Assembly (NCBI RefSeq): GCF_014861485.1
Contig: NZ_JACZHT010000002.1
Span: 248,001-312,000 of the forward strand
Reading direction: 5' to 3'
Source of the DNA: Phaeovibrio sulfidiphilus
GTDB lineage: Bacteria > Pseudomonadota > Alphaproteobacteria > Rhodospirillales > Rhodospirillaceae
DNA: 64,000 bases
Position 1 is the first letter of the stretch. Each line of letters begins with the position of its first letter. Under the pieces are notes generated by a model. The model was not told where the DNA came from and searched no databases. It saw nothing but the letters and a program-made list of their open reading frames with translations. Of this stretch, positions 1 to 64,000 are shown piece after piece. The translations under genes and the position numbers were made by a program.

Positions 1-479
1 CCCCCGAGGAGGCTCTGGAGCGGGTCAGCCGCTGGCGCCGCCGGGGCAAGCGGATCGGCTTCACCAACGGGTGCTTCGATCTTCTCCATCCGGGGCATGT
101 GTCCTTGCTGAAGCAGGCCAAGGCCCAGTGCGACCGGCTTGTGGTGGGTCTGAATGCGGACGTCTCGGTGAAGCGCCTCAAGGGCGAGCAGCGCCCGGTC
201 CAGTCCGAGACGGCCCGGGCCACGGTCCTCGCGTCCCTGTCGTTTGTGGATCTGGTGGTCCTGTTCTCGGAGGACACGCCGCTGGAGCTCATCGGCCTGC
301 TCACCCCTGATGTGCTCATCAAGGGCGCCGACTACTCGGAGGACCAGGTGGTCGGGGGCGACCTTGTCAAGGCGGCCGGGGGGCGGGTTTTCCTCGCCAG
401 CCTCGAGGAGGGGCACTCCACCACCGCGACGCTGCGCCGCTACCACAGCCGGGCCGAAAGCGCCATTATGGGCGACTGA
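1..479 (+). CDS. hldE: ADP-heptose synthase nucleotidyltransferase domain (3' part, cut by window edge)
   Basis: This is the cytidylyltransferase-like domain that adenylylates D-glycero-beta-D-manno-heptose 1-phosphate for LPS inner-core synthesis. The reading frame is open from base 3 to the TGA at 477-479, so the 5' part lies outside the window. The visible segment has the family signature [16 protein letters not shown], with an HPGH nucleotide-binding motif, followed by [15 protein letters not shown] and the C-terminal [10 protein letters not shown], which matches the usual HldE C terminus. Whether it is fused to the kinase domain (HldE) or is a separate RfaE2 protein cannot be seen here. 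Confidence 0.9.
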
Positions 480-797
480 TCCGGGCGCCCGCGTTCCGGA
501 TGACAGCACGCGCCCGGTCGGCTTCCGGGGGCGGGACCGGCCTGCGCCCGGCCGGTGGCGGGTCTTCCCGCAAGCACCGTCCTTCCGGTGGGTGTCCCGG
601 GTGCGCCCGTATCTGAGTGACGCGTCCGCAGGGGCTGCCCGGGAGATGCGCCCCTGCCGATGCCGGGGGGGCGGTCCAGGGCGACCGCGTTCCTTCCGCT
701 GTGCGGCGGCCCGTCGCCCCCTGTTCCGGGCCTTCCGTCCGGGTGGGGAAGGGATGGCAGGGTGGGGGAGGGATGGCCGGCCGGGGGCGCTTTTGCA
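480..797. other. Non-coding spacer, GC-rich
   Basis: About 320 bases between hldE and the next gene. The overlapping open frames here have no recognisable protein features and look like by-products of high GC. Nothing is seen except the promoter at its right end. Confidence 0.5.
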
Positions 798-826
798 TTT
801 CCATGCGGCGAATGGATATCTATAAT
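798..826 (+). promoter_or_regulatory. Sigma-70-type promoter for the small exported protein
   Basis: A TTTCCA -35 element (798-803), a 17-base spacer and a perfect TATAAT -10 element (821-826) lie in a locally AT-rich patch. A start near 833 would give a leader of about 30 bases to the GTG at 864 and only about 4 bases to the ATG at 837, which favours the GTG start. Confidence 0.6.
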
Positions 827-863
827 CACTCCGAGGATGCAACAGCCGTCGGGGGATGTTCTC

Positions 864-1271
864 GTGAGCCGAGCCAGAGGAAAAACCGTGCTTCCCGCTG
901 TGGCGCTTGCCGCGCTGCTGCTCTGTCCTGCCCCTGCGCTCGCCCAGGAGCCGGACTGGAGCGACGACCCGCCCCCCTGGCTTCTGGGATCCTGGGCCGT
1001 GAACGGCGAGTGCGAGTCCAAGGTGTCCGAGACCATCCACTTTGCCCGGGGCGGCTACCGCTGGCGCAAGCGTGACGGAAGCTGGGGCTTTGCCCGGGGC
1101 AAGTACAGCTACTACGCTCCGGACAGCGTGCGGGTGTCGTTCAAGGTGACCCGGGCTTCGGGGGATCCGTCCCAGGACCGCTATGACACCGTCATCACCA
1201 ACGAGGGCAGCCGGATCCGCAAGGCGAACCTGGCGGCGGGCTCGTCCCGGTATTACGACCGCTGTGACTGA
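864..1271 (+). CDS. Small exported protein of unknown function
   Basis: The product is 135 residues long. A basic N terminus and a hydrophobic stretch ending in PALAQ give a standard Sec signal peptide cleaved at about residue 26. The mature part is rich in aromatic and charged residues (WLLGSWAVNGECES, then GGYRWRKRDGSWGFARGKYSYY) and has three cysteines after the leader region; it looks like a small beta-rich periplasmic domain. GTG at 864 is chosen because GGGGGA (851-856) sits 7 bases upstream and the promoter fits; ATG at 837 is the alternative. No family was recognised. It stands alone between hldE and hpnA. Confidence 0.65.
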   Translation: MSRARGKTVLPAVALAALLLCPAPALAQEPDWSDDPPPWLLGSWAVNGECESKVSETIHFARGGYRWRKRDGSWGFARGKYSYYAPDSVRVSFKVTRASGDPSQDRYDTVITNEGSRIRKANLAAGSSRYYDRCD

Positions 1272-1632
1272 GGTCGTCGCCTCGACTGAGTCTGGCCGGG
1301 TTTCCTCTGCCGTTCTGCTGTTGTTTCTGTCGCCCCGACTGAGGCCCGCGCCCCGGCGTGTGCCTGCCCCCCTCCAACCCCCGGGCCCCGGGCAAAGACG
1401 GCGCCGGGGAACCGGACCGCAGAACCGGGCGTCCACCGGGTCGCGCCCGGGATCGGGTAAGGTCGGCCAGGACCGTGCGCCTGCCGGTGCTCCCGCCGGT
1501 GCGCCTTTCCATGATCCGGCTGCCAGGCTAAGGTGGCCCTCCGACAGGCCTTCCCGGCCACTCCGCCGGGCGGTGTCCGGCTCCCTGCTTGCTTGCCTCC
1601 CTCCCTTCCTTGCTCGAACCCCGGGTGTTCTC
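1272..1632. other. Intergenic, no feature recognised
   Basis: This GC-rich spacer of 361 bases precedes hpnA. The open frames crossing it are low-complexity Arg/Pro/Gly strings. No clear promoter or hairpin terminator was found. Confidence 0.4.
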
Positions 1633-2631
1633 ATGACCGTTCTTGTTACCGGCGCCTCCGGATTTGTGGGCGCAGCCGTTGTCCGCTCCCTTCTGGCCCG
1701 CGGGGAGTCCGTGCGGGCTCTTGTGCGCTCCTCCTCGCCCAGGACCAACCTGGACGGCCTCGACGTGGAGACGGTCCAGGGCGACCTGACGGACGCGGCC
1801 TCCTTGCGCGCGGCCACCCGGGGGATTTCGGCGCTCTACCACGTGGCGGCGGATTACCGGCTGTGGTGCCTCCACCCCGAGGAGATGATGCGCGCCAACG
1901 TGGACGGCTCCGTGAACATTATCCGCGCTGCGCTGGATGGCGGGGCCTCGCGGGTGGTGTACACCAGCTCGGTTGCGGTGCTGAAGCCCGGGACCGACGG
2001 CTCCGTCGCGGACGAGACCACGCCGACCACGGCTGCCGACATGATCGGCCCCTACAAGCTGTCCAAGTTCCTGGCCGAGGAGGCCGTGCGGGGCCTTGTG
2101 GTCCGCGAGGGTGCGCCGGTCGTGATCGTCAACCCCTCCACGCCTATCGGCCCCCGGGACGTGCGTCCCACGCCCACGGGGCGGACCATCGTCGAGGCGG
2201 CACTGGGCAAGATGCCCGCGGTGGTGGACACGGGCCTGAACGTGGTCCACGTGGACGATGTGGCCGCCGGGCACCTGCTGGCCTTCGACCGGGGGCAGGT
2301 CGGCGAGCGCTACATCCTGGGCGGCGATGACATGACCCTTCTGGCCCTGGTCAGCGAGGTCTGCCGCCTGGCCGGCCGCACGCCGCCCCGCCTGGTGGTG
2401 CCCCAGGGCCTGATCATGCCCGTCGCCTGGGTGGTGGAAACCCTGGCCCGGCTCCGCCGTCAGGAGCGCGAGCCCTTCGTGACCCTGGATGGGGTGCGCA
2501 TGTCCCGCTACAAGATGTTCTTCTCGTCCGCCAAAGCCCGCAGCGCGCTGGGCTATGCGCCCCGGCCCGCGTCCGAGGCCCTGAGGGATGCGGTCACCTG
2601 GTTTCGCGAGAACGGCTACCTGGGGGGCTGA
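1633..2631 (+). CDS. hpnA: Hopanoid-associated sugar epimerase HpnA
   Basis: The product is a 332-residue extended short-chain dehydrogenase/epimerase. It opens with the Rossmann motif VTGASGFVGAAV (residues 5-16), has the Ser of YTSSVAVL and the catalytic YKLSK (Tyr-X3-Lys), and carries NPSTPIGPRDVRPTPTGR, which is typical of the HpnA family found with squalene-hopene cyclase genes. Its likely role is a nucleotide-sugar step linked to hopanoid side-chain synthesis in the cytoplasm; the exact reaction is not established from sequence. ATG 1633 is chosen because the fold begins immediately after it. Unusually, no other hpn or shc gene is adjacent. Confidence 0.88.
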   Translation: MTVLVTGASGFVGAAVVRSLLARGESVRALVRSSSPRTNLDGLDVETVQGDLTDAASLRAATRGISALYHVAADYRLWCLHPEEMMRANVDGSVNIIRAALDGGASRVVYTSSVAVLKPGTDGSVADETTPTTAADMIGPYKLSKFLAEEAVRGLVVREGAPVVIVNPSTPIGPRDVRPTPTGRTIVEAALGKMPAVVDTGLNVVHVDDVAAGHLLAFDRGQVGERYILGGDDMTLLALVSEVCRLAGRTPPRLVVPQGLIMPVAWVVETLARLRRQEREPFVTLDGVRMSRYKMFFSSAKARSALGYAPRPASEALRDAVTWFRENGYLGG

Positions 2632-5073
<2,442 letters not shown>

Positions 5074-5333
5074 GCTCCCGGTCCGCGGGGCTCAGGGCGG
5101 CCCGGGCCTGCGTGGGCCCGGTGGGGGCGTTCGGACTCCCGCCGGGGCGCGGCGAGGGGGACGCGGCAGGGCCCCGTGGTGGGGGAGCGGAAGCGGGCAG
5201 GCCGCCAGTCGGAGAGGTTTCCGGTTACCTGCGGCCGGCTTCGGGCCTGAACAGGCGTCCGGTGCGCTTTGGTTCCGGGGCCCGGGGCCCGCGCTCTGGC
5301 TGTCGCTGGCGGGCGGACCGGCCGCGCGGCCAT

Positions 5334-5362
5334 AAAAAAAGGGAGGCGCCGGAGCGCCTCCC
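5334..5362 (-). terminator. Rho-independent terminator of glyA
   Basis: A perfect 9-bp stem (GGGAGGCGC at 5341-5349, GCGCCTCCC at 5354-5362) with a CGGA loop is followed on the minus strand by seven T residues (5340-5334). It lies 22 bases past the glyA stop. Confidence 0.9.
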
Positions 5363-5384
5363 GTCGTCAGGGTGACCCGTCGCC

Positions 5385-6677
5385 TCAGGCGCTCGGGTAG
5401 ATGGGGAAGCGGGCGCACAGCTCCGACACCCGCGCACGGACCGAGGCCTCGACCGCGCTGTTGTCGTCGGGGTTGGCAACCAGCCCGTCCAGAACCTCGG
5501 CAATCATCAGGCCGACCTGGCGGAACTCCTCCTGGCCGAAGCCGCGGGTGGTGGCCGCAGGCGAGCCAAGGCGGATGCCCGAGGTGACCGTGGCCTTCTG
5601 GGGGTCGAACGGAATGCCGTTCTTGTTGCAGGTCATGCCCGCGTTCTCGAGGCTCTTCTCGGCCACGTTTCCGGTCAGGTTTTTCGGGCGCAGGTCCACC
5701 AGAACCAGGTGGGTGTCCGTGCCGCCGGAGACGATGTCGAGGCCGCGCTCGATCAGGGTGTCCGCCAGAACCCGGGCGTTGTCCTTCACCGCCTGGGCGT
5801 AGACCTTGAACTCGGGGCGCAGGGCCTCACCGAAGGCCACGGCCTTGGCCGCGATCACGTGCATCAGGGGGCCGCCCTGGAGACCCGGGAACACCGCCGA
5901 GTTGAGCGGGCGCACAAGATCCGGGTTGTTGGACAGGATCATGCCACCGCGGGGGCCGCGCAGGGTCTTGTGGGTGGTGGTGGTGACCACGTCCGCGATG
6001 GGAACCGGGTTCGGGTGCAGCCCGGCGGCGACCAGGCCGGCGAAGTGGGCCATGTCGACCCAGAACATGGCGCCCACCTTGTCGGCGATCTCGCGGAAGC
6101 GCAGGAAGTCGATTTCCCGCGGGTAGGCCGATCCGCCCGCAACGATCAGGCGGGGCTTGTGCTCGAGTGCCAGGGCCTCGACCTCGTCGAAGTCGATCCG
6201 GGCGTCATCGCGGCGCACGCCGTACTGCACGGCGTTGAACCACTTGCCGGACATGGCCATGCCCGCGCCGTGGGTCAGGTGCCCGCCGGCGGCCAGGCTC
6301 ATGCCCATGATGGTCTCGCCGGGCTTCACGAGCGCCAGCATGACCGCGCCGTTGGCCTGGGCGCCGGAGTGGGGCTGCACGTTGACGTACTCGGCGCCGA
6401 ACAGGGCCTTGGCCCGCTCGATGGCGAGCTCTTCCGTCACGTCGACCTCCTCGCAGCCGCCGTAGTAGCGCTTGCCCGGGTAGCCCTCGGCGTACTTGTT
6501 GGTCAGGACCGAGCCGGCCGCCTCGAGCACCGCTTTCGAGACGATGTTCTCGGAGGCAATCAGCTCGATCTGGCCCTGCTCGCGGGTCAGCTCGCCTTCA
6601 AGGGTGCGGGCCACGGCCGGGTCGGTTTCGGTAACGCTGGCGGTGAAGTAGCCGGACCAGGGAGTATAAGAGCTCAT
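5385..6677 (-). CDS. glyA: Serine hydroxymethyltransferase
   Basis: This PLP enzyme of 430 residues interconverts serine and glycine with tetrahydrofolate as one-carbon acceptor, feeding folate-dependent purine, thymidylate and methionine synthesis. The PLP lysine is K237 in [15 protein letters not shown], preceded by [15 protein letters not shown]. The N-terminal IELIASENI and [13 protein letters not shown] motifs are also intact. Length is normal for the family. It lies 81 bases downstream of rpiB on the same strand and ends at a strong terminator, so the two are probably cotranscribed. Confidence 0.97.
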
Positions 6678-6758
6678 GTTCGGATGTTCCGTTTACTGCT
6701 GGGTGAAATGAACTGCACGTGGGAGGGAAGGGGGCGCCGCGCGCCCGTGTGTCGGGGC

Positions 6759-7250
6759 TCAGGGGGTGCCGGAGGGGGCGCCCAGTTTCTCCACGCGCCG
6801 GGCGTGGCGGCCTCCCTCGAAGGGCGTTGCAAGGAAGATGTCCAGGCATTCCTTTGCGACCTCGGGGCCTGTGGTGCGCCCGCCCAGGACCAGGACGTTG
6901 GCGTTGTTGTGGGCCCGGGCCATGCGTGCGCCGTAGGCGTCGTGGACCAGGGCTCCGCGCATGTCCGCATGCCGGTTCAGCGCGATGGAAATTCCTATTC
7001 CGGTCCCGCACAGGAGAACGCCGATCGTGGCGGTTCCCTTTCGCAGGGTCTTGACCAGCTGTTCGGCCACGTCCGGGTAGTCCACGGACTGTCCGGGCTC
7101 GGTCCCCAGGTCGATGACCGGGTAGCCCTGTCCCTGGAGATGGTCGATCAGAACCTGCCGCAGTTCAACGGCTCCGTGGTCCGAGGCAAAGGCGACGGTG
7201 GGGCGGGCCGGGGTTCCTGCGCAGCCGCAGGAGGCGTCATGAGGCGTCAT
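6759..7250 (-). CDS. rpiB: Ribose-5-phosphate isomerase B
   Basis: The 163-residue RpiB/LacAB-type isomerase converts ribose 5-phosphate and ribulose 5-phosphate in the pentose-phosphate pathway. VAFASDHGAVELR carries the N-terminal Asp-His site, LLCGTGIGISIALNR contains the active-site Cys (C81), and AHNNANVLVLGGR is the conserved C-terminal motif. The first about 17 residues (a Cys/Pro-containing leader) are extra compared with typical RpiB, so initiation slightly downstream is possible, although no internal Met is available. It is the first gene of an rpiB-glyA unit. Confidence 0.93.
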   Translation of the reverse strand: MTPHDASCGCAGTPARPTVAFASDHGAVELRQVLIDHLQGQGYPVIDLGTEPGQSVDYPDVAEQLVKTLRKGTATIGVLLCGTGIGISIALNRHADMRGALVHDAYGARMARAHNNANVLVLGGRTTGPEVAKECLDIFLATPFEGGRHARRVEKLGAPSGTP

Positions 7251-7382
7251 TGCGCATTTTCCTGTCTGGGGGCCCCCTCGGGGCCGGGCGGGAAAGTGTC
7301 AGGACTGTCTAGCACAGCCGGTGGTCCGGTTCCAGGGATTCAGCGGGGCGGATCCGTGTGCGGCGCGCGGTGCCGGAGGTGC

Positions 7383-7607
7383 TCACCGTCCGCCGCTCTC
7401 GCGGTGCTTCTGGAGAACCCAGGCCAGCTTGCGGGCCGCATTTTCCTTGATGGTGTCCTCCCGCGCCCATGAGGGCATGATGCTCACCGCCTCGATCCCG
7501 GTTTTGGGGTCAATGGCGGCCACGCGCAGGTAGCGCCCGTTGGGGCGGATCTCGTAGAGCACCTCGTCCGGCATGGGCGGCGGGGGGCGGTTGGCGGGGG
7601 TGGACAT
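7383..7607 (-). CDS. Small conserved protein, DUF6898-like
   Basis: The product has 74 residues: a Pro-rich N terminus, then DEVLYEIRPNGRYLRVAAID, then PSWAREDTIKENAARKLAWVL. This pattern (a short beta hairpin followed by one helix) resembles the small alphaproteobacterial family annotated DUF6898; that assignment is from memory. No catalytic motif is seen and its function is unknown. ATG 7607 is chosen because upstream codons are low-complexity. It stands alone, in the same direction as the upstream transglycosylase. Confidence 0.6.
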   Translation of the reverse strand: MSTPANRPPPPMPDEVLYEIRPNGRYLRVAAIDPKTGIEAVSIMPSWAREDTIKENAARKLAWVLQKHRESGGR

Positions 7608-7861
7608 GGCGTTGGTCTCCGTCTGGGCGGGTGAGCGCGTCTGTGTGCGTCTGGGGCCCCGCTGGGTCCGTGTGGTCCGGGGGCGGTTGGCTCCGGAGAG
7701 GCGGCGGCGGCGGGGCCCGAGCGGCGTCGGATGGGGCTGCCTGCCGGGTGTGGGCTGCCGGGTGTGGGCGGCCGGGGCCGGGTGGGGCGGGGGTGGTGCG
7801 GCCGGGTGGTCTTGGACCCCGCAAAAGCCCGGGGCCTCGCCCGGATGGTCTGTCAGGCAGG

Positions 7862-8944
7862 CTAGCCGGAGGGGCTCCGCGAGGCATCCTGTTTCCGGCG
7901 GTACCAGTCCTCCAGAACCCGTGAGCGCCATTGTTCTGCTTTTTCCCTGGAAACGCGAGCCTCCTCATCCAGCTGTCGGGCTTTTTCCAGTTGCTCCCGG
8001 TTCCGGTCGCGCCCGGCGGCCCAGTCGGGTGTGGAACCGGCGGCGGGTGCGGCGCCTGCGGGCAGTCGGGTGTCCGGGGCGCGGGACTCCGGTGCGTTGC
8101 CCGGCGCTGCCTCCGGCGCGTTGCCGGGTTGCTCATGCGGCGCGGGGGCGGGAACCAGATGGATCGGTCCCGTCGGGGCGGGGGCCAGCCCGCCGTTGCC
8201 CCCGTAGGTCGCCATGTATTCCCGTGCGCGGCTTTCCGTGTGGGTCCGGTAGCGCTCCAGGGTGTCCGCGCTCACTCCCGCATCATAGCCCTGCCAGGTG
8301 TCCTTGAGCGTCCAGGACGGACGGCCCCGGGGCGGGGCGGGAGCAATGCCCCGGGTCAGGGCCTGGCGGCGCGGTGCCGATTCCTCCACCTCGTCGAGAG
8401 CACTCAGCAACTTGCCTGCGTAGCGTTCGGCGTGAACCGGCGTGCGGGAGTGGTAGGCGGTCATGGACCGGGCCCAGGACCGGGTCTCCCCGTACAGGCG
8501 GTTCAGGAAAACCACCGCGTACGCCACGTTCGAGGCCGGGTCCAGGGCCTCCTCAATGCTGCGGAAGGCCTTTCCGTGAAAATGGAGGTTGACCTGCATG
8601 CACCCCACGTCGATATTCGTCACCCCTTTGGCCCGCAGGGCGGCAATGTGCGCGAGCGCCTGCTCCCGGGTGTCAAAGAAACGTCCGTCATTTCCGGTGG
8701 TTACCGTCCAGGGCCAGGCGATCCGAGCCCCGAGGCTTTTGTTCCAGCGTCCGGACTCGACCAGCGAGATGGCGGTCAGCATGTGGGGCGGAAATCCCGC
8801 CTGCCGGTTGTGGTGCTCGGTCTGGGCGGCACAGACGGCCTCAGGCGGGGTCCGGGCCGCGCAGGGCAGGGCCACTGCCAGGCTCGCCCCGCAGAACGCA
8901 AAACCATAAAGGAGAGACCGTCCGCCAACGGCTGTTCGACCCAT
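7862..8944 (-). CDS. Lytic transglycosylase, SLT-like
   Basis: This periplasmic murein lytic enzyme of 360 residues cleaves the glycan strand to 1,6-anhydro-muropeptides. A signal peptide (LPCAA, about residues 8-30) is followed by a lysozyme-like domain: AISLVESGRWN holds the likely catalytic Glu (E63), and NIDVGCMQVNLHFHGKAF and YHSRTPVHAERYAGKLL are typical of transglycosylases linked to flagellar or secretion assemblies. Residues from about 255 form a Pro/Ala-rich linker, and the last 50 (DRNREQLEKARQLDEEARV) are a charged coiled coil. MGRTAVGG at 8944 is preferred over the Met at 9001 because it leads straight into the signal peptide. Confidence 0.85.
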   Translation of the reverse strand: MGRTAVGGRSLLYGFAFCGASLAVALPCAARTPPEAVCAAQTEHHNRQAGFPPHMLTAISLVESGRWNKSLGARIAWPWTVTTGNDGRFFDTREQALAHIAALRAKGVTNIDVGCMQVNLHFHGKAFRSIEEALDPASNVAYAVVFLNRLYGETRSWARSMTAYHSRTPVHAERYAGKLLSALDEVEESAPRRQALTRGIAPAPPRGRPSWTLKDTWQGYDAGVSADTLERYRTHTESRAREYMATYGGNGGLAPAPTGPIHLVPAPAPHEQPGNAPEAAPGNAPESRAPDTRLPAGAAPAAGSTPDWAAGRDRNREQLEKARQLDEEARVSREKAEQWRSRVLEDWYRRKQDASRSPSG

Positions 8945-9243
8945 GTCTGCCACCTCGCACGCCACAGGCTTGACTATAGGTCTCGCAGCCCGGTGCAACA
9001 ACCCCGAAGCCTCTCGTCCGGGCCACCGTGTTTTCGGGCACAGGTCTTGAGGAACTGTGTATCGGCCACCCGTTTCAGGGGAAGAGGGGCGCCCCGAAGA
9101 AACTATTGTGACTCATTGGGAAGGAAAATAGAGCAATTGTCCTATTTTTCTGTTTACAGCCTCGATTCGCGCGGGCAGATTATACAAAGGGTGCGCCCTT
9201 TTGTAGAAAAACCCCGTTAACTATTCATTAAGATCTGGATGCC

Positions 9244-9651
9244 ATGAAGAAATCAATTCCGCTGCTCGGCCTTTTTGGGGTTTTTTGTGCCGTTTCGTCG
9301 TTTTCGCTGGCTAACCAGGAAGCGATTGTAACCCTGGGCAACGACTATCACCTCTGTTACACGTCCTCGCGCAGCGTGGACCGGGCCAGCGATGTTCTGG
9401 ATATCCGTGTTTACTGGAAGGGCACCCTTGTCCAGACCATCGAGGAGGTTCTGCCGGTGGAGGATCCGGCGTCGGCTCCGGTCCGTCCGGTCATTCAGGC
9501 CCGGGACATGGACCAGGACGGCCGCATGGATTTCGTGGTCGCTCCGGAGGGCGGTGAGGCCCAGAGCCCCCGCAGTGTTTTTCTGTTTGACCCGGCCCGG
9601 GAGGCCTTCCGTCGGGACACCGGTGCGGTGACCGCCGCTGCGGACAACTGA
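9244..9651 (+). CDS. Exported protein with an EF-hand-like loop
   Basis: The 135-residue protein has a clear signal peptide (KKSIPLLGLFGVFCAV, cleavage near SLA). The mature part ends in RDMDQDGRMDFVVAPEGGEA: the DxDxDGxxDF pattern resembles a calcium-binding EF-hand-like or FG-GAP loop. One cysteine lies near the mature N terminus (YHLCYTS). Its function is unknown. It sits behind an unusually AT-rich spacer (about 9100-9243) that probably carries its promoter; TTTACA at 9153 and TATACA at 9181 are candidates but poorly spaced. A strong terminator follows. Confidence 0.7.
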   Translation: MKKSIPLLGLFGVFCAVSSFSLANQEAIVTLGNDYHLCYTSSRSVDRASDVLDIRVYWKGTLVQTIEEVLPVEDPASAPVRPVIQARDMDQDGRMDFVVAPEGGEAQSPRSVFLFDPAREAFRRDTGAVTAAADN

Positions 9652-9705
9652 GTATCCTCTTCCACGGCGGGGAGCGGGGCTTTCCGCTGTGTAGCCTGTG
9701 TGTGA

Positions 9706-9736
9706 GCCCGGTGCTGGTACGGCACCGGGCTTTTTT
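9706..9736 (+). terminator. Rho-independent terminator
   Basis: GCCCGGTGC (9706-9714) pairs perfectly with GCACCGGGC (9722-9730) across a 7-base loop and is followed by TTTTTT (9731-9736). It ends the transcript of the exported protein at 9244-9651. Confidence 0.9.
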
Positions 9737-9787
9737 GCGTCTTCCGCATGGCCGCGCGGGTCGCCCGCCATCCGCCGTCTGCCGCCT

Positions 9788-10285
9788 TTAGCGCAGGGGG
9801 CCGGTCTGCTTCCCGCTTCGGGCATCTTTCCAGGCAAAGTAGCCGGCCAGGCGCTCGGCCCAGGGGCCGATGGACGGTGTGGCCGCGGGGGGCTGTCTGG
9901 CGGCGCCCAGAAAGGCAAGGCGCGCCTGGAGGGGGTGCATGGCCTCGTAGTCCTTGATGCGGCCCTCGAAAAAGGTCGCAAGGCGCCGGTCCTCGTCGCG
10001 TCCGGCTGCGGTGGCGGCCTCGCGCAGGAGGCCCCAGGTCTGCGTGGAGGCGGGCCAGGCCTGAAGGCTCTCCCGGGCCAGGGCAATGGCCGTGTCGGGA
10101 TTGTGCGCTGCCAGGGCCGCGCGGGCCCGGTCGGCAAGCGCGCGGGCGCGGGGGTTGTCGAAATCGGTCGGGACGGGAGCACCGCGGTCCGGCCGGGAGG
10201 TGCTGCAGGCTCCGACAGCCAGCACCAGGGGCAGGGCCCCCAGTGCAAACAACACCCCGCGTCGCGAAACGGGTGTGTCAGGCAT
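9788..10285 (-). CDS. Twin-Arg-containing lipoprotein, tetratricopeptide-like
   Basis: The product is 165 residues. SRRGVLFALGALPLVLAVGAC is a lipoprotein signal with an LAVGAC lipobox; the SRRGVL sequence before it weakly resembles a Tat motif. The mature part has helical repeats (ARALADRARAALAAHNPDTA, then ALARESLQAWPASTQTWGLL) suggesting one or two TPR units. Function unknown. The start at 10285 overlaps the end of the RHH gene by 8 bases, and the gene is third in the fumA-RHH-lipoprotein run, so it is probably translationally coupled. Confidence 0.7.
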   Translation of the reverse strand: MPDTPVSRRGVLFALGALPLVLAVGACSTSRPDRGAPVPTDFDNPRARALADRARAALAAHNPDTAIALARESLQAWPASTQTWGLLREAATAAGRDEDRRLATFFEGRIKDYEAMHPLQARLAFLGAARQPPAATPSIGPWAERLAGYFAWKDARSGKQTGPLR

Positions 10286-10505
10286 GCGGGCTGCTGCCCT
10301 TTCTGTAGTGGTTGAGAACAAAAACACGTATGGCGCTCGAGAGAGACCCCGTGCGGTTCGCGTCGATTTCGGCCACCAGGGCCGGCACCTTCAGCCCGCG
10401 CTCCCGGGCGATGTCCTGGAGCGCGTGCCAGAAGGAATCCTCAAGCGAAACGCTCGTCGAGTGTCCGGAAATGACCATCGAGCGCTTTTTTACCGATCCA
10501 TCCAT
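10278..10505 (-). CDS. Ribbon-helix-helix domain protein (RHH_4 type)
   Basis: The 75-residue protein contains GHSTSVSLEDSFWHALQDIA, a beta-strand plus helix, followed by LKVPALVAEID and LSSAIRVFVLNHY. This order matches the alphaproteobacterial RHH_4 family, relatives of Arc/MetJ DNA-binding proteins. Targets are unknown; no toxin gene is adjacent, so an antitoxin role is not supported. It begins 8 bases after fumA and its 3' end overlaps the lipoprotein start. Confidence 0.75.
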   Translation of the reverse strand: MDGSVKKRSMVISGHSTSVSLEDSFWHALQDIARERGLKVPALVAEIDANRTGSLSSAIRVFVLNHYRKGSSPHA

Positions 10506-10513
10506 TGTGGTCC

Positions 10514-12130
10514 TCAGAGTTGTCTGAAGAAATCGTTGCCCTTGTCATCCACAATGATGAATGCCGGGAAGTCCTTGACCTCGATCTTCCAGATCGCCTC
10601 CATGCCCAGTTCCGGGAATTCGAGAACCTCGACCTTCCGGATGCTCTCGAGGGCCAGCTGGGCTGCCGCGCCGCCGATGGAGCCAAGGTAGAAGCCGCCG
10701 TATTTGCGGCAGGCGTCCGTCACCATCTGGGAGCGGTTCCCCTTGGCGATCATCACCATGGAGCCGCCGTGGCTCTGGAACAGGTCCACGTAGGCGTCCA
10801 TGCGCCCGGCCGTGGTCGGGCCGAAGGAGCCGGAGGCATAGCCCTCGGGGGTCTTGGCCGGACCCGCGTAGTAGACCGCCATGTTTTTGAAGTACTCGGG
10901 CAGGCCCTCGCCCCGGTCCAGACGCTCCTTGAGCTTGGCGTGGGCAATGTCCCGGGCCACGATCATGGGGCCGGACAGGGACACCCGCGTGCGCACGGGA
11001 TAGCGCGACAGGGTGGCGCGGATCTCGTCCATCGGGCGGGACAGGTCGATCTGCACCACGTCGTCCGAGAGCGTGTCGGTCTTCACGTCCGGCAGGAGGC
11101 GCGCCGGGTCGCGGTCCAGCTTCTCGAGGAAGACACCCTCGGGCGTGATCTTGGCCAGGGCCTGGCGGTCGGCCGAGCACGACACGCCGATGCCCACCGG
11201 GCAGCTGGCGCCGTGACGGGGCAGGCGGATAACCCGCACATCGTGACAGTAGTATTTGCCGCCGAACTGGGCTCCCAGGCCAAAGGTCCGGGTCAGCTCC
11301 AGGATCTTCTGCTCCATCTCCAGGTCGCGGAAGGCGTGGCCGGTGGCCGAGCCCGCGTGGGGCAGGCCGTCCAGATAGCGGGCCGAGGCCAGCTTGACGG
11401 TCTTCAGGCAGGTTTCCGCCGAGGTGCCGCCGATGACAATGGCCAGGTGGTAGGGCGGGCAGGCCGAGGTGCCGAGGGAATCCAGGTTGTCCGCCACAAA
11501 GCGCAGCAGGCTGTCCGGATTGAGGAGCGCCTTGGTCTGCTGGTGGAGGAAGACCTTGTTGGCCGAGCCGCCACCCTTGGCCATGAACATGAAGCGGTAC
11601 TCGTTGCCGGCGGTGGCGTACAGGTCGATCTGGGCCGGCAGGTTGTTGGCCGTGTTCACCTCGTCATACATGGTGAGGGGCGCAAGCTGGGAGTAGCGGA
11701 GGTTCAGTCCGGTGTAGGCGTCCGCCACGCCCTGGGTGAGGCACACAGCGTCACTGCTTCCGGACAGGACGTTTTGTCCCTTCTTGCCCATGATGATGGC
11801 GGTTCCCGTGTCCTGGCACATGGGCAGGACGCCGGCAGCGGCCACGTTCGCGTTCTTCAGAAGCTCGAGGGCGACGAAGCGGTCGTTGGGGGAGGCGTCC
11901 GGGTCATCGAAAATGGCCCGCAGCTGCTCCAGGTGGCCGGTGCGCAGGAAAAACGAGATGTCGTGGAACGCCTCGCGCGCAAGGATGGTGAGGGCCCTGG
12001 GCTCGACCACAAGCATCTCCTGTCCGCGGAACGTGTCCGTGGAGACCAGGCCGTCCGCCTCCTCAAGGCGGCGGTACTCGGTGGTGTCGGGGGCGAGGGG
12101 GAACATCTCGGCGAAGCCGGGATCTATCAT
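10514..12130 (-). CDS. fumA: Class I (iron-sulfur) fumarate hydratase
   Basis: This oxygen-labile fumarase of 538 residues hydrates fumarate to malate in the TCA cycle. C105 ([10 protein letters not shown]), C224 ([11 protein letters not shown]) and C318 ([11 protein letters not shown]) are in the same positions as the three cluster ligands of the E. coli class I enzymes. The fused alpha and beta halves are both complete, the beta half including [15 protein letters not shown]. It lies downstream of sspB and directly upstream of an RHH gene. No class II fumC is present in this window. Confidence 0.96.
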
Positions 12131-12266
12131 GGCTGTCGTCCTTCAATAAGAGGCGGACGTAGGGGACGCCGCAAACAGGATGCGGCCGTGGGGACGCCGC
12201 ATGGACGGGGTTCCGACAACGGGTGTGTGTGTCCGGTCCTGTGACCGGAACCCCTGGGGTTTTGTG

Positions 12267-12944
12267 TCAGTGTTTCTTGCGAAAGCTGTCGAAGGCAACC
12301 ACGTTGCTTCCGCCCGGGCTGCTTCCAGGGTCGTCCGGATCCTCCGGGCCGTCCTCCGGGGCCGGTTTTCCGGCCGGTGCTTTCTTTTTTGTGTCTCGCC
12401 GGGAGGAGTCCTCCTCCTGGAGCTCGCCCACCAGAACCTGGAGCGCATCGCGGATACTCCGCGCGCGGTCGCGGCGGTCCTCGTCGCTTTCCGAGCAGGC
12501 GTCGGGATCGGTGGGGCTTTCGTCTCCGTCACCGTCGTCATCGTCGACGATCTGGCCGTCGGGCAGAAGCACGTGAAACTGGAGACCGAAGTTCGCGTGC
12601 GGATCCACAAAGGCGGTGATGGAGTCAAAGGGGATGGTGAGGTGCTCGCGCCGGCCGCTGAAGGACAGCACCACGCCGAACGCCTCGTCGTAGACCGAAA
12701 GATCCCAGAACTGGTTCTGGAGGACAATCGTCATGGTGTGCGGGTGCGTCGCCTTCAGGCGGGTGGGCAGCAGAACACCGGGGTGGTCGGTCCGAAAGGT
12801 TATGTAGAAATGGTTGAAGCCGGGCAGGCCCTGCTTCTCGGTGATGGACAGCGCCTCGCGCACGACGCCACGCAGGGCGTTCTCAACCATCTGGTCATAG
12901 GCGAATTCATCAATTGCGTCTTTCACCACCGACCTCGTCGACAT
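12267..12944 (-). CDS. sspB: SspB-alpha, ClpXP adaptor for ssrA-tagged proteins
   Basis: The adaptor has 225 residues. The N-terminal about 135 residues form the SspB fold (MVENALRGVVREALSITEKQ, FYITFRTDHPGV, LTIPFDSITAFVDPHANFGL). An acidic, disordered linker of about 75 residues follows (DDDDGDGDESP), and the C terminus NVVAFDSFRKKH matches the conserved ClpX-docking tail of alphaproteobacterial SspB. The adaptor binds the tmRNA-encoded tag and delivers stalled-translation products to ClpXP. The tmRNA gene itself lies about 260 bases upstream on the same strand. Confidence 0.92.
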   Translation of the reverse strand: MSTRSVVKDAIDEFAYDQMVENALRGVVREALSITEKQGLPGFNHFYITFRTDHPGVLLPTRLKATHPHTMTIVLQNQFWDLSVYDEAFGVVLSFSGRREHLTIPFDSITAFVDPHANFGLQFHVLLPDGQIVDDDDGDGDESPTDPDACSESDEDRRDRARSIRDALQVLVGELQEEDSSRRDTKKKAPAGKPAPEDGPEDPDDPGSSPGGSNVVAFDSFRKKH

Positions 12945-13048
12945 CAGACAGGAAATCTCAGGTCCGGGCGACCTGGCAGCGGCAGATGCCGCCCCGCGGA
13001 CAGGGGAAAAGACCCCGGCGTCCGGTATGCTCGTCCGGTTTCCGGCCT

Positions 13049-13076
13049 AGAATAACGACTAAAAGACAAGGCGCAA
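13049..13076 (-). promoter_or_regulatory. Predicted sspB promoter
   Basis: On the minus strand TTGCGC (13076-13071), a 16-base spacer and TATTCT (13054-13049) form a sigma-70-type promoter about 105 bases before the sspB start, in a less GC-rich patch. This would let sspB be expressed separately from ssrA. Confidence 0.5.
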
Positions 13077-13204
13077 GCAAAGTTTTCCAAGTCCGGGAGA
13101 CACAGCCGAAGGTCTGCGAGCGCCGCTTGTATTGCGGGCAACACTCTCGCCTTTTTGTAGGGGCGGGTCAGGATCGGGGGCCGGACAGGCCGGAGACTGC
13201 GGGA

Positions 13205-13497
13205 AAGGTGGGGGGCTTCTGTTGCCCGGCGCCCCCCGGGCCGCGCTTACGGGTTATTAAGCCGCAGCGGCGTACTCAACGTTGTCGTTGGCACTTGTAG
13301 GTTTCGGCCCGATAACGGCGGGTACCATACCGAACACAACCCAGGCCTTTACCACGCGCGTCGATCCTGTTTCGCCCCCGGACCGGCACGGGCCACAAGG
13401 GCCGGGCCGTGAAAATGGTGGAGGCGCCGGGTACTGCCCCCGGGTCCGCTACGCTTATTCCGCAAGGGGTTTAGCGTCATAGCCGGGTATCCCCGGC
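13205..13497 (-). ncRNA. ssrA: tmRNA, circularly permuted two-piece form
   Basis: Read on the minus strand, the acceptor piece comes first. It ends at 13416 with CGCCTCCACCA, and its T-arm is CCGGG-GGCAGTA-CCCGG. A spacer of about 36 bases (13415-13380) follows, and then the coding piece starts at 13379 with GGGGGCG, which pairs with CGCCTCC of the acceptor end to rebuild the acceptor stem. The tag reading frame runs from 13292 to the TAA at 13259-13257 and encodes ANDNVEYAAAA. A G6C/GC6 hairpin after the stop fits the pseudoknot region; the exact 3' end (about 13205) is estimated. The order acceptor-spacer-coding is diagnostic of alphaproteobacterial two-piece tmRNA. Confidence 0.92.
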
Positions 13498-13503
13498 ACC
13501 CCC

Positions 13504-13533
13504 AATATAGGACCGATCCGGTGCGGAACGCAA
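13504..13533 (-). promoter_or_regulatory. Predicted ssrA promoter
   Basis: On the minus strand TTGCGT (13533-13528), an 18-base spacer and TATATT (13509-13504) are correctly placed for initiation near 13497, just before the acceptor piece. Confidence 0.65.
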
Positions 13534-13866
13534 GCGTCGCCCGGAGACAAATGCCGGGTGTGTGTTGGGGAGGCTCTTGGGGGGGCGTTTGGCGGGGGGC
13601 GTTGGGGGGAGGCTGTTCGGGCGCGGGAGGTGTCCGCCGGTGCGCCGGTGCCGGGTCCGGGGAGGGGCCCGGGTTCCGCAAGGGGGGCTGTTCGGGGAGA
13701 GGGGGCGGGACAGGCGGGTCGTGCCCCTGTCGCCGTGGGGCTCCGTTTCCGGGGAGCGGCACGGTCTCACGATGTGCGGCGCTTTGCGGGCCCGGCGGTG
13801 TGGTTGATGGCGTCAGGCCCCTGTTCCCACTCGATGAGGGCCGCCTGCCGGGCCTGAAAAGGGCGT
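13534..13866. other. G-run-rich intergenic stretch
   Basis: The plus strand carries four long G runs at 13567-13570, 13579-13585, 13594-13599 and 13604-13609, a potential G-quadruplex, followed by further GC-rich low-complexity sequence. No gene was recognised. Confidence 0.5.
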
Positions 13867-13903
13867 GGGGAGAGGCAGGCGTATCCTCCTCTCCCCGGTT
13901 TTT
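13867..13903. terminator. Hairpin terminator downstream of the LtaS-like gene
   Basis: GGGGAGAGG (13867-13875) pairs with CCTCTCCCC (13888-13896) over a 12-base loop. TTTTT follows on the plus strand (13899-13903) and CCCTTTTC on the minus side, so it could act in either direction. The minus-strand gene ending at 14024 is its likeliest client. Confidence 0.6.
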
Positions 13904-14023
13904 GTCCGTACTCCTGGACTCGGCCGCTCACCCGCTCCCCGGACCCCGGGGTGACCACCCGCCCTGCGGGGGGCGGGCTGCGCGGCGGCCCGCCTTCCGG
14001 GCTGTTTGCCGCGCGGGGCGGGC

Positions 14024-15973
14024 TCAGAGCTCCTCGGCGGTCTGGGGCGTGTTGGCCTCCGTGACCAGCTTTTCCGGCGAGAGGTCGGGCGAGGGCAGCA
14101 GCCCAAGGGTTTCCTGGCGGCCCGAGAACACATCCCGGGTCAGGGTTTCCACCGCCTGCAGCCACTCCTTCTGGGCGGCGCAGGCCTCGGGATCCGTGTC
14201 ATCAAACCGGCAGACCGTCAGGGCGGGCTTGCCGTTGCGCCGTTTCGGGGGTGTCAGCCCGTAGGCCATGCCCGGGAGGGGGCGAATCCGGGTTTCCCCC
14301 GGCGCGCGGGAGGTGATGTCCACCAGGGACAGGTCCGTGTTCCCCATCAGTGAGCGGATCAGGGAGGGCAGGCGGTAGAGGGGCATGTCCCCGAGCACCA
14401 GGGGGCCCTTCTTGCCGTCGATCACGATCAGGGGCGTGGCGGAGACGGTCCGGAACATGGAATCCGTGAAGTCCGAGCGGCTGGATTCCAGAAGTCCCGA
14501 CTCCGTGTAGCCTCCGAAGTTGGGGCCCAGGAAGGGCAGGTGGTCGCCAAAGGCCACGATCAGCGCGTCCGGATCCCGCTTCTGGACGTCGCGGATGAAC
14601 TCCATCAGCGCACGGGACTTGTCGTGGACCGTGTTGGCGTAGCGCTCCAGGAGCTCGTCGCCGTTGCGGGCGCGGACCGGCTGCTCCCGGTTCTCGTTCA
14701 GGGGATAGTCCAGGTGCCCGAAGAAGGTCACGACGTAGCTGAAGGTCGGACGCTTTGCGTCGATCATCGGGCCCACGTGATCGAGAACCTGCCGGTAGAG
14801 GGACGAATCCGCCAGATACTCGCCGTTCATGTCGTCCAGATCGAAGTCGTCCCGGGCCCGGTAGACGTCGAACCCGATCCGCCGGTACGCGTTCACCCGG
14901 TTCCAGAACACGGGGATATTGGGGTGGGACGCAATCGTGGTGTAGCCCGCTCCTGCCAGAAGGCGCGGCAGGCACGGAACGTCGCGGGTCAGCCCCTTTT
15001 CAAAGAACACCGCGTCCATGGTCACGGGAAAGCCGCACAGAACCTCGAACTCCGCGTTGGCCGTGTAGCCGCCGAACACGGGGGACAGGCCGTGGGAGTA
15101 GCCGGTTTTCTTCCACAGGGCCCGGAAATCGGGGTGGAGGGGATCGCGGGAGAACCGGGCGGCCTTCAGGGAGGAGGGGTCAAAGAACGACTCCAGAAGG
15201 ATCACCACCAGGGTGCGCCGGGCCGGGTTTTCGGCTGCCGTGGGGGTGCCCGCAGAACCGGCCGGGGCGGCGACGGTCGGGGCGCTGGCGGCGCTGGCCG
15301 GGGCAGGGGCGGTCTCTGCGGTGCCCACGAGGGCCTCGAACGCGGTGCGGACCTCGGCGGCGACGGGCACATGGGGGCGTGTGGCCCGGGCGCGGCTGCC
15401 TTCCTGAAGAAGGTACAGCAGAGGGCCGCGGCTCTCGTAGTTGCCTCTCTGGTTCCAGACCACGTTGCCGTAGGTCCGGTCCAGCGAGGCCACCGTGCGC
15501 TCGGCCGGGACAAGGGCAATCAGCGCTGCCAGTGTGGCCAGAAGGGCGGCCCCAATCCGGGCCCGCAGGGGGCGGATGCCAACAGAAAGGACAAGGAACA
15601 CCAGAAGCAGGGCGAGGATCGCTCCGCCCAGCACGGCCTGCCAGGTTTTCATGATGAAAAACAGGGCCTGGGCCGCAAAGAAGTCATCCGGGAGCACCGG
15701 TCCGCCCAGCATGGTGATCTTCAGCGCATTGCCCACATGAAGCAGGGCCAGAAGCAGCGTCATCATGGCCAGCCAGGCCACGCGGTTGCGGCTCATCATC
15801 AGCAGGGGGACGCCCACAAGAAGGGCCAGGGCCAGATCGGTGGCCTGCGCGCGAAACGAGAGGTGGACATCCAGGCCGTATGCGACGCCCGCAACAAGAA
15901 GGGTGTGAACACCCGCCAGCAGGCTCAGCGGCAGAAGAACGTCTGTCGCCAGTTTTCGCAATGCAGCCTTCAT
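14024..15973 (-). CDS. LtaS/OpgB-like membrane phosphoglycerol transferase or sulfatase
   Basis: The protein has 649 residues: five or so N-terminal membrane helices (about 10-190) then a periplasmic alkaline-phosphatase-superfamily domain. Metal and active-site motifs are present: VVILLESFFDPS, the YTANAEFEVLCGFP stretch with the probable nucleophile Thr, VTFFGHLDYP, and IVAFGDHLPFLG. Such enzymes transfer phosphoglycerol to periplasmic glucans or act on lipid-linked glycans; the exact substrate is not evident. MKAALRKLA at 15973 is chosen because GGAGA lies 8 bases upstream, rather than the Met at 16057. It stands alone. Confidence 0.85.
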   Translation of the reverse strand: MKAALRKLATDVLLPLSLLAGVHTLLVAGVAYGLDVHLSFRAQATDLALALLVGVPLLMMSRNRVAWLAMMTLLLALLHVGNALKITMLGGPVLPDDFFAAQALFFIMKTWQAVLGGAILALLLVFLVLSVGIRPLRARIGAALLATLAALIALVPAERTVASLDRTYGNVVWNQRGNYESRGPLLYLLQEGSRARATRPHVPVAAEVRTAFEALVGTAETAPAPASAASAPTVAAPAGSAGTPTAAENPARRTLVVILLESFFDPSSLKAARFSRDPLHPDFRALWKKTGYSHGLSPVFGGYTANAEFEVLCGFPVTMDAVFFEKGLTRDVPCLPRLLAGAGYTTIASHPNIPVFWNRVNAYRRIGFDVYRARDDFDLDDMNGEYLADSSLYRQVLDHVGPMIDAKRPTFSYVVTFFGHLDYPLNENREQPVRARNGDELLERYANTVHDKSRALMEFIRDVQKRDPDALIVAFGDHLPFLGPNFGGYTESGLLESSRSDFTDSMFRTVSATPLIVIDGKKGPLVLGDMPLYRLPSLIRSLMGNTDLSLVDITSRAPGETRIRPLPGMAYGLTPPKRRNGKPALTVCRFDDTDPEACAAQKEWLQAVETLTRDVFSGRQETLGLLPSPDLSPEKLVTEANTPQTAEEL

Positions 15974-16201
15974 ATCGTTGTCTCCGTCACCGGTTCCGTT
16001 GATCTGCGCCGGCAGGGCCGTCTTTATCCCGCGGGCGGGCGACGCTCTGCCAGTCACGGCGAACCTAGCGGTTTCAAAAAAGCGTCACAAGACGGCCAGA
16101 GGGCCGTTCCTGCGAGACCGTTCCAAAAAGGCGTCTAGCCGTTTGAATAAAAAGCATTTGAATCCAACGCTGAAAAAAGTGCGTCCCGGAAAAAAAAGGG
16201 C

Positions 16202-16229
16202 TTGCGTTCGGCCTCGCCGTGGCTATTAT
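16202..16229 (+). promoter_or_regulatory. tRNA-Gly promoter
   Basis: TTGCGT (16202-16207), a 16-base spacer and TATTAT (16224-16229) lie about 40 bases before the first tRNA-Gly, after an A-rich stretch (about 16140-16200) that could act as an UP element. Confidence 0.6.
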
Positions 16230-16269
16230 GCCGCTCACCAACGCGCTGGCCCTCGGGTCGGCTCCGGAT

Positions 16270-16344
16270 GCGGGTGTAGCTCAGGGGTAGAGCACAACCT
16301 TGCCAAGGTTGGGGTCGTGAGTTCGAATCTCATCACCCGCTCCA
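16270..16344 (+). tRNA. tRNA-Gly(GCC), copy 1
   Basis: A complete cloverleaf: the acceptor stem GCGGGTG pairs with CACCCGC, the D-loop is TAGCTCAGGGGTAGAGC, the anticodon GCC sits in TTGCCAA, and the T-loop is GTTCGAATC. The discriminator T and CCA are encoded. The first of two identical copies. Confidence 0.97.
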
Positions 16345-16411
16345 GATTTTGCGTTGGGTTTTCTCCCGGTTTCCGGGGGTGTCGGGCTTCCCTCCGGGGT
16401 GGTTCGCGGAT

Positions 16412-16486
16412 GCGGGTGTAGCTCAGGGGTAGAGCACAACCTTGCCAAGGTTGGGGTCGTGAGTTCGAATCTCATCACCCGCTCCA
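16412..16486 (+). tRNA. tRNA-Gly(GCC), copy 2
   Basis: Identical over all 75 bases to copy 1, separated from it by 67 bases without an obvious promoter, and followed by a terminator. The two are probably processed from one transcript. Confidence 0.97.
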
Positions 16487-16503
16487 TTTTTGCGAAGAGC
16501 AAT

Positions 16504-16531
16504 AAAAAGGCGTCCTCCGGGACGCCTTTTT
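16504..16531 (+). terminator. Terminator of the tRNA-Gly transcript
   Basis: AAAAAGGCGTCC (16504-16515) pairs with GGACGCCTTTTT (16520-16531) around a TCCG loop, giving a symmetric stem with its own T tract, 18 bases past the second tRNA. Confidence 0.9.
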
Positions 16532-16729
16532 GCGTTTCCGGACGGATGCCCCCGGCAGGCAGTCCGGCGTGGGGCCGCTTTGGGTGCCGCCCGGTGTTGG
16601 CACCCGTGCCTGTGCCGGTCGCGGTGCCGGTGCCGGCCGGTGCGGCTCTCCCCGGGCGGTAGGCAGCGCCATGCGGCGGCCATCTGCTTCATGCAACGAC
16701 ACCTGTCGGCGCGGCCGTTTCGGGGGCTG

Positions 16730-16818
16730 GCCCGCTTCCGGTCCGGTCGTTTCGGGGTGCCTGTGCCCGCTTCCGGCCCGGTCGTTTCCGCGTGGTCCGG
16801 GCCCGCTTCCGGTCCGGC
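16730..16818 (+). repeat. Three short tandem repeats in a non-coding spacer
   Basis: GCCCGCTTCCGG followed by TCCGGTC, CCCGGTC or TCCGGCC occurs at about 16730, 16765 and 16801, with a period of 35-36 bases. The surrounding 16532-17013 spacer is otherwise featureless GC-rich sequence; the repeat also produces spurious open frames. Confidence 0.55.
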
Positions 16819-17013
16819 CTGGCCCCGAATCCTTCTCTCCCGGCGTCCTGTTTTCCGCGGGTTTCCCGTCCCTCCTCTGGTGCTTTGCGAACCGGACCCG
16901 GCTGCCTGGCCCTGGCCGTCCTGGTGTCGCGGTCCTGTTCCCTCCTTGTGTTTCGCCGCAGAAATCCCGGGTGTCCCGCCCCTTCGGCCCGATTGGTCTG
17001 GCCGGGTGCGCCC

Positions 17014-17060
17014 TTGCGTGTATATTCCAACAATATCTATTGCATTGTTACGCAATCGAT
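17014..17060 (+). promoter_or_regulatory. Promoter overlapped by two inverted repeats, upstream of the SqrR-like repressor gene
   Basis: TTGCGT (17014-17019) is a -35 candidate with a -10 near 17037-17043. The area is sharply AT-rich and holds two dyads: ATATT-CCAAC-AATAT (17022-17036) and ATCTATTGC-N8-GCAATCGAT (17035-17060, 8 of 9 positions paired). The ATTGC-N8-GCAAT core has the half-site spacing reported for SqrR/BigR operators (ATTC-N8-GAAT in Rhodobacter). Autoregulation of the downstream sulfide genes is inferred. Confidence 0.65.
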
Positions 17061-17108
17061 AATATGAAACTGTTTAGGTGCACCGAGAACGCGGAGGAGA
17101 ATCCGCCC

Positions 17109-17612
17109 ATGGCTCAACAGCCCGAAATCACCGGATATTCCCGCCAGGCCGCGTCTTCCGCGTCCTGTCCCGTTCCTGCGGGCCCGGCTTCCGTGCACCG
17201 GCCTCAAGCCCGTTCGCACCCGGTGGCCGCCCCGTCCGCATCCGCTGCGGGGAGCCGTCCTGACCGGTCTGCGGATCAGGCCGCCCCGTCTCCCGAATCC
17301 AGTCCCCTTCAGGCCCGGCTTGACGAGGCCCTTGCCTTTCTCAAGCGGCTGTCCAATCCGGACCGGCTGCTGATTGCGTGCACCCTGGTGAACGGGGAGC
17401 GCTCGGTTGGCGAGCTTGAGGAGTGTCTCGGGATCCGCCAGCCCGGGCTCTCGCAGCAGATTGCGGCGCTGCGAAAGGCCGGCCTGATTGCCGGGCGCCG
17501 GGAGGGAAAGCAGGTTTTCTATCGCCTGGCTGATTCCCGCGTCGAGACGGTCATGCACACCATGCACGCCCTGTTCTGCCAGGACCAGCAGCCCGCCCAC
17601 GGAGAGAGATGA
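17109..17612 (+). CDS. sqrR: ArsR-family thiol-based sulfide repressor (SqrR/BigR type)
   Basis: The product has 167 residues. The winged-helix domain covers about 68-158, with recognition-helix sequence VGELEECLGIRQPGLSQQIA. C91 (LLIACTLVNGE) and C157 (HALFCQDQ) are 66 residues apart, the same spacing as the persulfide-sensing pair Cys41/Cys107 of SqrR, whose oxidation to a polysulfide link releases DNA. C106 is extra. The first 65 residues are an Ala/Pro/Ser-rich extension not usual in the family. ATG 17109 is used because GGAGGAG lies 9 bases upstream; an in-frame ATG at 17064 sits inside the leader. It heads the sulfide module. Confidence 0.85.
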   Translation: MAQQPEITGYSRQAASSASCPVPAGPASVHRPQARSHPVAAPSASAAGSRPDRSADQAAPSPESSPLQARLDEALAFLKRLSNPDRLLIACTLVNGERSVGELEECLGIRQPGLSQQIAALRKAGLIAGRREGKQVFYRLADSRVETVMHTMHALFCQDQQPAHGER

Positions 17613-17718
17613 TGCCCACCACGACACGAACACCCGGGCGGTCTGTCCGATCCTGCCCGACGACTTTCAGACAGCGGCCCCCCGGGGCGGCGCCCGGTAC
17701 GATGGAAGGCGGTGCCCG

Positions 17719-18147
17719 ATGACCGAGTTCACTCCCTGGATGTCCCTTGTGGGCGGCATGTTCATTGGTCTCTCGGCGGTGACCCTGATGGCGCTGCACG
17801 GCCGCATTGCCGGGCTCTCCCACATTCTGGCGGGAGCGGTTTTGCCCTCGCAGTCCCTTCGGGGCTGGAGGATCGCCTTCCTTGTGGGCGCCGTGGCGGC
17901 TCCGCTGGCCCTGTCCAGTGTCCCCGGGGTCACGATTCCCTTCAGCAGCGCCACACCCCTGCCCTGGCTGATCTTCGGCGGCGTTCTGGTGGGAATCGGT
18001 GTCCAGCTGGGATCGGGCTGCACCTCGGGACACGGGGTTTGCGGTCTGGCCCGTTTCTCCACCCGCTCGGTTGTGGCAACCCTGTGCTTCATGGCCACCA
18101 CCGCTGCCACCGTGTTCGTTGTCCGCCACGTTTTCGGAGGTTTTTGA
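17719..18147 (+). CDS. pmpA: YeeE/YedE half-transporter, first subunit (PmpA-like)
   Basis: The 142-residue membrane protein has four hydrophobic segments and the family motif GIGVQLGSGCTSGHGVCGLAR, with two conserved cysteines. YeeE/YedE proteins conduct thiosulfate or related sulfur species; the split PmpA/PmpB form is commonly found beside BigR/SqrR repressors. It starts at 17719 and ends in TGATG shared with the next gene. Confidence 0.85.
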   Translation: MTEFTPWMSLVGGMFIGLSAVTLMALHGRIAGLSHILAGAVLPSQSLRGWRIAFLVGAVAAPLALSSVPGVTIPFSSATPLPWLIFGGVLVGIGVQLGSGCTSGHGVCGLARFSTRSVVATLCFMATTAATVFVVRHVFGGF

Positions 18148-18596
18148 TGCCCGCACTCGCCTTCGCCCTGCTCGCCGGTCTGCTGTTCGGTACGGGTATT
18201 GCCCTGTCGGGGATGATCAACCCGGCCAAGGTGCTGAATTTCTTCGACGTGGCCGGAACCTGGGATCCGTCTTTGGCGGTTGTCATGGGAGGCGCGCTGG
18301 TGGTGACCGCGGTCGGCTACCGCCTTGTGATGCGTCGCCCGGCGCCGGTCTTCGATGTCCGCTTCCACCTGCCGACCCGCAGGCAGATCGACGTGCCGCT
18401 GGTGGCGGGGGCCTCGATCCTGGGGATCGGCTGGGGAATCGCAGGCTTCTGCCCCGGGGGATCGGTTCCCGCTGTGGGCCTTCTGGAGCCCGATGCCTTT
18501 GTTTTCGTGGCGTCCATGGTGGCGGGGATCGCGTTCTCGCGGTTTGCGCTCCAACCCGGCGCCCAGACTCTCGAGCCCCGGAAGACCACGTCCTGA
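18147..18596 (+). CDS. pmpB: YeeE/YedE half-transporter, second subunit (PmpB-like)
   Basis: The protein has 149 residues with about four membrane segments. GLLFGTGIALSGMINPAKVLNF and WGIAGFCPGGSVPAVG, with one conserved Cys, define the second YeeE/YedE repeat. It presumably pairs with the preceding half to build one sulfur-compound channel in the inner membrane. Translation is coupled by the TGATG overlap at 18145-18149. Confidence 0.85.
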   Translation: MPALAFALLAGLLFGTGIALSGMINPAKVLNFFDVAGTWDPSLAVVMGGALVVTAVGYRLVMRRPAPVFDVRFHLPTRRQIDVPLVAGASILGIGWGIAGFCPGGSVPAVGLLEPDAFVFVASMVAGIAFSRFALQPGAQTLEPRKTTS

Positions 18597-18744
18597 GGGA
18601 CGGGGTACCGGGGGATCCGCACACCGGGTGGTCGGTTCCGGCCAATCCCGGCTTCCTGCTCCGGACGGACGCCTGTGCTGGCGGCTGTCACGGTCTGACG
18701 GTTAACCTGAACGAGCGCACTGCTCTCTTTATTAGGAGTTCCCC

Positions 18745-19116
18745 ATGCAGCCTGCCGATTTCGTAACAACGGTGTTTGACGGCAAAGCGAACCCGGAAAA
18801 AGTCACGGTGGCCTTCACCGTGGCCCTGAATGCCCTGAAAAAGGGGCACAGCACCATGATGCTTCTGATGCTTCAGGCGGTGGAGCTGGGGGTTCCGGGA
18901 GCGACGGACGGCATGGACATCGGTGCGCCCTTCGCGCCGGTCTCGGATCTTCTGAAGGAGTACCGCGCCCTGGGTGGCCGGGTTGGAATCTGCTACTCGT
19001 GCATGATTCACAACGGCTTCACCGAGGAGCAGATGGTTCCCGAGTACGAGATCGTCAAGGTGCCGCAGGTTGTGGATTTCCTTGTCGGCTCGAAGGGCTC
19101 GCTTCAGATTACCTGA
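18745..19116 (+). CDS. DsrE-family sulfur-relay protein
   Basis: The cytoplasmic protein has 123 residues. FTVALNALKKGHSTMMLLML and VGICYSCMIHNGFTEEQMV follow the DsrE/DsrF-like fold, with CYSC placing two cysteines where sulfur-carrying cysteines occur in the family. A role in handling persulfide sulfur from sulfide oxidation is inferred from its place between the YeeE pair and sqr. AGGAG lies 8 bases upstream of ATG 18745. Confidence 0.82.
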   Translation: MQPADFVTTVFDGKANPEKVTVAFTVALNALKKGHSTMMLLMLQAVELGVPGATDGMDIGAPFAPVSDLLKEYRALGGRVGICYSCMIHNGFTEEQMVPEYEIVKVPQVVDFLVGSKGSLQIT

Positions 19117-19292
19117 CGGCTGGCCGGGCCGGACCGGCGGCGGGGTGTTGGCCCCGCCCCGGACGGGCCCGGACCGCCGGCCCGACACGACGCACGCACC
19201 CGCCGCTTCCGGCGGATCCGCGTGAGACACCGGAGACAGGGGACGGGTTCGGCCCCTTCCCGCCAACGGAAAGAAAAGGAGGATCCGAACAC

Positions 19293-19311
19293 ACAGGACA
19301 GGCCGTCCTGT
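19293..19311. promoter_or_regulatory. Perfect 7-bp inverted repeat upstream of sqr
   Basis: ACAGGAC-AGGCC-GTCCTGT lies 100 bases before the sqr start. It has no T tract, so an operator or attenuating hairpin are both possible. It does not resemble the AT-rich dyads upstream of the repressor gene. Confidence 0.35.
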
Positions 19312-19410
19312 AGCATGAAAACCAGAGCGTCCCGGCGGCATGAATGAACGGGGTCCAGAGAACAATAAGGCACACAGTGTCCTGAGAAGAGAAAGGAACG
19401 GGGGTAGATC

Positions 19411-20751
19411 ATGAAAGATTTCCAGTCATCACGACGTGACTTCCTGCGTTTTGGAGCGGCAGTCGGTCTTGCGGCCACGCTGCCTGTGGGCCTTGCCCGG
19501 GCGTCCAAAACCAAAACCAACGCCAATATCGTCATTATTGGTGCCGGTGCGGCCGGCACCGCGTTTGCCAACCGCATGGTCCAGAGGCTGGATGGGGCGA
19601 AGATCACCATCATTGACGCCCGCAAGAACCACATCTACCAGCCGGGTCTGTCTCTGGTGGCCGCGGGTCTGAAGCCCCAGGAGTACCTGGTGTCCACGAC
19701 CAGGGAGTGGCTTCCGAAGGGCGTGACCCTCATCGAGGAGCAGGCTGCGGCTGTCGATCCGGTGGCGAAAACCGTCACAACCGCGTCCGGCCAGAAAGTG
19801 GACTATGACTTCCTGGTCATGGCTCCGGGCCTTGTTCTTGACCACGACGCCATCGAGGGCTTCTCGCTGGACATGGTGGGCACGAACGGGATCGGCTCCC
19901 TGTACGCGGGCCCCGAGTACGCGGCGAAAACCTGGGCGGCCGCCTCGAAGTTCGTCGAGAACGGCGGCGTGGGCGTCTTCAACCGTCCGGCGACCGAGAT
20001 GAAGTGCGCCGGTGCGCCGCTCAAGCACACCTTCCTGATCGACGACATCGCCAGTCGCAGCGGTGCGAAGGGCAAGTACCAGCTCAACTACACCTGCCCG
20101 CAGACCGTTCTGTTCTCCGTGCCCATCGTGGCGGAGAAGGTCCGGATGCTGTTCGGGCAGCGCGGCGTGGCCACCCACTACAAGTACAACCTCAAGGCCA
20201 TTGATCCGGGCCGCCGTATCGCAACCTTCAGTGCGGTGGTGACGGATCCGGCGACCGGCGCGGACAAGGTGACCTCGGTCGAGATGCCCTGGGACTACAT
20301 CCACATCATCCCGCCCCAGAGGGCTCCGGCGGTGGTGCGGGAGTCCGGGCTCAGCTGGGCCGACAAGTGGACCGACCAGGGGTGGATGGCCTGTGACCAG
20401 GGAACCCTGCGCCACCCGCAGTACTCCGAGATTTTCGCTCTCGGAGACATCGCCGGCGTGCCCAAGGGCAAGACGGCCGCGTCGGTCAAGTGGCAGGTGC
20501 CCGTGGTCGAGGATCACCTCGTTTCCCAGATCCAGGGCCGGGAGGGGACCGAGATCTACACCGGCTACACCTCGTGCCCGATGATCACCCGTGTCGGCCA
20601 GGCCATGCTGGTGGAGTTCGACTACAACAACAACCTCCTGCCGTCCTTCGATGGCGTGATTGCGCCGCTCGAGGAACTGTGGATCAGCTGGCTCATGAAG
20701 GAAGTCGCCCTGAAGGCAACGTACAACGCCATGTTGCGCGGCAAGGCATAG
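19411..20751 (+). CDS. sqr: Sulfide:quinone oxidoreductase with Tat signal
   Basis: This flavoprotein of 446 residues oxidises sulfide and passes electrons to the quinone pool. SSRRDFLRFGAAVGLAAT is a twin-arginine signal, indicating export of the folded FAD protein to the periplasmic face. Then come the FAD motif NIVIIGAGAAGTAFA (about 39-53) and the second FAD motif YSEIFALGDIAGVPKGKTA. Cysteines C199 (MKCAGAPLKH), C229 (NYTCPQTV) and C389 (YTSCPMITR) are candidates for the redox-active set. It resembles the type VI or flavocytochrome-like SQR group more than cytoplasm-facing type I; the type is inferred. It is followed 10 bases later by a small membrane protein. Confidence 0.9.
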   Translation: MKDFQSSRRDFLRFGAAVGLAATLPVGLARASKTKTNANIVIIGAGAAGTAFANRMVQRLDGAKITIIDARKNHIYQPGLSLVAAGLKPQEYLVSTTREWLPKGVTLIEEQAAAVDPVAKTVTTASGQKVDYDFLVMAPGLVLDHDAIEGFSLDMVGTNGIGSLYAGPEYAAKTWAAASKFVENGGVGVFNRPATEMKCAGAPLKHTFLIDDIASRSGAKGKYQLNYTCPQTVLFSVPIVAEKVRMLFGQRGVATHYKYNLKAIDPGRRIATFSAVVTDPATGADKVTSVEMPWDYIHIIPPQRAPAVVRESGLSWADKWTDQGWMACDQGTLRHPQYSEIFALGDIAGVPKGKTAASVKWQVPVVEDHLVSQIQGREGTEIYTGYTSCPMITRVGQAMLVEFDYNNNLLPSFDGVIAPLEELWISWLMKEVALKATYNAMLRGKA

Positions 20752-20761
20752 GGAGGATGCT

Positions 20762-21121
20762 ATGAAAGAACTCACTCTTACGACAATGATCGCCGTGTTC
20801 GAGGAAATTTTCGGATCCGGCCTGTTCTGGGCCATGATGCTTCTCGCAGCCGTCATCACCGTGGCCTATGTCTACGTTCTGATCCGTGATCGCGCCGTGT
20901 CCATGCGGAAATTCCTGTGGGCGCAGGTCTCCATGCCCGTGGGCGCGGTGGTGGCCGTGGTCTTCGTTCTGGCGCAGACGAACTCGGCGCTTCGCCACAC
21001 GGGGGGCCCGGTTGACGTGTTCGTCCTGCTGGGTGTGGCCCTTCTGGGGGCGGTTGGCATGGCGATCCTGGTCTACACGGGCCAGTCCCTGCTGCGTCCG
21101 CCCGCGCAGGAAACGAAGTAG
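20762..21121 (+). CDS. Small inner-membrane protein, DUF5368-like
   Basis: The 119-residue protein has three predicted membrane helices (about 20-42, 52-72, 83-106). The sequence MKELTLTTMIAVFEEIFGSG resembles the family DUF5368, which I recall next to sulfide:quinone oxidoreductase genes in purple bacteria. It begins 10 bases after sqr with GGAGG upstream, so it is certainly cotranscribed. A membrane anchor or quinone-side partner for the exported SQR is a reasonable guess. Confidence 0.7.
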   Translation: MKELTLTTMIAVFEEIFGSGLFWAMMLLAAVITVAYVYVLIRDRAVSMRKFLWAQVSMPVGAVVAVVFVLAQTNSALRHTGGPVDVFVLLGVALLGAVGMAILVYTGQSLLRPPAQETK

Positions 21122-21210
21122 AACGCCGGGCCGGGCGCTGTGGTGCGCCTGGCCCCTGAACCTCCGGCATCGGGGCGGTGATACCGCCACCCCGTTAGCC
21201 GATCATCCAG

Positions 21211-21252
21211 AACGCGGGACCGCGCCGGTGAACCGGACGTCCCGCGTTTTTT
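21211..21252 (+). terminator. Terminator of the sulfide operon
   Basis: AACGCGGGAC (21211-21220) and GTCCCGCGTT (21239-21248) form a perfect 10-bp stem; the T run is 21247-21252. The 18-base loop contains a smaller CCGG dyad. Confidence 0.88.
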
Positions 21253-21292
21253 GTTCAGCGCTGGTGATGTGAAATGGGCGTGGCCGTGGCGG

Positions 21293-21384
21293 GGCCGGTG
21301 TGTGGCGGCGTTGCCCGGGTGCGGTGTGGGTGGCGCGCCCGGGCCGGTGTGTGGCGGTGTTGCCCGGGTCCGGGGCCGGTGTGG
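21293..21384 (+). repeat. 49-bp tandem repeat, two copies plus a fragment
   Basis: GGCCGGTGTGTGGCGG followed by C or T GTTGCCCGGGT starts at 21293 and 21342, with a third fragment from 21374. The copies differ at two positions in 32. The whole 21253-21677 spacer is otherwise non-coding. Confidence 0.6.
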
Positions 21385-21677
21385 GGCCGGATCATCATGA
21401 GCACGACCGGGCGTTTCCGGGGCGCTTCCGGGAGTGTGGGTGTTGTGGCGGCGCTGGCGGGGGGCGGAGTTTTGTGGAGCCGGTGCCTCCGGCGGAAGGG
21501 CAGGGTGACCTCCCGGTGGGTGTCTTCCGCCTGCCGTGGTGGGAATGACCCGTCTGGGGAGGGGGCTCCCGGGCGGGGCGCGGACAGCCTTTGGATCCGG
21601 CAATACCCCACGAAAGGGGTTGTGTTTTTGGGTGAAGGCCGGTAAGACCTGCGGTGACGCAGACAGAAGGCTGGTGC

Positions 21678-21753
21678 GGGCGGTTAGCTCAGCTGGGAGA
21701 GCATCTGGTTTACACCCAGAGGGTCGGCGGTTCGATCCCGTCACCGCCCACCA
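21678..21753 (+). tRNA. tRNA-Val(TAC)
   Basis: GGGCGGT pairs with ACCGCCC, the D arm is TAGCTCAGCTGGGAGAGC, the anticodon is TAC in GTTTACACC, and the T-loop is GTTCGATCC. The terminal ACCA is encoded (21750-21753). Confidence 0.97.
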
Positions 21754-21825
21754 ATGAAAACAATGTGTTAGGTAGCGTTCTTGTAACCGCTCACCCAGAG
21801 TTTCCAAAATCTAACAGGGGAGTTT

Positions 21826-21846
21826 CCAAACTCTCGTTTGGTTTTT
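21826..21846 (+). terminator. Terminator after tRNA-Val
   Basis: CCAAAC-TCTC-GTTTGG (21826-21841) is followed by TTTTT. A near-identical GAGTTTCCAAA also occurs just upstream (at about 21798 and 21820). The rest of the spacer to 22231 shows no gene. Confidence 0.6.
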
Positions 21847-22231
21847 CCTCCTCGGTTGTTTTTTTCTCCCGACAAGCTTCCTCATTCCTTCGTCAGCGCG
21901 CGGCGGTGGTGTGCCTGCACCAGCGACTGTGTGTGGCCCCACGGCCGGGCGAGGGGAGAGGAGGCCATCCGCATGCGGCCTCTCCACTCGGTTGAGGAAA
22001 GGTCGATACCGGCCTGAAGGCAGCTGTTTTCCGGTACGGGAAGCGGTGCGCCCGGCGTGGTTATCGAGGGGCTCTGCCCGGGAGGCCGTGCTGAGTGCCG
22101 GGTTGATGTGTTCGGGGCACCTGTCCGCACCCGGGCGCGTGGCCGGATCATAGTGTATCGGATTGGATCGTTCATCCCGTCCCGGCGGCCAGCCTGGCAG
22201 CCCGTGTCCGGCGTCTTTTCGGGGGCGGCCC

Positions 22232-22846
22232 CTAGCGCTTGCGGCGCAGGCGGACGTAGAAGGCGCCGCTTCCGCCGTCCTTCTGCTGGGCCTGGGTAAA
22301 GCCCACAACGAACGGCCGCATTGGCGCGCTGTTGAGCCAGTCCGGCAGCCTCTGGCGCAGGATCCCTCCCTGGCCGGCGCGGTAGCCTCCGCGGCCGGTC
22401 ACCACAAGGACCGAGCGCCAGCCCGAATCCCAGCCCCGACGGACAAAGGCCTGGAGCGCGGCTTCCGCCTCCGCCTGGGTCATGCCGTGCAGGTCCAGCG
22501 CGCTGTCCACGGGCAGGCGTCCCTTGCGCAGCCGGTCGGCTGTTTTGGCGTCCATGCCGTGCAGGCGGCCGCTCTCCAGGGGCTCGAACGTTTTTCGGAA
22601 CAGCTGGTCCTCCGGATCCCCCGCGGCAAGACCGGGGACCGACAGGCCGGGCACCTCCGGCCAGCGCGACGACGGGGCCCGGGGCTCGGAGGCTCCCGGG
22701 ATGTCCGGCAGAACGCCGCGCCGGGGCAGGGGCTGAACGGGGGGCGCCAGGCGGTCCGAGCGGGCTTTCAGGGGGGAAATGGAACGGGTCAGGCCCTCCC
22801 ACAGGGACAGGTCTTCGGGAGACGTGCCCGGTTTGCGTCTGGTCAT
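22232..22846 (-). CDS. Smr-domain protein
   Basis: The product has 204 residues. The C-terminal half (about 115-204) is an Smr domain, with LDLHGMTQAEAEAALQAFV, VLVVTGRGG and GSGAFYVRLRRKR. Smr domains are nucleases related to the MutS2 C terminus; in bacteria SmrB-like proteins cut mRNA on collided ribosomes. The N-terminal half is Pro-rich and probably disordered. It follows mltA and Tim44-like genes on the same strand, an arrangement common in Rhodospirillales. Confidence 0.85.
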   Translation of the reverse strand: MTRRKPGTSPEDLSLWEGLTRSISPLKARSDRLAPPVQPLPRRGVLPDIPGASEPRAPSSRWPEVPGLSVPGLAAGDPEDQLFRKTFEPLESGRLHGMDAKTADRLRKGRLPVDSALDLHGMTQAEAEAALQAFVRRGWDSGWRSVLVVTGRGGYRAGQGGILRQRLPDWLNSAPMRPFVVGFTQAQQKDGGSGAFYVRLRRKR

Positions 22847-22900
22847 CGCGATGAGGTTATCCCTATGTGCCCGTAACGGGCCCGTATCCGGTGCGTGCTG

Positions 22901-23416
22901 TCAGTCGGTAATGTTGGTGGGCATCAGCGAGGATCCGCTGGGCTTGAAGCCGGCCTTGCTCTCGGGGACGAACAGGCGGGCCAGTCCCCTCCAGTCGGCC
23001 GCCGGGGCCTTGCAGCCCACGCGCTGTTTTCCCGCCAGCATGATTACGACCCCGCCGTAGGCCCACACGCGCCGCCAGCTCTGGAGGTCGGTCAGAAGCA
23101 GATCCCGGGTTCTCAGGTTGAGCCGGTAGGCAATCCAGGGCCGGATCGCGAAGGTGTAGAACAGGGCCGCCCCCACCAGAGCCGCGACGCCTGCCAGCAG
23201 GTTGATGAACAGCACCCCCGTGGCCAGCAGAACACTGGCAAGCAGGGGGAGGATGTTGTCAAAACTGCTGAAGGACGGAGCACCCCGCTTGTTGAGGTGA
23301 TCAAACTCCGTGAGCACAAGCACATCACCACGCTGGATGGCGCTTTTCAGGTGCTCGAACAGATTGCGGTCGAAGTCCTCGAGATCCGCCTGCTGTCGTT
23401 TTGAAAGGTCGGTCAT
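22901..23416 (-). CDS. Hypothetical inner-membrane protein
   Basis: The product has 171 residues with two adjacent hydrophobic segments (about 55-75 and 77-96, LLASVLLATGVLFINLLAGV). The N terminus is charged and helical (DLSKRQQADLEDFDRNLFEH), and the C-terminal cytoplasmic or periplasmic part ends in PTNITD. No family was recognised. It lies between mltA and the Smr gene on the same strand. Confidence 0.65.
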   Translation of the reverse strand: MTDLSKRQQADLEDFDRNLFEHLKSAIQRGDVLVLTEFDHLNKRGAPSFSSFDNILPLLASVLLATGVLFINLLAGVAALVGAALFYTFAIRPWIAYRLNLRTRDLLLTDLQSWRRVWAYGGVVIMLAGKQRVGCKAPAADWRGLARLFVPESKAGFKPSGSSLMPTNITD

Positions 23417-23769
23417 GTCTCTTTCCCCGGGGCTTTCCCTTTTTTACAGCATCTGCCGTTTTCTGGGAAGGTTCCTGTTCAGCGGGAGCCCGGCCGGGCG
23501 GATCTGTACAGCGGGTTGGGGGCATGCCCGGCACGCGGGCGTGCCGGCCTGTCCGGGAAACGAGGGGGCAGGGGGGGAAAGGGGTGTTGTGGGGGCGGTG
23601 CGGGGATGCGGGCGCCGGGCTGGTTCCGGCGTTTGCGTCCCGGCCTCACGTTGCCGCTTCCGGCCTGCCTGAGACCTTGGGTTCAGGTTGCCCTGCGCTC
23701 ATCTCCGTGGCCGGAGACCGGGCGGTGTGTTTTCCCGTCCGGTCTGCGTCTCCGGTGTCTGCTGCCCGC
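23417..23769. other. Intergenic, no feature recognised
   Basis: The 353-base spacer between mltA and the membrane protein gene has no motif-bearing reading frame and no clear terminator or promoter. Confidence 0.4.
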
Positions 23770-24915
23770 TCAGGACCGCACTGCGGGAAGCAGGAGCCAG
23801 GCACGCCCGCCGGATTTCATGCCCCCGGCGTGGAAGAGGGCGCTTTCCCCGCTGCCCCAGAACACGTCCACCCGAACGGGGCCCTTGATGGCACCCCCCG
23901 TGTCCTGGGCCAGGGCCAGACGCTGGAGGGAACGGCCGTTCCCGTCCCGGGTCTCGATCCACATGAGGCTGCCCAGGGGCACGTGACGGCGGTCCACCGC
24001 CAGCGAGCGCAGGGGCTCCAGGGGGACGCCCTGGGCTCCCACCGGGCCCTCGCCGCTGACCCGGCGGAAGAAGATATAGCGCGGGTTCTCGCGCATCAGC
24101 TCGCGCGCCTGGTCCGGATGGGCTGTCAGCCAGGCCCGGATGGCGGGCATGGAGTTGCCGTTGCCCAGACCCCGCTCGTTCATGATCCGTCCGATCCCGA
24201 CGAAGGGATGGCCGTTGTCACCCGCGTAGCCGATGCGAACCTGCTGCCCGTTCGGAAGCCGTGCGATCCCCGAGCCCTGGATCTGGGTGAAGAACAGCTC
24301 CACCGGATCGCGGGCCCACAGAAGAACCGGTGCTGTTCCGGACAGGGCGCCGTCCTCGATCTCGGCGCGCCTGGGGCGGCCGGTTCCGGTGCGCTCCCAG
24401 CCCGCGGGCAGGCCCAGAACCGGAACCGTGTAGCCCGGCGCCGGAGTTTCGGACACATCCAGGACGGCCTCGTAGTATCCGGTGAAGAGCCCGTCGGGCC
24501 CGTCTGTCGAGGCAATCTGCCAGACTGTGAAATTGTTCTCGAGGAAGGTGCGGACCTCGGCTTGGCCCGCCCGCGTCCGGGCAAGCCGGGCGCTTTCAGC
24601 GCAGACGCTTCGCCAGTCGCCGGTGGTCAGGCCGAACTCCGGAGGCCCGAAGGCCGTGTTGGCCGGGAGGGTGGCCAGCCGCCTGCAGGAGCGTTCCAGC
24701 GCCGGAAGAACCTCATGGACCGGATCCCGGGACCAGCCGGGCAGGTCTGCGGTGTGGGCCCGGCGGTAGTGGGCGTCCCCGACCGTGAAGGCTGCGGGGC
24801 CTGCGGGGCTGGCGCAGGCTTGCAGAAGGCCCAGAAGGCCCGCGGCTGCCGCCATCCTGAGGGATTGGCCCGCGCGCACGCGGGCCGACGGGCGTCCGGC
24901 AGGGGCCTCAGACAT
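23770..24915 (-). CDS. mltA: Membrane-bound lytic transglycosylase A
   Basis: This outer-membrane lipoprotein of 381 residues cleaves peptidoglycan. LLGLLQAC gives the lipobox (about residues 29-34). The MltA domain has FTGYYEAVLDVSETP and LFFTQIQGSG, and the C-terminal 3D domain has the acidic motif LALAQDTGGAIKGPVRVDVF with its aspartates. MSEAPAGRP at 24915 is the start because it overlaps the end of the Tim44-like gene (ATGTCTGA), leaving the longer Met at 24969 unlikely. Confidence 0.94.
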   Translation of the reverse strand: MSEAPAGRPSARVRAGQSLRMAAAAGLLGLLQACASPAGPAAFTVGDAHYRRAHTADLPGWSRDPVHEVLPALERSCRRLATLPANTAFGPPEFGLTTGDWRSVCAESARLARTRAGQAEVRTFLENNFTVWQIASTDGPDGLFTGYYEAVLDVSETPAPGYTVPVLGLPAGWERTGTGRPRRAEIEDGALSGTAPVLLWARDPVELFFTQIQGSGIARLPNGQQVRIGYAGDNGHPFVGIGRIMNERGLGNGNSMPAIRAWLTAHPDQARELMRENPRYIFFRRVSGEGPVGAQGVPLEPLRSLAVDRRHVPLGSLMWIETRDGNGRSLQRLALAQDTGGAIKGPVRVDVFWGSGESALFHAGGMKSGGRAWLLLPAVRS

Positions 24916-25600
24916 CGGAGGACCGGGTCGCCACCAGCAGCCAGTTCGGATTGCCCGAGGTGATGTCACGCTCGAACGTCCAGATGTCGGTCAGGGTCTC
25001 GATTCGGTTCGGATCCCCCTCGATGACCTCTCCGTCAGCGTTCTTCAGCAGGTTGACCTGTTCGGTGACGTATTTGATGGTCATGTGGGCGATGCTGCCG
25101 TCCAGGCGGGCGGTCTCGATGGCCACGGACTTGAAGGAGATCAGCTCGGACTCCATGGTCTCGCCGGCCTCCTCGCGCTCGCGGATGACGTTTTCAAAGT
25201 TTCGCATCACCTCCGGCGACAGGAGGGTCTCCAGCGTGCGCCGGTCCCCCTTGGCAAAGGCGAGCAGAACCATCTGGAACGCCGAGCGGGCGCCGTTCAG
25301 GAAGTCCTCGGCCGAGAACGAGGGGTCTGCAAGGCGGATGCGGGTCAGGGTGCCGGCCAGGGTCGGGTCCAGCACGGGACCGTCCGCACCGAAGCCGGTG
25401 GCGCCGGTCTCGCTGTCCGGGCCGTCGCGGTGGCCGTTGGCGTCCGTGCCGTAGGGGCTGCGGCCCGTGTCTTCCCGGCGCATCGGAAAGCCGTCATCCT
25501 CGTCCTCCGGATGCTGCCCCAGCAGGGCCCGAAGGCGCAGGACCAGAAATACCGCAATCAGTGCGACAAGGAGTATAGGAACAAACGAGCTGTTTTCCAT
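24908..25600 (-). CDS. Tim44-like (TimA) domain protein
   Basis: The 230-residue protein has an N-terminal membrane anchor (FVPILLVALIAVFLVLRLRALL), a disordered acidic linker (about 30-85) and a Tim44-like domain (about 90-226; FSAEDFLNGARSAFQMVLLA, LSPEVMRNFENVI, TDIWTFERDI). It is the bacterial relative of mitochondrial Tim44, thought to act in membrane protein organisation. It overlaps mltA by 8 bases and is divergent from fxsA. Confidence 0.85.
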   Translation of the reverse strand: MENSSFVPILLVALIAVFLVLRLRALLGQHPEDEDDGFPMRREDTGRSPYGTDANGHRDGPDSETGATGFGADGPVLDPTLAGTLTRIRLADPSFSAEDFLNGARSAFQMVLLAFAKGDRRTLETLLSPEVMRNFENVIREREEAGETMESELISFKSVAIETARLDGSIAHMTIKYVTEQVNLLKNADGEVIEGDPNRIETLTDIWTFERDITSGNPNWLLVATRSSDV

Positions 25601-25891
25601 CGGATCCCGATCTCTTGGGCAGGGGTGTGCCAGGCGGACCGGCGCGACTGCGCACGCTTTTCGCGAATCCGGCCGTGTCTCCGCTATACGTTAGCGCCTG
25701 AAGCGCCTTTTCGCCAGACCCTAAGCGCAAAAAGATCCGGTTTCCACAGGGGCTCCGGGGCGTTTTTCCGGTGTAGCGGTCCGCGGCCGCACTCCCGTCC
25801 CCTGTACACGGGGCGGTTTGCCGTTGCCAAACCTGCCCGCTTCGTTCACCCTGGCAGTCCGCAGAACGTTTCATCCGGAGACTTTGACACC

Positions 25892-26518
25892 ATGGGCGGC
25901 CCGCTGTTCCTTCTCTTTCTTCTGTCCATCCCGTTTGTCGAGATTGCCCTCTTCATCGAGGTGGGCAAGGCCCTCGGTGTTTTCGAGACCATTCTCCTGA
26001 CCCTCGCGATCTCGGCTGTGGGCTTCATCGTCATGCAAAAGCACAGCATGCAGACCGCCATGCGGGTGCGCGAGAGCCTGGCCCGGGGCCAGCCTCCGGT
26101 GAAGGAGATGTTTGACAACGCCTGCGTGGTGGTCGGCGGGCTGCTGATGATCCTGCCGGGCTTCCTGACGGACACCATCGGCATTCTTCTTCTGCTTCCT
26201 CCGGTGCACGAGGCCCTGCGAGGCTACCTGGAGCGTCGGGGCACCTTGCGCACGGGAATGGGGCCGGACGCGGGCCGGGGCACGGGCGGCTTTTCCGGCT
26301 CCCGCCCGGGGAGCGGCTCCCACAGTGGCGGACGCGTGATCGACGGCGAGTTCACCGAGGTTGTGGAGAGTGAGACCCGGGCCGGGGCCGCGGGCCCGGA
26401 CGATGCGGATTCGAGGGGCGCGAGCGGCGGCGACCACGACAACCCCTGGGCGCATGTGGGCCAGGGCGGTGCCTCGGGAACGGATCGCAAGGACGACGGG
26501 AGCACGGGCGGCTCGTGA
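25892..26518 (+). CDS. fxsA: FxsA-family membrane protein
   Basis: The product has 208 residues. Two hydrophobic regions (GGPLFLLFLLSIPFVEIALF at the N terminus, GGLLMILPGFLTDTIGILLL at about 80-105) and the short motif GKALGVFETI are characteristic of FxsA, whose overexpression relieves F exclusion of phage T7 in E. coli; the native role is unclear. The C-terminal about 80 residues are Gly/Ser/Asp-rich and disordered, longer than in the E. coli protein. It neighbours secB and the Tim44-like gene. Confidence 0.88.
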   Translation: MGGPLFLLFLLSIPFVEIALFIEVGKALGVFETILLTLAISAVGFIVMQKHSMQTAMRVRESLARGQPPVKEMFDNACVVVGGLLMILPGFLTDTIGILLLLPPVHEALRGYLERRGTLRTGMGPDAGRGTGGFSGSRPGSGSHSGGRVIDGEFTEVVESETRAGAAGPDDADSRGASGGDHDNPWAHVGQGGASGTDRKDDGSTGGS

Positions 26519-26562
26519 TCGTCTGTTCCGGACGTTTTTAGGGGCCCTCTCCCGGTTCCGGC

Positions 26563-26591
26563 TTGATTCGGTTTCTGCGGAGACTTATACC
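26563..26591 (+). promoter_or_regulatory. secB promoter
   Basis: TTGATT (26563-26568), a 17-base spacer and TATACC (26586-26591) lie 35 bases before the secB start, inside the short fxsA-secB gap. Confidence 0.55.
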
Positions 26592-26625
26592 GGGCCATTC
26601 GTTAGCCAGCTGTCACGAGGTCACC

Positions 26626-27114
26626 ATGAGCGAAGAGAACATTACGGACGACGCGCAGGAGCTTGCCGCCGGTGCGGGGATGCCGCCGCTTGTTATCAAC
26701 GGGCAATATACAAAGGATCTGTCCTTCGAATCGCCCAACTCGCCGGTGATCTTTACCCGGATGGCGGCCCCTCCCGAGGTGAAGCTTGATCTCCATGTGG
26801 AGGCCGAGCGCATCGGCGAGAACGCCTATGAGGTGGTTCTGCTGATCCAGGCCGAGGCCCGCACTCCCGAGATGACCGCGTTCATGGTGGAGCTGAAATA
26901 CGCCGCCGTGTGCAGCGTCAATCTCCCGGAAGAGCACGTCAAGCCCGCGACCCTCATCGAGGTTCCGCGCATGATCTTCCCCTTTGCCCGCAACATCATT
27001 GCGGACGTGACCCGCGACGGGGGCTTCCCGCCGCTTCTGGTCCAGCCCCCTGATTTTGCCGGCCTGTTCCGCAAGATGCAGCTCGCCGACCAGCCCTCGA
27101 AGGGCAGTGCCTGA
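26626..27114 (+). CDS. secB: Protein-export chaperone SecB
   Basis: The 162-residue SecB keeps preproteins unfolded and passes them to SecA. IVINGQYTKDLSFE-like and SPVIFTRMAAPPEVKLDL match the family, as does PRMIFPFARNIIADVTRDGG, which forms the client-binding groove. ATG 26626 follows GAGG at 7 bases. Length is standard. Confidence 0.95.
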   Translation: MSEENITDDAQELAAGAGMPPLVINGQYTKDLSFESPNSPVIFTRMAAPPEVKLDLHVEAERIGENAYEVVLLIQAEARTPEMTAFMVELKYAAVCSVNLPEEHVKPATLIEVPRMIFPFARNIIADVTRDGGFPPLLVQPPDFAGLFRKMQLADQPSKGSA

Positions 27115-27257
27115 GGACGGCTGTCCCTCCGGGATTCCTTCTTTGGAACCGCTTTTCGTGGACTTTGCGGGCGAAAGTGCGCATATAACGACGGATGACG
27201 CCCCCATGCGCTTCGGGGGCGCTTCGCGTGTCTCTCTTTTCTCAAGGTTTATCCCAG

Positions 27258-28028
27258 ATGGCCCGACGCAAGCAGCTGTACGAAGGCAAGGCGAAGATCC
27301 TGTATGAAGGTCCGGAACCCGGAACCGTCGTGCAGTACTTCAAGGATGATGCGACCGCATTCAACAACCAGAAAAAGGGCACCATCACCGGGAAAGGGGT
27401 TCTCAACAACCGCATCAGCGAATACCTGATGACCCGGCTTGGTGAAATCGGGGTCCCGACCCACTTTATCCGCCGCCTCAACATGCGTGAGCAGCTGGTT
27501 AAAGAGGTGGAGATTATCCCGATCGAGGTTGTGGTGCGCAACGTGGCGGCGGGCTCGCTGTCCAAGAAGTTTGCCATCCCCGAGGGGACGCCCCTGCCGC
27601 GCTCCATCATCGAGTTCTACTACAAGAACGACGAGCTCGGTGACCCCATGGTCTCCGAGGAGCACATCACGGCGTTCAACTGGGCCGACCCCCTGGAGAT
27701 CGACGAGATCATGGCCATGTCCCTGCGGGTCAACGACTACCTGTCGGGCCTCTTCCTGGGCGTGCAGCTCCGCCTTGTGGACTTCAAGCTGGAGTTCGGC
27801 CGCTACTACGACGAGGAGGAGGAGGAGCCCCGCATCGTTCTGGCGGACGAGATCTCCCCGGACAACTGCCGCCTGTGGGATATGGCCACCGGCGAGAAGC
27901 TGGACAAGGACCGGTTCCGGCGTGACCTTGGCGGTGTCGAGGAGGCCTACCAGGAGGTGGCCCGCCGTCTCGGAATCCTGCCCGAGAGCGGCCCCCGCGA
28001 CGTCCAGGGCCCCAGCACCCTTCAGTAA
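27258..28028 (+). CDS. purC: SAICAR synthetase
   Basis: The enzyme has 256 residues and joins aspartate to CAIR, using ATP, in purine biosynthesis. [13 protein letters not shown] is the N-terminal ATP-binding motif; [16 protein letters not shown] and VDFKLEFG are signature segments; [12 protein letters not shown] is the conserved metal-binding region. It begins a purC-purS-purQ-purL run. A GC-rich hairpin (CGCCCCC 27199-27205, GGGGGCG 27215-27221) lies in the leader, 37 bases before the start. Confidence 0.97.
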
Positions 28029-28131
28029 CAAGGCCGGCGCACTGCGGATCTGTTCCGGTGCGCCGCCTTCTGTTCCCCGTTTTCCTTGCGGACCCCCGTG
28101 GTCCTTTCTCCCTTCAGGAGCCTAATTTGCG

Positions 28132-28374
28132 ATGAAAGCCAAGGTCACCATTTCCTTCAAACCCGGCGTTCTCGATCCGCAGGGCCGTGCCATTTCCCAT
28201 GCTCTCGCGGGTCTCGGCTTCGAGGGTGTCGGCGACGTGCGTCAGGGCAAGGTGATTGAACTCGACCTTGCGGAAACCGACGCGGCCAAGGCGCGCGAGC
28301 AGGTGGAGGCCATGTGCCAGGCGCTGCTGGCCAACCCGGTCATCGAGACCTACGCCATCGAACTGGCGAAGTGA
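28132..28374 (+). CDS. purS: FGAM synthase subunit PurS
   Basis: The small subunit has 80 residues (KVTISFKPGVLDPQGRAISH, VRQGKVIELDLAE). With PurQ and PurL it forms the three-part FGAM synthase; PurS docks the glutaminase to the synthetase. It lies 16 bases before purQ. Confidence 0.95.
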   Translation: MKAKVTISFKPGVLDPQGRAISHALAGLGFEGVGDVRQGKVIELDLAETDAAKAREQVEAMCQALLANPVIETYAIELAK

Positions 28375-28390
28375 AGGAGCGCCGGAACCC

Positions 28391-29079
28391 ATGAAAACGG
28401 CGATCCTTCTCTTTCCCGGCACCAACCGGGAACAGGATATCATCAAGGCCGTGACCGTCGCGGGCGGAAAGCGCCCGTCGGTTGTCTGGCACCGGGACAC
28501 CGCGCTCCCCGAGGGAACGGACCTGGTGGTCGTGGCCGGGGGCTACTCCTACGGTGACTACCTTCGCCCCGGCGCAATGGCGGCCCGCAGCCCGGTTCTG
28601 AACGCCGTTCGCACATTCGCCGCGGACGGCGGTTGCGTTCTGGGGGTGTGCAACGGCTTCCAGATCCTGACCGAGGCCGGCATCCTTCCCGGCGCCCTGG
28701 TGCGCAACCGGGGTCTCCAGTTCATCTGCCGGGACGTGAACCTGGTGGTGGGAACGGAGAAGAGCCCCTTCACCGGCGGCTACCGCAAGGGCCAGAAGAT
28801 CCGTCTTCCCGTCGCCCACCAGGACGGCAACTACACCGCCGATGCCGAGACGCTGAAGCGCCTTGAGGACGAGGACCGGATTGCCTTCCGCTATGCCGAC
28901 GCGAACGGCGTTGTCTCTGACGAAACCTGTCTGAACGGCTCGCTCCGGTCGATTGCGGGCGTTCTGTCCGAAAACCGGCGCGTTCTGGGCCTGATGCCCC
29001 ATCCGGAGAACTCCATCGAGGCCGGATTTGGCGGCACCGACGGCCTGCCCCTGTTCAAATCCCTTCTGGAGACGCTGTC

Positions 29080-29083
<4 letters not shown>
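28391..29083 (+). CDS. purQ: FGAM synthase glutaminase subunit PurQ
   Basis: The class I glutamine amidotransferase has 230 residues. The nucleophile Cys is in [18 protein letters not shown], and the catalytic His/Glu pair is in [20 protein letters not shown] is the usual N terminus. It supplies ammonia to PurL, and its TGA overlaps the purL start by 4 bases. Confidence 0.96.
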
Positions 29084-31299
<2,216 letters not shown>

Positions 31300-31360
31300 G
31301 CCCTTTTGGAACCCAACGGGCGGGGGCCTGCTCCCGCCTGTGTCGGCCGGTCAATCCGGT

Positions 31361-31392
31361 GGGCCAGCCTGACGCGCTGGCCCTTTTCTTTT
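31361..31392 (+). terminator. Terminator of the pur operon
   Basis: GGGCCAGC (31361-31368) and GCTGGCCC (31376-31383) form a perfect 8-bp stem with a 7-base loop, followed by TTTTCTTTT. It lies about 60 bases after purL. Confidence 0.8.
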
Positions 31393-31602
31393 GGGCCTCC
31401 GGCCGGCGGCGGCGCCAGCGGATTCGCCCCTGTCCCCGTCCCGCAGACCGGGAATGCCGGCGGGCGGACACCGCTCCCGGGTGGCCCGGTGCGGGGGCAT
31501 CGGGCCCGGTCCTCCCGAGGGACCGCGGCCGGGTCGGCTCCCTTCGCCGCGGCGCTCCTGCCTCCAGAGCCCGCCCCGACGGGGGTGTTTTCCAGAGGGG
31601 CG

Positions 31603-31638
31603 GGGGTGTTTTGCGGGGTGTTTTGCGGGGTGTTTTGC
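31603..31638 (+). repeat. Three perfect tandem copies of a 12-bp unit
   Basis: GGGGTGTTTTGC repeats at 31603, 31615 and 31627 without change; a related GGGGGTGTTTTCC lies just upstream (about 31581). The spacer 31393-31768 is otherwise non-coding, and no clear bolA promoter was found. Confidence 0.75.
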
Positions 31639-31768
31639 GGACGTGCCTGGTCCTTCCCGGGGCACCCCGCCTTTGTTTTTATCGGGTCCAATTCCGGTCT
31701 TTGAGTTTCCCTGCGCGATGGGGTAGATTGGGTCGTTCTGTCTCACCGCTTACGAACGGGAGGCCTCC

Positions 31769-32005
31769 ATGTTCCGAAAATACTGCGACCACGCGACGAT
31801 CCTGACCCTGATCGAGAACGCCCTTCCCGGGGCCCGGATCAATATCGAGGACCTGGGTGACGGCGAACACCTGAGTGTCCGTGTCATTTCCGAGATGTTC
31901 AGCGGCAAGTCCAGGGTGGAGCAGCACAAGATGCTTCTGGACGTTCTGCGCGAGGCGGCCACAGCGCCCCTGCCGCGCCTTGCTGTCCAGACCGGGACGC
32001 CGTGA
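31769..32005 (+). CDS. BolA-family protein
   Basis: The 78-residue BolA/IbaG-like protein has the class II KH-type fold: ILTLIENALPGARINIEDLG, LSVRVISEMFSGKSRVEQHK with the conserved His, and a C-terminal helix. BolA proteins pair with monothiol glutaredoxins in iron-sulfur trafficking. The glutaredoxin gene that usually follows in alphaproteobacteria is absent here. ATG 31769 has GGGAGG 9 bases upstream. Confidence 0.85.
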   Translation: MFRKYCDHATILTLIENALPGARINIEDLGDGEHLSVRVISEMFSGKSRVEQHKMLLDVLREAATAPLPRLAVQTGTP

Positions 32006-32060
32006 CACGCATCCCCATTCCCCCACCTGGCCGCTCGCCGGTTCCCGAGACCCCATTCGC

Positions 32061-32084
32061 AAAGGCAGCCGCAAGGCTGCCTTT
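32061..32084 (+). terminator. Probable terminator after bolA
   Basis: AAAGGCAGCC-GCAA-GGCTGCCTTT is a perfect 10-bp stem, with only TTTCCTGTTT as the T-rich tail. The spacer from here to 32454 holds no gene; an AT-rich patch (about 32340-32380) probably contains the pga promoter. Confidence 0.65.
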
Positions 32085-32454
32085 CCTGTTTCCCGGCCCG
32101 CGGCCCCCTGGTCCCGGGTGTCTTGTCCTCTCCCGGCCTCGCGCTCGGTGGCGGGGGAGGGGGAGGGGGCGGGCAGGGTCCATTCCCCCTCGGTCCGACC
32201 CCTCCCGGTGGTGCGGCTGGTCTGTGGAGTGGATGGTGCCCTCCAACACGCGCGCGACGGGGGTGTCCGGTTTCGGGGGCGGTCTCGGGGCGTGCGGCAT
32301 GTCTCCGGTCGCAACCCCACGCCATTCTCCGGTCAGAAGGAGTTTAATTTTTTTTTAACACCATTGTACGACACTCTAACGGGAAACCCGGAAGTGTCGA
32401 CACGCGGCCCTTCGCCTGCTGGCTGGTGAGCGGGCACCTGAAGGATCCTCTCGA

Positions 32455-35400
32455 ATGCGCAGCCTTCGACTTCAACCCCCACGCGTACTCTCAGCCCCGT
32501 CCGGGGCCGGGGGTGCTCCGCCTGCGGAGCCCGTGGTGGAGCCGGAGCCCCGGCGGCGCAATGGCTGGCTGACCGTTGGAGTCCTGATCCTGATGATCCT
32601 GGGGTCGGTGGGCGGTTTTGCTTACATTCTCCAGAACTGGCAGCCGCTGGTCATGAGCATCGAGGGCGAGGACATCAGCTACGACGAGGTGGTTCTCAGG
32701 GCGCGGGAAGGCGACGTCCGCCCGGCCCTTGAGTACTTCCGCCAGCTTGAGGCCAGGAAGATGATCGGGCCGGCCCAGGCCTCGGACTGGATCCAGGTTC
32801 TGAGCTGGGCCCAGAAGTACCGCGAGGCGGTGGGCCTCTACGAGTTTTACCGCGCCATGTATGACCTTCCGGTGGAGGGGCAGGTGGCGGCGGCCCGGTC
32901 CTACCGCAAGCTGGGAGAGTACGACGAGGCCCTGACCGTCTGGGAGCTTCTGCGGCAGGTGGACCGGGATTCCGAGATCTATCTGCTGGAGCAGATCGGA
33001 ACCATGGCCGACGCCGGGCACCACGAGGAGGCCCTGGCGAGGGCGAAAGCCTACGAGGCCGTGTCTCCGGGGCTCGAGGCCCGGGAGATCCTGGCCTACG
33101 TCGAGGAGCGCTCCACGACGTCCCAGACCCGCCGGGACGACGGCCAGGATCCCATGGCGGCCATGGACCGCTTCCGCGAGTTCGAGCGCTCGGGCTATCC
33201 CCTCACCCGTGACAACGTGGCGGACTGGATCCGCTATGCCCACTGGTCCGGTCAGGACCGGGAGGCGGTCGAGGTCTATGAGCGCTTTCGCACGACGCCG
33301 ATCCCTCTTGACGGAAAGGTGGCGGCCGCCCGGTCGTTTCGCGTGCTCGGGGAGTATGGGCGCTCCCTTGCCCTGTGGGACGAGATCCGGCGTGCCGAAC
33401 CCGATGACGAGGACTACGCGGTCAACCAGATCGCCACTCTGGTCGATGCGGGGTACTGGCAGGAGGCCCTGCCGCTGGCGCGGGCGGCGTCGCGGATTTT
33501 TCCCGGGCGCGATACCCGCGACCTGCTGGTGTATGCGGAGCGGGCCCGTTATGACGCCCTGATCACCCTGGCGCGGGACGGCAACCATGCCCCCGCCCTT
33601 GATCATTTTCGGGCCATGGCGCTGGCCGGTCTGCCCTTTACAGGCGGGCAGGTGTCCGACTGGATCCGCATCGCGAATTGGGCCGGGAACGACCGGGAGG
33701 CCGCCGGGGTCCAGGAGCACTATGGCCCGGACCATGAGCTGGATCCCCAGGCTCTGGCGGCGGCGGCGCGGTCGCTGCGCAACCTCAAAAAATGGCCTGA
33801 ATCCCTGGCCCTGTGGGAGCAGGCCCTGAAGGAGGACCCCGGGAACACGGCCTGGCAGAAAGCCCGGATTGCCACCCTGGCAGACGCCGGACGGGTGGGG
33901 GAGGCAGCGGCCGCACTGAAGGCGCTGAATGAGCGCGGCACGACCCCGGATGCGGAGCTTGAGGACTATGTGAGCCGCCGGGCGGGTCGCCCGGGGTCTG
34001 GCGCTGCGCCGGCGGACCCTAGGGAGCCGCGGGGGCAGGCCGGTGCCCCCCGGGATCCGGTGGCCGTGAGCCCCCGTGGGGACGCTCGCCCGGATCCGCA
34101 GCCGGACCCGGACCCGGCTCCGAAACCGGACGCCGGGAGCGGGGTGCGCGGGGACAGCCCCTCCGGACCGGTGGCCCGAACCGTGGCCGGAGCAACAGCG
34201 GACACGGCGGCTGATCCCCCTGATGATACGGAGGCTGACAGGGCGGCTGACAAGGCCCCGGGAGGACGGGCGGGAAGGGGCGGGCCGGACAGCGGCGACA
34301 GGGCCACAGAGGCACCCGGCGCCCCGCAGGCCCGGGCGCCCGGCTCCGCGGCCGTTCTGTCCGCAGGGGGCGTTCCGGTGGCCGTCCGGGCGCCGGCGTC
34401 CCGGACTGCACCCTCCCGGGTCGCACCGTCCGCGCCTGGCGGATCGGTTCCCGCAGCCGTTCCTGTCTCCGCCTCCGTCTCCGCGCCCGCAGCCGCCCCC
34501 GGAGCCTCCCGGGTGTCGGCTCCCGGATCCGCGCGGGTGGCCCCATCCCCTCCGTTCCCACAGGTCGCCCGGGCGCCGGCTCCCGCAGCGGTCCAGCCGT
34601 CGGAGCCGGCCCCGGTCGGGGGCAGGGGCGTCGCAACAGGCGCCGCGACAGGCACCGGGACGCAAACGGGGACACATCCCGGCACGGCTCCCCGGGCGGA
34701 GGCCCGGGATTACGGCGCTCCGCCCCAGGGCGTGGGCTACGACGATCTTGTGCGCATGGCCCGGGACGGCCGCCACGCCCCGGTTCTGGCCTGGCTGGCG
34801 GACGCCGCCCGCAAGGGGCCCCTTCCGGATGCCAAAATTGCCGACTGGGTGGTGATCGCCGGCTGGGCCGGGGACGGGCAGACGGTTCGGGACGTCTATG
34901 GCCGATACAGGGACCGCCCCCTTCCCGCGGGCGCCCACGCGGCGGCGGCGCGGGCCTTCCGGGATGCCCGGGAGTGGACCCCCGCCCTGGCCGCCTGGCA
35001 GGCCGCCATGAGGAAGGCTCCGAACGACCGGGGCCTGCGGATGGGCTACATCTACACCCTGGCGGACGCGGGTCAGGATGACCGGGCGCTGCCCATGGCC
35101 CTGGACATGGTGAAAAAGAAGCCCGATGCCCTGAGCTACGCGGTGCTGGCCTATGTCCACCGGTCGGCCTACCACAATTTCGGGGTGATCAGCCGCCTGT
35201 TTGATTCCTTCGAGGCGGCCACGAAGGCCAACGAGCTTGATCCCAATATCCGCGATGTCCAGCAGATCTACGTGGGCTCAATGCAGATGAACCGGCTCGC
35301 CGCGCCCGCGTTCATCGAGTCCGGCCGTCCGCCCCATGCCATCGATGCGGCCTCGCGCCGCCAGCTCATGTCGGATGTGGCGGCCGAGCTGGTGCGCCTT

Positions 35401-37113
35401 CCGGGCTCGTCCATCGAGAGCGAGCGCTTCCACACGGCGGACAAGGCCCTGGTCCTGTATGACCGGATGTTCCAGCAGTGGGCCGGGCGGCCCGAGGCCC
35501 GGGATCTTCTGATTGCCGTGCGCCAGGACTACATCGGCGCGCTTCACAACCGGATGTACATGAAGGAGGCCACCGACGAGTACGAGGCTCTGGTGGCCGA
35601 GGGTGTGACGGTCAACGACCAGGTGCTGTTCTGGGTGGCGGGAGCCTACCTCTACCAGAAGCTTCCGGAAAAGGCCGTGCCCCTCTACGAGGCCCTGGCC
35701 AGCCGCGGCCCGAAGGCCCTGGGCGAGGAGCGCTATTTCGAGGCCAACGTCGGCCTGTTCAACGCCCTGTCGGAGAATAACCAGCACTACCGGGCCCGGG
35801 AGGTGGCGGAGGCCTTCCGCGACCACTACCGCCCGTTCTATACCCCCAAGGGCTCGGGGGTCGAGATCCCGAACAACGAGTGGTTCCTGGCCCAGGAGGT
35901 CTGGGGTGCGTCTCTCCAGTCGTCCGACTATCTGCCCGAGGCCCAGGCGTTCTACGAGACCCTTCTGCAGACCGCCCCCACGAGCCAGGGGCTGCGGACC
36001 TCTCTGGCCGCCGTCTACTCGGCCCGGGGCTGGCCCCGGCGCGCCGAGGAGGAGCTGAAAATCGCAGAAAGCCTGGAGCCCACGAACCTGGGGGTCTTGG
36101 TCCAGCAGGGCCGCACCGCCCTGGAGCTTCAGGAGTGGGACCAGTTCGAGCAGATCGCAAGCGATGTCATCACCCGCTACCCGGAAAGCCTCGAGGCCCA
36201 GCGGCTCGACCGGCTTCGTGCGGTCCACCACATGGCGGAACTGCGCGTGACCGGCTACCGGGGCCTCTACAGCGACAGCCCCTCGCCCGTGACCGGCACG
36301 AACGACTGGGGGTTTGACACGGTTCTCTACTCGCCGCCCCTGTATGACAACTGGCGTGTGTTCGGCGGCGGCGGCTACCGTCGCGGCAAGTTCCAGGAGG
36401 GCTATGCCTACCAGCGCACCTTGCGCGCCGGCGTGGAGTACCGGACCCGGGACAACTGGCTGGAGCTGGAGCTCTCCCACCATGACTACAAGGCGGGCGA
36501 CACCTTCGCCTTCCGGGCCTCGGCCTGGCACGACTTCAATGACCACTGGCGCGTCGGCTTCACCGGGGAGACCCTGGCCGCCCGGACGCCCCTGCGTGCG
36601 CTCAACAGCAACATCGAGGCCGGGGGCTTCGACACCTGGGTGCGCTGGTACGACAGCGAGCGCCGGGAATGGACCCTGGGCGCGGCGCCCCTGTGGTTTA
36701 CCGACGGGAACTTCCGGATGGACTACGCCCTTGCGGGCAAGGAGCGCCTGATCACGGATCCCTATTTCACGCTGGACCTGCGCCCGGACATCAGCTTCAG
36801 CCACAACTCCCACACCAACGTGCCCTACTGGAGCCCCAAGATGGACTTCGGGGCCACTCCGGGGCTGGATGCCCGCCATGTTCTCTACCGGCGCTACCAG
36901 ACCATATGGTCGCACAATCTGGCGGGAGGCATCGGTCCCTACTGGCAGAAGGGGCACGGCTGGGACTGGTCCGCCTTCGTGACCTACGGCCACCGGGTTG
37001 AGTGGAATGACGTTCTCGATGCCGGTGCCTACGTGACCTACCGCAACCGCCCCTATGACGGGGTGCGCGAGCAGGAGGTGCAGGGAACCTTCGATCTCAG
37101 GTACCGGTTTTAG
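32455..37113 (+). CDS. pgaA: Oversized PgaA-like TPR/beta-barrel exporter of poly-N-acetylglucosamine
   Basis: The protein has 1552 residues, about twice the E. coli PgaA. An N-terminal helix (about 38-59, TVGVLILMILGSVGGFAYIL) preceded by RRR looks like an uncleaved inner-membrane anchor. Three copies of a module of about 130 residues follow (from about 80, 234 and 367), each with an xDWIxxAxW motif and 'AAARS.R.LGEY'-like TPR helix pairs. A Pro/Ala-rich disordered stretch (about 513-755) separates them from a fourth module (about 760-890), more TPRs (to about 1240), and a C-terminal beta-barrel (about 1262-1552) ending in Phe, the same size as the PgaA barrel. The PgaA role in moving deacetylated polymer across the outer membrane is inferred from position and barrel. 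Upstream boundary and start are the first Met after a long non-coding gap. Confidence 0.82.
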   Translation: MRSLRLQPPRVLSAPSGAGGAPPAEPVVEPEPRRRNGWLTVGVLILMILGSVGGFAYILQNWQPLVMSIEGEDISYDEVVLRAREGDVRPALEYFRQLEARKMIGPAQASDWIQVLSWAQKYREAVGLYEFYRAMYDLPVEGQVAAARSYRKLGEYDEALTVWELLRQVDRDSEIYLLEQIGTMADAGHHEEALARAKAYEAVSPGLEAREILAYVEERSTTSQTRRDDGQDPMAAMDRFREFERSGYPLTRDNVADWIRYAHWSGQDREAVEVYERFRTTPIPLDGKVAAARSFRVLGEYGRSLALWDEIRRAEPDDEDYAVNQIATLVDAGYWQEALPLARAASRIFPGRDTRDLLVYAERARYDALITLARDGNHAPALDHFRAMALAGLPFTGGQVSDWIRIANWAGNDREAAGVQEHYGPDHELDPQALAAAARSLRNLKKWPESLALWEQALKEDPGNTAWQKARIATLADAGRVGEAAAALKALNERGTTPDAELEDYVSRRAGRPGSGAAPADPREPRGQAGAPRDPVAVSPRGDARPDPQPDPDPAPKPDAGSGVRGDSPSGPVARTVAGATADTAADPPDDTEADRAADKAPGGRAGRGGPDSGDRATEAPGAPQARAPGSAAVLSAGGVPVAVRAPASRTAPSRVAPSAPGGSVPAAVPVSASVSAPAAAPGASRVSAPGSARVAPSPPFPQVARAPAPAAVQPSEPAPVGGRGVATGAATGTGTQTGTHPGTAPRAEARDYGAPPQGVGYDDLVRMARDGRHAPVLAWLADAARKGPLPDAKIADWVVIAGWAGDGQTVRDVYGRYRDRPLPAGAHAAAARAFRDAREWTPALAAWQAAMRKAPNDRGLRMGYIYTLADAGQDDRALPMALDMVKKKPDALSYAVLAYVHRSAYHNFGVISRLFDSFEAATKANELDPNIRDVQQIYVGSMQMNRLAAPAFIESGRPPHAIDAASRRQLMSDVAAELVRLPGSSIESERFHTADKALVLYDRMFQQWAGRPEARDLLIAVRQDYIGALHNRMYMKEATDEYEALVAEGVTVNDQVLFWVAGAYLYQKLPEKAVPLYEALASRGPKALGEERYFEANVGLFNALSENNQHYRAREVAEAFRDHYRPFYTPKGSGVEIPNNEWFLAQEVWGASLQSSDYLPEAQAFYETLLQTAPTSQGLRTSLAAVYSARGWPRRAEEELKIAESLEPTNLGVLVQQGRTALELQEWDQFEQIASDVITRYPESLEAQRLDRLRAVHHMAELRVTGYRGLYSDSPSPVTGTNDWGFDTVLYSPPLYDNWRVFGGGGYRRGKFQEGYAYQRTLRAGVEYRTRDNWLELELSHHDYKAGDTFAFRASAWHDFNDHWRVGFTGETLAARTPLRALNSNIEAGGFDTWVRWYDSERREWTLGAAPLWFTDGNFRMDYALAGKERLITDPYFTLDLRPDISFSHNSHTNVPYWSPKMDFGATPGLDARHVLYRRYQTIWSHNLAGGIGPYWQKGHGWDWSAFVTYGHRVEWNDVLDAGAYVTYRNRPYDGVREQEVQGTFDLRYRF

Positions 37114-37259
37114 GCTGTGCACCGCCCGGAGTTCGGTTTGTTGAGTTCTTTACTCCATGCGGGTGGTGTATGATTGTACAGTGCGTCAGACGGTGCGCGC
37201 TCGGGGCTCCCCAGCCCCCGAGCCGGGCGGCGCCTGACAGGAGACCAGCAGGGCGGGGT

Positions 37260-39866
37260 ATGGTGGCACAGGGATCTCTCCTTTCCCGAAGCGGATTTTC
37301 CCTCGGGGGTCTGCTTTTTCTTCTCGCAGGTCTTGCGGTGGCGCTGGCGATGGCGCTGCCGGCGGGGGCGCTTGCCTCTGACGCGCCCGGAAACCAGAGC
37401 GAGCGCAGCTACGCTCGGGACATCCCGCCGTTCCTGCCTCCGGCCTTGCGGGAGCGCCCCTCCGCCGAGGCTCCCTGGCCCCACAACCAGTACCTCGTGC
37501 TGTGCTACCACGATGTGGACGATCTGGAGGCGGACCAGAACTATGTGGCGGTCCGGACCTCGGCCCTGTTCGAGCAGTTTGCCTGGCTTCGGGAAAACGG
37601 CTACCGCCCCGTGTCGGTGGACGACATCCTGCGGGCCCAGGCGGGCGGGCCGGCCCTGCCGCCGAGAGCCATCCTCCTGACCTTCGATGACGGCTTCAGC
37701 AGCTTTTACCACCGCGTTCTTCCGGCCCTGAAGGCCTTCAACTGGCCTGCGGTTCTGGCCCCCGTGGGCAAGTGGATGGACACCCCCGCGAACCGGCCCG
37801 TGGATTTCGCCGGCCTGCCCACCGAGCGGCGCAAGTTTGCCAACTGGCAGATGATCCGGGACATCCACCGCTCGGGCCTGGTGGAGATCGGAGCCCATAC
37901 CTACGACATGCACTATGGCTCCCTGGCCAATCCCCAGGGCAACATGATGCCCACCGCCGCGTTCCGCCTGTACGATCCAAAACGCAAGGCCTACGAGACC
38001 GATGACCAGTACCGCAAGCGCTTCTCCGCCGATGTGAAACGGATCTCGGAGCGGATCCGGCAGGCCACAGGAAAGGCGCCGCGGGTCTGGGTCTGGCCCT
38101 ACGGCGCGTCGTCCGGTCTGGGGATCGAGGTGCTCAAACAGCACGGCTACCTCATGGCCTACACCCTGAATGACGGGCTTGCCACCCTGGACCAGCCCAT
38201 GTCGGTGCCCCGTTTCCTGATCACCGACAACCCGTCTTTGGACACCTTCCGCAATGCCATGGGCTTCCAGCGCGATCCGCCCCGCTTCCGGGTGATGAAC
38301 ATCGACCTTGATTTGCTCTACGATCCGGATCCGGACCGGCAGGCGAAAAACCTGGATGCGCTGATCAAGCGCGTGTTCGACATGCGGGTCACCACCGTGT
38401 TCATCTCGCCGTTTGCCCGCCCGGGACCGGACGGCCGGGTTCGGGAAGCCTATTTCCCGAACCGGGTCCTGCCGGTGCGCACCGACATCTTCAGCCGGGT
38501 GGCCTGGCAGCTTCGCACTCGCGCGAACGCCGAGGTCTTCGCCCTGATGCCGGTGCTGGCCTACGACCTGGGCCCGGGCATCGAGACCGTGCAGAGCGCA
38601 GGCGCGGTCCATCCCGTGCGGCGGGTCTCGCCCTTCAGCGCGGAGGGGCGTCGGCGTATCTTGTCGATTTACGAGGATCTGGGCCGCCATGTTCCCATCC
38701 ACGGGGTCGTTTTCGGCGGCGACGCCCTCCTTACCCGGACCGAGGATACGGGGCCCGCAGCCCTGGCGGCCTACCGGGCGGCGGGGCTCCCGGCCACCGC
38801 GGCCGAGATCGCGGCCATGGATGACGCCACCGCCTTGCGCCTCGCCCGGTTCAAGACCGGTGCCCTGGTGCGGTTCACCCGCGAACTGGCAGAGGGCGTC
38901 CGGCGTTACCGCAATCCGGATATCCGCATGACCCGCATGATCGCTCCCGATCCGGTGCTGGATCCGGCCCGGGAGGTGGATTTTGCCCAGAATTACGACG
39001 AGTTCCTGCGGGCCTATGATCAGGTGGTGCCGCTGGCCATGCCCTACACCCAGGGTGTGAGGCCCGACGATGTGAACTCCTGGATCGATCGCCTGGTGTC
39101 CGCGGCCCGGACCCGGTCTGACGGCGTGCGGCGCGCCATTTTCCTGCTCCAGTCCCGGGACTGGAACCGGCCTCCCGGTCAGGATGCGCTTGATGCCCGG
39201 GAGCTTGTGGGCTGGATGCGCCGCCTCATGCGCAACGGGGCCGTGAGTTTCGGCTACTACCCGGACGATTTCCTGGCCAACCAGCCGGAGATGACGGTTG
39301 TCCGCTCCGAACTGGCGGATGCTTGGTTCCCCCTGCCGCCGCCCCGCCCGCAGGAGGAGGCTCTGCCACCGGCAACACTGGCAGGCGGTCTGGTCGGTGG
39401 AACCGCACGGGTCTTGCCGGGAGGCGCCGCCACCGGGGCCGCCCTCGCCACCGAGCCGACCCTGACGCGCCAACCCGCCAGCGCGCCGGTTGGCACACGT
39501 GCGCCGGCCCCCGCCGCCGGCGGACAGCGGACCCCGGCCTATCAGGGGGCGGAGCCGGGCGCGAAGCCTGGCGCGAAGCCCGATCCGGCTCCCGGCACGA
39601 AGCCGGGCGTGAAGTCCAATGCGAAGTCCGATGTGGCGCCCGCCGTGAAACCCGGTACGGGAGGCCCGGGCCCGGTGCCCCTGGTCCCGGCCGGGGACGG
39701 GAGATTGCGCGACGAGGCTGTCAGCGGCCGGCATCGGGGCACCCTCCCGCCCACCGAGCCCGAGCCCCGCCAGGACGCGACCGGAGTGGCCGATGACTTC
39801 GACCTCTACCCCAATGCGGGGCCGGGGCAGCGCGATCCGGTTCCCTCTCCGGGAGAGACCCGATGA
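37260..39866 (+). CDS. pgaB1: PgaB-like polysaccharide deacetylase, copy 1, with altered hydrolase domain
   Basis: The product has 868 residues from ATG 37260, chosen because it directly precedes a signal peptide (ending PAGALA). The NodB deacetylase domain is intact: LCYHDVDD (about 80), LLTFDDGFSSF (about 139) and EIGAHTYDMHYG (about 213) hold the metal-binding Asp/His set. The C-terminal GH153-type domain is degraded at the site that reads HDD in active relatives: here it is GVVFGGDALLTRTED (about 482). Residues from about 720 are a Pro/Ala/Gly-rich tail with GAKPGAKPDPAPGTKPG repeats. It ends in an ATGA overlap with copy 2. Confidence 0.85.
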   Translation: MVAQGSLLSRSGFSLGGLLFLLAGLAVALAMALPAGALASDAPGNQSERSYARDIPPFLPPALRERPSAEAPWPHNQYLVLCYHDVDDLEADQNYVAVRTSALFEQFAWLRENGYRPVSVDDILRAQAGGPALPPRAILLTFDDGFSSFYHRVLPALKAFNWPAVLAPVGKWMDTPANRPVDFAGLPTERRKFANWQMIRDIHRSGLVEIGAHTYDMHYGSLANPQGNMMPTAAFRLYDPKRKAYETDDQYRKRFSADVKRISERIRQATGKAPRVWVWPYGASSGLGIEVLKQHGYLMAYTLNDGLATLDQPMSVPRFLITDNPSLDTFRNAMGFQRDPPRFRVMNIDLDLLYDPDPDRQAKNLDALIKRVFDMRVTTVFISPFARPGPDGRVREAYFPNRVLPVRTDIFSRVAWQLRTRANAEVFALMPVLAYDLGPGIETVQSAGAVHPVRRVSPFSAEGRRRILSIYEDLGRHVPIHGVVFGGDALLTRTEDTGPAALAAYRAAGLPATAAEIAAMDDATALRLARFKTGALVRFTRELAEGVRRYRNPDIRMTRMIAPDPVLDPAREVDFAQNYDEFLRAYDQVVPLAMPYTQGVRPDDVNSWIDRLVSAARTRSDGVRRAIFLLQSRDWNRPPGQDALDARELVGWMRRLMRNGAVSFGYYPDDFLANQPEMTVVRSELADAWFPLPPPRPQEEALPPATLAGGLVGGTARVLPGGAATGAALATEPTLTRQPASAPVGTRAPAPAAGGQRTPAYQGAEPGAKPGAKPDPAPGTKPGVKSNAKSDVAPAVKPGTGGPGPVPLVPAGDGRLRDEAVSGRHRGTLPPTEPEPRQDATGVADDFDLYPNAGPGQRDPVPSPGETR

Positions 39867-41956
39867 CCCGGCGCCCGGCACGTTGGATCAGAGCCGGGCG
39901 CGCCCGGGCCTCTGTTCAGATTGCATGCAGTGTGCTTGCGCTCGTCCTGATTGTTGGTCTTGCCGCACTGACAGGTGCCGCCCTGGCGGACGGGATGGTC
40001 TCCGCTCTCGTGCGGGGGGGCGCGGGGGTCGCGTTCGCCCGCGAGCCCTCGCCGGCGGCTCCCCGCCCCTGGCCGGAGAACCATTTTGCTGTCCTGTGCT
40101 ACCACGACATCGGGGTTCTGGGCTCGGACCGCCGGTATTTCTCGCTTTCCCTGGAAAACCTGAAGGCCCACTTCCAGTGGCTTCAGGACCACGGCTACAC
40201 CCCCGTGTCCGTGGACCGGATCCTGGAGGCGGCGGCGGGCGGTCCGGCCTTGCCCGAGCGCGCGGTTCTGCTGACCTTTGACGACGGCTACCGGAGCTTC
40301 CACCAGTCGGTTTTTCCGCTTCTGAAGGCGCGCGGCTGGCCTGCGGTGTATGCGCCGGTGGGGCTCTGGATCGACACCCCGGACGGCGAGACCGTCGATT
40401 TCGGCGGCGTGCCCACAGACCGCTCGGTCTTCGGAACATGGGACGAGATCGCCGAGATGGCGGCAAGCGGCCTTGTGGAGATTGCCTCCCATTCCTGGAA
40501 CCTGCACCGGGGCGTTGTGGCCAACCCGAGGGGCAATGCGCTCCCGGCGGCCGCCTACCGGATCTATGATCCCGCCACCGGCACCTACGAGGATGACGCG
40601 GCCTTCCGGGCCCGCGTGCGCGCCGATGTGGACCGCATGACCCGCCGCATCGAGGCGGTGACCGGCCGTGCGCCCCGGGTCTGGGTCTGGCCCTACGGCG
40701 AGGCCAGCGGCGAGACCCTCGGGATCCTCGCGGAAAATCACTACCGTCTGGCCCTGACCCTGGACCGGGGCCTGGCCAGCACCGGCCGTCTTCTGGATGT
40801 GCCCCGCTATTTCGTGGGCAACGGGGATGACTCCGCCGCGCTGGAGCGCGCCCTGGCCTCCATCGGGGAGCCTCCGGTGATGCGGGTGGTCCACGTGGAC
40901 CTGGACTACGTCCACGACCCCGATCCGGTGCAGGAGGAGCGCAATCTGGACCTTCTGGTCCAGCGCATCCGGGATCTGGGCCCCACGACGGTCTTCCTTC
41001 AGGCTTTCGCCGATCCGGGGGCCGACGGCAATATCCGGGAGGTCTATTTCCCGAACTCGGTCCTGCCGGTGCGCCGCGACCTGTTCAGCCGGGTGTCCTG
41101 GCAGCTCCGTTCCCGGGCGCGGGTTGACGTGTATGCGTGGATGCCGGTCCTGGCCCTCGAGATGGATCCCGCCTTGCCGCGGGTTCTGGCGTTCCACCGG
41201 GACGCGCCCGGTGTGGATGTGGGCTCCCACCCCTACCGGCGCCTGTCCCCCTACAGCGCCGCGGTGCGGGCCCGCGTCCTGTCCCTGTACGGGGATCTGG
41301 CCCGTCACGCCCCGTTCCAGGGAATTCTGTATCACGACGACCTTGTCCTGAGCGACTTCGAGGACGTGGGCCCCGATGCCCTGGCCGCGTATACGACGGC
41401 GGGCCTTCCGGGGACGCTGGAGGGCATCCGGGCCATGGACGGGGCCGCCTTCCGCCAGTGGACCCGTTTCAAGACCCGGACCCTGAGCGCCTTCACCCGG
41501 GAGCTGACGGACCGGGTCCGGGCCATCCGGGGCCCCGGGATCCGCACGGCCCGGAACATCTTCGCCAACCCGGTGCTCAACCCGGACAGCGAGGCCTGGT
41601 TCGCCCAGAACCTGGATGAGTTCCTGGAGACCTACGACTGGACCGCGCCCATGGCCATGCCCCTGATGGAGCAGGTTCCCGAGGCGGAGATCCTCCCCTG
41701 GCTGGACCGCATGGTGGACACGGTTGCCCGGCGTCCGGGCGGGCTGGAGCGCACGGTCTTCGAGCTTCAGTCCCGGGACTGGCGGTCGGATCCGTCCATG
41801 CCGGTGGACAGCGCCGTTCTGGCCGGGTGGATGGCGCGCCTGGAAGCCCGGGGAGCCCGGAGTTTCGGCTACTACCCGGACGATTTCTACACAAATTCAC
41901 CAGACATTAACGGGATTGGAGCATACTTCTCTCGTGGTGGAGAGCACGCGAGATGA
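39863..41956 (+). CDS. pgaB2: PgaB-like polysaccharide deacetylase, copy 2
   Basis: The product has 697 residues. A signal segment (SVLALVLIVGLAALTGAALA) leads to a complete NodB domain (LCYHDIGV, LLTFDDGYRSF, EIASHSWNLHRG) and a complete C-terminal hydrolase domain with GILYHDDLVLSDFEDVGPDA (about 489), where copy 1 has lost HD. It ends without the Pro-rich tail of copy 1. In E. coli PgaB partly deacetylates PNAG and cleaves it before export. Overlaps both neighbours by 4 bases. Confidence 0.88.
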   Translation: MTRRPARWIRAGRARASVQIACSVLALVLIVGLAALTGAALADGMVSALVRGGAGVAFAREPSPAAPRPWPENHFAVLCYHDIGVLGSDRRYFSLSLENLKAHFQWLQDHGYTPVSVDRILEAAAGGPALPERAVLLTFDDGYRSFHQSVFPLLKARGWPAVYAPVGLWIDTPDGETVDFGGVPTDRSVFGTWDEIAEMAASGLVEIASHSWNLHRGVVANPRGNALPAAAYRIYDPATGTYEDDAAFRARVRADVDRMTRRIEAVTGRAPRVWVWPYGEASGETLGILAENHYRLALTLDRGLASTGRLLDVPRYFVGNGDDSAALERALASIGEPPVMRVVHVDLDYVHDPDPVQEERNLDLLVQRIRDLGPTTVFLQAFADPGADGNIREVYFPNSVLPVRRDLFSRVSWQLRSRARVDVYAWMPVLALEMDPALPRVLAFHRDAPGVDVGSHPYRRLSPYSAAVRARVLSLYGDLARHAPFQGILYHDDLVLSDFEDVGPDALAAYTTAGLPGTLEGIRAMDGAAFRQWTRFKTRTLSAFTRELTDRVRAIRGPGIRTARNIFANPVLNPDSEAWFAQNLDEFLETYDWTAPMAMPLMEQVPEAEILPWLDRMVDTVARRPGGLERTVFELQSRDWRSDPSMPVDSAVLAGWMARLEARGARSFGYYPDDFYTNSPDINGIGAYFSRGGEHAR

Positions 41957-43296
41957 ACACGGAACGGGTCATCGGGATCGGATCCCTTGTTTTTGCAGCG
42001 CTGGGCCCGTTTGTACTCGCGTTATTTTTTCACTCGTCCAATGTTATGTACTTTGTGTTCCTCTACCCCCTGTTCATGTCCGGAATCTGGATGGCGGGGG
42101 GCCTGTACTTCATGGTCTACCGTGAGCGGAAATGGAACTTCACCCGGGAGACCATGCCCGAGCCCCTGCCAGGCAACCCCTTGGTTTCCGTCCTGATCCC
42201 TTGCTATAACGAGGAACTGAACGCCGTCGAGACCATCACCGCGGCGCTGGCATCCGTTCACCGCAACATCGAGGTGATCGCGATCAACGACGGCTCCCGG
42301 GACCGGACCGCTGAAATCCTGGACCGCCTGGCGCTCGAGGATCCGCGCCTTCGGGTTTTGCATCTGGCCGAGAACCAGGGCAAGGCGGTGGCCCTTCGCA
42401 TGGCGGCCATGACGGCCCGCAGCGACATCCTGGTGTGCATCGACGGGGACGCCATGCTCGACCCGAGGGCGGTGTCCTACCTGGCCCTTCCCCTGCTGAT
42501 GAACCCGCGGGTGGGGGTGGTGACGGGCAATCCCCGGATCCGGACCCGCTCGACGCTGGTCGGGCGCATCCAGGTGGGGGAATTCTCGTCCATTATCGGG
42601 CTGATCAAGCGCACCCAGCGGATCTACGGCCAGGTGTTCACGGTCTCGGGGGTTGTGGCGGCCTTCCGGCGCCGGGCCCTGGATGACGTGGGCTACTGGA
42701 GCCCGGACATGATCACCGAGGACATCGACATCAGCTGGAAGCTCCAGCTGAGGCACTGGCCCGTGTTCTACGAGCCCCGGGCCATGTGCTGGATCCTCAT
42801 GCCCGAGACCCTGAAGGGCCTGTGGAAGCAGAGGCTGCGCTGGGCCCAGGGCGGCGCCGAGATCTTCCTGAAGAACAGCACGAAAATCTGGGCGTGGCGC
42901 CATCGGCGTATGTGGACCATTTTCTTCGAGTTTGTCCTGTCCACACTCTGGTCCTTCTGCTACGCGACGTCGGTGCTTCTGTATGTCCTGGGGTTCTTCC
43001 TCATCATGCCGGACTCCCTTCAGGTCCAGGATCTTCTGCCCCCGGCCTTTACGGGCATGGTCCTTGCGGCCGCCTGCGTGATCCAGTTCACCGTCAGTCT
43101 CTACATCGACCGCATCTACGAGCACGATATTGGAAAGTGGGTGGTCTGGATCATCTGGTATCCGTTCGCGTTCTGGATGCTCAACATGCTGACCACCGTG
43201 GCCGCGTTTCCCAAGGCCATGCTGGTGACCAACAAGAAGCGGGCCCGCTGGACCTTCGACGACCGGGGGCTGGCCCGCAGCAAGGACACCTCATGA
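41953..43296 (+). CDS. pgaC: PNAG synthase PgaC, family 2 glycosyltransferase
   Basis: The inner-membrane processive glycosyltransferase has 447 residues. Two N-terminal helices are followed by the catalytic domain: VLIPCYNEELN, the Asp motifs DGSRDRT, CIDGDAMLD and TEDIDISWK, and QRLRWAQGG (Q/RxxRW), then about three C-terminal helices. It polymerises UDP-GlcNAc into beta-1,6-GlcNAc and pushes the chain across the membrane together with PgaD. Overlaps its neighbours by ATGA. Confidence 0.93.
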   Translation: MNTERVIGIGSLVFAALGPFVLALFFHSSNVMYFVFLYPLFMSGIWMAGGLYFMVYRERKWNFTRETMPEPLPGNPLVSVLIPCYNEELNAVETITAALASVHRNIEVIAINDGSRDRTAEILDRLALEDPRLRVLHLAENQGKAVALRMAAMTARSDILVCIDGDAMLDPRAVSYLALPLLMNPRVGVVTGNPRIRTRSTLVGRIQVGEFSSIIGLIKRTQRIYGQVFTVSGVVAAFRRRALDDVGYWSPDMITEDIDISWKLQLRHWPVFYEPRAMCWILMPETLKGLWKQRLRWAQGGAEIFLKNSTKIWAWRHRRMWTIFFEFVLSTLWSFCYATSVLLYVLGFFLIMPDSLQVQDLLPPAFTGMVLAAACVIQFTVSLYIDRIYEHDIGKWVVWIIWYPFAFWMLNMLTTVAAFPKAMLVTNKKRARWTFDDRGLARSKDTS

Positions 43297-44570
43297 GCAC
43301 GCACCCGCTTCTGATCGTGGAGCCACGACGCTCCCTTGTGATCAGGGACATGCTCCTGACGGTCCTTGCGTGGCTGCTGTTTGGCTACCTGTTCTGGCGT
43401 GGTGTGATCTTCACCCTGGAAAGCGAGCCGACGGTCGGCCCGCGGCCCCTGGCGGCGGTGTTCCTCCATGACCTGACCCTGATCTCGTTTTATGTCCTGG
43501 TCTGCCTGTTCAACGGGGCGGTCCTGATCTTGTGGGCCAAGTACAACCAGTTCCGGGGCCGTGTCGAGAAGCGCAGGCGTCGGGACGACCTGTCCCCCGA
43601 GGAGTTGTCCCGGAGCTTCCATGTGCCTCTCGAGACCCTCAGCATGCTCCCGATGTTTCAGGTGGTGACCATCCACAATGATGCCCGCGGCGGCTTTGCC
43701 TTCGCCGAGGTCGGAAACCGGCTGCACCGCATGGCCGCTCCGGATGAGGCGGCGGGAGCGCTGGCCGCGGCTCCGTTGGTGGTGGGCGTGTCGGGTATGC
43801 CCCCGAGTGTGGCCGCATCGGCTGTGACCCCGGATCCGGCTTTGGCCGCGACCGCGAGTGTGCCGCCTGTGGCTGCGAGTGCGGCGGCTTTGGCGCCGAG
43901 TTCGGACAGTGAGGCGCCTGTGCCCGCGAGTGCCGGTGCCGGCGCCGCCGTGACCGCTGTGGGGCCGCCGCCGGTGGCGCCTGCACGGGCGGGCACGGAG
44001 GCGGTTCCCCCCCGCATCCTGCCTTCCGGCGCTCTCCCCCCCGGTGTCCTCCCGCCCGAAATGCCCGGGTCCGGGCGCGGGAGTCCGGAGCCCCGGGGTG
44101 GTGCCGGCATCCGGGGCGCGGAGCCCCCTGCGGAGGCCATCCTTCTGTCCGCTCCCCGGGCCGGACCGCCGCCCGTCCCGCGGTCGCCCCCGGGAGCGGC
44201 CCCTCATCCCGAACCGCTGCTGCCGTCCGCCAGCCGGGTGGACATGATCGGCCCCGTGGTGGCCCCTGTGGGGGGGGCTGCGGGGTCCGAGGCGTTTTCA
44301 GGCCCGCCGGTGTTCCCGCCCGACAGCATGATTGGCCCGGTGGTGCCTCCCGAGCTTCCTCCCGGGGCTGTCCCGGGTGTTCCCGAGGTTCCCCCGGTTC
44401 CCTCTGGGGCTCCCGCCGGGACTTCCGAGGCCGGGGCGGGCCGGGGGGCGGCGTCGGATCCGTCTTCGCGTGGCCTTCAGGGCCCCATCGGGAAGCGGAG
44501 GTCAAACGATCCCTCCTCCGGATCCGGTTCGGAGGGGAGCGGAGGTGCTCCGGCTCCGCCGCCCGGGTAA
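43293..44570 (+). CDS. pgaD: PgaD-like synthase partner with a long disordered extension
   Basis: The product has 425 residues. The first about 150 match PgaD: two membrane helices (about 19-40 and 62-83, LISFYVLVCLFNGAVLILWA) and AKYNQFRGRVEKRRRRDDL. The remaining 270 are Pro/Ala/Gly/Ser-rich without apparent fold and repeat the phrase MIGPVV twice. E. coli PgaD is about 137 residues and needs cyclic di-GMP for binding to PgaC. It is the last gene of the run. Confidence 0.82.
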   Translation: MSTHPLLIVEPRRSLVIRDMLLTVLAWLLFGYLFWRGVIFTLESEPTVGPRPLAAVFLHDLTLISFYVLVCLFNGAVLILWAKYNQFRGRVEKRRRRDDLSPEELSRSFHVPLETLSMLPMFQVVTIHNDARGGFAFAEVGNRLHRMAAPDEAAGALAAAPLVVGVSGMPPSVAASAVTPDPALAATASVPPVAASAAALAPSSDSEAPVPASAGAGAAVTAVGPPPVAPARAGTEAVPPRILPSGALPPGVLPPEMPGSGRGSPEPRGGAGIRGAEPPAEAILLSAPRAGPPPVPRSPPGAAPHPEPLLPSASRVDMIGPVVAPVGGAAGSEAFSGPPVFPPDSMIGPVVPPELPPGAVPGVPEVPPVPSGAPAGTSEAGAGRGAASDPSSRGLQGPIGKRRSNDPSSGSGSEGSGGAPAPPPG

Positions 44571-45027
44571 GGGCGCGTCGGGCGTCGGGCCTGGCGGCCC
44601 GCTGGGGCGAGGGCGCGCGCCGGGGGGCTCCGGGCGTCGGGCCTGGCGGCCCCCAGGCTGAGGGCGTGCCGCGCATGCCCTGGGCCCCGGGTCCGGTGGC
44701 GGGTTGGTGTTCGCCGACGGGTTGCGTTTTGGCAGGCGGGGGCGGAAAGGGGTTTTGCCACGCGAAGGGGAGGGGTGCCCCTGCTGACCCGCCGTGCGGG
44801 AAAGTCTTTGTTTCCCGCCGTTTTTCTCCCCGGTTTTTCGGCGGTTCCTCGCGTTTTCGCCGGCCCGGGGAGTGGATTTCCGGCCCGGTTCTGTGAGAAG
44901 CTTGGGCCTCTTTTGCAGGCGTGGGAGCCGTGTCACCGGGGTGGCCGGCGGACGCCGAGACGGAGTTCTGTCCGGGCCTGCCCGGTTCGCGTGTGTGGTC
45001 CTGTTTCTGGCAATACTGGAAAAAGCG
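44571..45027. repeat. Spacer with a 21-bp direct repeat
   Basis: GGGCGTCGGGCCTGGCGGCC plus a final C occurs at 44580-44600 and 44632-44652, identical and 52 bases apart. The rest of the spacer up to the second chemoreceptor shows no gene; no chemotaxis-type promoter was recognised. Confidence 0.65.
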
Positions 45028-46686
45028 ATGAAAAACTGGCCCATCAGATATCAGGTTCTTCTCATCCCCCTGATTGCAGCTGTGGCGACGCTGATTGTTG
45101 CGGTCATTACGGTTCTTGTTGTCCACGACAAGATCGCCCGCGGCTACGAACTGGAGATCCGAAGCGCCACCGAGAGCGTCATCTCCTCCCTCGAGCCGCT
45201 GGATGCTGCGGTGCGCTCCGGTCGCATGACCCTGGAGCAGGCCCAGTCCCTGGCCCGGGACCAGATCCGCAGCGTGCGCTATTCCGGGGACGAGTACTTC
45301 TACGCCTATACCTATGACCTGAATCTTGTGGCCCATCCGTTTCGCCAGGACGCGGAGGGGACGGACGAGCTCAAAAGCCCGGTGACCGAGGCCCTGCTGG
45401 AGTCCGCGCGCTCGGGGTCCGGCTTCCTTGCCTTCCAGTGGCCCCGTCCGGGACAGACCCGGCCGGTGGCCAAGCTGGGGTACGCCGGCGTGTTTGCCCC
45501 CTGGGGGTGGATGATCGGAACGGGCGTGTACGTCGATGACATCTGGAAGGACACGGCTCGGGCGCTCCTCGAGATCGCCGCACTGGGCTCTGTTGCGGTG
45601 TTTGCGGTGCTGCTCATCGGGTTCCTGGTCTCCCGGGGCCTGACGGTGCGGATCGGCGACCAGATCCGCCGCATGGAGGCCCTGGCCGCCGGAAACCTGG
45701 AGATCGACTTCCCGGACCGCTGGGGTCGCAACGAGGTGTCCAACATCGGCCGGAGCCTGGAGGTCTTCCGCAACCGGCTGCGCGAGAGCCGGGAGTCGGA
45801 TCGGGTCATGGCGGAGGACCGCTCGGCCCGCACCGCCCGGGCGGAGCACATTGCCGCCCAGGCCCGGGCCTTCGAGACCCGGGTTGCGGCCTCTCTCAGT
45901 GCCGTCGCCGCCCATGCGGGAGTGCTCCAGGAGACCGCCTCAAGCCTTCTGGGGGCCACGGATGTGGTCACGGACCGGACCCTGACGGTTTCGGAGTCAG
46001 CCCACCGGGCCTCGGAGAACGTCCAGACCGTGGCCGCCGCCGCCGAGGAGCTGGATGCCTCCATCTCCGAGATCGAGCGCCAGGTCCAGACCTCCGTGGC
46101 CGTGGTCAACCGGGCCATCGGGGACGCCAACCGCTCCCTCGACGAGGTGCACAGCCTGTCCGAGGCGGCCGGGCGCATCGGGACGGTGGTCAAGCTGATT
46201 ACGGACATCGCCTCCCAGACCAACCTTCTGGCCCTCAACGCAACCATCGAGGCCGCCCGCGCCGGCGAGGCCGGAAAGGGGTTCGCCGTGGTGGCGGGCG
46301 AGGTGAAGAACCTGGCCAACCAGACCTCCCAGGCGACGGAGGATATCGGCGGACAGGTCTCGGGAATCCAGGAGGCCACCCTCTCGGCGGTTGAGTCCAT
46401 CCATGCGTTCCACAAGACCATTTCCGGGATCAAGGATGTGACCGAGGCCATCGACACCGCCATCCGGGAGCAGGGCAGCGCCACCCGCGAGATCAGCCTG
46501 AATGCCCACCAGGCCTCGGACGGGACCACCCACGTGCACGATGCGATCGAGGATGTGGGCGGGGCGGTGTCCGGCGCCCGCGACGAGTCCCGGAAAGTTC
46601 TGGATGCCTCGGACAAGCTCCGCCGGGAGTGCGAGGCGCTGGAGGCCGATGTGCGCCAGTTCCTGGAGGACATCCGCGACACCTGA
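45028..46686 (+). CDS. Methyl-accepting chemotaxis protein, single-Cache type
   Basis: The chemoreceptor has 552 residues. An N-terminal helix (LLIPLIAAVATLIVAVITVL) is followed by a periplasmic sCache_2-like sensor (SVRYSGDEYFYAYTYDLNLV, APWGWMIGTGVYVDDIW), a second helix (about 190-212, VAVFAVLLIGFLVS), HAMP, and a signalling domain with the tip [20 protein letters not shown] and FAVVAGEVKNLANQT. The start at 45028 (MKNWPIRYQ) directly precedes the first helix. Ligand unknown. Confidence 0.93.
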   Translation: MKNWPIRYQVLLIPLIAAVATLIVAVITVLVVHDKIARGYELEIRSATESVISSLEPLDAAVRSGRMTLEQAQSLARDQIRSVRYSGDEYFYAYTYDLNLVAHPFRQDAEGTDELKSPVTEALLESARSGSGFLAFQWPRPGQTRPVAKLGYAGVFAPWGWMIGTGVYVDDIWKDTARALLEIAALGSVAVFAVLLIGFLVSRGLTVRIGDQIRRMEALAAGNLEIDFPDRWGRNEVSNIGRSLEVFRNRLRESRESDRVMAEDRSARTARAEHIAAQARAFETRVAASLSAVAAHAGVLQETASSLLGATDVVTDRTLTVSESAHRASENVQTVAAAAEELDASISEIERQVQTSVAVVNRAIGDANRSLDEVHSLSEAAGRIGTVVKLITDIASQTNLLALNATIEAARAGEAGKGFAVVAGEVKNLANQTSQATEDIGGQVSGIQEATLSAVESIHAFHKTISGIKDVTEAIDTAIREQGSATREISLNAHQASDGTTHVHDAIEDVGGAVSGARDESRKVLDASDKLRRECEALEADVRQFLEDIRDT

Positions 46687-46978
46687 GGGCTCGGGGCGGG
46701 GCGCCGGCTTCCTTGGTGCGTGACACCGGAGGCCCCAGCTCTGCGATGCATCCGCAGGCGCCGGGCACACGGCACGGGGCGGCGCGCCGGAGACCCCGGC
46801 CCGGATGAGACTCGTGGGCAGGAGGATCGGTCCCTTATCTCGGAGGATCCGTCTCGCGTCGCCGGGGAGGGGCTCGCCCCCGGCGTCAGGTCAGTCCCCG
46901 GCCCCAAGGTGCGGGCGCGTTCGGTCCGGCTCCGGCTCCAGCTCCAGACTCAGCCCCGGTGTCCGTTCCGACCCCGGG

Positions 46979-48079
46979 TCAGGCCCCGGCTTCGGCTCCG
47001 GCCCGGATCATCTCCAGCCACAGGCGGGCGTTTTTCTCCCAGGTGAAATACCGGGCCCGCTCGAAGCCCTTCATCACCAGGTCTGTGCGCAGGTCCGCGT
47101 CGCTGTCCACCTGGACAATCCGCTCCAGCCAGGCGTCCGGCTCCCGGGGGGAGGCGTACAGCGCGGCGTCAGAGCAGACCTCCGGGATGGCCGCCGTGTT
47201 GGAAACCACACAGGGGCACCCCTGGCTCATGGCTTCCAGCGGCGGCAGGCCGAACCCCTCCTCGAAGGACGGAAAAACGAACGCCAGCGCATGCCCGTAA
47301 AGCCAGGCCAGGTCCGTGTCGTCCACGTAGCCCAGGCGGTGGACGGTCTCCTGGGCGCCGCCGTCGCGCCCGACCCGGCCGAAGACCGGGTTCCCCGCCG
47401 GCCCGACAATGCAGATATGGATGCCGCGCTCGGCAAGCTGCGGGGCCAGCCGGACAATCATCTCCATGTTCTTGTTGGGAGAGTCGTTGCCCACCATCAG
47501 GATATATTTCTCCGCCGGTGGTGCGGCGGCGAACCGGGAGGCGCCCGGATCCAGCCGGGAGAAGGTGTTCGGTGCCGAGGGAATGATGGTGATGGCTCCG
47601 GCCGGTGCCACATGGAACTCGACCAGCTTGTTGAGGGAGTGCCGCGATACAGTCACCACCCTCTTCGCCCGGTGACCGATCAGGGGCAGGAGGATCCTCT
47701 GGGACAGCCGGAAGGACCGGGAGAAGGCCTCCGGGACCAGCCACACATGAGCGTCGTGGATGGTGGCATAGCCGGTTCGCACAAGGGGCGCGACGGTGCA
47801 GAAATTCAGCAGGGTCCGGCGCCCCACCATCCAGGGCAGCACGCACTGCTCCCACAGGTAGCCGGTTCCCGGGCCCGTCTCGTAGGACATGTTCCGGAAG
47901 GGGCGGGCCCGGACCCGGGAGGGCACCGCCACCGTAAAGCGCAGGCCGTCCACAAGCGGATCGCGAAGGTCCAAAAGCCGGTCAATCTCGTGAAGGATGC
48001 CGTAGGCGTACCGGTCCACACCGGTCAGGGTCCGGCCCAGAAAGCGGCCGTTGATCACACACTCCATCGTGTCCGTCAT
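46979..48079 (-). CDS. Glycosyltransferase, GT4-type
   Basis: The product has 366 residues. ILMVGNDSPNKNMEMIVRL and PSFEEGFGLPPLEAMSQG are the GT-B fold donor-binding motifs of family 4. It probably adds a sugar to a cell-surface glycan; acceptor and donor are unknown. Start 48079 is in an ATGA overlap with the stop of the upstream GT. The last codons are in a GC-rich repetitive end (about 46890-46990). Confidence 0.85.
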   Translation of the reverse strand: MTDTMECVINGRFLGRTLTGVDRYAYGILHEIDRLLDLRDPLVDGLRFTVAVPSRVRARPFRNMSYETGPGTGYLWEQCVLPWMVGRRTLLNFCTVAPLVRTGYATIHDAHVWLVPEAFSRSFRLSQRILLPLIGHRAKRVVTVSRHSLNKLVEFHVAPAGAITIIPSAPNTFSRLDPGASRFAAAPPAEKYILMVGNDSPNKNMEMIVRLAPQLAERGIHICIVGPAGNPVFGRVGRDGGAQETVHRLGYVDDTDLAWLYGHALAFVFPSFEEGFGLPPLEAMSQGCPCVVSNTAAIPEVCSDAALYASPREPDAWLERIVQVDSDADLRTDLVMKGFERARYFTWEKNARLWLEMIRAGAEAGA

Positions 48080-49191
48080 CCTTCCTTTCGGGGTTGGTTC
48101 CGGGGGAGCTGCACCGCTCCGCCGACCAGGTCGCGGTACAGGGCCCAGGTGGCCCCGGTCATCTTCTCGGCTGTGAACGTGTCCATAAAGTAGCGGTGCC
48201 CGGCCTCGCCCATGGCCGCGAGCGCGTCTCCGGGCGCAAGCCCCTCCAGAAGCGTCTGAAGGGCCTCGGGGCTTTCGGGCTCGAAGAAGAAGCCGGTCTG
48301 TCCGTCCAGGACCAGGTCCTTGAGTCCGCCCACCCGGGCCGCCAGCACCGGCTTCGAGACCCGCATGGCCTCCATGGGGACATAGCACAGGCCCTCCCAG
48401 CGGGACGGCAGCACGGCGGCATCGCACACGGACAGGCGCCGGGAGACCTCCGCCGGGGAGATCCAGCCCAGGCGCGTGACGTTGGTCAGGCCCTCGAACG
48501 AGACCGACGAGTCCGCCACCACCGCGTCTCCGGCAATTTCCAGGCTGACCCGGTCCTGCAGGGGGCGGATGGCCTTCAGGAGGATGTCCACGCCCTTCTG
48601 ACGGTCAAGGCGTCCGATGAACAGGAGCTTCAGGCGGGTGTCCGTGCGCTCCCCGGGGGCAAAGGCCGGCGGCGTTGCCGGGAGGCCGTTGAAAATCAGG
48701 GCGATCCGCGATGAGGCTATTCCGGCGCGCTCGCCCACCACGGCCTCGTCCGTGGATCCGGCCACGATCCGGTCGGTCAGGAGCGACAGCAGCCGCTCGA
48801 TGGTCCCGTAGGCCCGGATCTTCAGGGGGTCGGTCTCCCGCGCCATGGACCAGCAGTGGGGGGTGTAGACCACCCGGGCCCGGGTCAGGGCGGCAATGGG
48901 GCGGATCAGGGCGCCGGCAAAGCTGGAGTGCAGGTGGACAACATCGGGCTTCCAGTCCCGGATCTCCCGGACCGAGGCCACAACCAAGGGCGCGAGGCCC
49001 CCAAGCCGGGACGGGCGCCGGAACGTCCGGATCGCGGACGCGGGGACCGCGTCCAGATCGGCGGCGTGGGCGTCCGGAACCAGGCAGCGGATGTTGTCCT
49101 CGCCGGCATGGGTCTGAAGGCCGGGAATCAGCGCGTTCAGATGGGTGGCAATGCCGCCGCGGATGGTTTCCGCAATGTGAAGAACCTTCAT
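48076..49191 (-). CDS. Glycosyltransferase, GT4-type
   Basis: The product has 371 residues. MKVLHIAETIRGGIATHL is the typical N-terminal GT4 start, YTPHCWSMARE and LLFIGRLDRQKGVDILL follow, and PSRWEGLCYVPMEAM is the donor-site E-x7-E region. ATG 49191 is used because the fold begins there. With the overlapping second GT it forms a two-gene unit; no flippase, polymerase or sugar-nucleotide gene is adjacent. Confidence 0.87.
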   Translation of the reverse strand: MKVLHIAETIRGGIATHLNALIPGLQTHAGEDNIRCLVPDAHAADLDAVPASAIRTFRRPSRLGGLAPLVVASVREIRDWKPDVVHLHSSFAGALIRPIAALTRARVVYTPHCWSMARETDPLKIRAYGTIERLLSLLTDRIVAGSTDEAVVGERAGIASSRIALIFNGLPATPPAFAPGERTDTRLKLLFIGRLDRQKGVDILLKAIRPLQDRVSLEIAGDAVVADSSVSFEGLTNVTRLGWISPAEVSRRLSVCDAAVLPSRWEGLCYVPMEAMRVSKPVLAARVGGLKDLVLDGQTGFFFEPESPEALQTLLEGLAPGDALAAMGEAGHRYFMDTFTAEKMTGATWALYRDLVGGAVQLPRNQPRKEG

Positions 49192-49372
49192 GGACAGTCT
49201 GCTCCTTGTACCCCGGGCACGGAGGCCGGATCTCGGGCCGCCTGTCCCGGCGCCGGGGTGGGGCGCATCCCGGAGGGTCGCCGGGTACCAAAGCAGCACA
49301 ATGGAGTGATTTTAACACAAGCGGCGCTGGTTTTCCCGCCTGTTGTGCGGGGACAGGGCCGCGCCCCCGATT

Positions 49373-50893
49373 TCAGGGCCGCGGGAATTCGGAGCCATGC
49401 CTCAGGGGGGACACGGGCCCGGACCCCGGTGGCAGCGGCGGTGACGGTGACCGTGATTGGGTCGGTGACGGGGGCGGTGGTTGTGGCGGCAGGGGCTCCC
49501 TCGCCGGTGCCGGGGCGTCATTGTCCCGGGTGTCGACGGACAGAAGGGCGTTGCGGGGCACCCAGCCCATGATGCCGTCCCGGGTGACAATGCGGGCCCA
49601 GTCGTCGTCGGCCTGGTCCACCAGGATCACGAAGGTGTTCTGGCGCAGGCGGGCGATCTCGCCGTAGCCGCGCCCCGGTCCCAGCCGGACAATCACGAAG
49701 GGGGACAGGATCGCGTGGAGGCGTCCGTTCGGCCCGGCCTCCCGGGGGGAGGACTGGAGAAGGGCGTCCACATAGAGCTGGGAGGGATCCGGGGCGACGG
49801 CGGTGTGTGCGGCTTTCGGATCCCACGTGCGGGAGAAGGGCAGATCCTCGCGCAGCCAGGGCCACGCCACCATGAGTGTGAACAGCACCAGGACCATGGG
49901 GAACAGGATCTGGAGCCAGAACCCCGGGCCACGCCTGCGCCAGGCGTTGCGCAGCCGCCGCACCTCGCCCCGGGCGGCCAGGGTGTCCATGAGCCGTTCG
50001 GCACTCTGGCGCTCGGTCTTGCCCGGCGCATAGCGGGCCGCATCCGAGGCCAGGCTCCAGGCGATCTCGCGCTGGTCCCGCGCCTCGAAGGCGCGTGCCT
50101 GCTCCATCAGCAGGGCGTGGTTCTCCCGGCCCGGGCGGATCCCGCCCCGCAGGCAGGTCCACAGGGCCAGAGCCGTCTGGGGCGGGCCGGAGGGAAGGGC
50201 CCACCAGCCCCGGACCCAGTTGTGAAGGGCCGTGGCCAGGGCCGTGCGATCGGCGCAGCGGCTGCAGAACACGCCCGAGACCGTATCGCGCACCACCCGG
50301 TTCTTGCGGCCGGTCACCCGGGGAAAGATCACATAGCGGGGTTGGGCCGTCACATTCCTGCACGACGAGCACACCCGCAGCGGGGGCAGGGTGGAAAAGG
50401 GCCCCGTCCGGGAGCCGCTGCCCCTGCCGGTGGCGCTGTCGCTGTCGTCGCCCGGGTCCGCCCCTGTGCCTTGGGCTCCGTTGCCTCCGGGGGCCGAGCC
50501 CTGCCAGCCGTTCCCGCCCGTGCCCGTGCCCGCGCCGGAGCTGCCTGCGCCCGCGCGTGAGCCGGCGCCCGAGGCCCGCGCATAGGCACGGCTGGCCCGT
50601 GCCGCCGCCCCTGTGGCGCTGCTGCGGCTGGGGTTGCGCCGGGTGCGGTGGTCGCCCCGCGCGTCGAGTTCGTCGTTGTGGTAGGCCACCCGCAGCCGGG
50701 AATCCGAGAGAACCCTGTAGGCGGTGCTCAGAAAATGGAACTCGGCGGCGGCGTTCGGGCTGCTGTTGCGGTCCGGGTGCAGCTCCAGGGCCTTTCTCCG
50801 GTACGCGGCCTTGATCTCGGCTTCCGAGGCATCCGCCGAAAGCCCGAGAACCCGGTAGTATCCTCTCGGGTCATGTGTGGGTCTTCTACCCAT
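49373..50893 (-). CDS. J-domain protein with zinc-ribbon-like cysteines, a membrane helix and an SH3b domain
   Basis: The product has 506 residues. A J domain is present at about 10-75 with HPD at 39-41. A low-complexity Gly/Ala/Ser linker follows (about 80-170), then CSSC and CSRC pairs (about 178-227) that could bind zinc. A membrane helix (LQILFPMVLVLFTLMVAWPW) divides the protein, and a C-terminal SH3b-like segment (VRLGPGRGYGEIARLRQNT, MGWVPRNALL) precedes a Pro-rich tail. The topology would put the J domain in the cytoplasm and SH3b in the periplasm. No DnaK is nearby. Confidence 0.8.
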   Translation of the reverse strand: MGRRPTHDPRGYYRVLGLSADASEAEIKAAYRRKALELHPDRNSSPNAAAEFHFLSTAYRVLSDSRLRVAYHNDELDARGDHRTRRNPSRSSATGAAARASRAYARASGAGSRAGAGSSGAGTGTGGNGWQGSAPGGNGAQGTGADPGDDSDSATGRGSGSRTGPFSTLPPLRVCSSCRNVTAQPRYVIFPRVTGRKNRVVRDTVSGVFCSRCADRTALATALHNWVRGWWALPSGPPQTALALWTCLRGGIRPGRENHALLMEQARAFEARDQREIAWSLASDAARYAPGKTERQSAERLMDTLAARGEVRRLRNAWRRRGPGFWLQILFPMVLVLFTLMVAWPWLREDLPFSRTWDPKAAHTAVAPDPSQLYVDALLQSSPREAGPNGRLHAILSPFVIVRLGPGRGYGEIARLRQNTFVILVDQADDDWARIVTRDGIMGWVPRNALLSVDTRDNDAPAPAREPLPPQPPPPSPTQSRSPSPPLPPGSGPVSPLRHGSEFPRP

Positions 50894-50964
50894 CGAACGG
50901 GTGTTCCTCCGAAAAACGGACAGTTCGCCGGTCAGGTCTGGAAGCGGGGCACCGCCTCAGGCCG

Positions 50965-51327
50965 TCAGAGCGGGATGATCGGCTTTCCGCTCCACCCCGG
51001 CTGGGTGTCCTGGGCTACCGCCTGGTTCTGCTGCCCGTCGGACGAGCTGAAGGTCACTGTGACCTGCAGCCACCGGGGCATGACCTGGTTGGACACGTCG
51101 TCGGCAATGGCGAGGCATAGCTCCTCCGGGCCGGGCCAGGGGATGCTGGACAGGACCGCAAGATAGTGCCGGAAGCTGACCGGGTCCAGAAGATGGCGGT
51201 CCGGGATGTACTGGAGGGACACCTTGTTGTGCAGCGCCACGGGCAGATCCCGCAGAATCGACAGGTGATCCCAATGGGGCGCGGGATTGGGGCGAAGGGA
51301 AAGCAGGTCGCGTCTGGACTCCATCAC
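50965..51327 (-). CDS. Small protein resembling QueF/tunnelling-fold proteins
   Basis: The product has 120 residues. ALHNKVSLQYIPDRHLLDPV and FRHYLAVLSSIPW followed by LAIADDVSNQVMPRWLQVTV resemble the second half of the QueF fold (nitrile reductase in queuosine synthesis), but the N-terminal part with the catalytic Cys region of QueF is missing. A QueF-derived non-catalytic protein is possible; the assignment is tentative. It lies 71 bases upstream of the J-domain gene, on the same strand. Confidence 0.5.
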   Translation of the reverse strand: MMESRRDLLSLRPNPAPHWDHLSILRDLPVALHNKVSLQYIPDRHLLDPVSFRHYLAVLSSIPWPGPEELCLAIADDVSNQVMPRWLQVTVTFSSSDGQQNQAVAQDTQPGWSGKPIIPL

Positions 51328-51562
51328 ACATCTCCGGACGGGGTGGCTTGCCGGATCGGGTCATCCCCGGGTCCGGTCCAGTCTGTATTCCGGCAGATAC
51401 TATAGCGTGGCTTCCATTGCGGGGGTATGGGCTTTTTCCTGCAACCCGGACCCTCATCGGGACGCATGGGGCTTTGCGAAAGGCCGGATCCTGGTTTAGT
51501 GTAGGCGTCCAAAAACGAGACTCCGGACGATGCAGGCCGGAGACAGCAAAAGAAGTTTCCCC

Positions 51563-52942
51563 ATGTCCGGTTCACAGATTTCAGACAACTCCCGGCCCCG
51601 TCTTGCGATTATCGGCGGCGGTCTGGCCGGCAGCGAGGCCGCATGGCAGGCCGCATCCCGCGGTCTTGCGGTGACCCTTTACGAGATGCGCCCGGGGCGC
51701 ATGACCCCCGCCCACCAGACGGCTGCCCTTGGGGAGCTGGTGTGCTCCAACTCCCTGCGCTCGGATGACCCGTTCGGCAACGCCGTCGGGCTTCTGCACG
51801 AGGAGATGCGCAAGGCGGGCTCCCTGATCCTTCAGGCCGCGGACGAGACGAAGGTTCCCGCGGGCGGTGCCCTTGCGGTGGACCGGGAGGCCTTTGCCGC
51901 GGCCATCACCCGGGCTCTGGAGTCCCATCCGAACGTCGAGATCCGCCGCGAGGAGGTGACAGCCCTTCCCCCGGACGGGCCGGTGATCGTGGCCTCGGGC
52001 CCGCTGACCTCGGATGCCCTTGCGGGTGCCCTGCGGGCGTACACCGGCGAGGACAGCCTGTCCTTCTTCGATGCCATTGCCCCGATCATCCACACAGAGT
52101 CCCTCGATTTCTCGAAGGTCTGGTACCAGTCGCGCTACGACCGGGGCGAGGGCAGGGACTACATCAACTGCCCCCTCGACCGGGACACCTACGAGGCCTT
52201 TGTGGACGCCCTTCTGGAGGCTGACCCCGTCTCGGTCCGGGAGTGGGAGGGTATTCCCTGGTTCGACGGCTGCCTGCCCGTGGAGGAAATGGCCCGGCGC
52301 GGTCGCCAGACCCTGGCCCACGGCCCCCTGAAGCCGGTCGGCCTGACCAACCCCCACGATCCGGAGCACAAGCCCCACGCGGTGGTCCAGCTTCGCCAGG
52401 ACAACGCCCTGGGCACCCTCTACAACATGGTGGGCTTCCAGACCCGCCTGCGCTACGGGGACCAGACCCGCATCTTCCGCATGATCCCGGGCCTTGAGAA
52501 CGCACAGTTCGCCCGCCTGGGGGGCATGCACCGCAACACGTTTCTGAACGCTCCGAGGCTTCTGGATTCCCGCCTGTGCCTGAAGGCCGATCCGCGCATC
52601 CGTTTTTGCGGCCAGATCACGGGCTGCGAGGGCTACGTGGAGAGTGCCGCGACCGGATATCTCGCGGGGGTTTTCGCGGCTTTCGATCTTTTGGGCCGGT
52701 CTCTTCCCCAGCCTCCGGAAACTACGGCGCTGGGCGCACTTCTGTCCCATATAACGGTGAACGCCAACGCGCAGACCTATCAACCCATGAACATCAACTT
52801 CGGCCTGTTTCCGCCTCTGGCGGCACCCGAGGGACCGTTCGAGGGCCGCAGGCCAAGGCCCCTGCGCGGGCGCGAGAAAAAGGCAGCCCTTGCGCAACGG
52901 GCTCTTGACGCCCTGGCCGGGTGGCTGCCTGCAACGTCTTGA
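51563..52942 (+). CDS. trmFO: Folate/FAD-dependent tRNA(uracil-54) methyltransferase TrmFO
   Basis: The enzyme has 459 residues from ATG 51563 and forms m5U54 in tRNA using methylenetetrahydrofolate. [20 protein letters not shown] is the FAD-binding motif; [36 protein letters not shown] and [18 protein letters not shown] are signature segments. An in-frame ATG at 51530 could add 11 residues; neither has a strong ribosome-binding site. Length is normal. Confidence 0.95.
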
Positions 52943-52981
52943 ACAAGTCAAACGCCCGAGAGCAACAAGGAGCAGAAACTC

Positions 52982-54109
52982 ATGCCTTCCAACCTCAGCG
53001 CCGCTGACGGCGCCATTGCCAACGTCCTGACGATTGCCGGCACCGACCCCACGGGTGGGGCAGGCATCCAGGCGGACCTGAAAACCTTCTCCGCCCTTGG
53101 GTGCTACGGCATGTCCGTCGTGACCGCCGTGGTGGCGCAGAACACCCGTGGCGTCCAGTCCTACCGGACCATGGAGCCCGCGTTCGTCGGCGACCAGCTT
53201 GCCTCGGTGTTCGAGGACGTCCGCGTCGATGCGGTCAAGATCGGCATGGTGGCCAACGCGGAAATCGCGGCCGTGATCGCCAATGCGATCAAGAAGTACA
53301 AGGCCCGCAACGTGGTCCTGGATCCGGTGATGGTGGCCAAGAGCGGCGATTCCCTTCTTGCGGACGATGCGGTCGAGGCCGTGCGCACGCTTCTGGTCCC
53401 GGTCTCCACCGTCATCACCCCCAACCTTCCGGAGGCCGGTGTCCTTCTGGGCATCGAGGAGCCGGACTGCCTTGATGCCATGAAGATCTGCGCCCAGGAG
53501 CTTCTGCGGCTCGGCTCGAAGTGGGTTCTGCTGAAGGGCGGCCACCTGGACGGTGACGAGTCCATCGATCTTCTGGCCGGTCCGGATGATCTGATCGGCT
53601 ACGCAGCGCCCCGGGTCAGCACCCGCAACGACCACGGCACCGGCTGCACGCTGTCCAGCGCCATTGCCTCCCTGATGCCCTATTACGAGCTTCCCGAGGC
53701 CGTCCAGCTGGCCAAGAGCTATCTCTTCAGCGCCCTTCTGCACGCGGACGAGCTGAACGTGGGGGATGGCTCCGGGCGCGGTCCGGTGCACCACTTCCAC
53801 GCCCTGTGGAACCCGGGCGGGGATCACGGCCACGACCACGGTGAGGGCTGTTGCGGTGGCGGTGGTCACGGTCACGGTCATGACCACGGCGAGGGTGGCT
53901 GCTGCGGCGGTGGCGGCCACGGCCATTCCCACGGCCATGACCACGGCGGCGAGGGCTGCTGTGGCGGCGGTGGCGGTCACGGGCACGGTCATGACGACGG
54001 TGAGGGCTGCTGCGGTGGCGGTGGCCGGCATCACCACGACCATGGCCACGACCACGCCCACGGGGGCGGCTGCTGTGGCGGCCACGCTCACGGCGACCGC
54101 GGGCGCTAG
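52982..54109 (+). CDS. thiD: HMP/HMP-P kinase ThiD with a His/Cys/Gly-rich metal-binding tail
   Basis: The protein has 375 residues. Residues 1-about 275 are an ordinary ThiD, phosphorylating hydroxymethylpyrimidine (phosphate) for thiamine synthesis: VLTIAGTDPTGGAGIQADLK, VVLDPVMVAKSG and NDHGTGCTLSSAIAS (anion hole) are all present. From about 281 to the end there is a tail of about 95 residues containing 24 His and 10 Cys (five CC pairs), made of repeated H-x-H-x-H and CCGGGG blocks. Tails of this composition occur on nickel, cobalt or zinc chaperones; none is known to me on ThiD. It follows trmFO by 39 bases, and its tail DNA is an imperfect tandem repeat. Confidence 0.92.
   Translation: MPSNLSAADGAIANVLTIAGTDPTGGAGIQADLKTFSALGCYGMSVVTAVVAQNTRGVQSYRTMEPAFVGDQLASVFEDVRVDAVKIGMVANAEIAAVIANAIKKYKARNVVLDPVMVAKSGDSLLADDAVEAVRTLLVPVSTVITPNLPEAGVLLGIEEPDCLDAMKICAQELLRLGSKWVLLKGGHLDGDESIDLLAGPDDLIGYAAPRVSTRNDHGTGCTLSSAIASLMPYYELPEAVQLAKSYLFSALLHADELNVGDGSGRGPVHHFHALWNPGGDHGHDHGEGCCGGGGHGHGHDHGEGGCCGGGGHGHSHGHDHGGEGCCGGGGGHGHGHDDGEGCCGGGGRHHHDHGHDHAHGGGCCGGHAHGDRGR
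53822..54100 (+). repeat. Imperfect tandem repeat encoding the thiD metal-binding tail
   Basis: Five units of about 45-60 bases each encode a His-rich run, an acidic GEG or GGG, and CCGGGG or CCGG. They differ by substitutions and whole-codon insertions, and the frame is kept throughout. Confidence 0.85.
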
Positions 54110-54230
54110 ACTCCGCGCCTGAGGGCGGATGCGCTGACGCCGGTGTCCCGGGGGGAGACCGGCGGGCCTGTCCGCCCCGCTTGGGCGCCAGGGAACGCTC
54201 GGACAGGGACACGACGGGAGGACAGGGGAC

Positions 54231-55379
54231 ATGGGACGGTTTTTTACAGCGGTTCTGCCGGTTCTTGCGCTGATGGCGGGCTGTTCCGGTGGGGCGGCCC
54301 TTCATTTGCCCGACGTGGCGGCTCCGGCCGCAACGCCCTCACAGACCCCCGGGGGCCCCCTGTCCGGGGCCTCCACGCCCGCAGATCCCGTGTCTCCGGC
54401 TCCCGTGTCTCCGGCCCCGGGCACGCCGCCTGCGGGAACCCTCGAGGACCGGCGCTCCGATGCGCCCCTCGGTTCCGCGGCGCTTTTTGCCCGTATTCTG
54501 GACAGCGACGTGGTCGTTCTGGGCGAGCGCCACGACAATCCCTGGCACCGGCAGTTCCAGACTGCGGTGGTGGACGCCCTTGTCCGGGCCGGGCGGCGGC
54601 CTGCGCTGGTGGTGGAGATGCTTGACGGGGCGGATGTCCCGGCCCTTTCGTCCTGGCGGGCGGCGCCCGATCGCCCGCCCGAGGCCCTGGCGGCCAGCCT
54701 GGACTGGGAGAAGACAGGCCGCGGCCCCTTTGCGCCGCTTGCGGATGTGTTCCGTCTGGCCCGGGATCACGGGCTGGAGATCCGCCCCGGCAGTCCCTCC
54801 CGGGAGCGTCTGCGCCAGGTCGTGCGCGAGGGAGTGGACAGCCTGCCCACGGAGACCGTGTCGGCCCTGGGGCTTGACCGCCCCATGCCCCGCTTTCTTG
54901 AAAACGCGCTCCGTCAGGAGCTTGAGGCCGCCCACTGCGGCCACATGCCGGCGGTCATGATCCCCGGCATGGTCAACGCCCAGAGGCTTCGGGACGGGGC
55001 CCTTGCCCACGAGGCGCTCCAGGCCCTGCAGGCGGATCCGGGCGCCCGCCCGGTGGTGATCCTTACCGGGCTTGGCCATGCCCGCACGGACCGGGGAGCG
55101 CCGTGGATTCTGTCGTCCCTGGCGCCGTCGCTGCGGGTGCTCTCGGTGGGTCTTCTGGAGGTGTCGTCACAGTCCCCCGGCGGGGCGGCGGAGGAGGAAA
55201 CCGGGGCGCGGCCCTGGGATGTGATGTGGTTTGCTCCCGCTCCCCAGCGACCGGATCCGTGCGCGGCGTTTGGCCTGCCGTCCGGTTCGGGGTCGGGGTC
55301 CGGGGGATCGGCGCCGTCGGGTGTGCCGTCGGATGGAGCCCGGGGGTCCAAAGGCTCCCAGAGTCCCCGGGGGTCGTAG
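54231..55379 (+). CDS. ChaN-family lipoprotein
   Basis: The product has 382 residues. LALMAGC is a lipobox (Cys at about 18). A Pro/Ser/Ala linker leads to the ChaN domain (about 80-310): VVVLGERHDNPWHRQFQ, PALVVEMLDGADV, MPAVMIPGMVNAQR and VILTGLGHARTDRGAP. A ChaN protein of Campylobacter binds two haems at a dimer interface and serves iron uptake. The C terminus is Gly/Ser-rich. It lies 121 bases after thiD, with GGAGG upstream. Confidence 0.85.
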   Translation: MGRFFTAVLPVLALMAGCSGGAALHLPDVAAPAATPSQTPGGPLSGASTPADPVSPAPVSPAPGTPPAGTLEDRRSDAPLGSAALFARILDSDVVVLGERHDNPWHRQFQTAVVDALVRAGRRPALVVEMLDGADVPALSSWRAAPDRPPEALAASLDWEKTGRGPFAPLADVFRLARDHGLEIRPGSPSRERLRQVVREGVDSLPTETVSALGLDRPMPRFLENALRQELEAAHCGHMPAVMIPGMVNAQRLRDGALAHEALQALQADPGARPVVILTGLGHARTDRGAPWILSSLAPSLRVLSVGLLEVSSQSPGGAAEEETGARPWDVMWFAPAPQRPDPCAAFGLPSGSGSGSGGSAPSGVPSDGARGSKGSQSPRGS

Positions 55380-55472
55380 GGGCCTCAAAGGCGCCGCTGC
55401 GGGCGCCGTGGCATCAGGGGCGCCGGGGGCGGCCCCGAATGGAACCCGTTTCCGGCCTTGTGCCCCGGGCCG

Positions 55473-55925
55473 TCAGCCGGCGCGCCGGGATCCGGGGCCG
55501 TAAAGGACGGCGGCCCGCCGCTCGAACGAGGTGACCATCACCCGCACGGCCTCATGGAAGAAGGCTCCCATGATCTTGCCCAGGAGGGCCGAGCGGAACT
55601 CGAAGTCCACGTGGAAATCAACGATGGTGTTTCCACGGCCGTCGGGCTCGAAAATCCAGTGGTTCACCAGGTAGCGGAACGGGCCGTCCGTGTAGGCCAC
55701 GTCGATCCGCTCTCCCGGGGTCAGGGTCACCCGGGAGGTGAACCGCTCCCGGATCATCTTGAAGCCGACGGTCATGTCGGCCCAGATGACGTTGTCCTGC
55801 CGCTTGCGGATGCGCAGGCCCAGACACCAGGGCAGGAATTTGGGGTAGGCCTCGATGTCCGCGACCATGGAATAGAGCTGCTCGGGCGAATAGGGCAGGG
55901 TGCGCCGTTCGGAGTGGGTGGGCAT
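55473..55925 (-). CDS. ratA: RatA/Coq10-type START-domain protein
   Basis: The protein has 150 residues: RTLPYSPEQLYSMVADIEAY, FLPWCLGLRI and FRYLVNHWIFEPDG are typical of the Coq10/RatA lipid-binding family, which assists ubiquinone function; the E. coli RatA was described as inhibiting ribosome assembly. It starts directly after the lipA stop without a gap, and the lipA-ratA pair is conserved in alphaproteobacteria. Confidence 0.88.
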   Translation of the reverse strand: MPTHSERRTLPYSPEQLYSMVADIEAYPKFLPWCLGLRIRKRQDNVIWADMTVGFKMIRERFTSRVTLTPGERIDVAYTDGPFRYLVNHWIFEPDGRGNTIVDFHVDFEFRSALLGKIMGAFFHEAVRVMVTSFERRAAVLYGPGSRRAG

Positions 55926-56885
55926 TCAGCCTTGTTCCTGCTGTGCGAGTCGGGCGGCTTTCAAAAGCCGGTAGGCCCGGTCCGCGTGGTGGGAAGATCG
56001 GGTGAGCGGGGTTGACTGTACCACAAGGAATCCCCGGTTTCGAGCCAGCTCGGCCCAGGTGTCGAATTCCTCGGGGGTCACGTAGCGTTCGACCTCGATG
56101 TGCGCCTTGGTGGGTTGCAGATATTGCCCGATGGTCAGAAAATCAACATCCGCCTCCCGCAGGTCGTCCATGACCGCGCAAATTTCATCCGGAGTCTCCC
56201 CCAGCCCCGCCATCAGGCCCGACTTGGTGAAGCCCGAGGGGCGCAGCGCTTTCGCCGCCCGCAGAAGGTCCAGGGACCGGGCGTAGGTCGCGCCGGGGCG
56301 CACGGTCGGGTACAGGCGCGGCACGGTCTCCATGTTGTGGTTGAACACATCCGGCTGCGCCTCCAGAACCGTTTCCAGGGCGCCGGGCTTGTCCCGGAAG
56401 TCCGGGGTCAGGACTTCGATGCTGCACTCGGGGCTTTCCCGGCGCACGGCGTGGACGCAGGCCGCAAAGTGGGCGGCGCCGCCGTCGGGCAGGTCGTCGC
56501 GGGTGACCGACGTGATCACCACATGGGACAGCCCCAGGTTCTGGACCGTGTCCGCAAGGCGGTCGGGCTCGTCCGGGTCGACGGCGTGGGGCCGGGCGGT
56601 GCGCACGTTGCAAAAGCGGCAGGCCCGGGTGCACAGGTCTCCCAGGATCATGAAGCTCGCGTGGCGGCGCGACCAGCACTCGCCCCGGTTGGGGCAGGCG
56701 GCGGCCTCGCACACGGTGTGCAGGGCCCTGGCCCGCAGGTCACGCTCCAGGGCGGCGGCCGAAACCGTTGAGACCGGGGCGCGCACCTTCAGCCAGGCCG
56801 GCTTCGGGCCCCGGCCGGGAAAGGCGGGCTCGGCGGCTCCCGGGGAGGCGCTTTCCTGCTGACAGGCTGATCGTGGTTCCGACAT
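55926..56885 (-). CDS. lipA: Lipoyl synthase
   Basis: The radical-SAM enzyme has 319 residues and inserts two sulfurs into octanoyl groups on E2 and H proteins. Both clusters are visible: C59, C64 and C70 (auxiliary cluster, [12 protein letters not shown]) and C85, C89 and C92 (radical [11 protein letters not shown]). [15 protein letters not shown] and [12 protein letters not shown] are also diagnostic. MSEPRSAC at 56885 is preferred to a Met at 57029, which would add an unstructured 48-residue leader. Confidence 0.96.
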
Positions 56886-57027
56886 ACTGGAGGTACTTTC
56901 TCTGGAGGCGTGTGTCCGTCCTTTATGGGCAGGAAGCGCGGTAAATTCCAGTGGCGAGTCGTCTTTCTTTCCCCGTGTGCCAGCGGGGGCGCTCCCTTTG
57001 CGGGCGTGCGTGCCGGAGGTCGGTGAC

Positions 57028-58110
57028 ATGCTTTCTTTTATTGGGATCCTGGTTGTTGTTCAGGTTCTTCTTCTTGTTCTGTCGGTCAAGTTCGTGCCGC
57101 AGGGCTTCGAGTTTACGGTCGAGCGTTTCGGCCGCTACACTCATACGCTCCGCCCGGGGCTGAACCTTATCTGGCCTATCATTGACAGGGTGGGCCGAAA
57201 AATCAACATGATGGAAAACGTTCTGGATGTCCCGGAGCAGAAGGTCATCACCCGGGACAACGCCATGGTCCGGGTGAGCGGCGTGGCGTTCTACCAGGTT
57301 CTGGAGGCCGAGAAGGCCTCCTATGAGGTGACCAATCTTGAGTTCGCCATCTTGAACCTGCTCATGACCAACATTCGGACGGTCATGGGGTCCATGGACC
57401 TGGACGAGCTTCTCTCCCGCCGGGACGAGATCAACGGCCGCCTTCTTGCGGTCGTGGACGAGGCCACCAACCCCTGGGGTGTGAAGCTGACCCGGGTCGA
57501 GATCATGGACATCAGCCCCCCGTCCGATCTGGTGGATGCCATGGCCCGCCAGATGAAAGCGGAGCGGGAGAAGCGGGCGGTCATTCTGGACGCCGAGGGC
57601 GACAAGCAGGCCGCCATCCTGCGGGCCGAGGGCCTGAAGCAGTCGGAGATCCTGCGTGCCGAGGGGCTGAGGGAGGCCGCCTTCCGCGAGGCAGAGGCGC
57701 GGGAGCGGCAGGCCCAGGCCGAGGCCGAGGCCGTGCGGATGGTCTCAGAATCCCTTGCCCGGGGTGACCTCAACGCGCTGAACTACTTTATCGCCGAGAA
57801 GTATGTGGACTCCATTATCCAGCTTGCCGGCGCGCCGAACCAGAAGGTGCTGATGATGCCCATGGAGAGCTCGGCTCTTCTGGGATCCCTGGGCGGAATT
57901 GCCGAGCTTCTGAATGGCGCGGGCAGCCTTCGCACCGCCGATGCCGGGCGCGCAACGCGCGGCGCGCTCCCGGCGGGCTCCGGAGCGTCCGAGGTCTCCG
58001 GCAGCCGCGGGTCCGGTGGTGCCGGGCCGGCCGCTCCGGGCAGCGGGTCTCCCTGGTCCTCGGGAGGCCCGACGCACCGCAGCCTGCCGCCGTCGGGGCC
58101 CCAGTCATGA
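57028..58110 (+). CDS. qmcA: SPFH/stomatin-type membrane protein (QmcA-like)
   Basis: The protein has 360 residues. An N-terminal helix ([17 protein letters not shown]) anchors a band-7 domain ([40 protein letters not shown]), followed by a long coiled coil rich in Ala/Glu (about 185-250) and a Gly/Pro/Ser tail. Such proteins form oligomeric cages in the membrane. GGAGG lies 8 bases before ATG 57028. It overlaps the NfeD-like gene by 4 bases. Confidence 0.9.
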
Positions 58111-58583
58111 TCGGTCTTCTCGAGCCCCTGTACTGGAACTGGTACGTGCTGGGGCTGGGGCTTGTGGCCCTGGAACTTCTGCTTCCCGGCGTTTACGTGA
58201 TCTGGTTCGGGATTGGCGCCCTGGCCTGCGGGGTTCTTGCCCAGGCGTTTCCCGACCTGGGCTGGCCGGTTCAGGTCGTTGCCTTCTGCGGGATCTCAAC
58301 CGTGTCCCTGTTTGTGGGGCGTCGCGTGATCCGTCGCGCCCGGCCCTCGGACACCACAACCCTCAACCGGCGCCTCCACCAGTATGTGGGGCGCCGCGCG
58401 GTTCTCGAAAGCCCGGTCGTCAACGGAGCGGGGCGGATCCGGCTGGACGATACCTTCTGGATCGTGGAGTGCGCCGGGGATCCGGGCGCGGGCACCCGGG
58501 TGGTGGTGACCGGGGTCCGCGGCTCGCGCCTTGTGATTGCGCTGGACGGGGACGGCGGAGGCGGGACCGGGCCGGAGACCTAG
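58107..58583 (+). CDS. nfeD: NfeD-family membrane protein
   Basis: The 158-residue short NfeD protein has two or three N-terminal helices (WYVLGLGLVALELLLPGVYV, IWFGIGALACGVLA) and a C-terminal OB-fold (GRRAVLESPVVNGAGRIRLD, GTRVVVTGVRGSRLVI). NfeD proteins partner with SPFH proteins, consistent with the ATGA overlap. Confidence 0.9.
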   Translation: MIGLLEPLYWNWYVLGLGLVALELLLPGVYVIWFGIGALACGVLAQAFPDLGWPVQVVAFCGISTVSLFVGRRVIRRARPSDTTTLNRRLHQYVGRRAVLESPVVNGAGRIRLDDTFWIVECAGDPGAGTRVVVTGVRGSRLVIALDGDGGGGTGPET

Positions 58584-58610
58584 GACCGAGACCGCGCGTC
58601 GTACGTGTCT

Positions 58611-58770
58611 GTGGTTTTGGTTTTTCCCGCAGAGTGCTTGTGTTCGCTCAACACGCGCTGCTCCGGGGAGCCGGTGTGCGGTTTTGGTTTCCCCGCAGGG
58701 TGGGGCTCTCGAGTGGATCACTGGAGCCGCACCGGGAAACGGGGGTGCGGTTTTGGATGTCCCGGAGAGT
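58611..58770 (+). repeat. Three degenerate tandem repeats of about 68 bp
   Basis: Copies begin at about 58611, 58676 and 58745. Each has GTGCGGTTTTGG followed by a CCCCGCAGGGT-like block and CTCGAGTGGATCACTGG (the last block missing from the first copy). The 58584-59181 spacer around it contains no recognised gene; translation of both strands shows 23-residue repeats with no recognisable fold. Confidence 0.6.
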
Positions 58771-59181
58771 AAGGCCCTCGGGTGGATCGTTGGGGGCACT
58801 CCCCGCCGCCTGCTTTGACCTTCCGGGGCTCCGGGGCCGTCCTCCCGGGTGTGCGCCCGTCTTTTTGGGCGTGTGGAGGCTCCTTCGGGCACAAAAAAAA
58901 CCGCCGGCCCGGAGGGGGCCGACGGGTACGTTTCCTGGTTTCGCAGCCTTGCCGCGTTCAGACCGGTCCCTGGGGTTAGTCCCTCTCCGGGGTGCGGGGG
59001 AGTGATGATCCGGGCGGTTGTGGCGAGAATGGCTGGCTTGATGCGGTGTTCGGGCGGTGTCTCCGGTGGTTTCGTCGTCCTGCCGGATGAGCGGCATCGC
59101 CCGTGAGCGTGTTCTGTCGGGCCCGGTCCTGGGCACACGTTTCGGGGGTTCCGGGACGTGCGCGGGCCGGGCTCCGGTCCC

Positions 59182-59982
59182 CTAGCGGGCGGCGGCCACT
59201 TTCTTCGAGCGGCGCCGGCCGGCCACGCCGGCCCCTGCGAGGGCCGTACCCAGAAGAATCAGGGCACCGGGCAGGGGCGTCTCATAGGCGTTGATGTCCA
59301 GGTTGTAGGCCATGTGGACATCCGAGAAGCCCGGGATGCGATCCTTGATCCAGCCGGTGATGCCCGAGACCGAGATAATGTAGTCTCCCTTGGGCAGATT
59401 GGCGAACTCGAGGGTCAGGCTGTCGGCGGCCGAGGGAAGGCCTGTCGTCATCCGCACCGACTGTCCGTCGAGGCTCAGGATCAGCTGGTTTCCATAACCG
59501 TTGTCGATGAAGTTGTAGAGGGCGCCCTTGCCGTAGCTGCTGTTCCAGTTTTTGGAGTCGTCCCAGTTGCGGTCGATGGCAAGCTTGATCGTCACCCTGG
59601 AGGCCTCGGCCAGCGCAAAGCTGTAGGTGTTGCCGAAGCCCTTCGTGGAGTTCTGGGCAAGCCCCTCGATCCGCTTGCCGAGCTGGACGCCGCGGGTCGG
59701 GTTGTTCACCCCGGTCAGGCCGGACTGCTGGATGATTCCATCCTTTCCGCCAACGCGGTTCCAGAACTCGTACTCGGAATAGGCCCAGCCGTTGTCGCCG
59801 TGCCTGAGGGTTCCGATGTGTCCTCGGTTGTGCACCCCGTTGAAGTTGATCCACGACGGGCTGTCGGTCGCGGCGGAGGCTTCTCCGACCGTCAGTCCGA
59901 CCATGAAAAGCGCGGCAACGACCGCAAGGGCCCTGGCCGCAGCGGAGCGCAGTACGGCCCCTCTCTGTTTTCTGTGTTTCAT
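59182..59982 (-). CDS. Exported protein with PEP-CTERM/VPLPA-CTERM-like sorting signal
   Basis: The 266-residue protein has a cleavable signal peptide (VVAALFMVGLTVGEASAA) and a central region without recognised domain. It ends in PLPGALILLGTALAGAGV followed by AGRRRSKK: a Pro-Leu-Pro motif, a hydrophobic segment and a basic tail, the tripartite exosortase-type sorting signal. The mature part (SWINFNGVHNRGHIGTLR, LPKGDYIISVSGI) looks like a beta-rich surface domain. Such proteins are linked to extracellular matrix; no exosortase gene is in the window. Confidence 0.8.
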   Translation of the reverse strand: MKHRKQRGAVLRSAAARALAVVAALFMVGLTVGEASAATDSPSWINFNGVHNRGHIGTLRHGDNGWAYSEYEFWNRVGGKDGIIQQSGLTGVNNPTRGVQLGKRIEGLAQNSTKGFGNTYSFALAEASRVTIKLAIDRNWDDSKNWNSSYGKGALYNFIDNGYGNQLILSLDGQSVRMTTGLPSAADSLTLEFANLPKGDYIISVSGITGWIKDRIPGFSDVHMAYNLDINAYETPLPGALILLGTALAGAGVAGRRRSKKVAAAR

Positions 59983-60080
59983 TGTTCTTCTCCCCGGGTT
60001 CAGGCGCCCCGCTCAACGCCAGGGCCTGTTTCAGACGTGATAATACTCTTGGTTGGTGTTTAAATCGGGCGCAGCCCGGC

Positions 60081-60150
60081 TAACGTGTCAACGCTATCAT
60101 GCTATCATTAATTATCCCTGAATTCCATGTATTATACACCTGACACGCTA
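60081..60150 (-). promoter_or_regulatory. AT-rich control region of the CTERM protein gene, with long-range inverted repeat
   Basis: TAACGTGTCA (60081-60090) and TGACACGCTA (60141-60150) pair at 9 of 10 positions around a 50-base AT-rich core. A minus-strand TATAAT lies at 60136-60131; the -35 (TATTAC near 60159-60154) is poor. CTATCAT is repeated inside the core. A regulator-dependent promoter is likely, transcribing the gene at 59182-59982. Confidence 0.5.
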
Positions 60151-60290
60151 GTCGTAATAAAACACGCGCGGGTGCCTGTTTGGTCCGGAGTCACATCGGC
60201 CCGGGTTTTGCGGCCGGACGGGCGCTCTTCAGGAGTGTATGACGGCCGGCCGGGCCGGATGGTCGTGTCGGACAGGGGGCCGTCACGGCG

Positions 60291-61676
60291 CTAGGGCGAC
60301 GTGCCCGCCCGGGCCGGTTGTGCCTCCAGTGACAGGCGCAAGATCAGGTTTCCGCCGTTTGCGTCATCGGTGTTCCACACAATCTGGATGAGGCGCCCGT
60401 CCCGTTTCGCCGCCAGGCCCTTCCTGACGGCCTCCCCCTCGCGGATAATTTCGTCGGGGACCAGGGAGGCTTCCGGCCAGTCGGGAAAGGCGAGCGCCAG
60501 CAGTTCGCCCATGATCTCCGCGGCCCGGGTCCGGTTGGCGCTTTTCGTGTCCACGTCGAGCATGGTGTAGTAAAGGACACGCACGGTGCCGCCTCCGGTG
60601 CCGGTCTCGATGAACTCGGGGAAACGGGTGCCCGTGGATCCCTCGGTCGTGTCCTCCCAGGCTTTCCGGGACGTGGTCTGGAAGGCCTCCCGGTCCAGAA
60701 GGGCCTGAAGCTGAGCAACCGTGATACCGATGCCGGGTACTTTGGCAGCGGTTGTGGCCGGGGTGGGGCCGGGAGCGCTGTTCGGGCCGGTTTCCGGGCC
60801 CTGAGGCTCCGACACGGCTGTGGCAGGGGCCTGCGCGGGTTTTTCTCCGGCGACCTCCCCGGTGCCGGTTCCGGCGGGGGAGGGCGACGCAAGGGCGCTG
60901 TCCCGGCCGTGTTGGGTGGCCGGTTCGGTTGCAAGCCATGGGGGCGGGGTTCCGTCGGGTCCGGCTCCGGCGGAGGGCGGGTTCGGGCGGCTGTCCTTGC
61001 GCAGCCGGTCCGGTGCCGGTCGCGCGGGCAGTTTTTCCAGGGGGCGCGCGGCGGTGACAGGCCTCGGAGTGTCCCCGGAGGTCGCAAGTCCGGTGATCAG
61101 CAGCGAGGGAATGTGGTCTCCGGCCGTGCGGAACCGGACGGTGCGTCCGTCGCGCTCCAGCGTGGAGGCTCCGGACTCCATGGCCGAGCTCAGCCACCCC
61201 TGCGCGTTGTCCCAGTCCGGGAAGACCAGCCGGAGGGTCTCCTGCATGGCCTGCCGAATGCTGTCTGCAGGGGCGGAGTCATCAAGGGACCGGGTGCCGA
61301 CGAGGCTGATCTCGCCAATGTGCGCGCCAATGGCTCGGATCTGGACGGCCAGCCGCAGGCTGTCGGGAAACGTGGCCAGCCACACGGTGCCGTCCGTGGT
61401 CTTGTCCTCGAAGGGGCGGACCCGCATTCCCAGTCCGGTGTAAAGACCGTCAAGCTGCTCGAAGGTCACCCCAAGGGTGGGTTCCGGCGCCTCCACGCCC
61501 GGGAGGGGCCAGGAGGGCCCCGTTCCGCCGGCGGGTGCCGGGGTCTGGGAGGCGGCGGCCAGAACCGCTGCGGCCAGAACGACACAGGCTACCGCTCCCG
61601 CGCCGGCCAGACGGCCCGGGGTCAGTGCCTTTCCTTTACCGGCGGTCGAAGCCGTTCCGGAACCGGGTTCCGCCAT
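60291..61676 (-). CDS. Membrane-anchored protein with two copies of an unknown domain
   Basis: The product has 461 residues. An N-terminal helix (about 24-42, AGAVACVVLAAAVLAAA) anchors two domains of about 125 residues (about 68-195 and 322-450) joined by a Pro/Ala-rich linker. They align by eye: LGVTFEQLDGLYTGL with GIGITVAQLQALLDR; FEDKTTDGT with WEDTTEGSTG; LRLVFPDWDNA with LALAFPDWPEA. Each ends in a beta segment (LLITGL; LILRLSLEA). No enzyme motif or known family was recognised. It may be periplasmic. Confidence 0.7.
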   Translation of the reverse strand: MAEPGSGTASTAGKGKALTPGRLAGAGAVACVVLAAAVLAAASQTPAPAGGTGPSWPLPGVEAPEPTLGVTFEQLDGLYTGLGMRVRPFEDKTTDGTVWLATFPDSLRLAVQIRAIGAHIGEISLVGTRSLDDSAPADSIRQAMQETLRLVFPDWDNAQGWLSSAMESGASTLERDGRTVRFRTAGDHIPSLLITGLATSGDTPRPVTAARPLEKLPARPAPDRLRKDSRPNPPSAGAGPDGTPPPWLATEPATQHGRDSALASPSPAGTGTGEVAGEKPAQAPATAVSEPQGPETGPNSAPGPTPATTAAKVPGIGITVAQLQALLDREAFQTTSRKAWEDTTEGSTGTRFPEFIETGTGGGTVRVLYYTMLDVDTKSANRTRAAEIMGELLALAFPDWPEASLVPDEIIREGEAVRKGLAAKRDGRLIQIVWNTDDANGGNLILRLSLEAQPARAGTSP

Positions 61677-62206
61677 GGCGACCGTTCCTCCGCTGGGTCG
61701 TAATTGTCCGCGTCCTGTCTGTTATACGGGGGCAAATCTTTCGGAACGTTTAATGGCGGCAGGCGGCCCGATGCATCCCGGGACTGTATCGGGACCGGCT
61801 GAGGGTGCGCGCGTGGGTGCCGGTGGGGGCCCGGCGGTGGGGGCGAGGGTACAGGAGGGGGGGGGGGCGCGGGACGCCCTGGGCCGGGCCGGGACGGGGA
61901 TCCGGGCGCTCTGTACGGGGCGCCGGGTCTCCGGAGCCTCGGGGAGGAAGGCGCGGCGGTGCGGGGCTCCCTTTGGGGACGCAAACCGTGTGCGCAGGCA
62001 TTCCGGTTCCGCCGTCCTGTCAGCGGCGAGGCCATCAACAATCCTGAGTGGGGGGTGCGCGTGGGTGCTGTCGGGTGCGGCGGGCATCCCAGCGGGATGT
62101 CCGCGACGGCTCCGGGAGGAGGCGAGGCAGTGCCGTTGGGCCGCCGGCCGCCATCCGTGTGCCGCCGGGGCCGCCATGGGGAGGCGCCCCGGCCGCGGGT
62201 CTGTGC
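61677..62206. other. Intergenic, GC-rich, no gene recognised
   Basis: The 530-base spacer has a short AT-rich patch (about 61715-61750, possibly the promoter of the duplicated-domain gene) and otherwise only low-complexity open frames. Confidence 0.4.
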
Positions 62207-63085
62207 CTATTCGACGAACAGGATATTCCGGCCCTCCGAGGGGACGGGGGCGCTGGCGTTCGGTCCAAAGCGCTTCTCGAAGACCTCGAGCTGCTGGCGC
62301 GACATGGTCAGGGGCTCGGGAAGGACCAGCCAGGTGACGCCGTCCACGCAGGGCTCGGTGGTGGAGCTTCCCTCATAGAGGTAGCCCGACTTGGAGAAGG
62401 GGAAGAGCTTGCCCAGGCTGACGCGCACGGTGCGCTTTTTCCCCGCGTCCGGCGGATTGGAGAACAGCTTGCCCAGGGTGGAGTGGGCCGTGCCCTCCTT
62501 CACCATGACCGCAACGACGGCCATGCCGTCCCCGTTCTTCTCCTTGTGGACGAAGTGGATCTCGCCCGCGAACCGCTGGCCGCCGATCAGGTGCTCCGAC
62601 GGCGTGTGGAAGTGAGCGCTGACAAGCTGGTAGCGGCGGTCATTGAGGTTCAGGACCAGGTCGCTCTTGCCAAAGTCCACAACGAGGTCGTTCCCCGTGT
62701 TGAGGACGGTCACCGACTGGTGGCCACCGAACACCGCGTAGCCGTACTTGATGAGGTAGGGGCGCTGGGAGGTGGTCGCCACGCTGTCCTTCGCCGGGAG
62801 ATCAATGGGGGAGACCCCTTCCGGACAGGCACGCCAGGGTTCCTCTGCCGTGATGGCCTCGGCTGCGTCCGTTGCGTCTGCTGCTTCCGCCGCTTCCGCC
62901 GCTTCCGCCGCTTCTGTCGCTTCTGTCGCGTCCCCGGTGGTGGCCCCGTCCGCGTCGGGGGTTTCGGTTACGACAACCTCGCCGGCGGGCACCTGGGCAT
63001 CGGGGGCCGTCGGCGGATCGCTGGCAAGGGCCGGAAAGGCAAGCAGGGCAGCCGCCGCAAGCGCGGGAAGAAAAGTCTGTTTCAT
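62207..63085 (-). CDS. Alpha-type carbonic anhydrase-like exported protein
   Basis: The product has 292 residues. A signal peptide (FLPALAAAALLAFPALAS) is followed by a Thr/Glu/Ala repeat (TEAAEAAEAAEAADATDA, about 55-75) and an alpha-carbonic anhydrase domain. SAHFHTPSEH and GEIHFVHKEK provide the three zinc His ligands and the conserved Glu; VSPIDL corresponds to the QSPIDI motif. The usual 25-30 residues before that motif are missing. It would interconvert CO2 and bicarbonate in the periplasm. ATG 63085 starts the signal peptide. Confidence 0.85.
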   Translation of the reverse strand: MKQTFLPALAAAALLAFPALASDPPTAPDAQVPAGEVVVTETPDADGATTGDATEATEAAEAAEAAEAADATDAAEAITAEEPWRACPEGVSPIDLPAKDSVATTSQRPYLIKYGYAVFGGHQSVTVLNTGNDLVVDFGKSDLVLNLNDRRYQLVSAHFHTPSEHLIGGQRFAGEIHFVHKEKNGDGMAVVAVMVKEGTAHSTLGKLFSNPPDAGKKRTVRVSLGKLFPFSKSGYLYEGSSTTEPCVDGVTWLVLPEPLTMSRQQLEVFEKRFGPNASAPVPSEGRNILFVE

Positions 63086-63111
63086 GAAGTGTCTCTCTTC
63101 GCGTGAGGCAA

Positions 63112-63140
63112 AAAGGAAAGGGCCGGAGAATACTCCGGCC
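63112..63140 (-). terminator. Terminator of nifJ
   Basis: GGCCGGAG-AATA-CTCCGGCC (63121-63140) is a perfect stem; the minus strand continues into a T-rich CTTTCCTTTTT (63120-63110). It lies 24 bases after the nifJ stop and separates it from the carbonic anhydrase gene. Confidence 0.85.
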
Positions 63141-63163
63141 CCTGTCACGGTTCGTCAACGACT

Positions 63164-64000
63164 TTAGTTTCCGGCCGGATCGGCGGACTTCCCGGCAAGA
63201 TACTGCAGCAGCGCATTCTTGCGGGCGATTTCCGTTTCCGTCGCCTGGACCATGAGCTGGAAGGTCTCCGGATCCTGCTCGCGGGTCACGCGGTAGCGGC
63301 CCTCGTTGGCGATGTAGTCGTTGAGGCTGTTCTTCCCGCCCTGGGAGTCGATGCTCAGGCCGGGCTGGCCCTCGGCGACCTTGCGCGGGTCAAAGCGGTA
63401 GAGGGGCCAGTAGCCGCTTCCGACCGCTCCGGCCTGCTGCTCGAGGCCCTTCGAGAGATCATAGCCGTGAGCAATACAGTGGCTGTAGGCGATGATCAGG
63501 GACGGACCGTCGTAGGACACGGCCTCGGCCAGGGCCCGCAGGGTCTGGTTGTCGTTGGCGCCGAACGCGATGTTCGCAACGTACACCTGTCCGTTCGACA
63601 TGGCGATCAGACCCAGATCCTTCTTGGGCAGGGCCTTGCCGGACACGGCGAACTTCGCCGATGCGCCCAGCGGGGTTGCCTTGGACTGCTGGCCACCGGT
63701 GTTGGAGTAGACCTCCGTGTCCATGACCAGGATGTTCACGTTGCGACCCGAGGCCAGGACGTGGTCCAGACCGCCGTAGCCGATGTCGTAGGCCCAGCCG
63801 TCGCCGCCAACGATCCACACGACCTTGTCCACGAAGTAGTCCGCAAGGCTCTCCAGGAGGCGCGCCTCGTTGGTCTTCATGGTGGCCAGGGCAGCCTTCA
63901 GCGCGCTGATGCGCTCGCGCTGGGCGGCCACCGAGACCTCGTCGTTGAGGTTCATGTTGGCCAGGATGCCCTCGACAAGGACGCCGTCCAGCTTGGGTGC
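63164..64000 (-). CDS. nifJ: Pyruvate:ferredoxin/flavodoxin oxidoreductase, C-terminal part
   Basis: The frame is open to the window edge, so this is the last 278 residues of a protein normally near 1170. KVVWIVGGDGWAYDIGYGGL and ILVMDTEVYSNTGGQQSKAT form the thiamine-diphosphate-binding domain; YSHCIAHGYDLSKGLEQQ carries a conserved Cys near the C terminus. The enzyme oxidises pyruvate to acetyl-CoA and reduces ferredoxin or flavodoxin under anaerobic or nitrogen-fixing conditions. The gene ends with a terminator. Confidence 0.95.
   Translation of the reverse strand, partial: APKLDGVLVEGILANMNLNDEVSVAAQRERISALKAALATMKTNEARLLESLADYFVDKVVWIVGGDGWAYDIGYGGLDHVLASGRNVNILVMDTEVYSNTGGQQSKATPLGASAKFAVSGKALPKKDLGLIAMSNGQVYVANIAFGANDNQTLRALAEAVSYDGPSLIIAYSHCIAHGYDLSKGLEQQAGAVGSGYWPLYRFDPRKVAEGQPGLSIDSQGGKNSLNDYIANEGRYRVTREQDPETFQLMVQATETEIARKNALLQYLAGKSADPAGN

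Follow-up and report, generated by a model that had tools for sequence, protein, structure and literature searches.

The closest described counterpart found for the tail reported here is the C-terminus of the chaperone SlyD. According to PMC7055735, the SlyD tail is unstructured, carries up to 7 Ni per protein and is thought to store Ni for hydrogenase; tails of this kind take up several Ni or Zn ions at micromolar affinity, Ni bound to SlyD reversibly inhibits its isomerase, and the tail of E. coli SlyD plays an important part in stimulating the release of Ni from HypB. Mycobacterial GroEL1 offers another parallel, being a housekeeping-type protein with a His-rich C-terminal tail that has been proposed to serve metal homeostasis. 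However, GroEL1 is a chaperonin, and Cys-Cys units are not mentioned in the accessible portion of that source (PMC10170517). His-rich HypB is also a nickel protein with a His-rich extension and is encoded in the same genome as the tail described here, but its extension is N-terminal, lacks CC pairs, contains long His/Asp runs and is carried by a GTPase. In the literature searched, mostly papers open without subscription, no report linked ThiD to a His-rich or metal-binding extension, or SlyD to thiamine in connection with His-rich sequence and nickel.

Within the stretch analysed (64,000 nucleotides, hereafter the window), an uninterrupted single ORF at 52982-54109 (+) encodes a 375-aa protein in which a ThiD kinase and a His/Cys/Gly tail are joined in frame (Table 1). 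Judged from its sequence, the kinase part is a complete HMP/HMP-P kinase. It matches Pfam Phos_pyr_kin (PF08543) at 2.5e-89 over model positions 1-243 of 246, scores 297.8 bits against TIGR00097 (cut-off 204.95), and aligns over residues 14-277 to solved ThiD structures, with 7r8y as the best match (7.4e-89). The invariant Cys of the HGTGC motif is an active-site residue in ThiD. Across 43 aligned ThiD, H218, G219, G221 and C222 are among the invariant residues and T220 is nearly so, and the window protein has all of the invariant residues. AlphaFold assigned pLDDT values of at least 90 to 218 residues of the protein and modelled the kinase as folded with high confidence. The earlier impression, formed from the letters alone, that the kinase looks fully functional is therefore upheld in that the domain appears intact by Pfam, TIGR00097 and motif residues. 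Pfam reported kinase families only, with no FKBP-type isomerase or IF chaperone domain in the protein, and neither Pfam nor NCBIfam gave a GTPase domain of the HypB or CobW G3E type; the five PF02492 matches in the genome all fall in genes other than thiD. When compared with SlyD residues 1-145, the kinase part scores 32, against 180 for the tail and the SlyD tail.

Table 1. Features of the thiD locus in window coordinates
Feature	Position	Strand	Basis or remark
TrmFO (tRNA methyltransferase)	51530..52942	+	TIGR00137, 558 bits; 39 bases upstream of thiD; not part of the proposed mechanism
RBS-like AAGGAG	52967..52972	+	9 bases 5' of the ATG, read directly
ThiD kinase domain (residues 1-277, last residues HHFHALWN)	52982..53812	+	Pfam/NCBIfam, alignment to solved ThiD, AlphaFold
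His/Cys/Gly tail, SlyD-type, residues 278-375	53813..54106	+	Mostly predicted disordered
Tail unit 1: PGGDHGHDHGEG-CCGGGG	53813..53866	+	
Tail unit 2: HGHGHDHGEGG-CCGGGG	53867..53917	+	
Tail unit 3: HGHSHGHDHGGEG-CCGGGGG	53918..53977	+	Most SlyD-like stretch in the alignment
Tail unit 4: HGHGHDDGEG-CCGGGG	53978..54025	+	
Tail unit 5: RHHHDHGHDHAHGGG-CCGG	54026..54082	+	Diverged
Tail end HAHGDRGR and stop codon	54083..54109	+	
ChaN-family protein	54231..55379	+	PF04187, 8.3e-37; 121 bases downstream of thiD; lipobox-like LMAGC by eye

The last 95 residues (53822-54106) contain 24 His, 10 Cys in five CC pairs, 42 Gly and 9 Asp. The tail coordinates and His/Cys counts given by the sequence-only reading were exact, although the natural start lies slightly earlier, at residue 278 (53813), so that the tail comprises 98 residues placed directly behind the ThiD end HHFHALWN. 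It is built of five degenerate units of roughly HGHGHDHGEG-CCGGGG, each of 16-20 residues and anchored on CC-GG, followed by an 8-residue end, and Tandem Repeats Finder returned periods including 48 bases with 74% matches. Across 42 window ORFs chosen by GC at codon positions, the densest 95-residue stretch holds 34 His and Cys residues in the ThiD tail and 15 in the next ORF, which argues that the tail is not a product of chance. AlphaFold modelled the tail as disordered, with nearly all of residues 287-371 below a pLDDT of 50. A known Pfam or NCBIfam domain was rejected as its identity, since no model in either collection matched it.

With its period of about 48 bases and its occurrence in a single genome, the tandem array might have arisen when a simple repeat grew past the former stop codon, and might since have been tolerated as a functionless addition. 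We regard this as unlikely, though not negligibly so, given the pattern of change between the units and their SlyD-like residue order. Comparing every unit with every other gave 10, 20 and 77 differences at codon positions 1, 2 and 3, and comparing adjacent units only gave 1, 6 and 32. Codon differences were synonymous or nonsynonymous in a ratio of 62:24 in the ThiD frame, compared with 3:65 and 9:61 in the other two forward frames; as the units were aligned as protein, these values somewhat favour the true frame and inflate the synonymous excess, and the pairs are not independent. Even so, the contrast between frames is large, and such a strong excess of synonymous change argues against both a neutral repeat and another forward frame. 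On this comparison, the repeat units conserve protein rather than DNA, and the tail is kept as protein. The remaining forward frames were rejected as coding, as the synonymous pattern fits the ThiD frame alone among the three compared. An 883-aa open frame at 51581-54232 (-), antisense to trmFO and thiD, was likewise rejected as a gene because the codon-position GC filter did not choose it, and it probably just mirrors the GC-rich codon usage.

Repeats of high GC content are a frequent source of assembly errors, and the tail is known from one assembly, with a GC3 of 0.74 against 0.86 in the kinase that stems from more GGT, CAT and TGT codons. That an error of assembly or sequencing brought two unrelated pieces together is nonetheless extremely improbable, for a single unbroken frame runs across kinase and tail, the locus lies inside a 470-kb contig, and the genome holds no second copy of the motif to mis-join.

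Searching all PDB sequences with the tail alone (E up to 10) returned one match, residues 153-194 of E. coli SlyD (2kfw), which is weak (E = 0.16) and carries a large composition bias. The local score between the tail and this SlyD fragment was 181, whereas 2000 shuffles gave a mean of 103 (sd 11, maximum 144) and 2000 dipeptide-block shuffles a mean of 110 (sd 11, maximum 164). Since the real score exceeds every shuffle, the two have residue order in common and not composition alone. The raw score of the tail against the 200-residue extension of its own HypB was 198, above the 180-181 for SlyD, but this ranking is reversed when length and composition are allowed for. The z values were 6.8 and 5.5 for the SlyD tail, with 0 and 0 of 1000 shuffles reaching the real score, and 3.4 and 2.7 for the HypB extension, with 1 and 6 of 1000 doing so; the best 49-residue HypB window scored 147, and the 49-residue SlyD tail 180. 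These comparisons support a residue order that fits the SlyD C-terminus better than the organism's own HypB extension once length is considered, and by the same measure the likeness of the HypB extension is mostly one of composition.

Nucleotide searches point to the same protein. Using blastn, tail DNA matched 5375 of 5426 E. coli genomes, at a median of 2 places per genome of which the best alone was named, and slyD lay under the best match in all 5 top rows and in all 30 rows spread down the ranking (35 of the 35 shown). Two codon-shuffled copies of the tail gave no DNA match in the E. coli genomes. The DNA identity of about 72-76% between the tail and slyD may follow from the same peptide order combined with few codons. 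No donor slyD tail was found in the organism's own genome at its Cys-Cys-Gly-Gly DNA sites. On plasmids, blastn gave short matches in 221 records, none spanning 80% of the query; most of the matches listed had no annotation beneath them, and one that was inspected corresponded to a hypothetical protein on the other strand. A tblastn search of plasmids with the low-complexity filter on returned no match to the tail.

The resemblance to the SlyD tail (2kfw, residues 153-194) extends to its C-terminal position, to the order HGHxHGGEG-CCGG, and to His and Cys fractions of 0.24 and 0.10 in the ThiD tail and 0.29 and 0.12 in SlyD. The two differ in that the SlyD tail contains 14 His, 6 Cys and two CC pairs in 49 residues, whereas the ThiD tail has 98 residues and five CC pairs, and in that the former sits on an FKBP/IF chaperone and the latter on a kinase. 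Considering sequence and structural model together, the tail is a SlyD-type module: C-terminal, predicted to be disordered, and His-rich, with CC-GG units in SlyD order. The earlier comparison with tails of the HypB, SlyD or CobW type is supported at the sequence level, and the PDB match, the shuffles and the E. coli slyD matches sharpen it to the SlyD C-terminus.

The carrier belongs to an ordinary family, for this ThiD shares with the members of PF08543 and TIGR00097 a complete kinase with HGTGC, and its kinase ends in HHFHALWN as in many relatives, whose ThiD stop within a few residues of that position. Among the genomes drawn as relatives, the organism's own was the only one from its genus. 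It had been suspected that no such tail occurs on other thiamine kinases, and a search of ThiD homologues for C-terminal His/Cys tails had been suggested as a check; both lead to the same result, in that the tail is found on the organism's own ThiD alone and on none of the 167 other loci whose C-terminal ends were read. These loci comprise a set of 109, of which 29 come from 55 other matching genomes and 80 are the top-ranked among at least 538 relatives, and a second set of 58; at least one gene (L171/L006) is counted twice, and one locus, L027, reaches the edge of its contig 7 residues past the ThiD match. The full-length query found matches at E <= 1e-30 in 287 of the 317 order genomes, own included, and among the matches listed no other extended deep into the tail unless it passed through stop codons. 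In the class sample, the tail was judged in the 55 of 385 genomes that matched at E <= 1e-60, own included, and of these 55 the organism's own genome alone carries it.

The motif CCGGGGHGH, searched as DNA, occurred in 1 of 317 order genomes, namely its own, and a scan of IMG/VR for the tail motif gave no match. A protein search with the tail alone matched 1 of 98 genomes, although the same search also missed the organism's own His-rich HypB. Matches to a three-Gly form of the motif in 2 of 385 class genomes were taken as chance and set aside, because in both the peptide lies only in an ORF that, judged by eye, overlaps a more gene-like one; this pattern misses the window tail itself, which has four or five Gly there. 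Across the sequences compared, ThiD is a new carrier for a known tail type, seen in one genome. The closest ThiD of the family, in genome G003, is broken after residue 146, before its end. At L173:2552-3157 in that genome, the reading is 65% identical to the window ThiD over residues 12-146, after which it gives way to other sequence; a ThiC-like reading, judged by eye, lies nearby on the opposite strand. The locus may represent a broken gene or a mis-assembly.

The genome holds one ThiD; beyond it, the search brought up just a 38%-identical segment covering residues 82-193. The window ThiD shares 60.5% identity with L144, a second ThiD of a family member (genome G078), and in the tree it groups with this locus and with class loci L182 and L184 at a support of 0.955. 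None of the 29 loci from other genomes, to which it is 41-47% identical, is placed together with the window ThiD in any clade of 110 or fewer leaves. This placement, together with the identity range, puts it on another branch than the family's usual ThiD, a position due to transfer or old duplication. At L144, by eye, the second-type ThiD overlaps a NUDIX-like gene and lies beside ThiM- and ThiE-like genes; a ThiD-NUDIX pairing is also annotated on a Sulfitobacter plasmid.

The sequence-only reading had pointed to a ChaN-like neighbour as adding a metal theme; its assignment to the ChaN family was confirmed (PF04187), but the theme is weak, resting on adjacency across a 121-base gap, and ChaN was rejected as a functional partner on the same ground. 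A scan for promoters and terminators gave 0 and 3 hits against 0.2 and 2.4 expected, with nothing above chance. Further upstream, an ORF at 49373-50893 (-) has an N-terminal DnaJ-like match and a weak C-terminal SH3-like match, both below curated cut-offs.

A stronger metal context than ChaN is provided, on another contig, by a [NiFe]-hydrogenase and the His-rich HypB. The large subunit of the hydrogenase is encoded at L221:937-2523 (about 765 bits). HypB scores 276 bits against TIGR00073 and holds 60 His in 200 residues from MCVTCGC; its gene (L220:15250-16701, minus strand) lies on contig C1 upstream of the one for HypF, with the hydrogenase large subunit about 4 kb away, whereas thiD is on C12. 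CobW is followed directly by CobN of cobalamin synthesis (L222:8052-13607), and the thiamine genes include ThiC and two ThiE-like genes. We read every exact Cys-Cys-Gly-Gly DNA site, 52 in total, in the assembly, which is 97.6% complete. The five within thiD are flanked by 9-14 His, counted over about 25 residues in each direction, and the other 47 by at most 5; none of these 52 exact sites revealed a SlyD bearing a CCGG/His tail.

Given the micromolar Ni and Zn binding and the storage role described for SlyD in PMC7055735, the best reading of this protein is a ThiD kinase fused to a SlyD-type metal buffer or store, perhaps for nickel, to which we assign about an even chance. By analogy, we infer that the tail binds metal: its His and Cys-Cys units would coordinate several ions of late transition metals (Ni, but also Zn, Co or Cu) with micromolar or better affinity. 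ThiD would act as a cytoplasmic store or buffer, filling at times of metal surplus, and the stored metal could be released to chaperones, such as the organism's own His-rich HypB, for [NiFe]-hydrogenase. Kinase and tail would need no mechanical coupling, as the tail would simply hang on the C-terminus. Several points weigh against a SlyD-type buffer. His/Cys/Gly tails can converge, the E value to SlyD is weak and the raw score to HypB is the higher one before length is considered, and short matches to the tail DNA also occur in plasmid records. Moreover, thiD does not lie beside the hydrogenase genes, HypB already has a large His-rich store of its own, and occurrence in one genome means that the tail comes without cross-species conservation.

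A more specific scenario is that the SlyD module moved from the chaperone to ThiD, which now serves as nickel donor or store for HypB and [NiFe]-hydrogenase. ThiD in this lineage would then be a moonlighting metallochaperone that arose when a housekeeping enzyme acquired a grafted tail; this we consider quite unlikely. Equally doubtful is its mechanistic form, in which ThiD replaces SlyD and its tail docks with HypB, supplying Ni or triggering its release during hydrogenase maturation. The genome does encode hydrogenase, HypB and HypF, the CCGG sites yielded no tailed SlyD, and the E. coli SlyD tail matters for stimulating Ni release from HypB (PMC7055735), but thiD and the hyp genes are physically unlinked and the organism's own HypB is already His-rich.

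The tail might instead act as a metal-sensing switch, with bound metal inhibiting or activating the kinase and tying thiamine synthesis to metal status. ThiC, which is part of the thiamine route here, is an Fe-S enzyme and can be damaged by metals. The reversible inhibition of the SlyD isomerase by Ni, as given in PMC7055735, is also in keeping with a switch. However, the tail is joined after the end of the canonical fold and is modelled as disordered, and the model lends no support to a contact with the active site, so a switch seems distinctly improbable.

As regards the preferred reading of a metal store or buffer, the finding suggests that metal tails of the SlyD type can be carried by an enzyme that has no known metal-delivery job. 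The tailed ThiD is a simple system for asking whether tails of this kind store metal independently of the carrier protein. If ThiD has indeed taken over the part of SlyD in nickel delivery, this would constitute an unexpected link between vitamin B1 synthesis and hydrogenase maturation.
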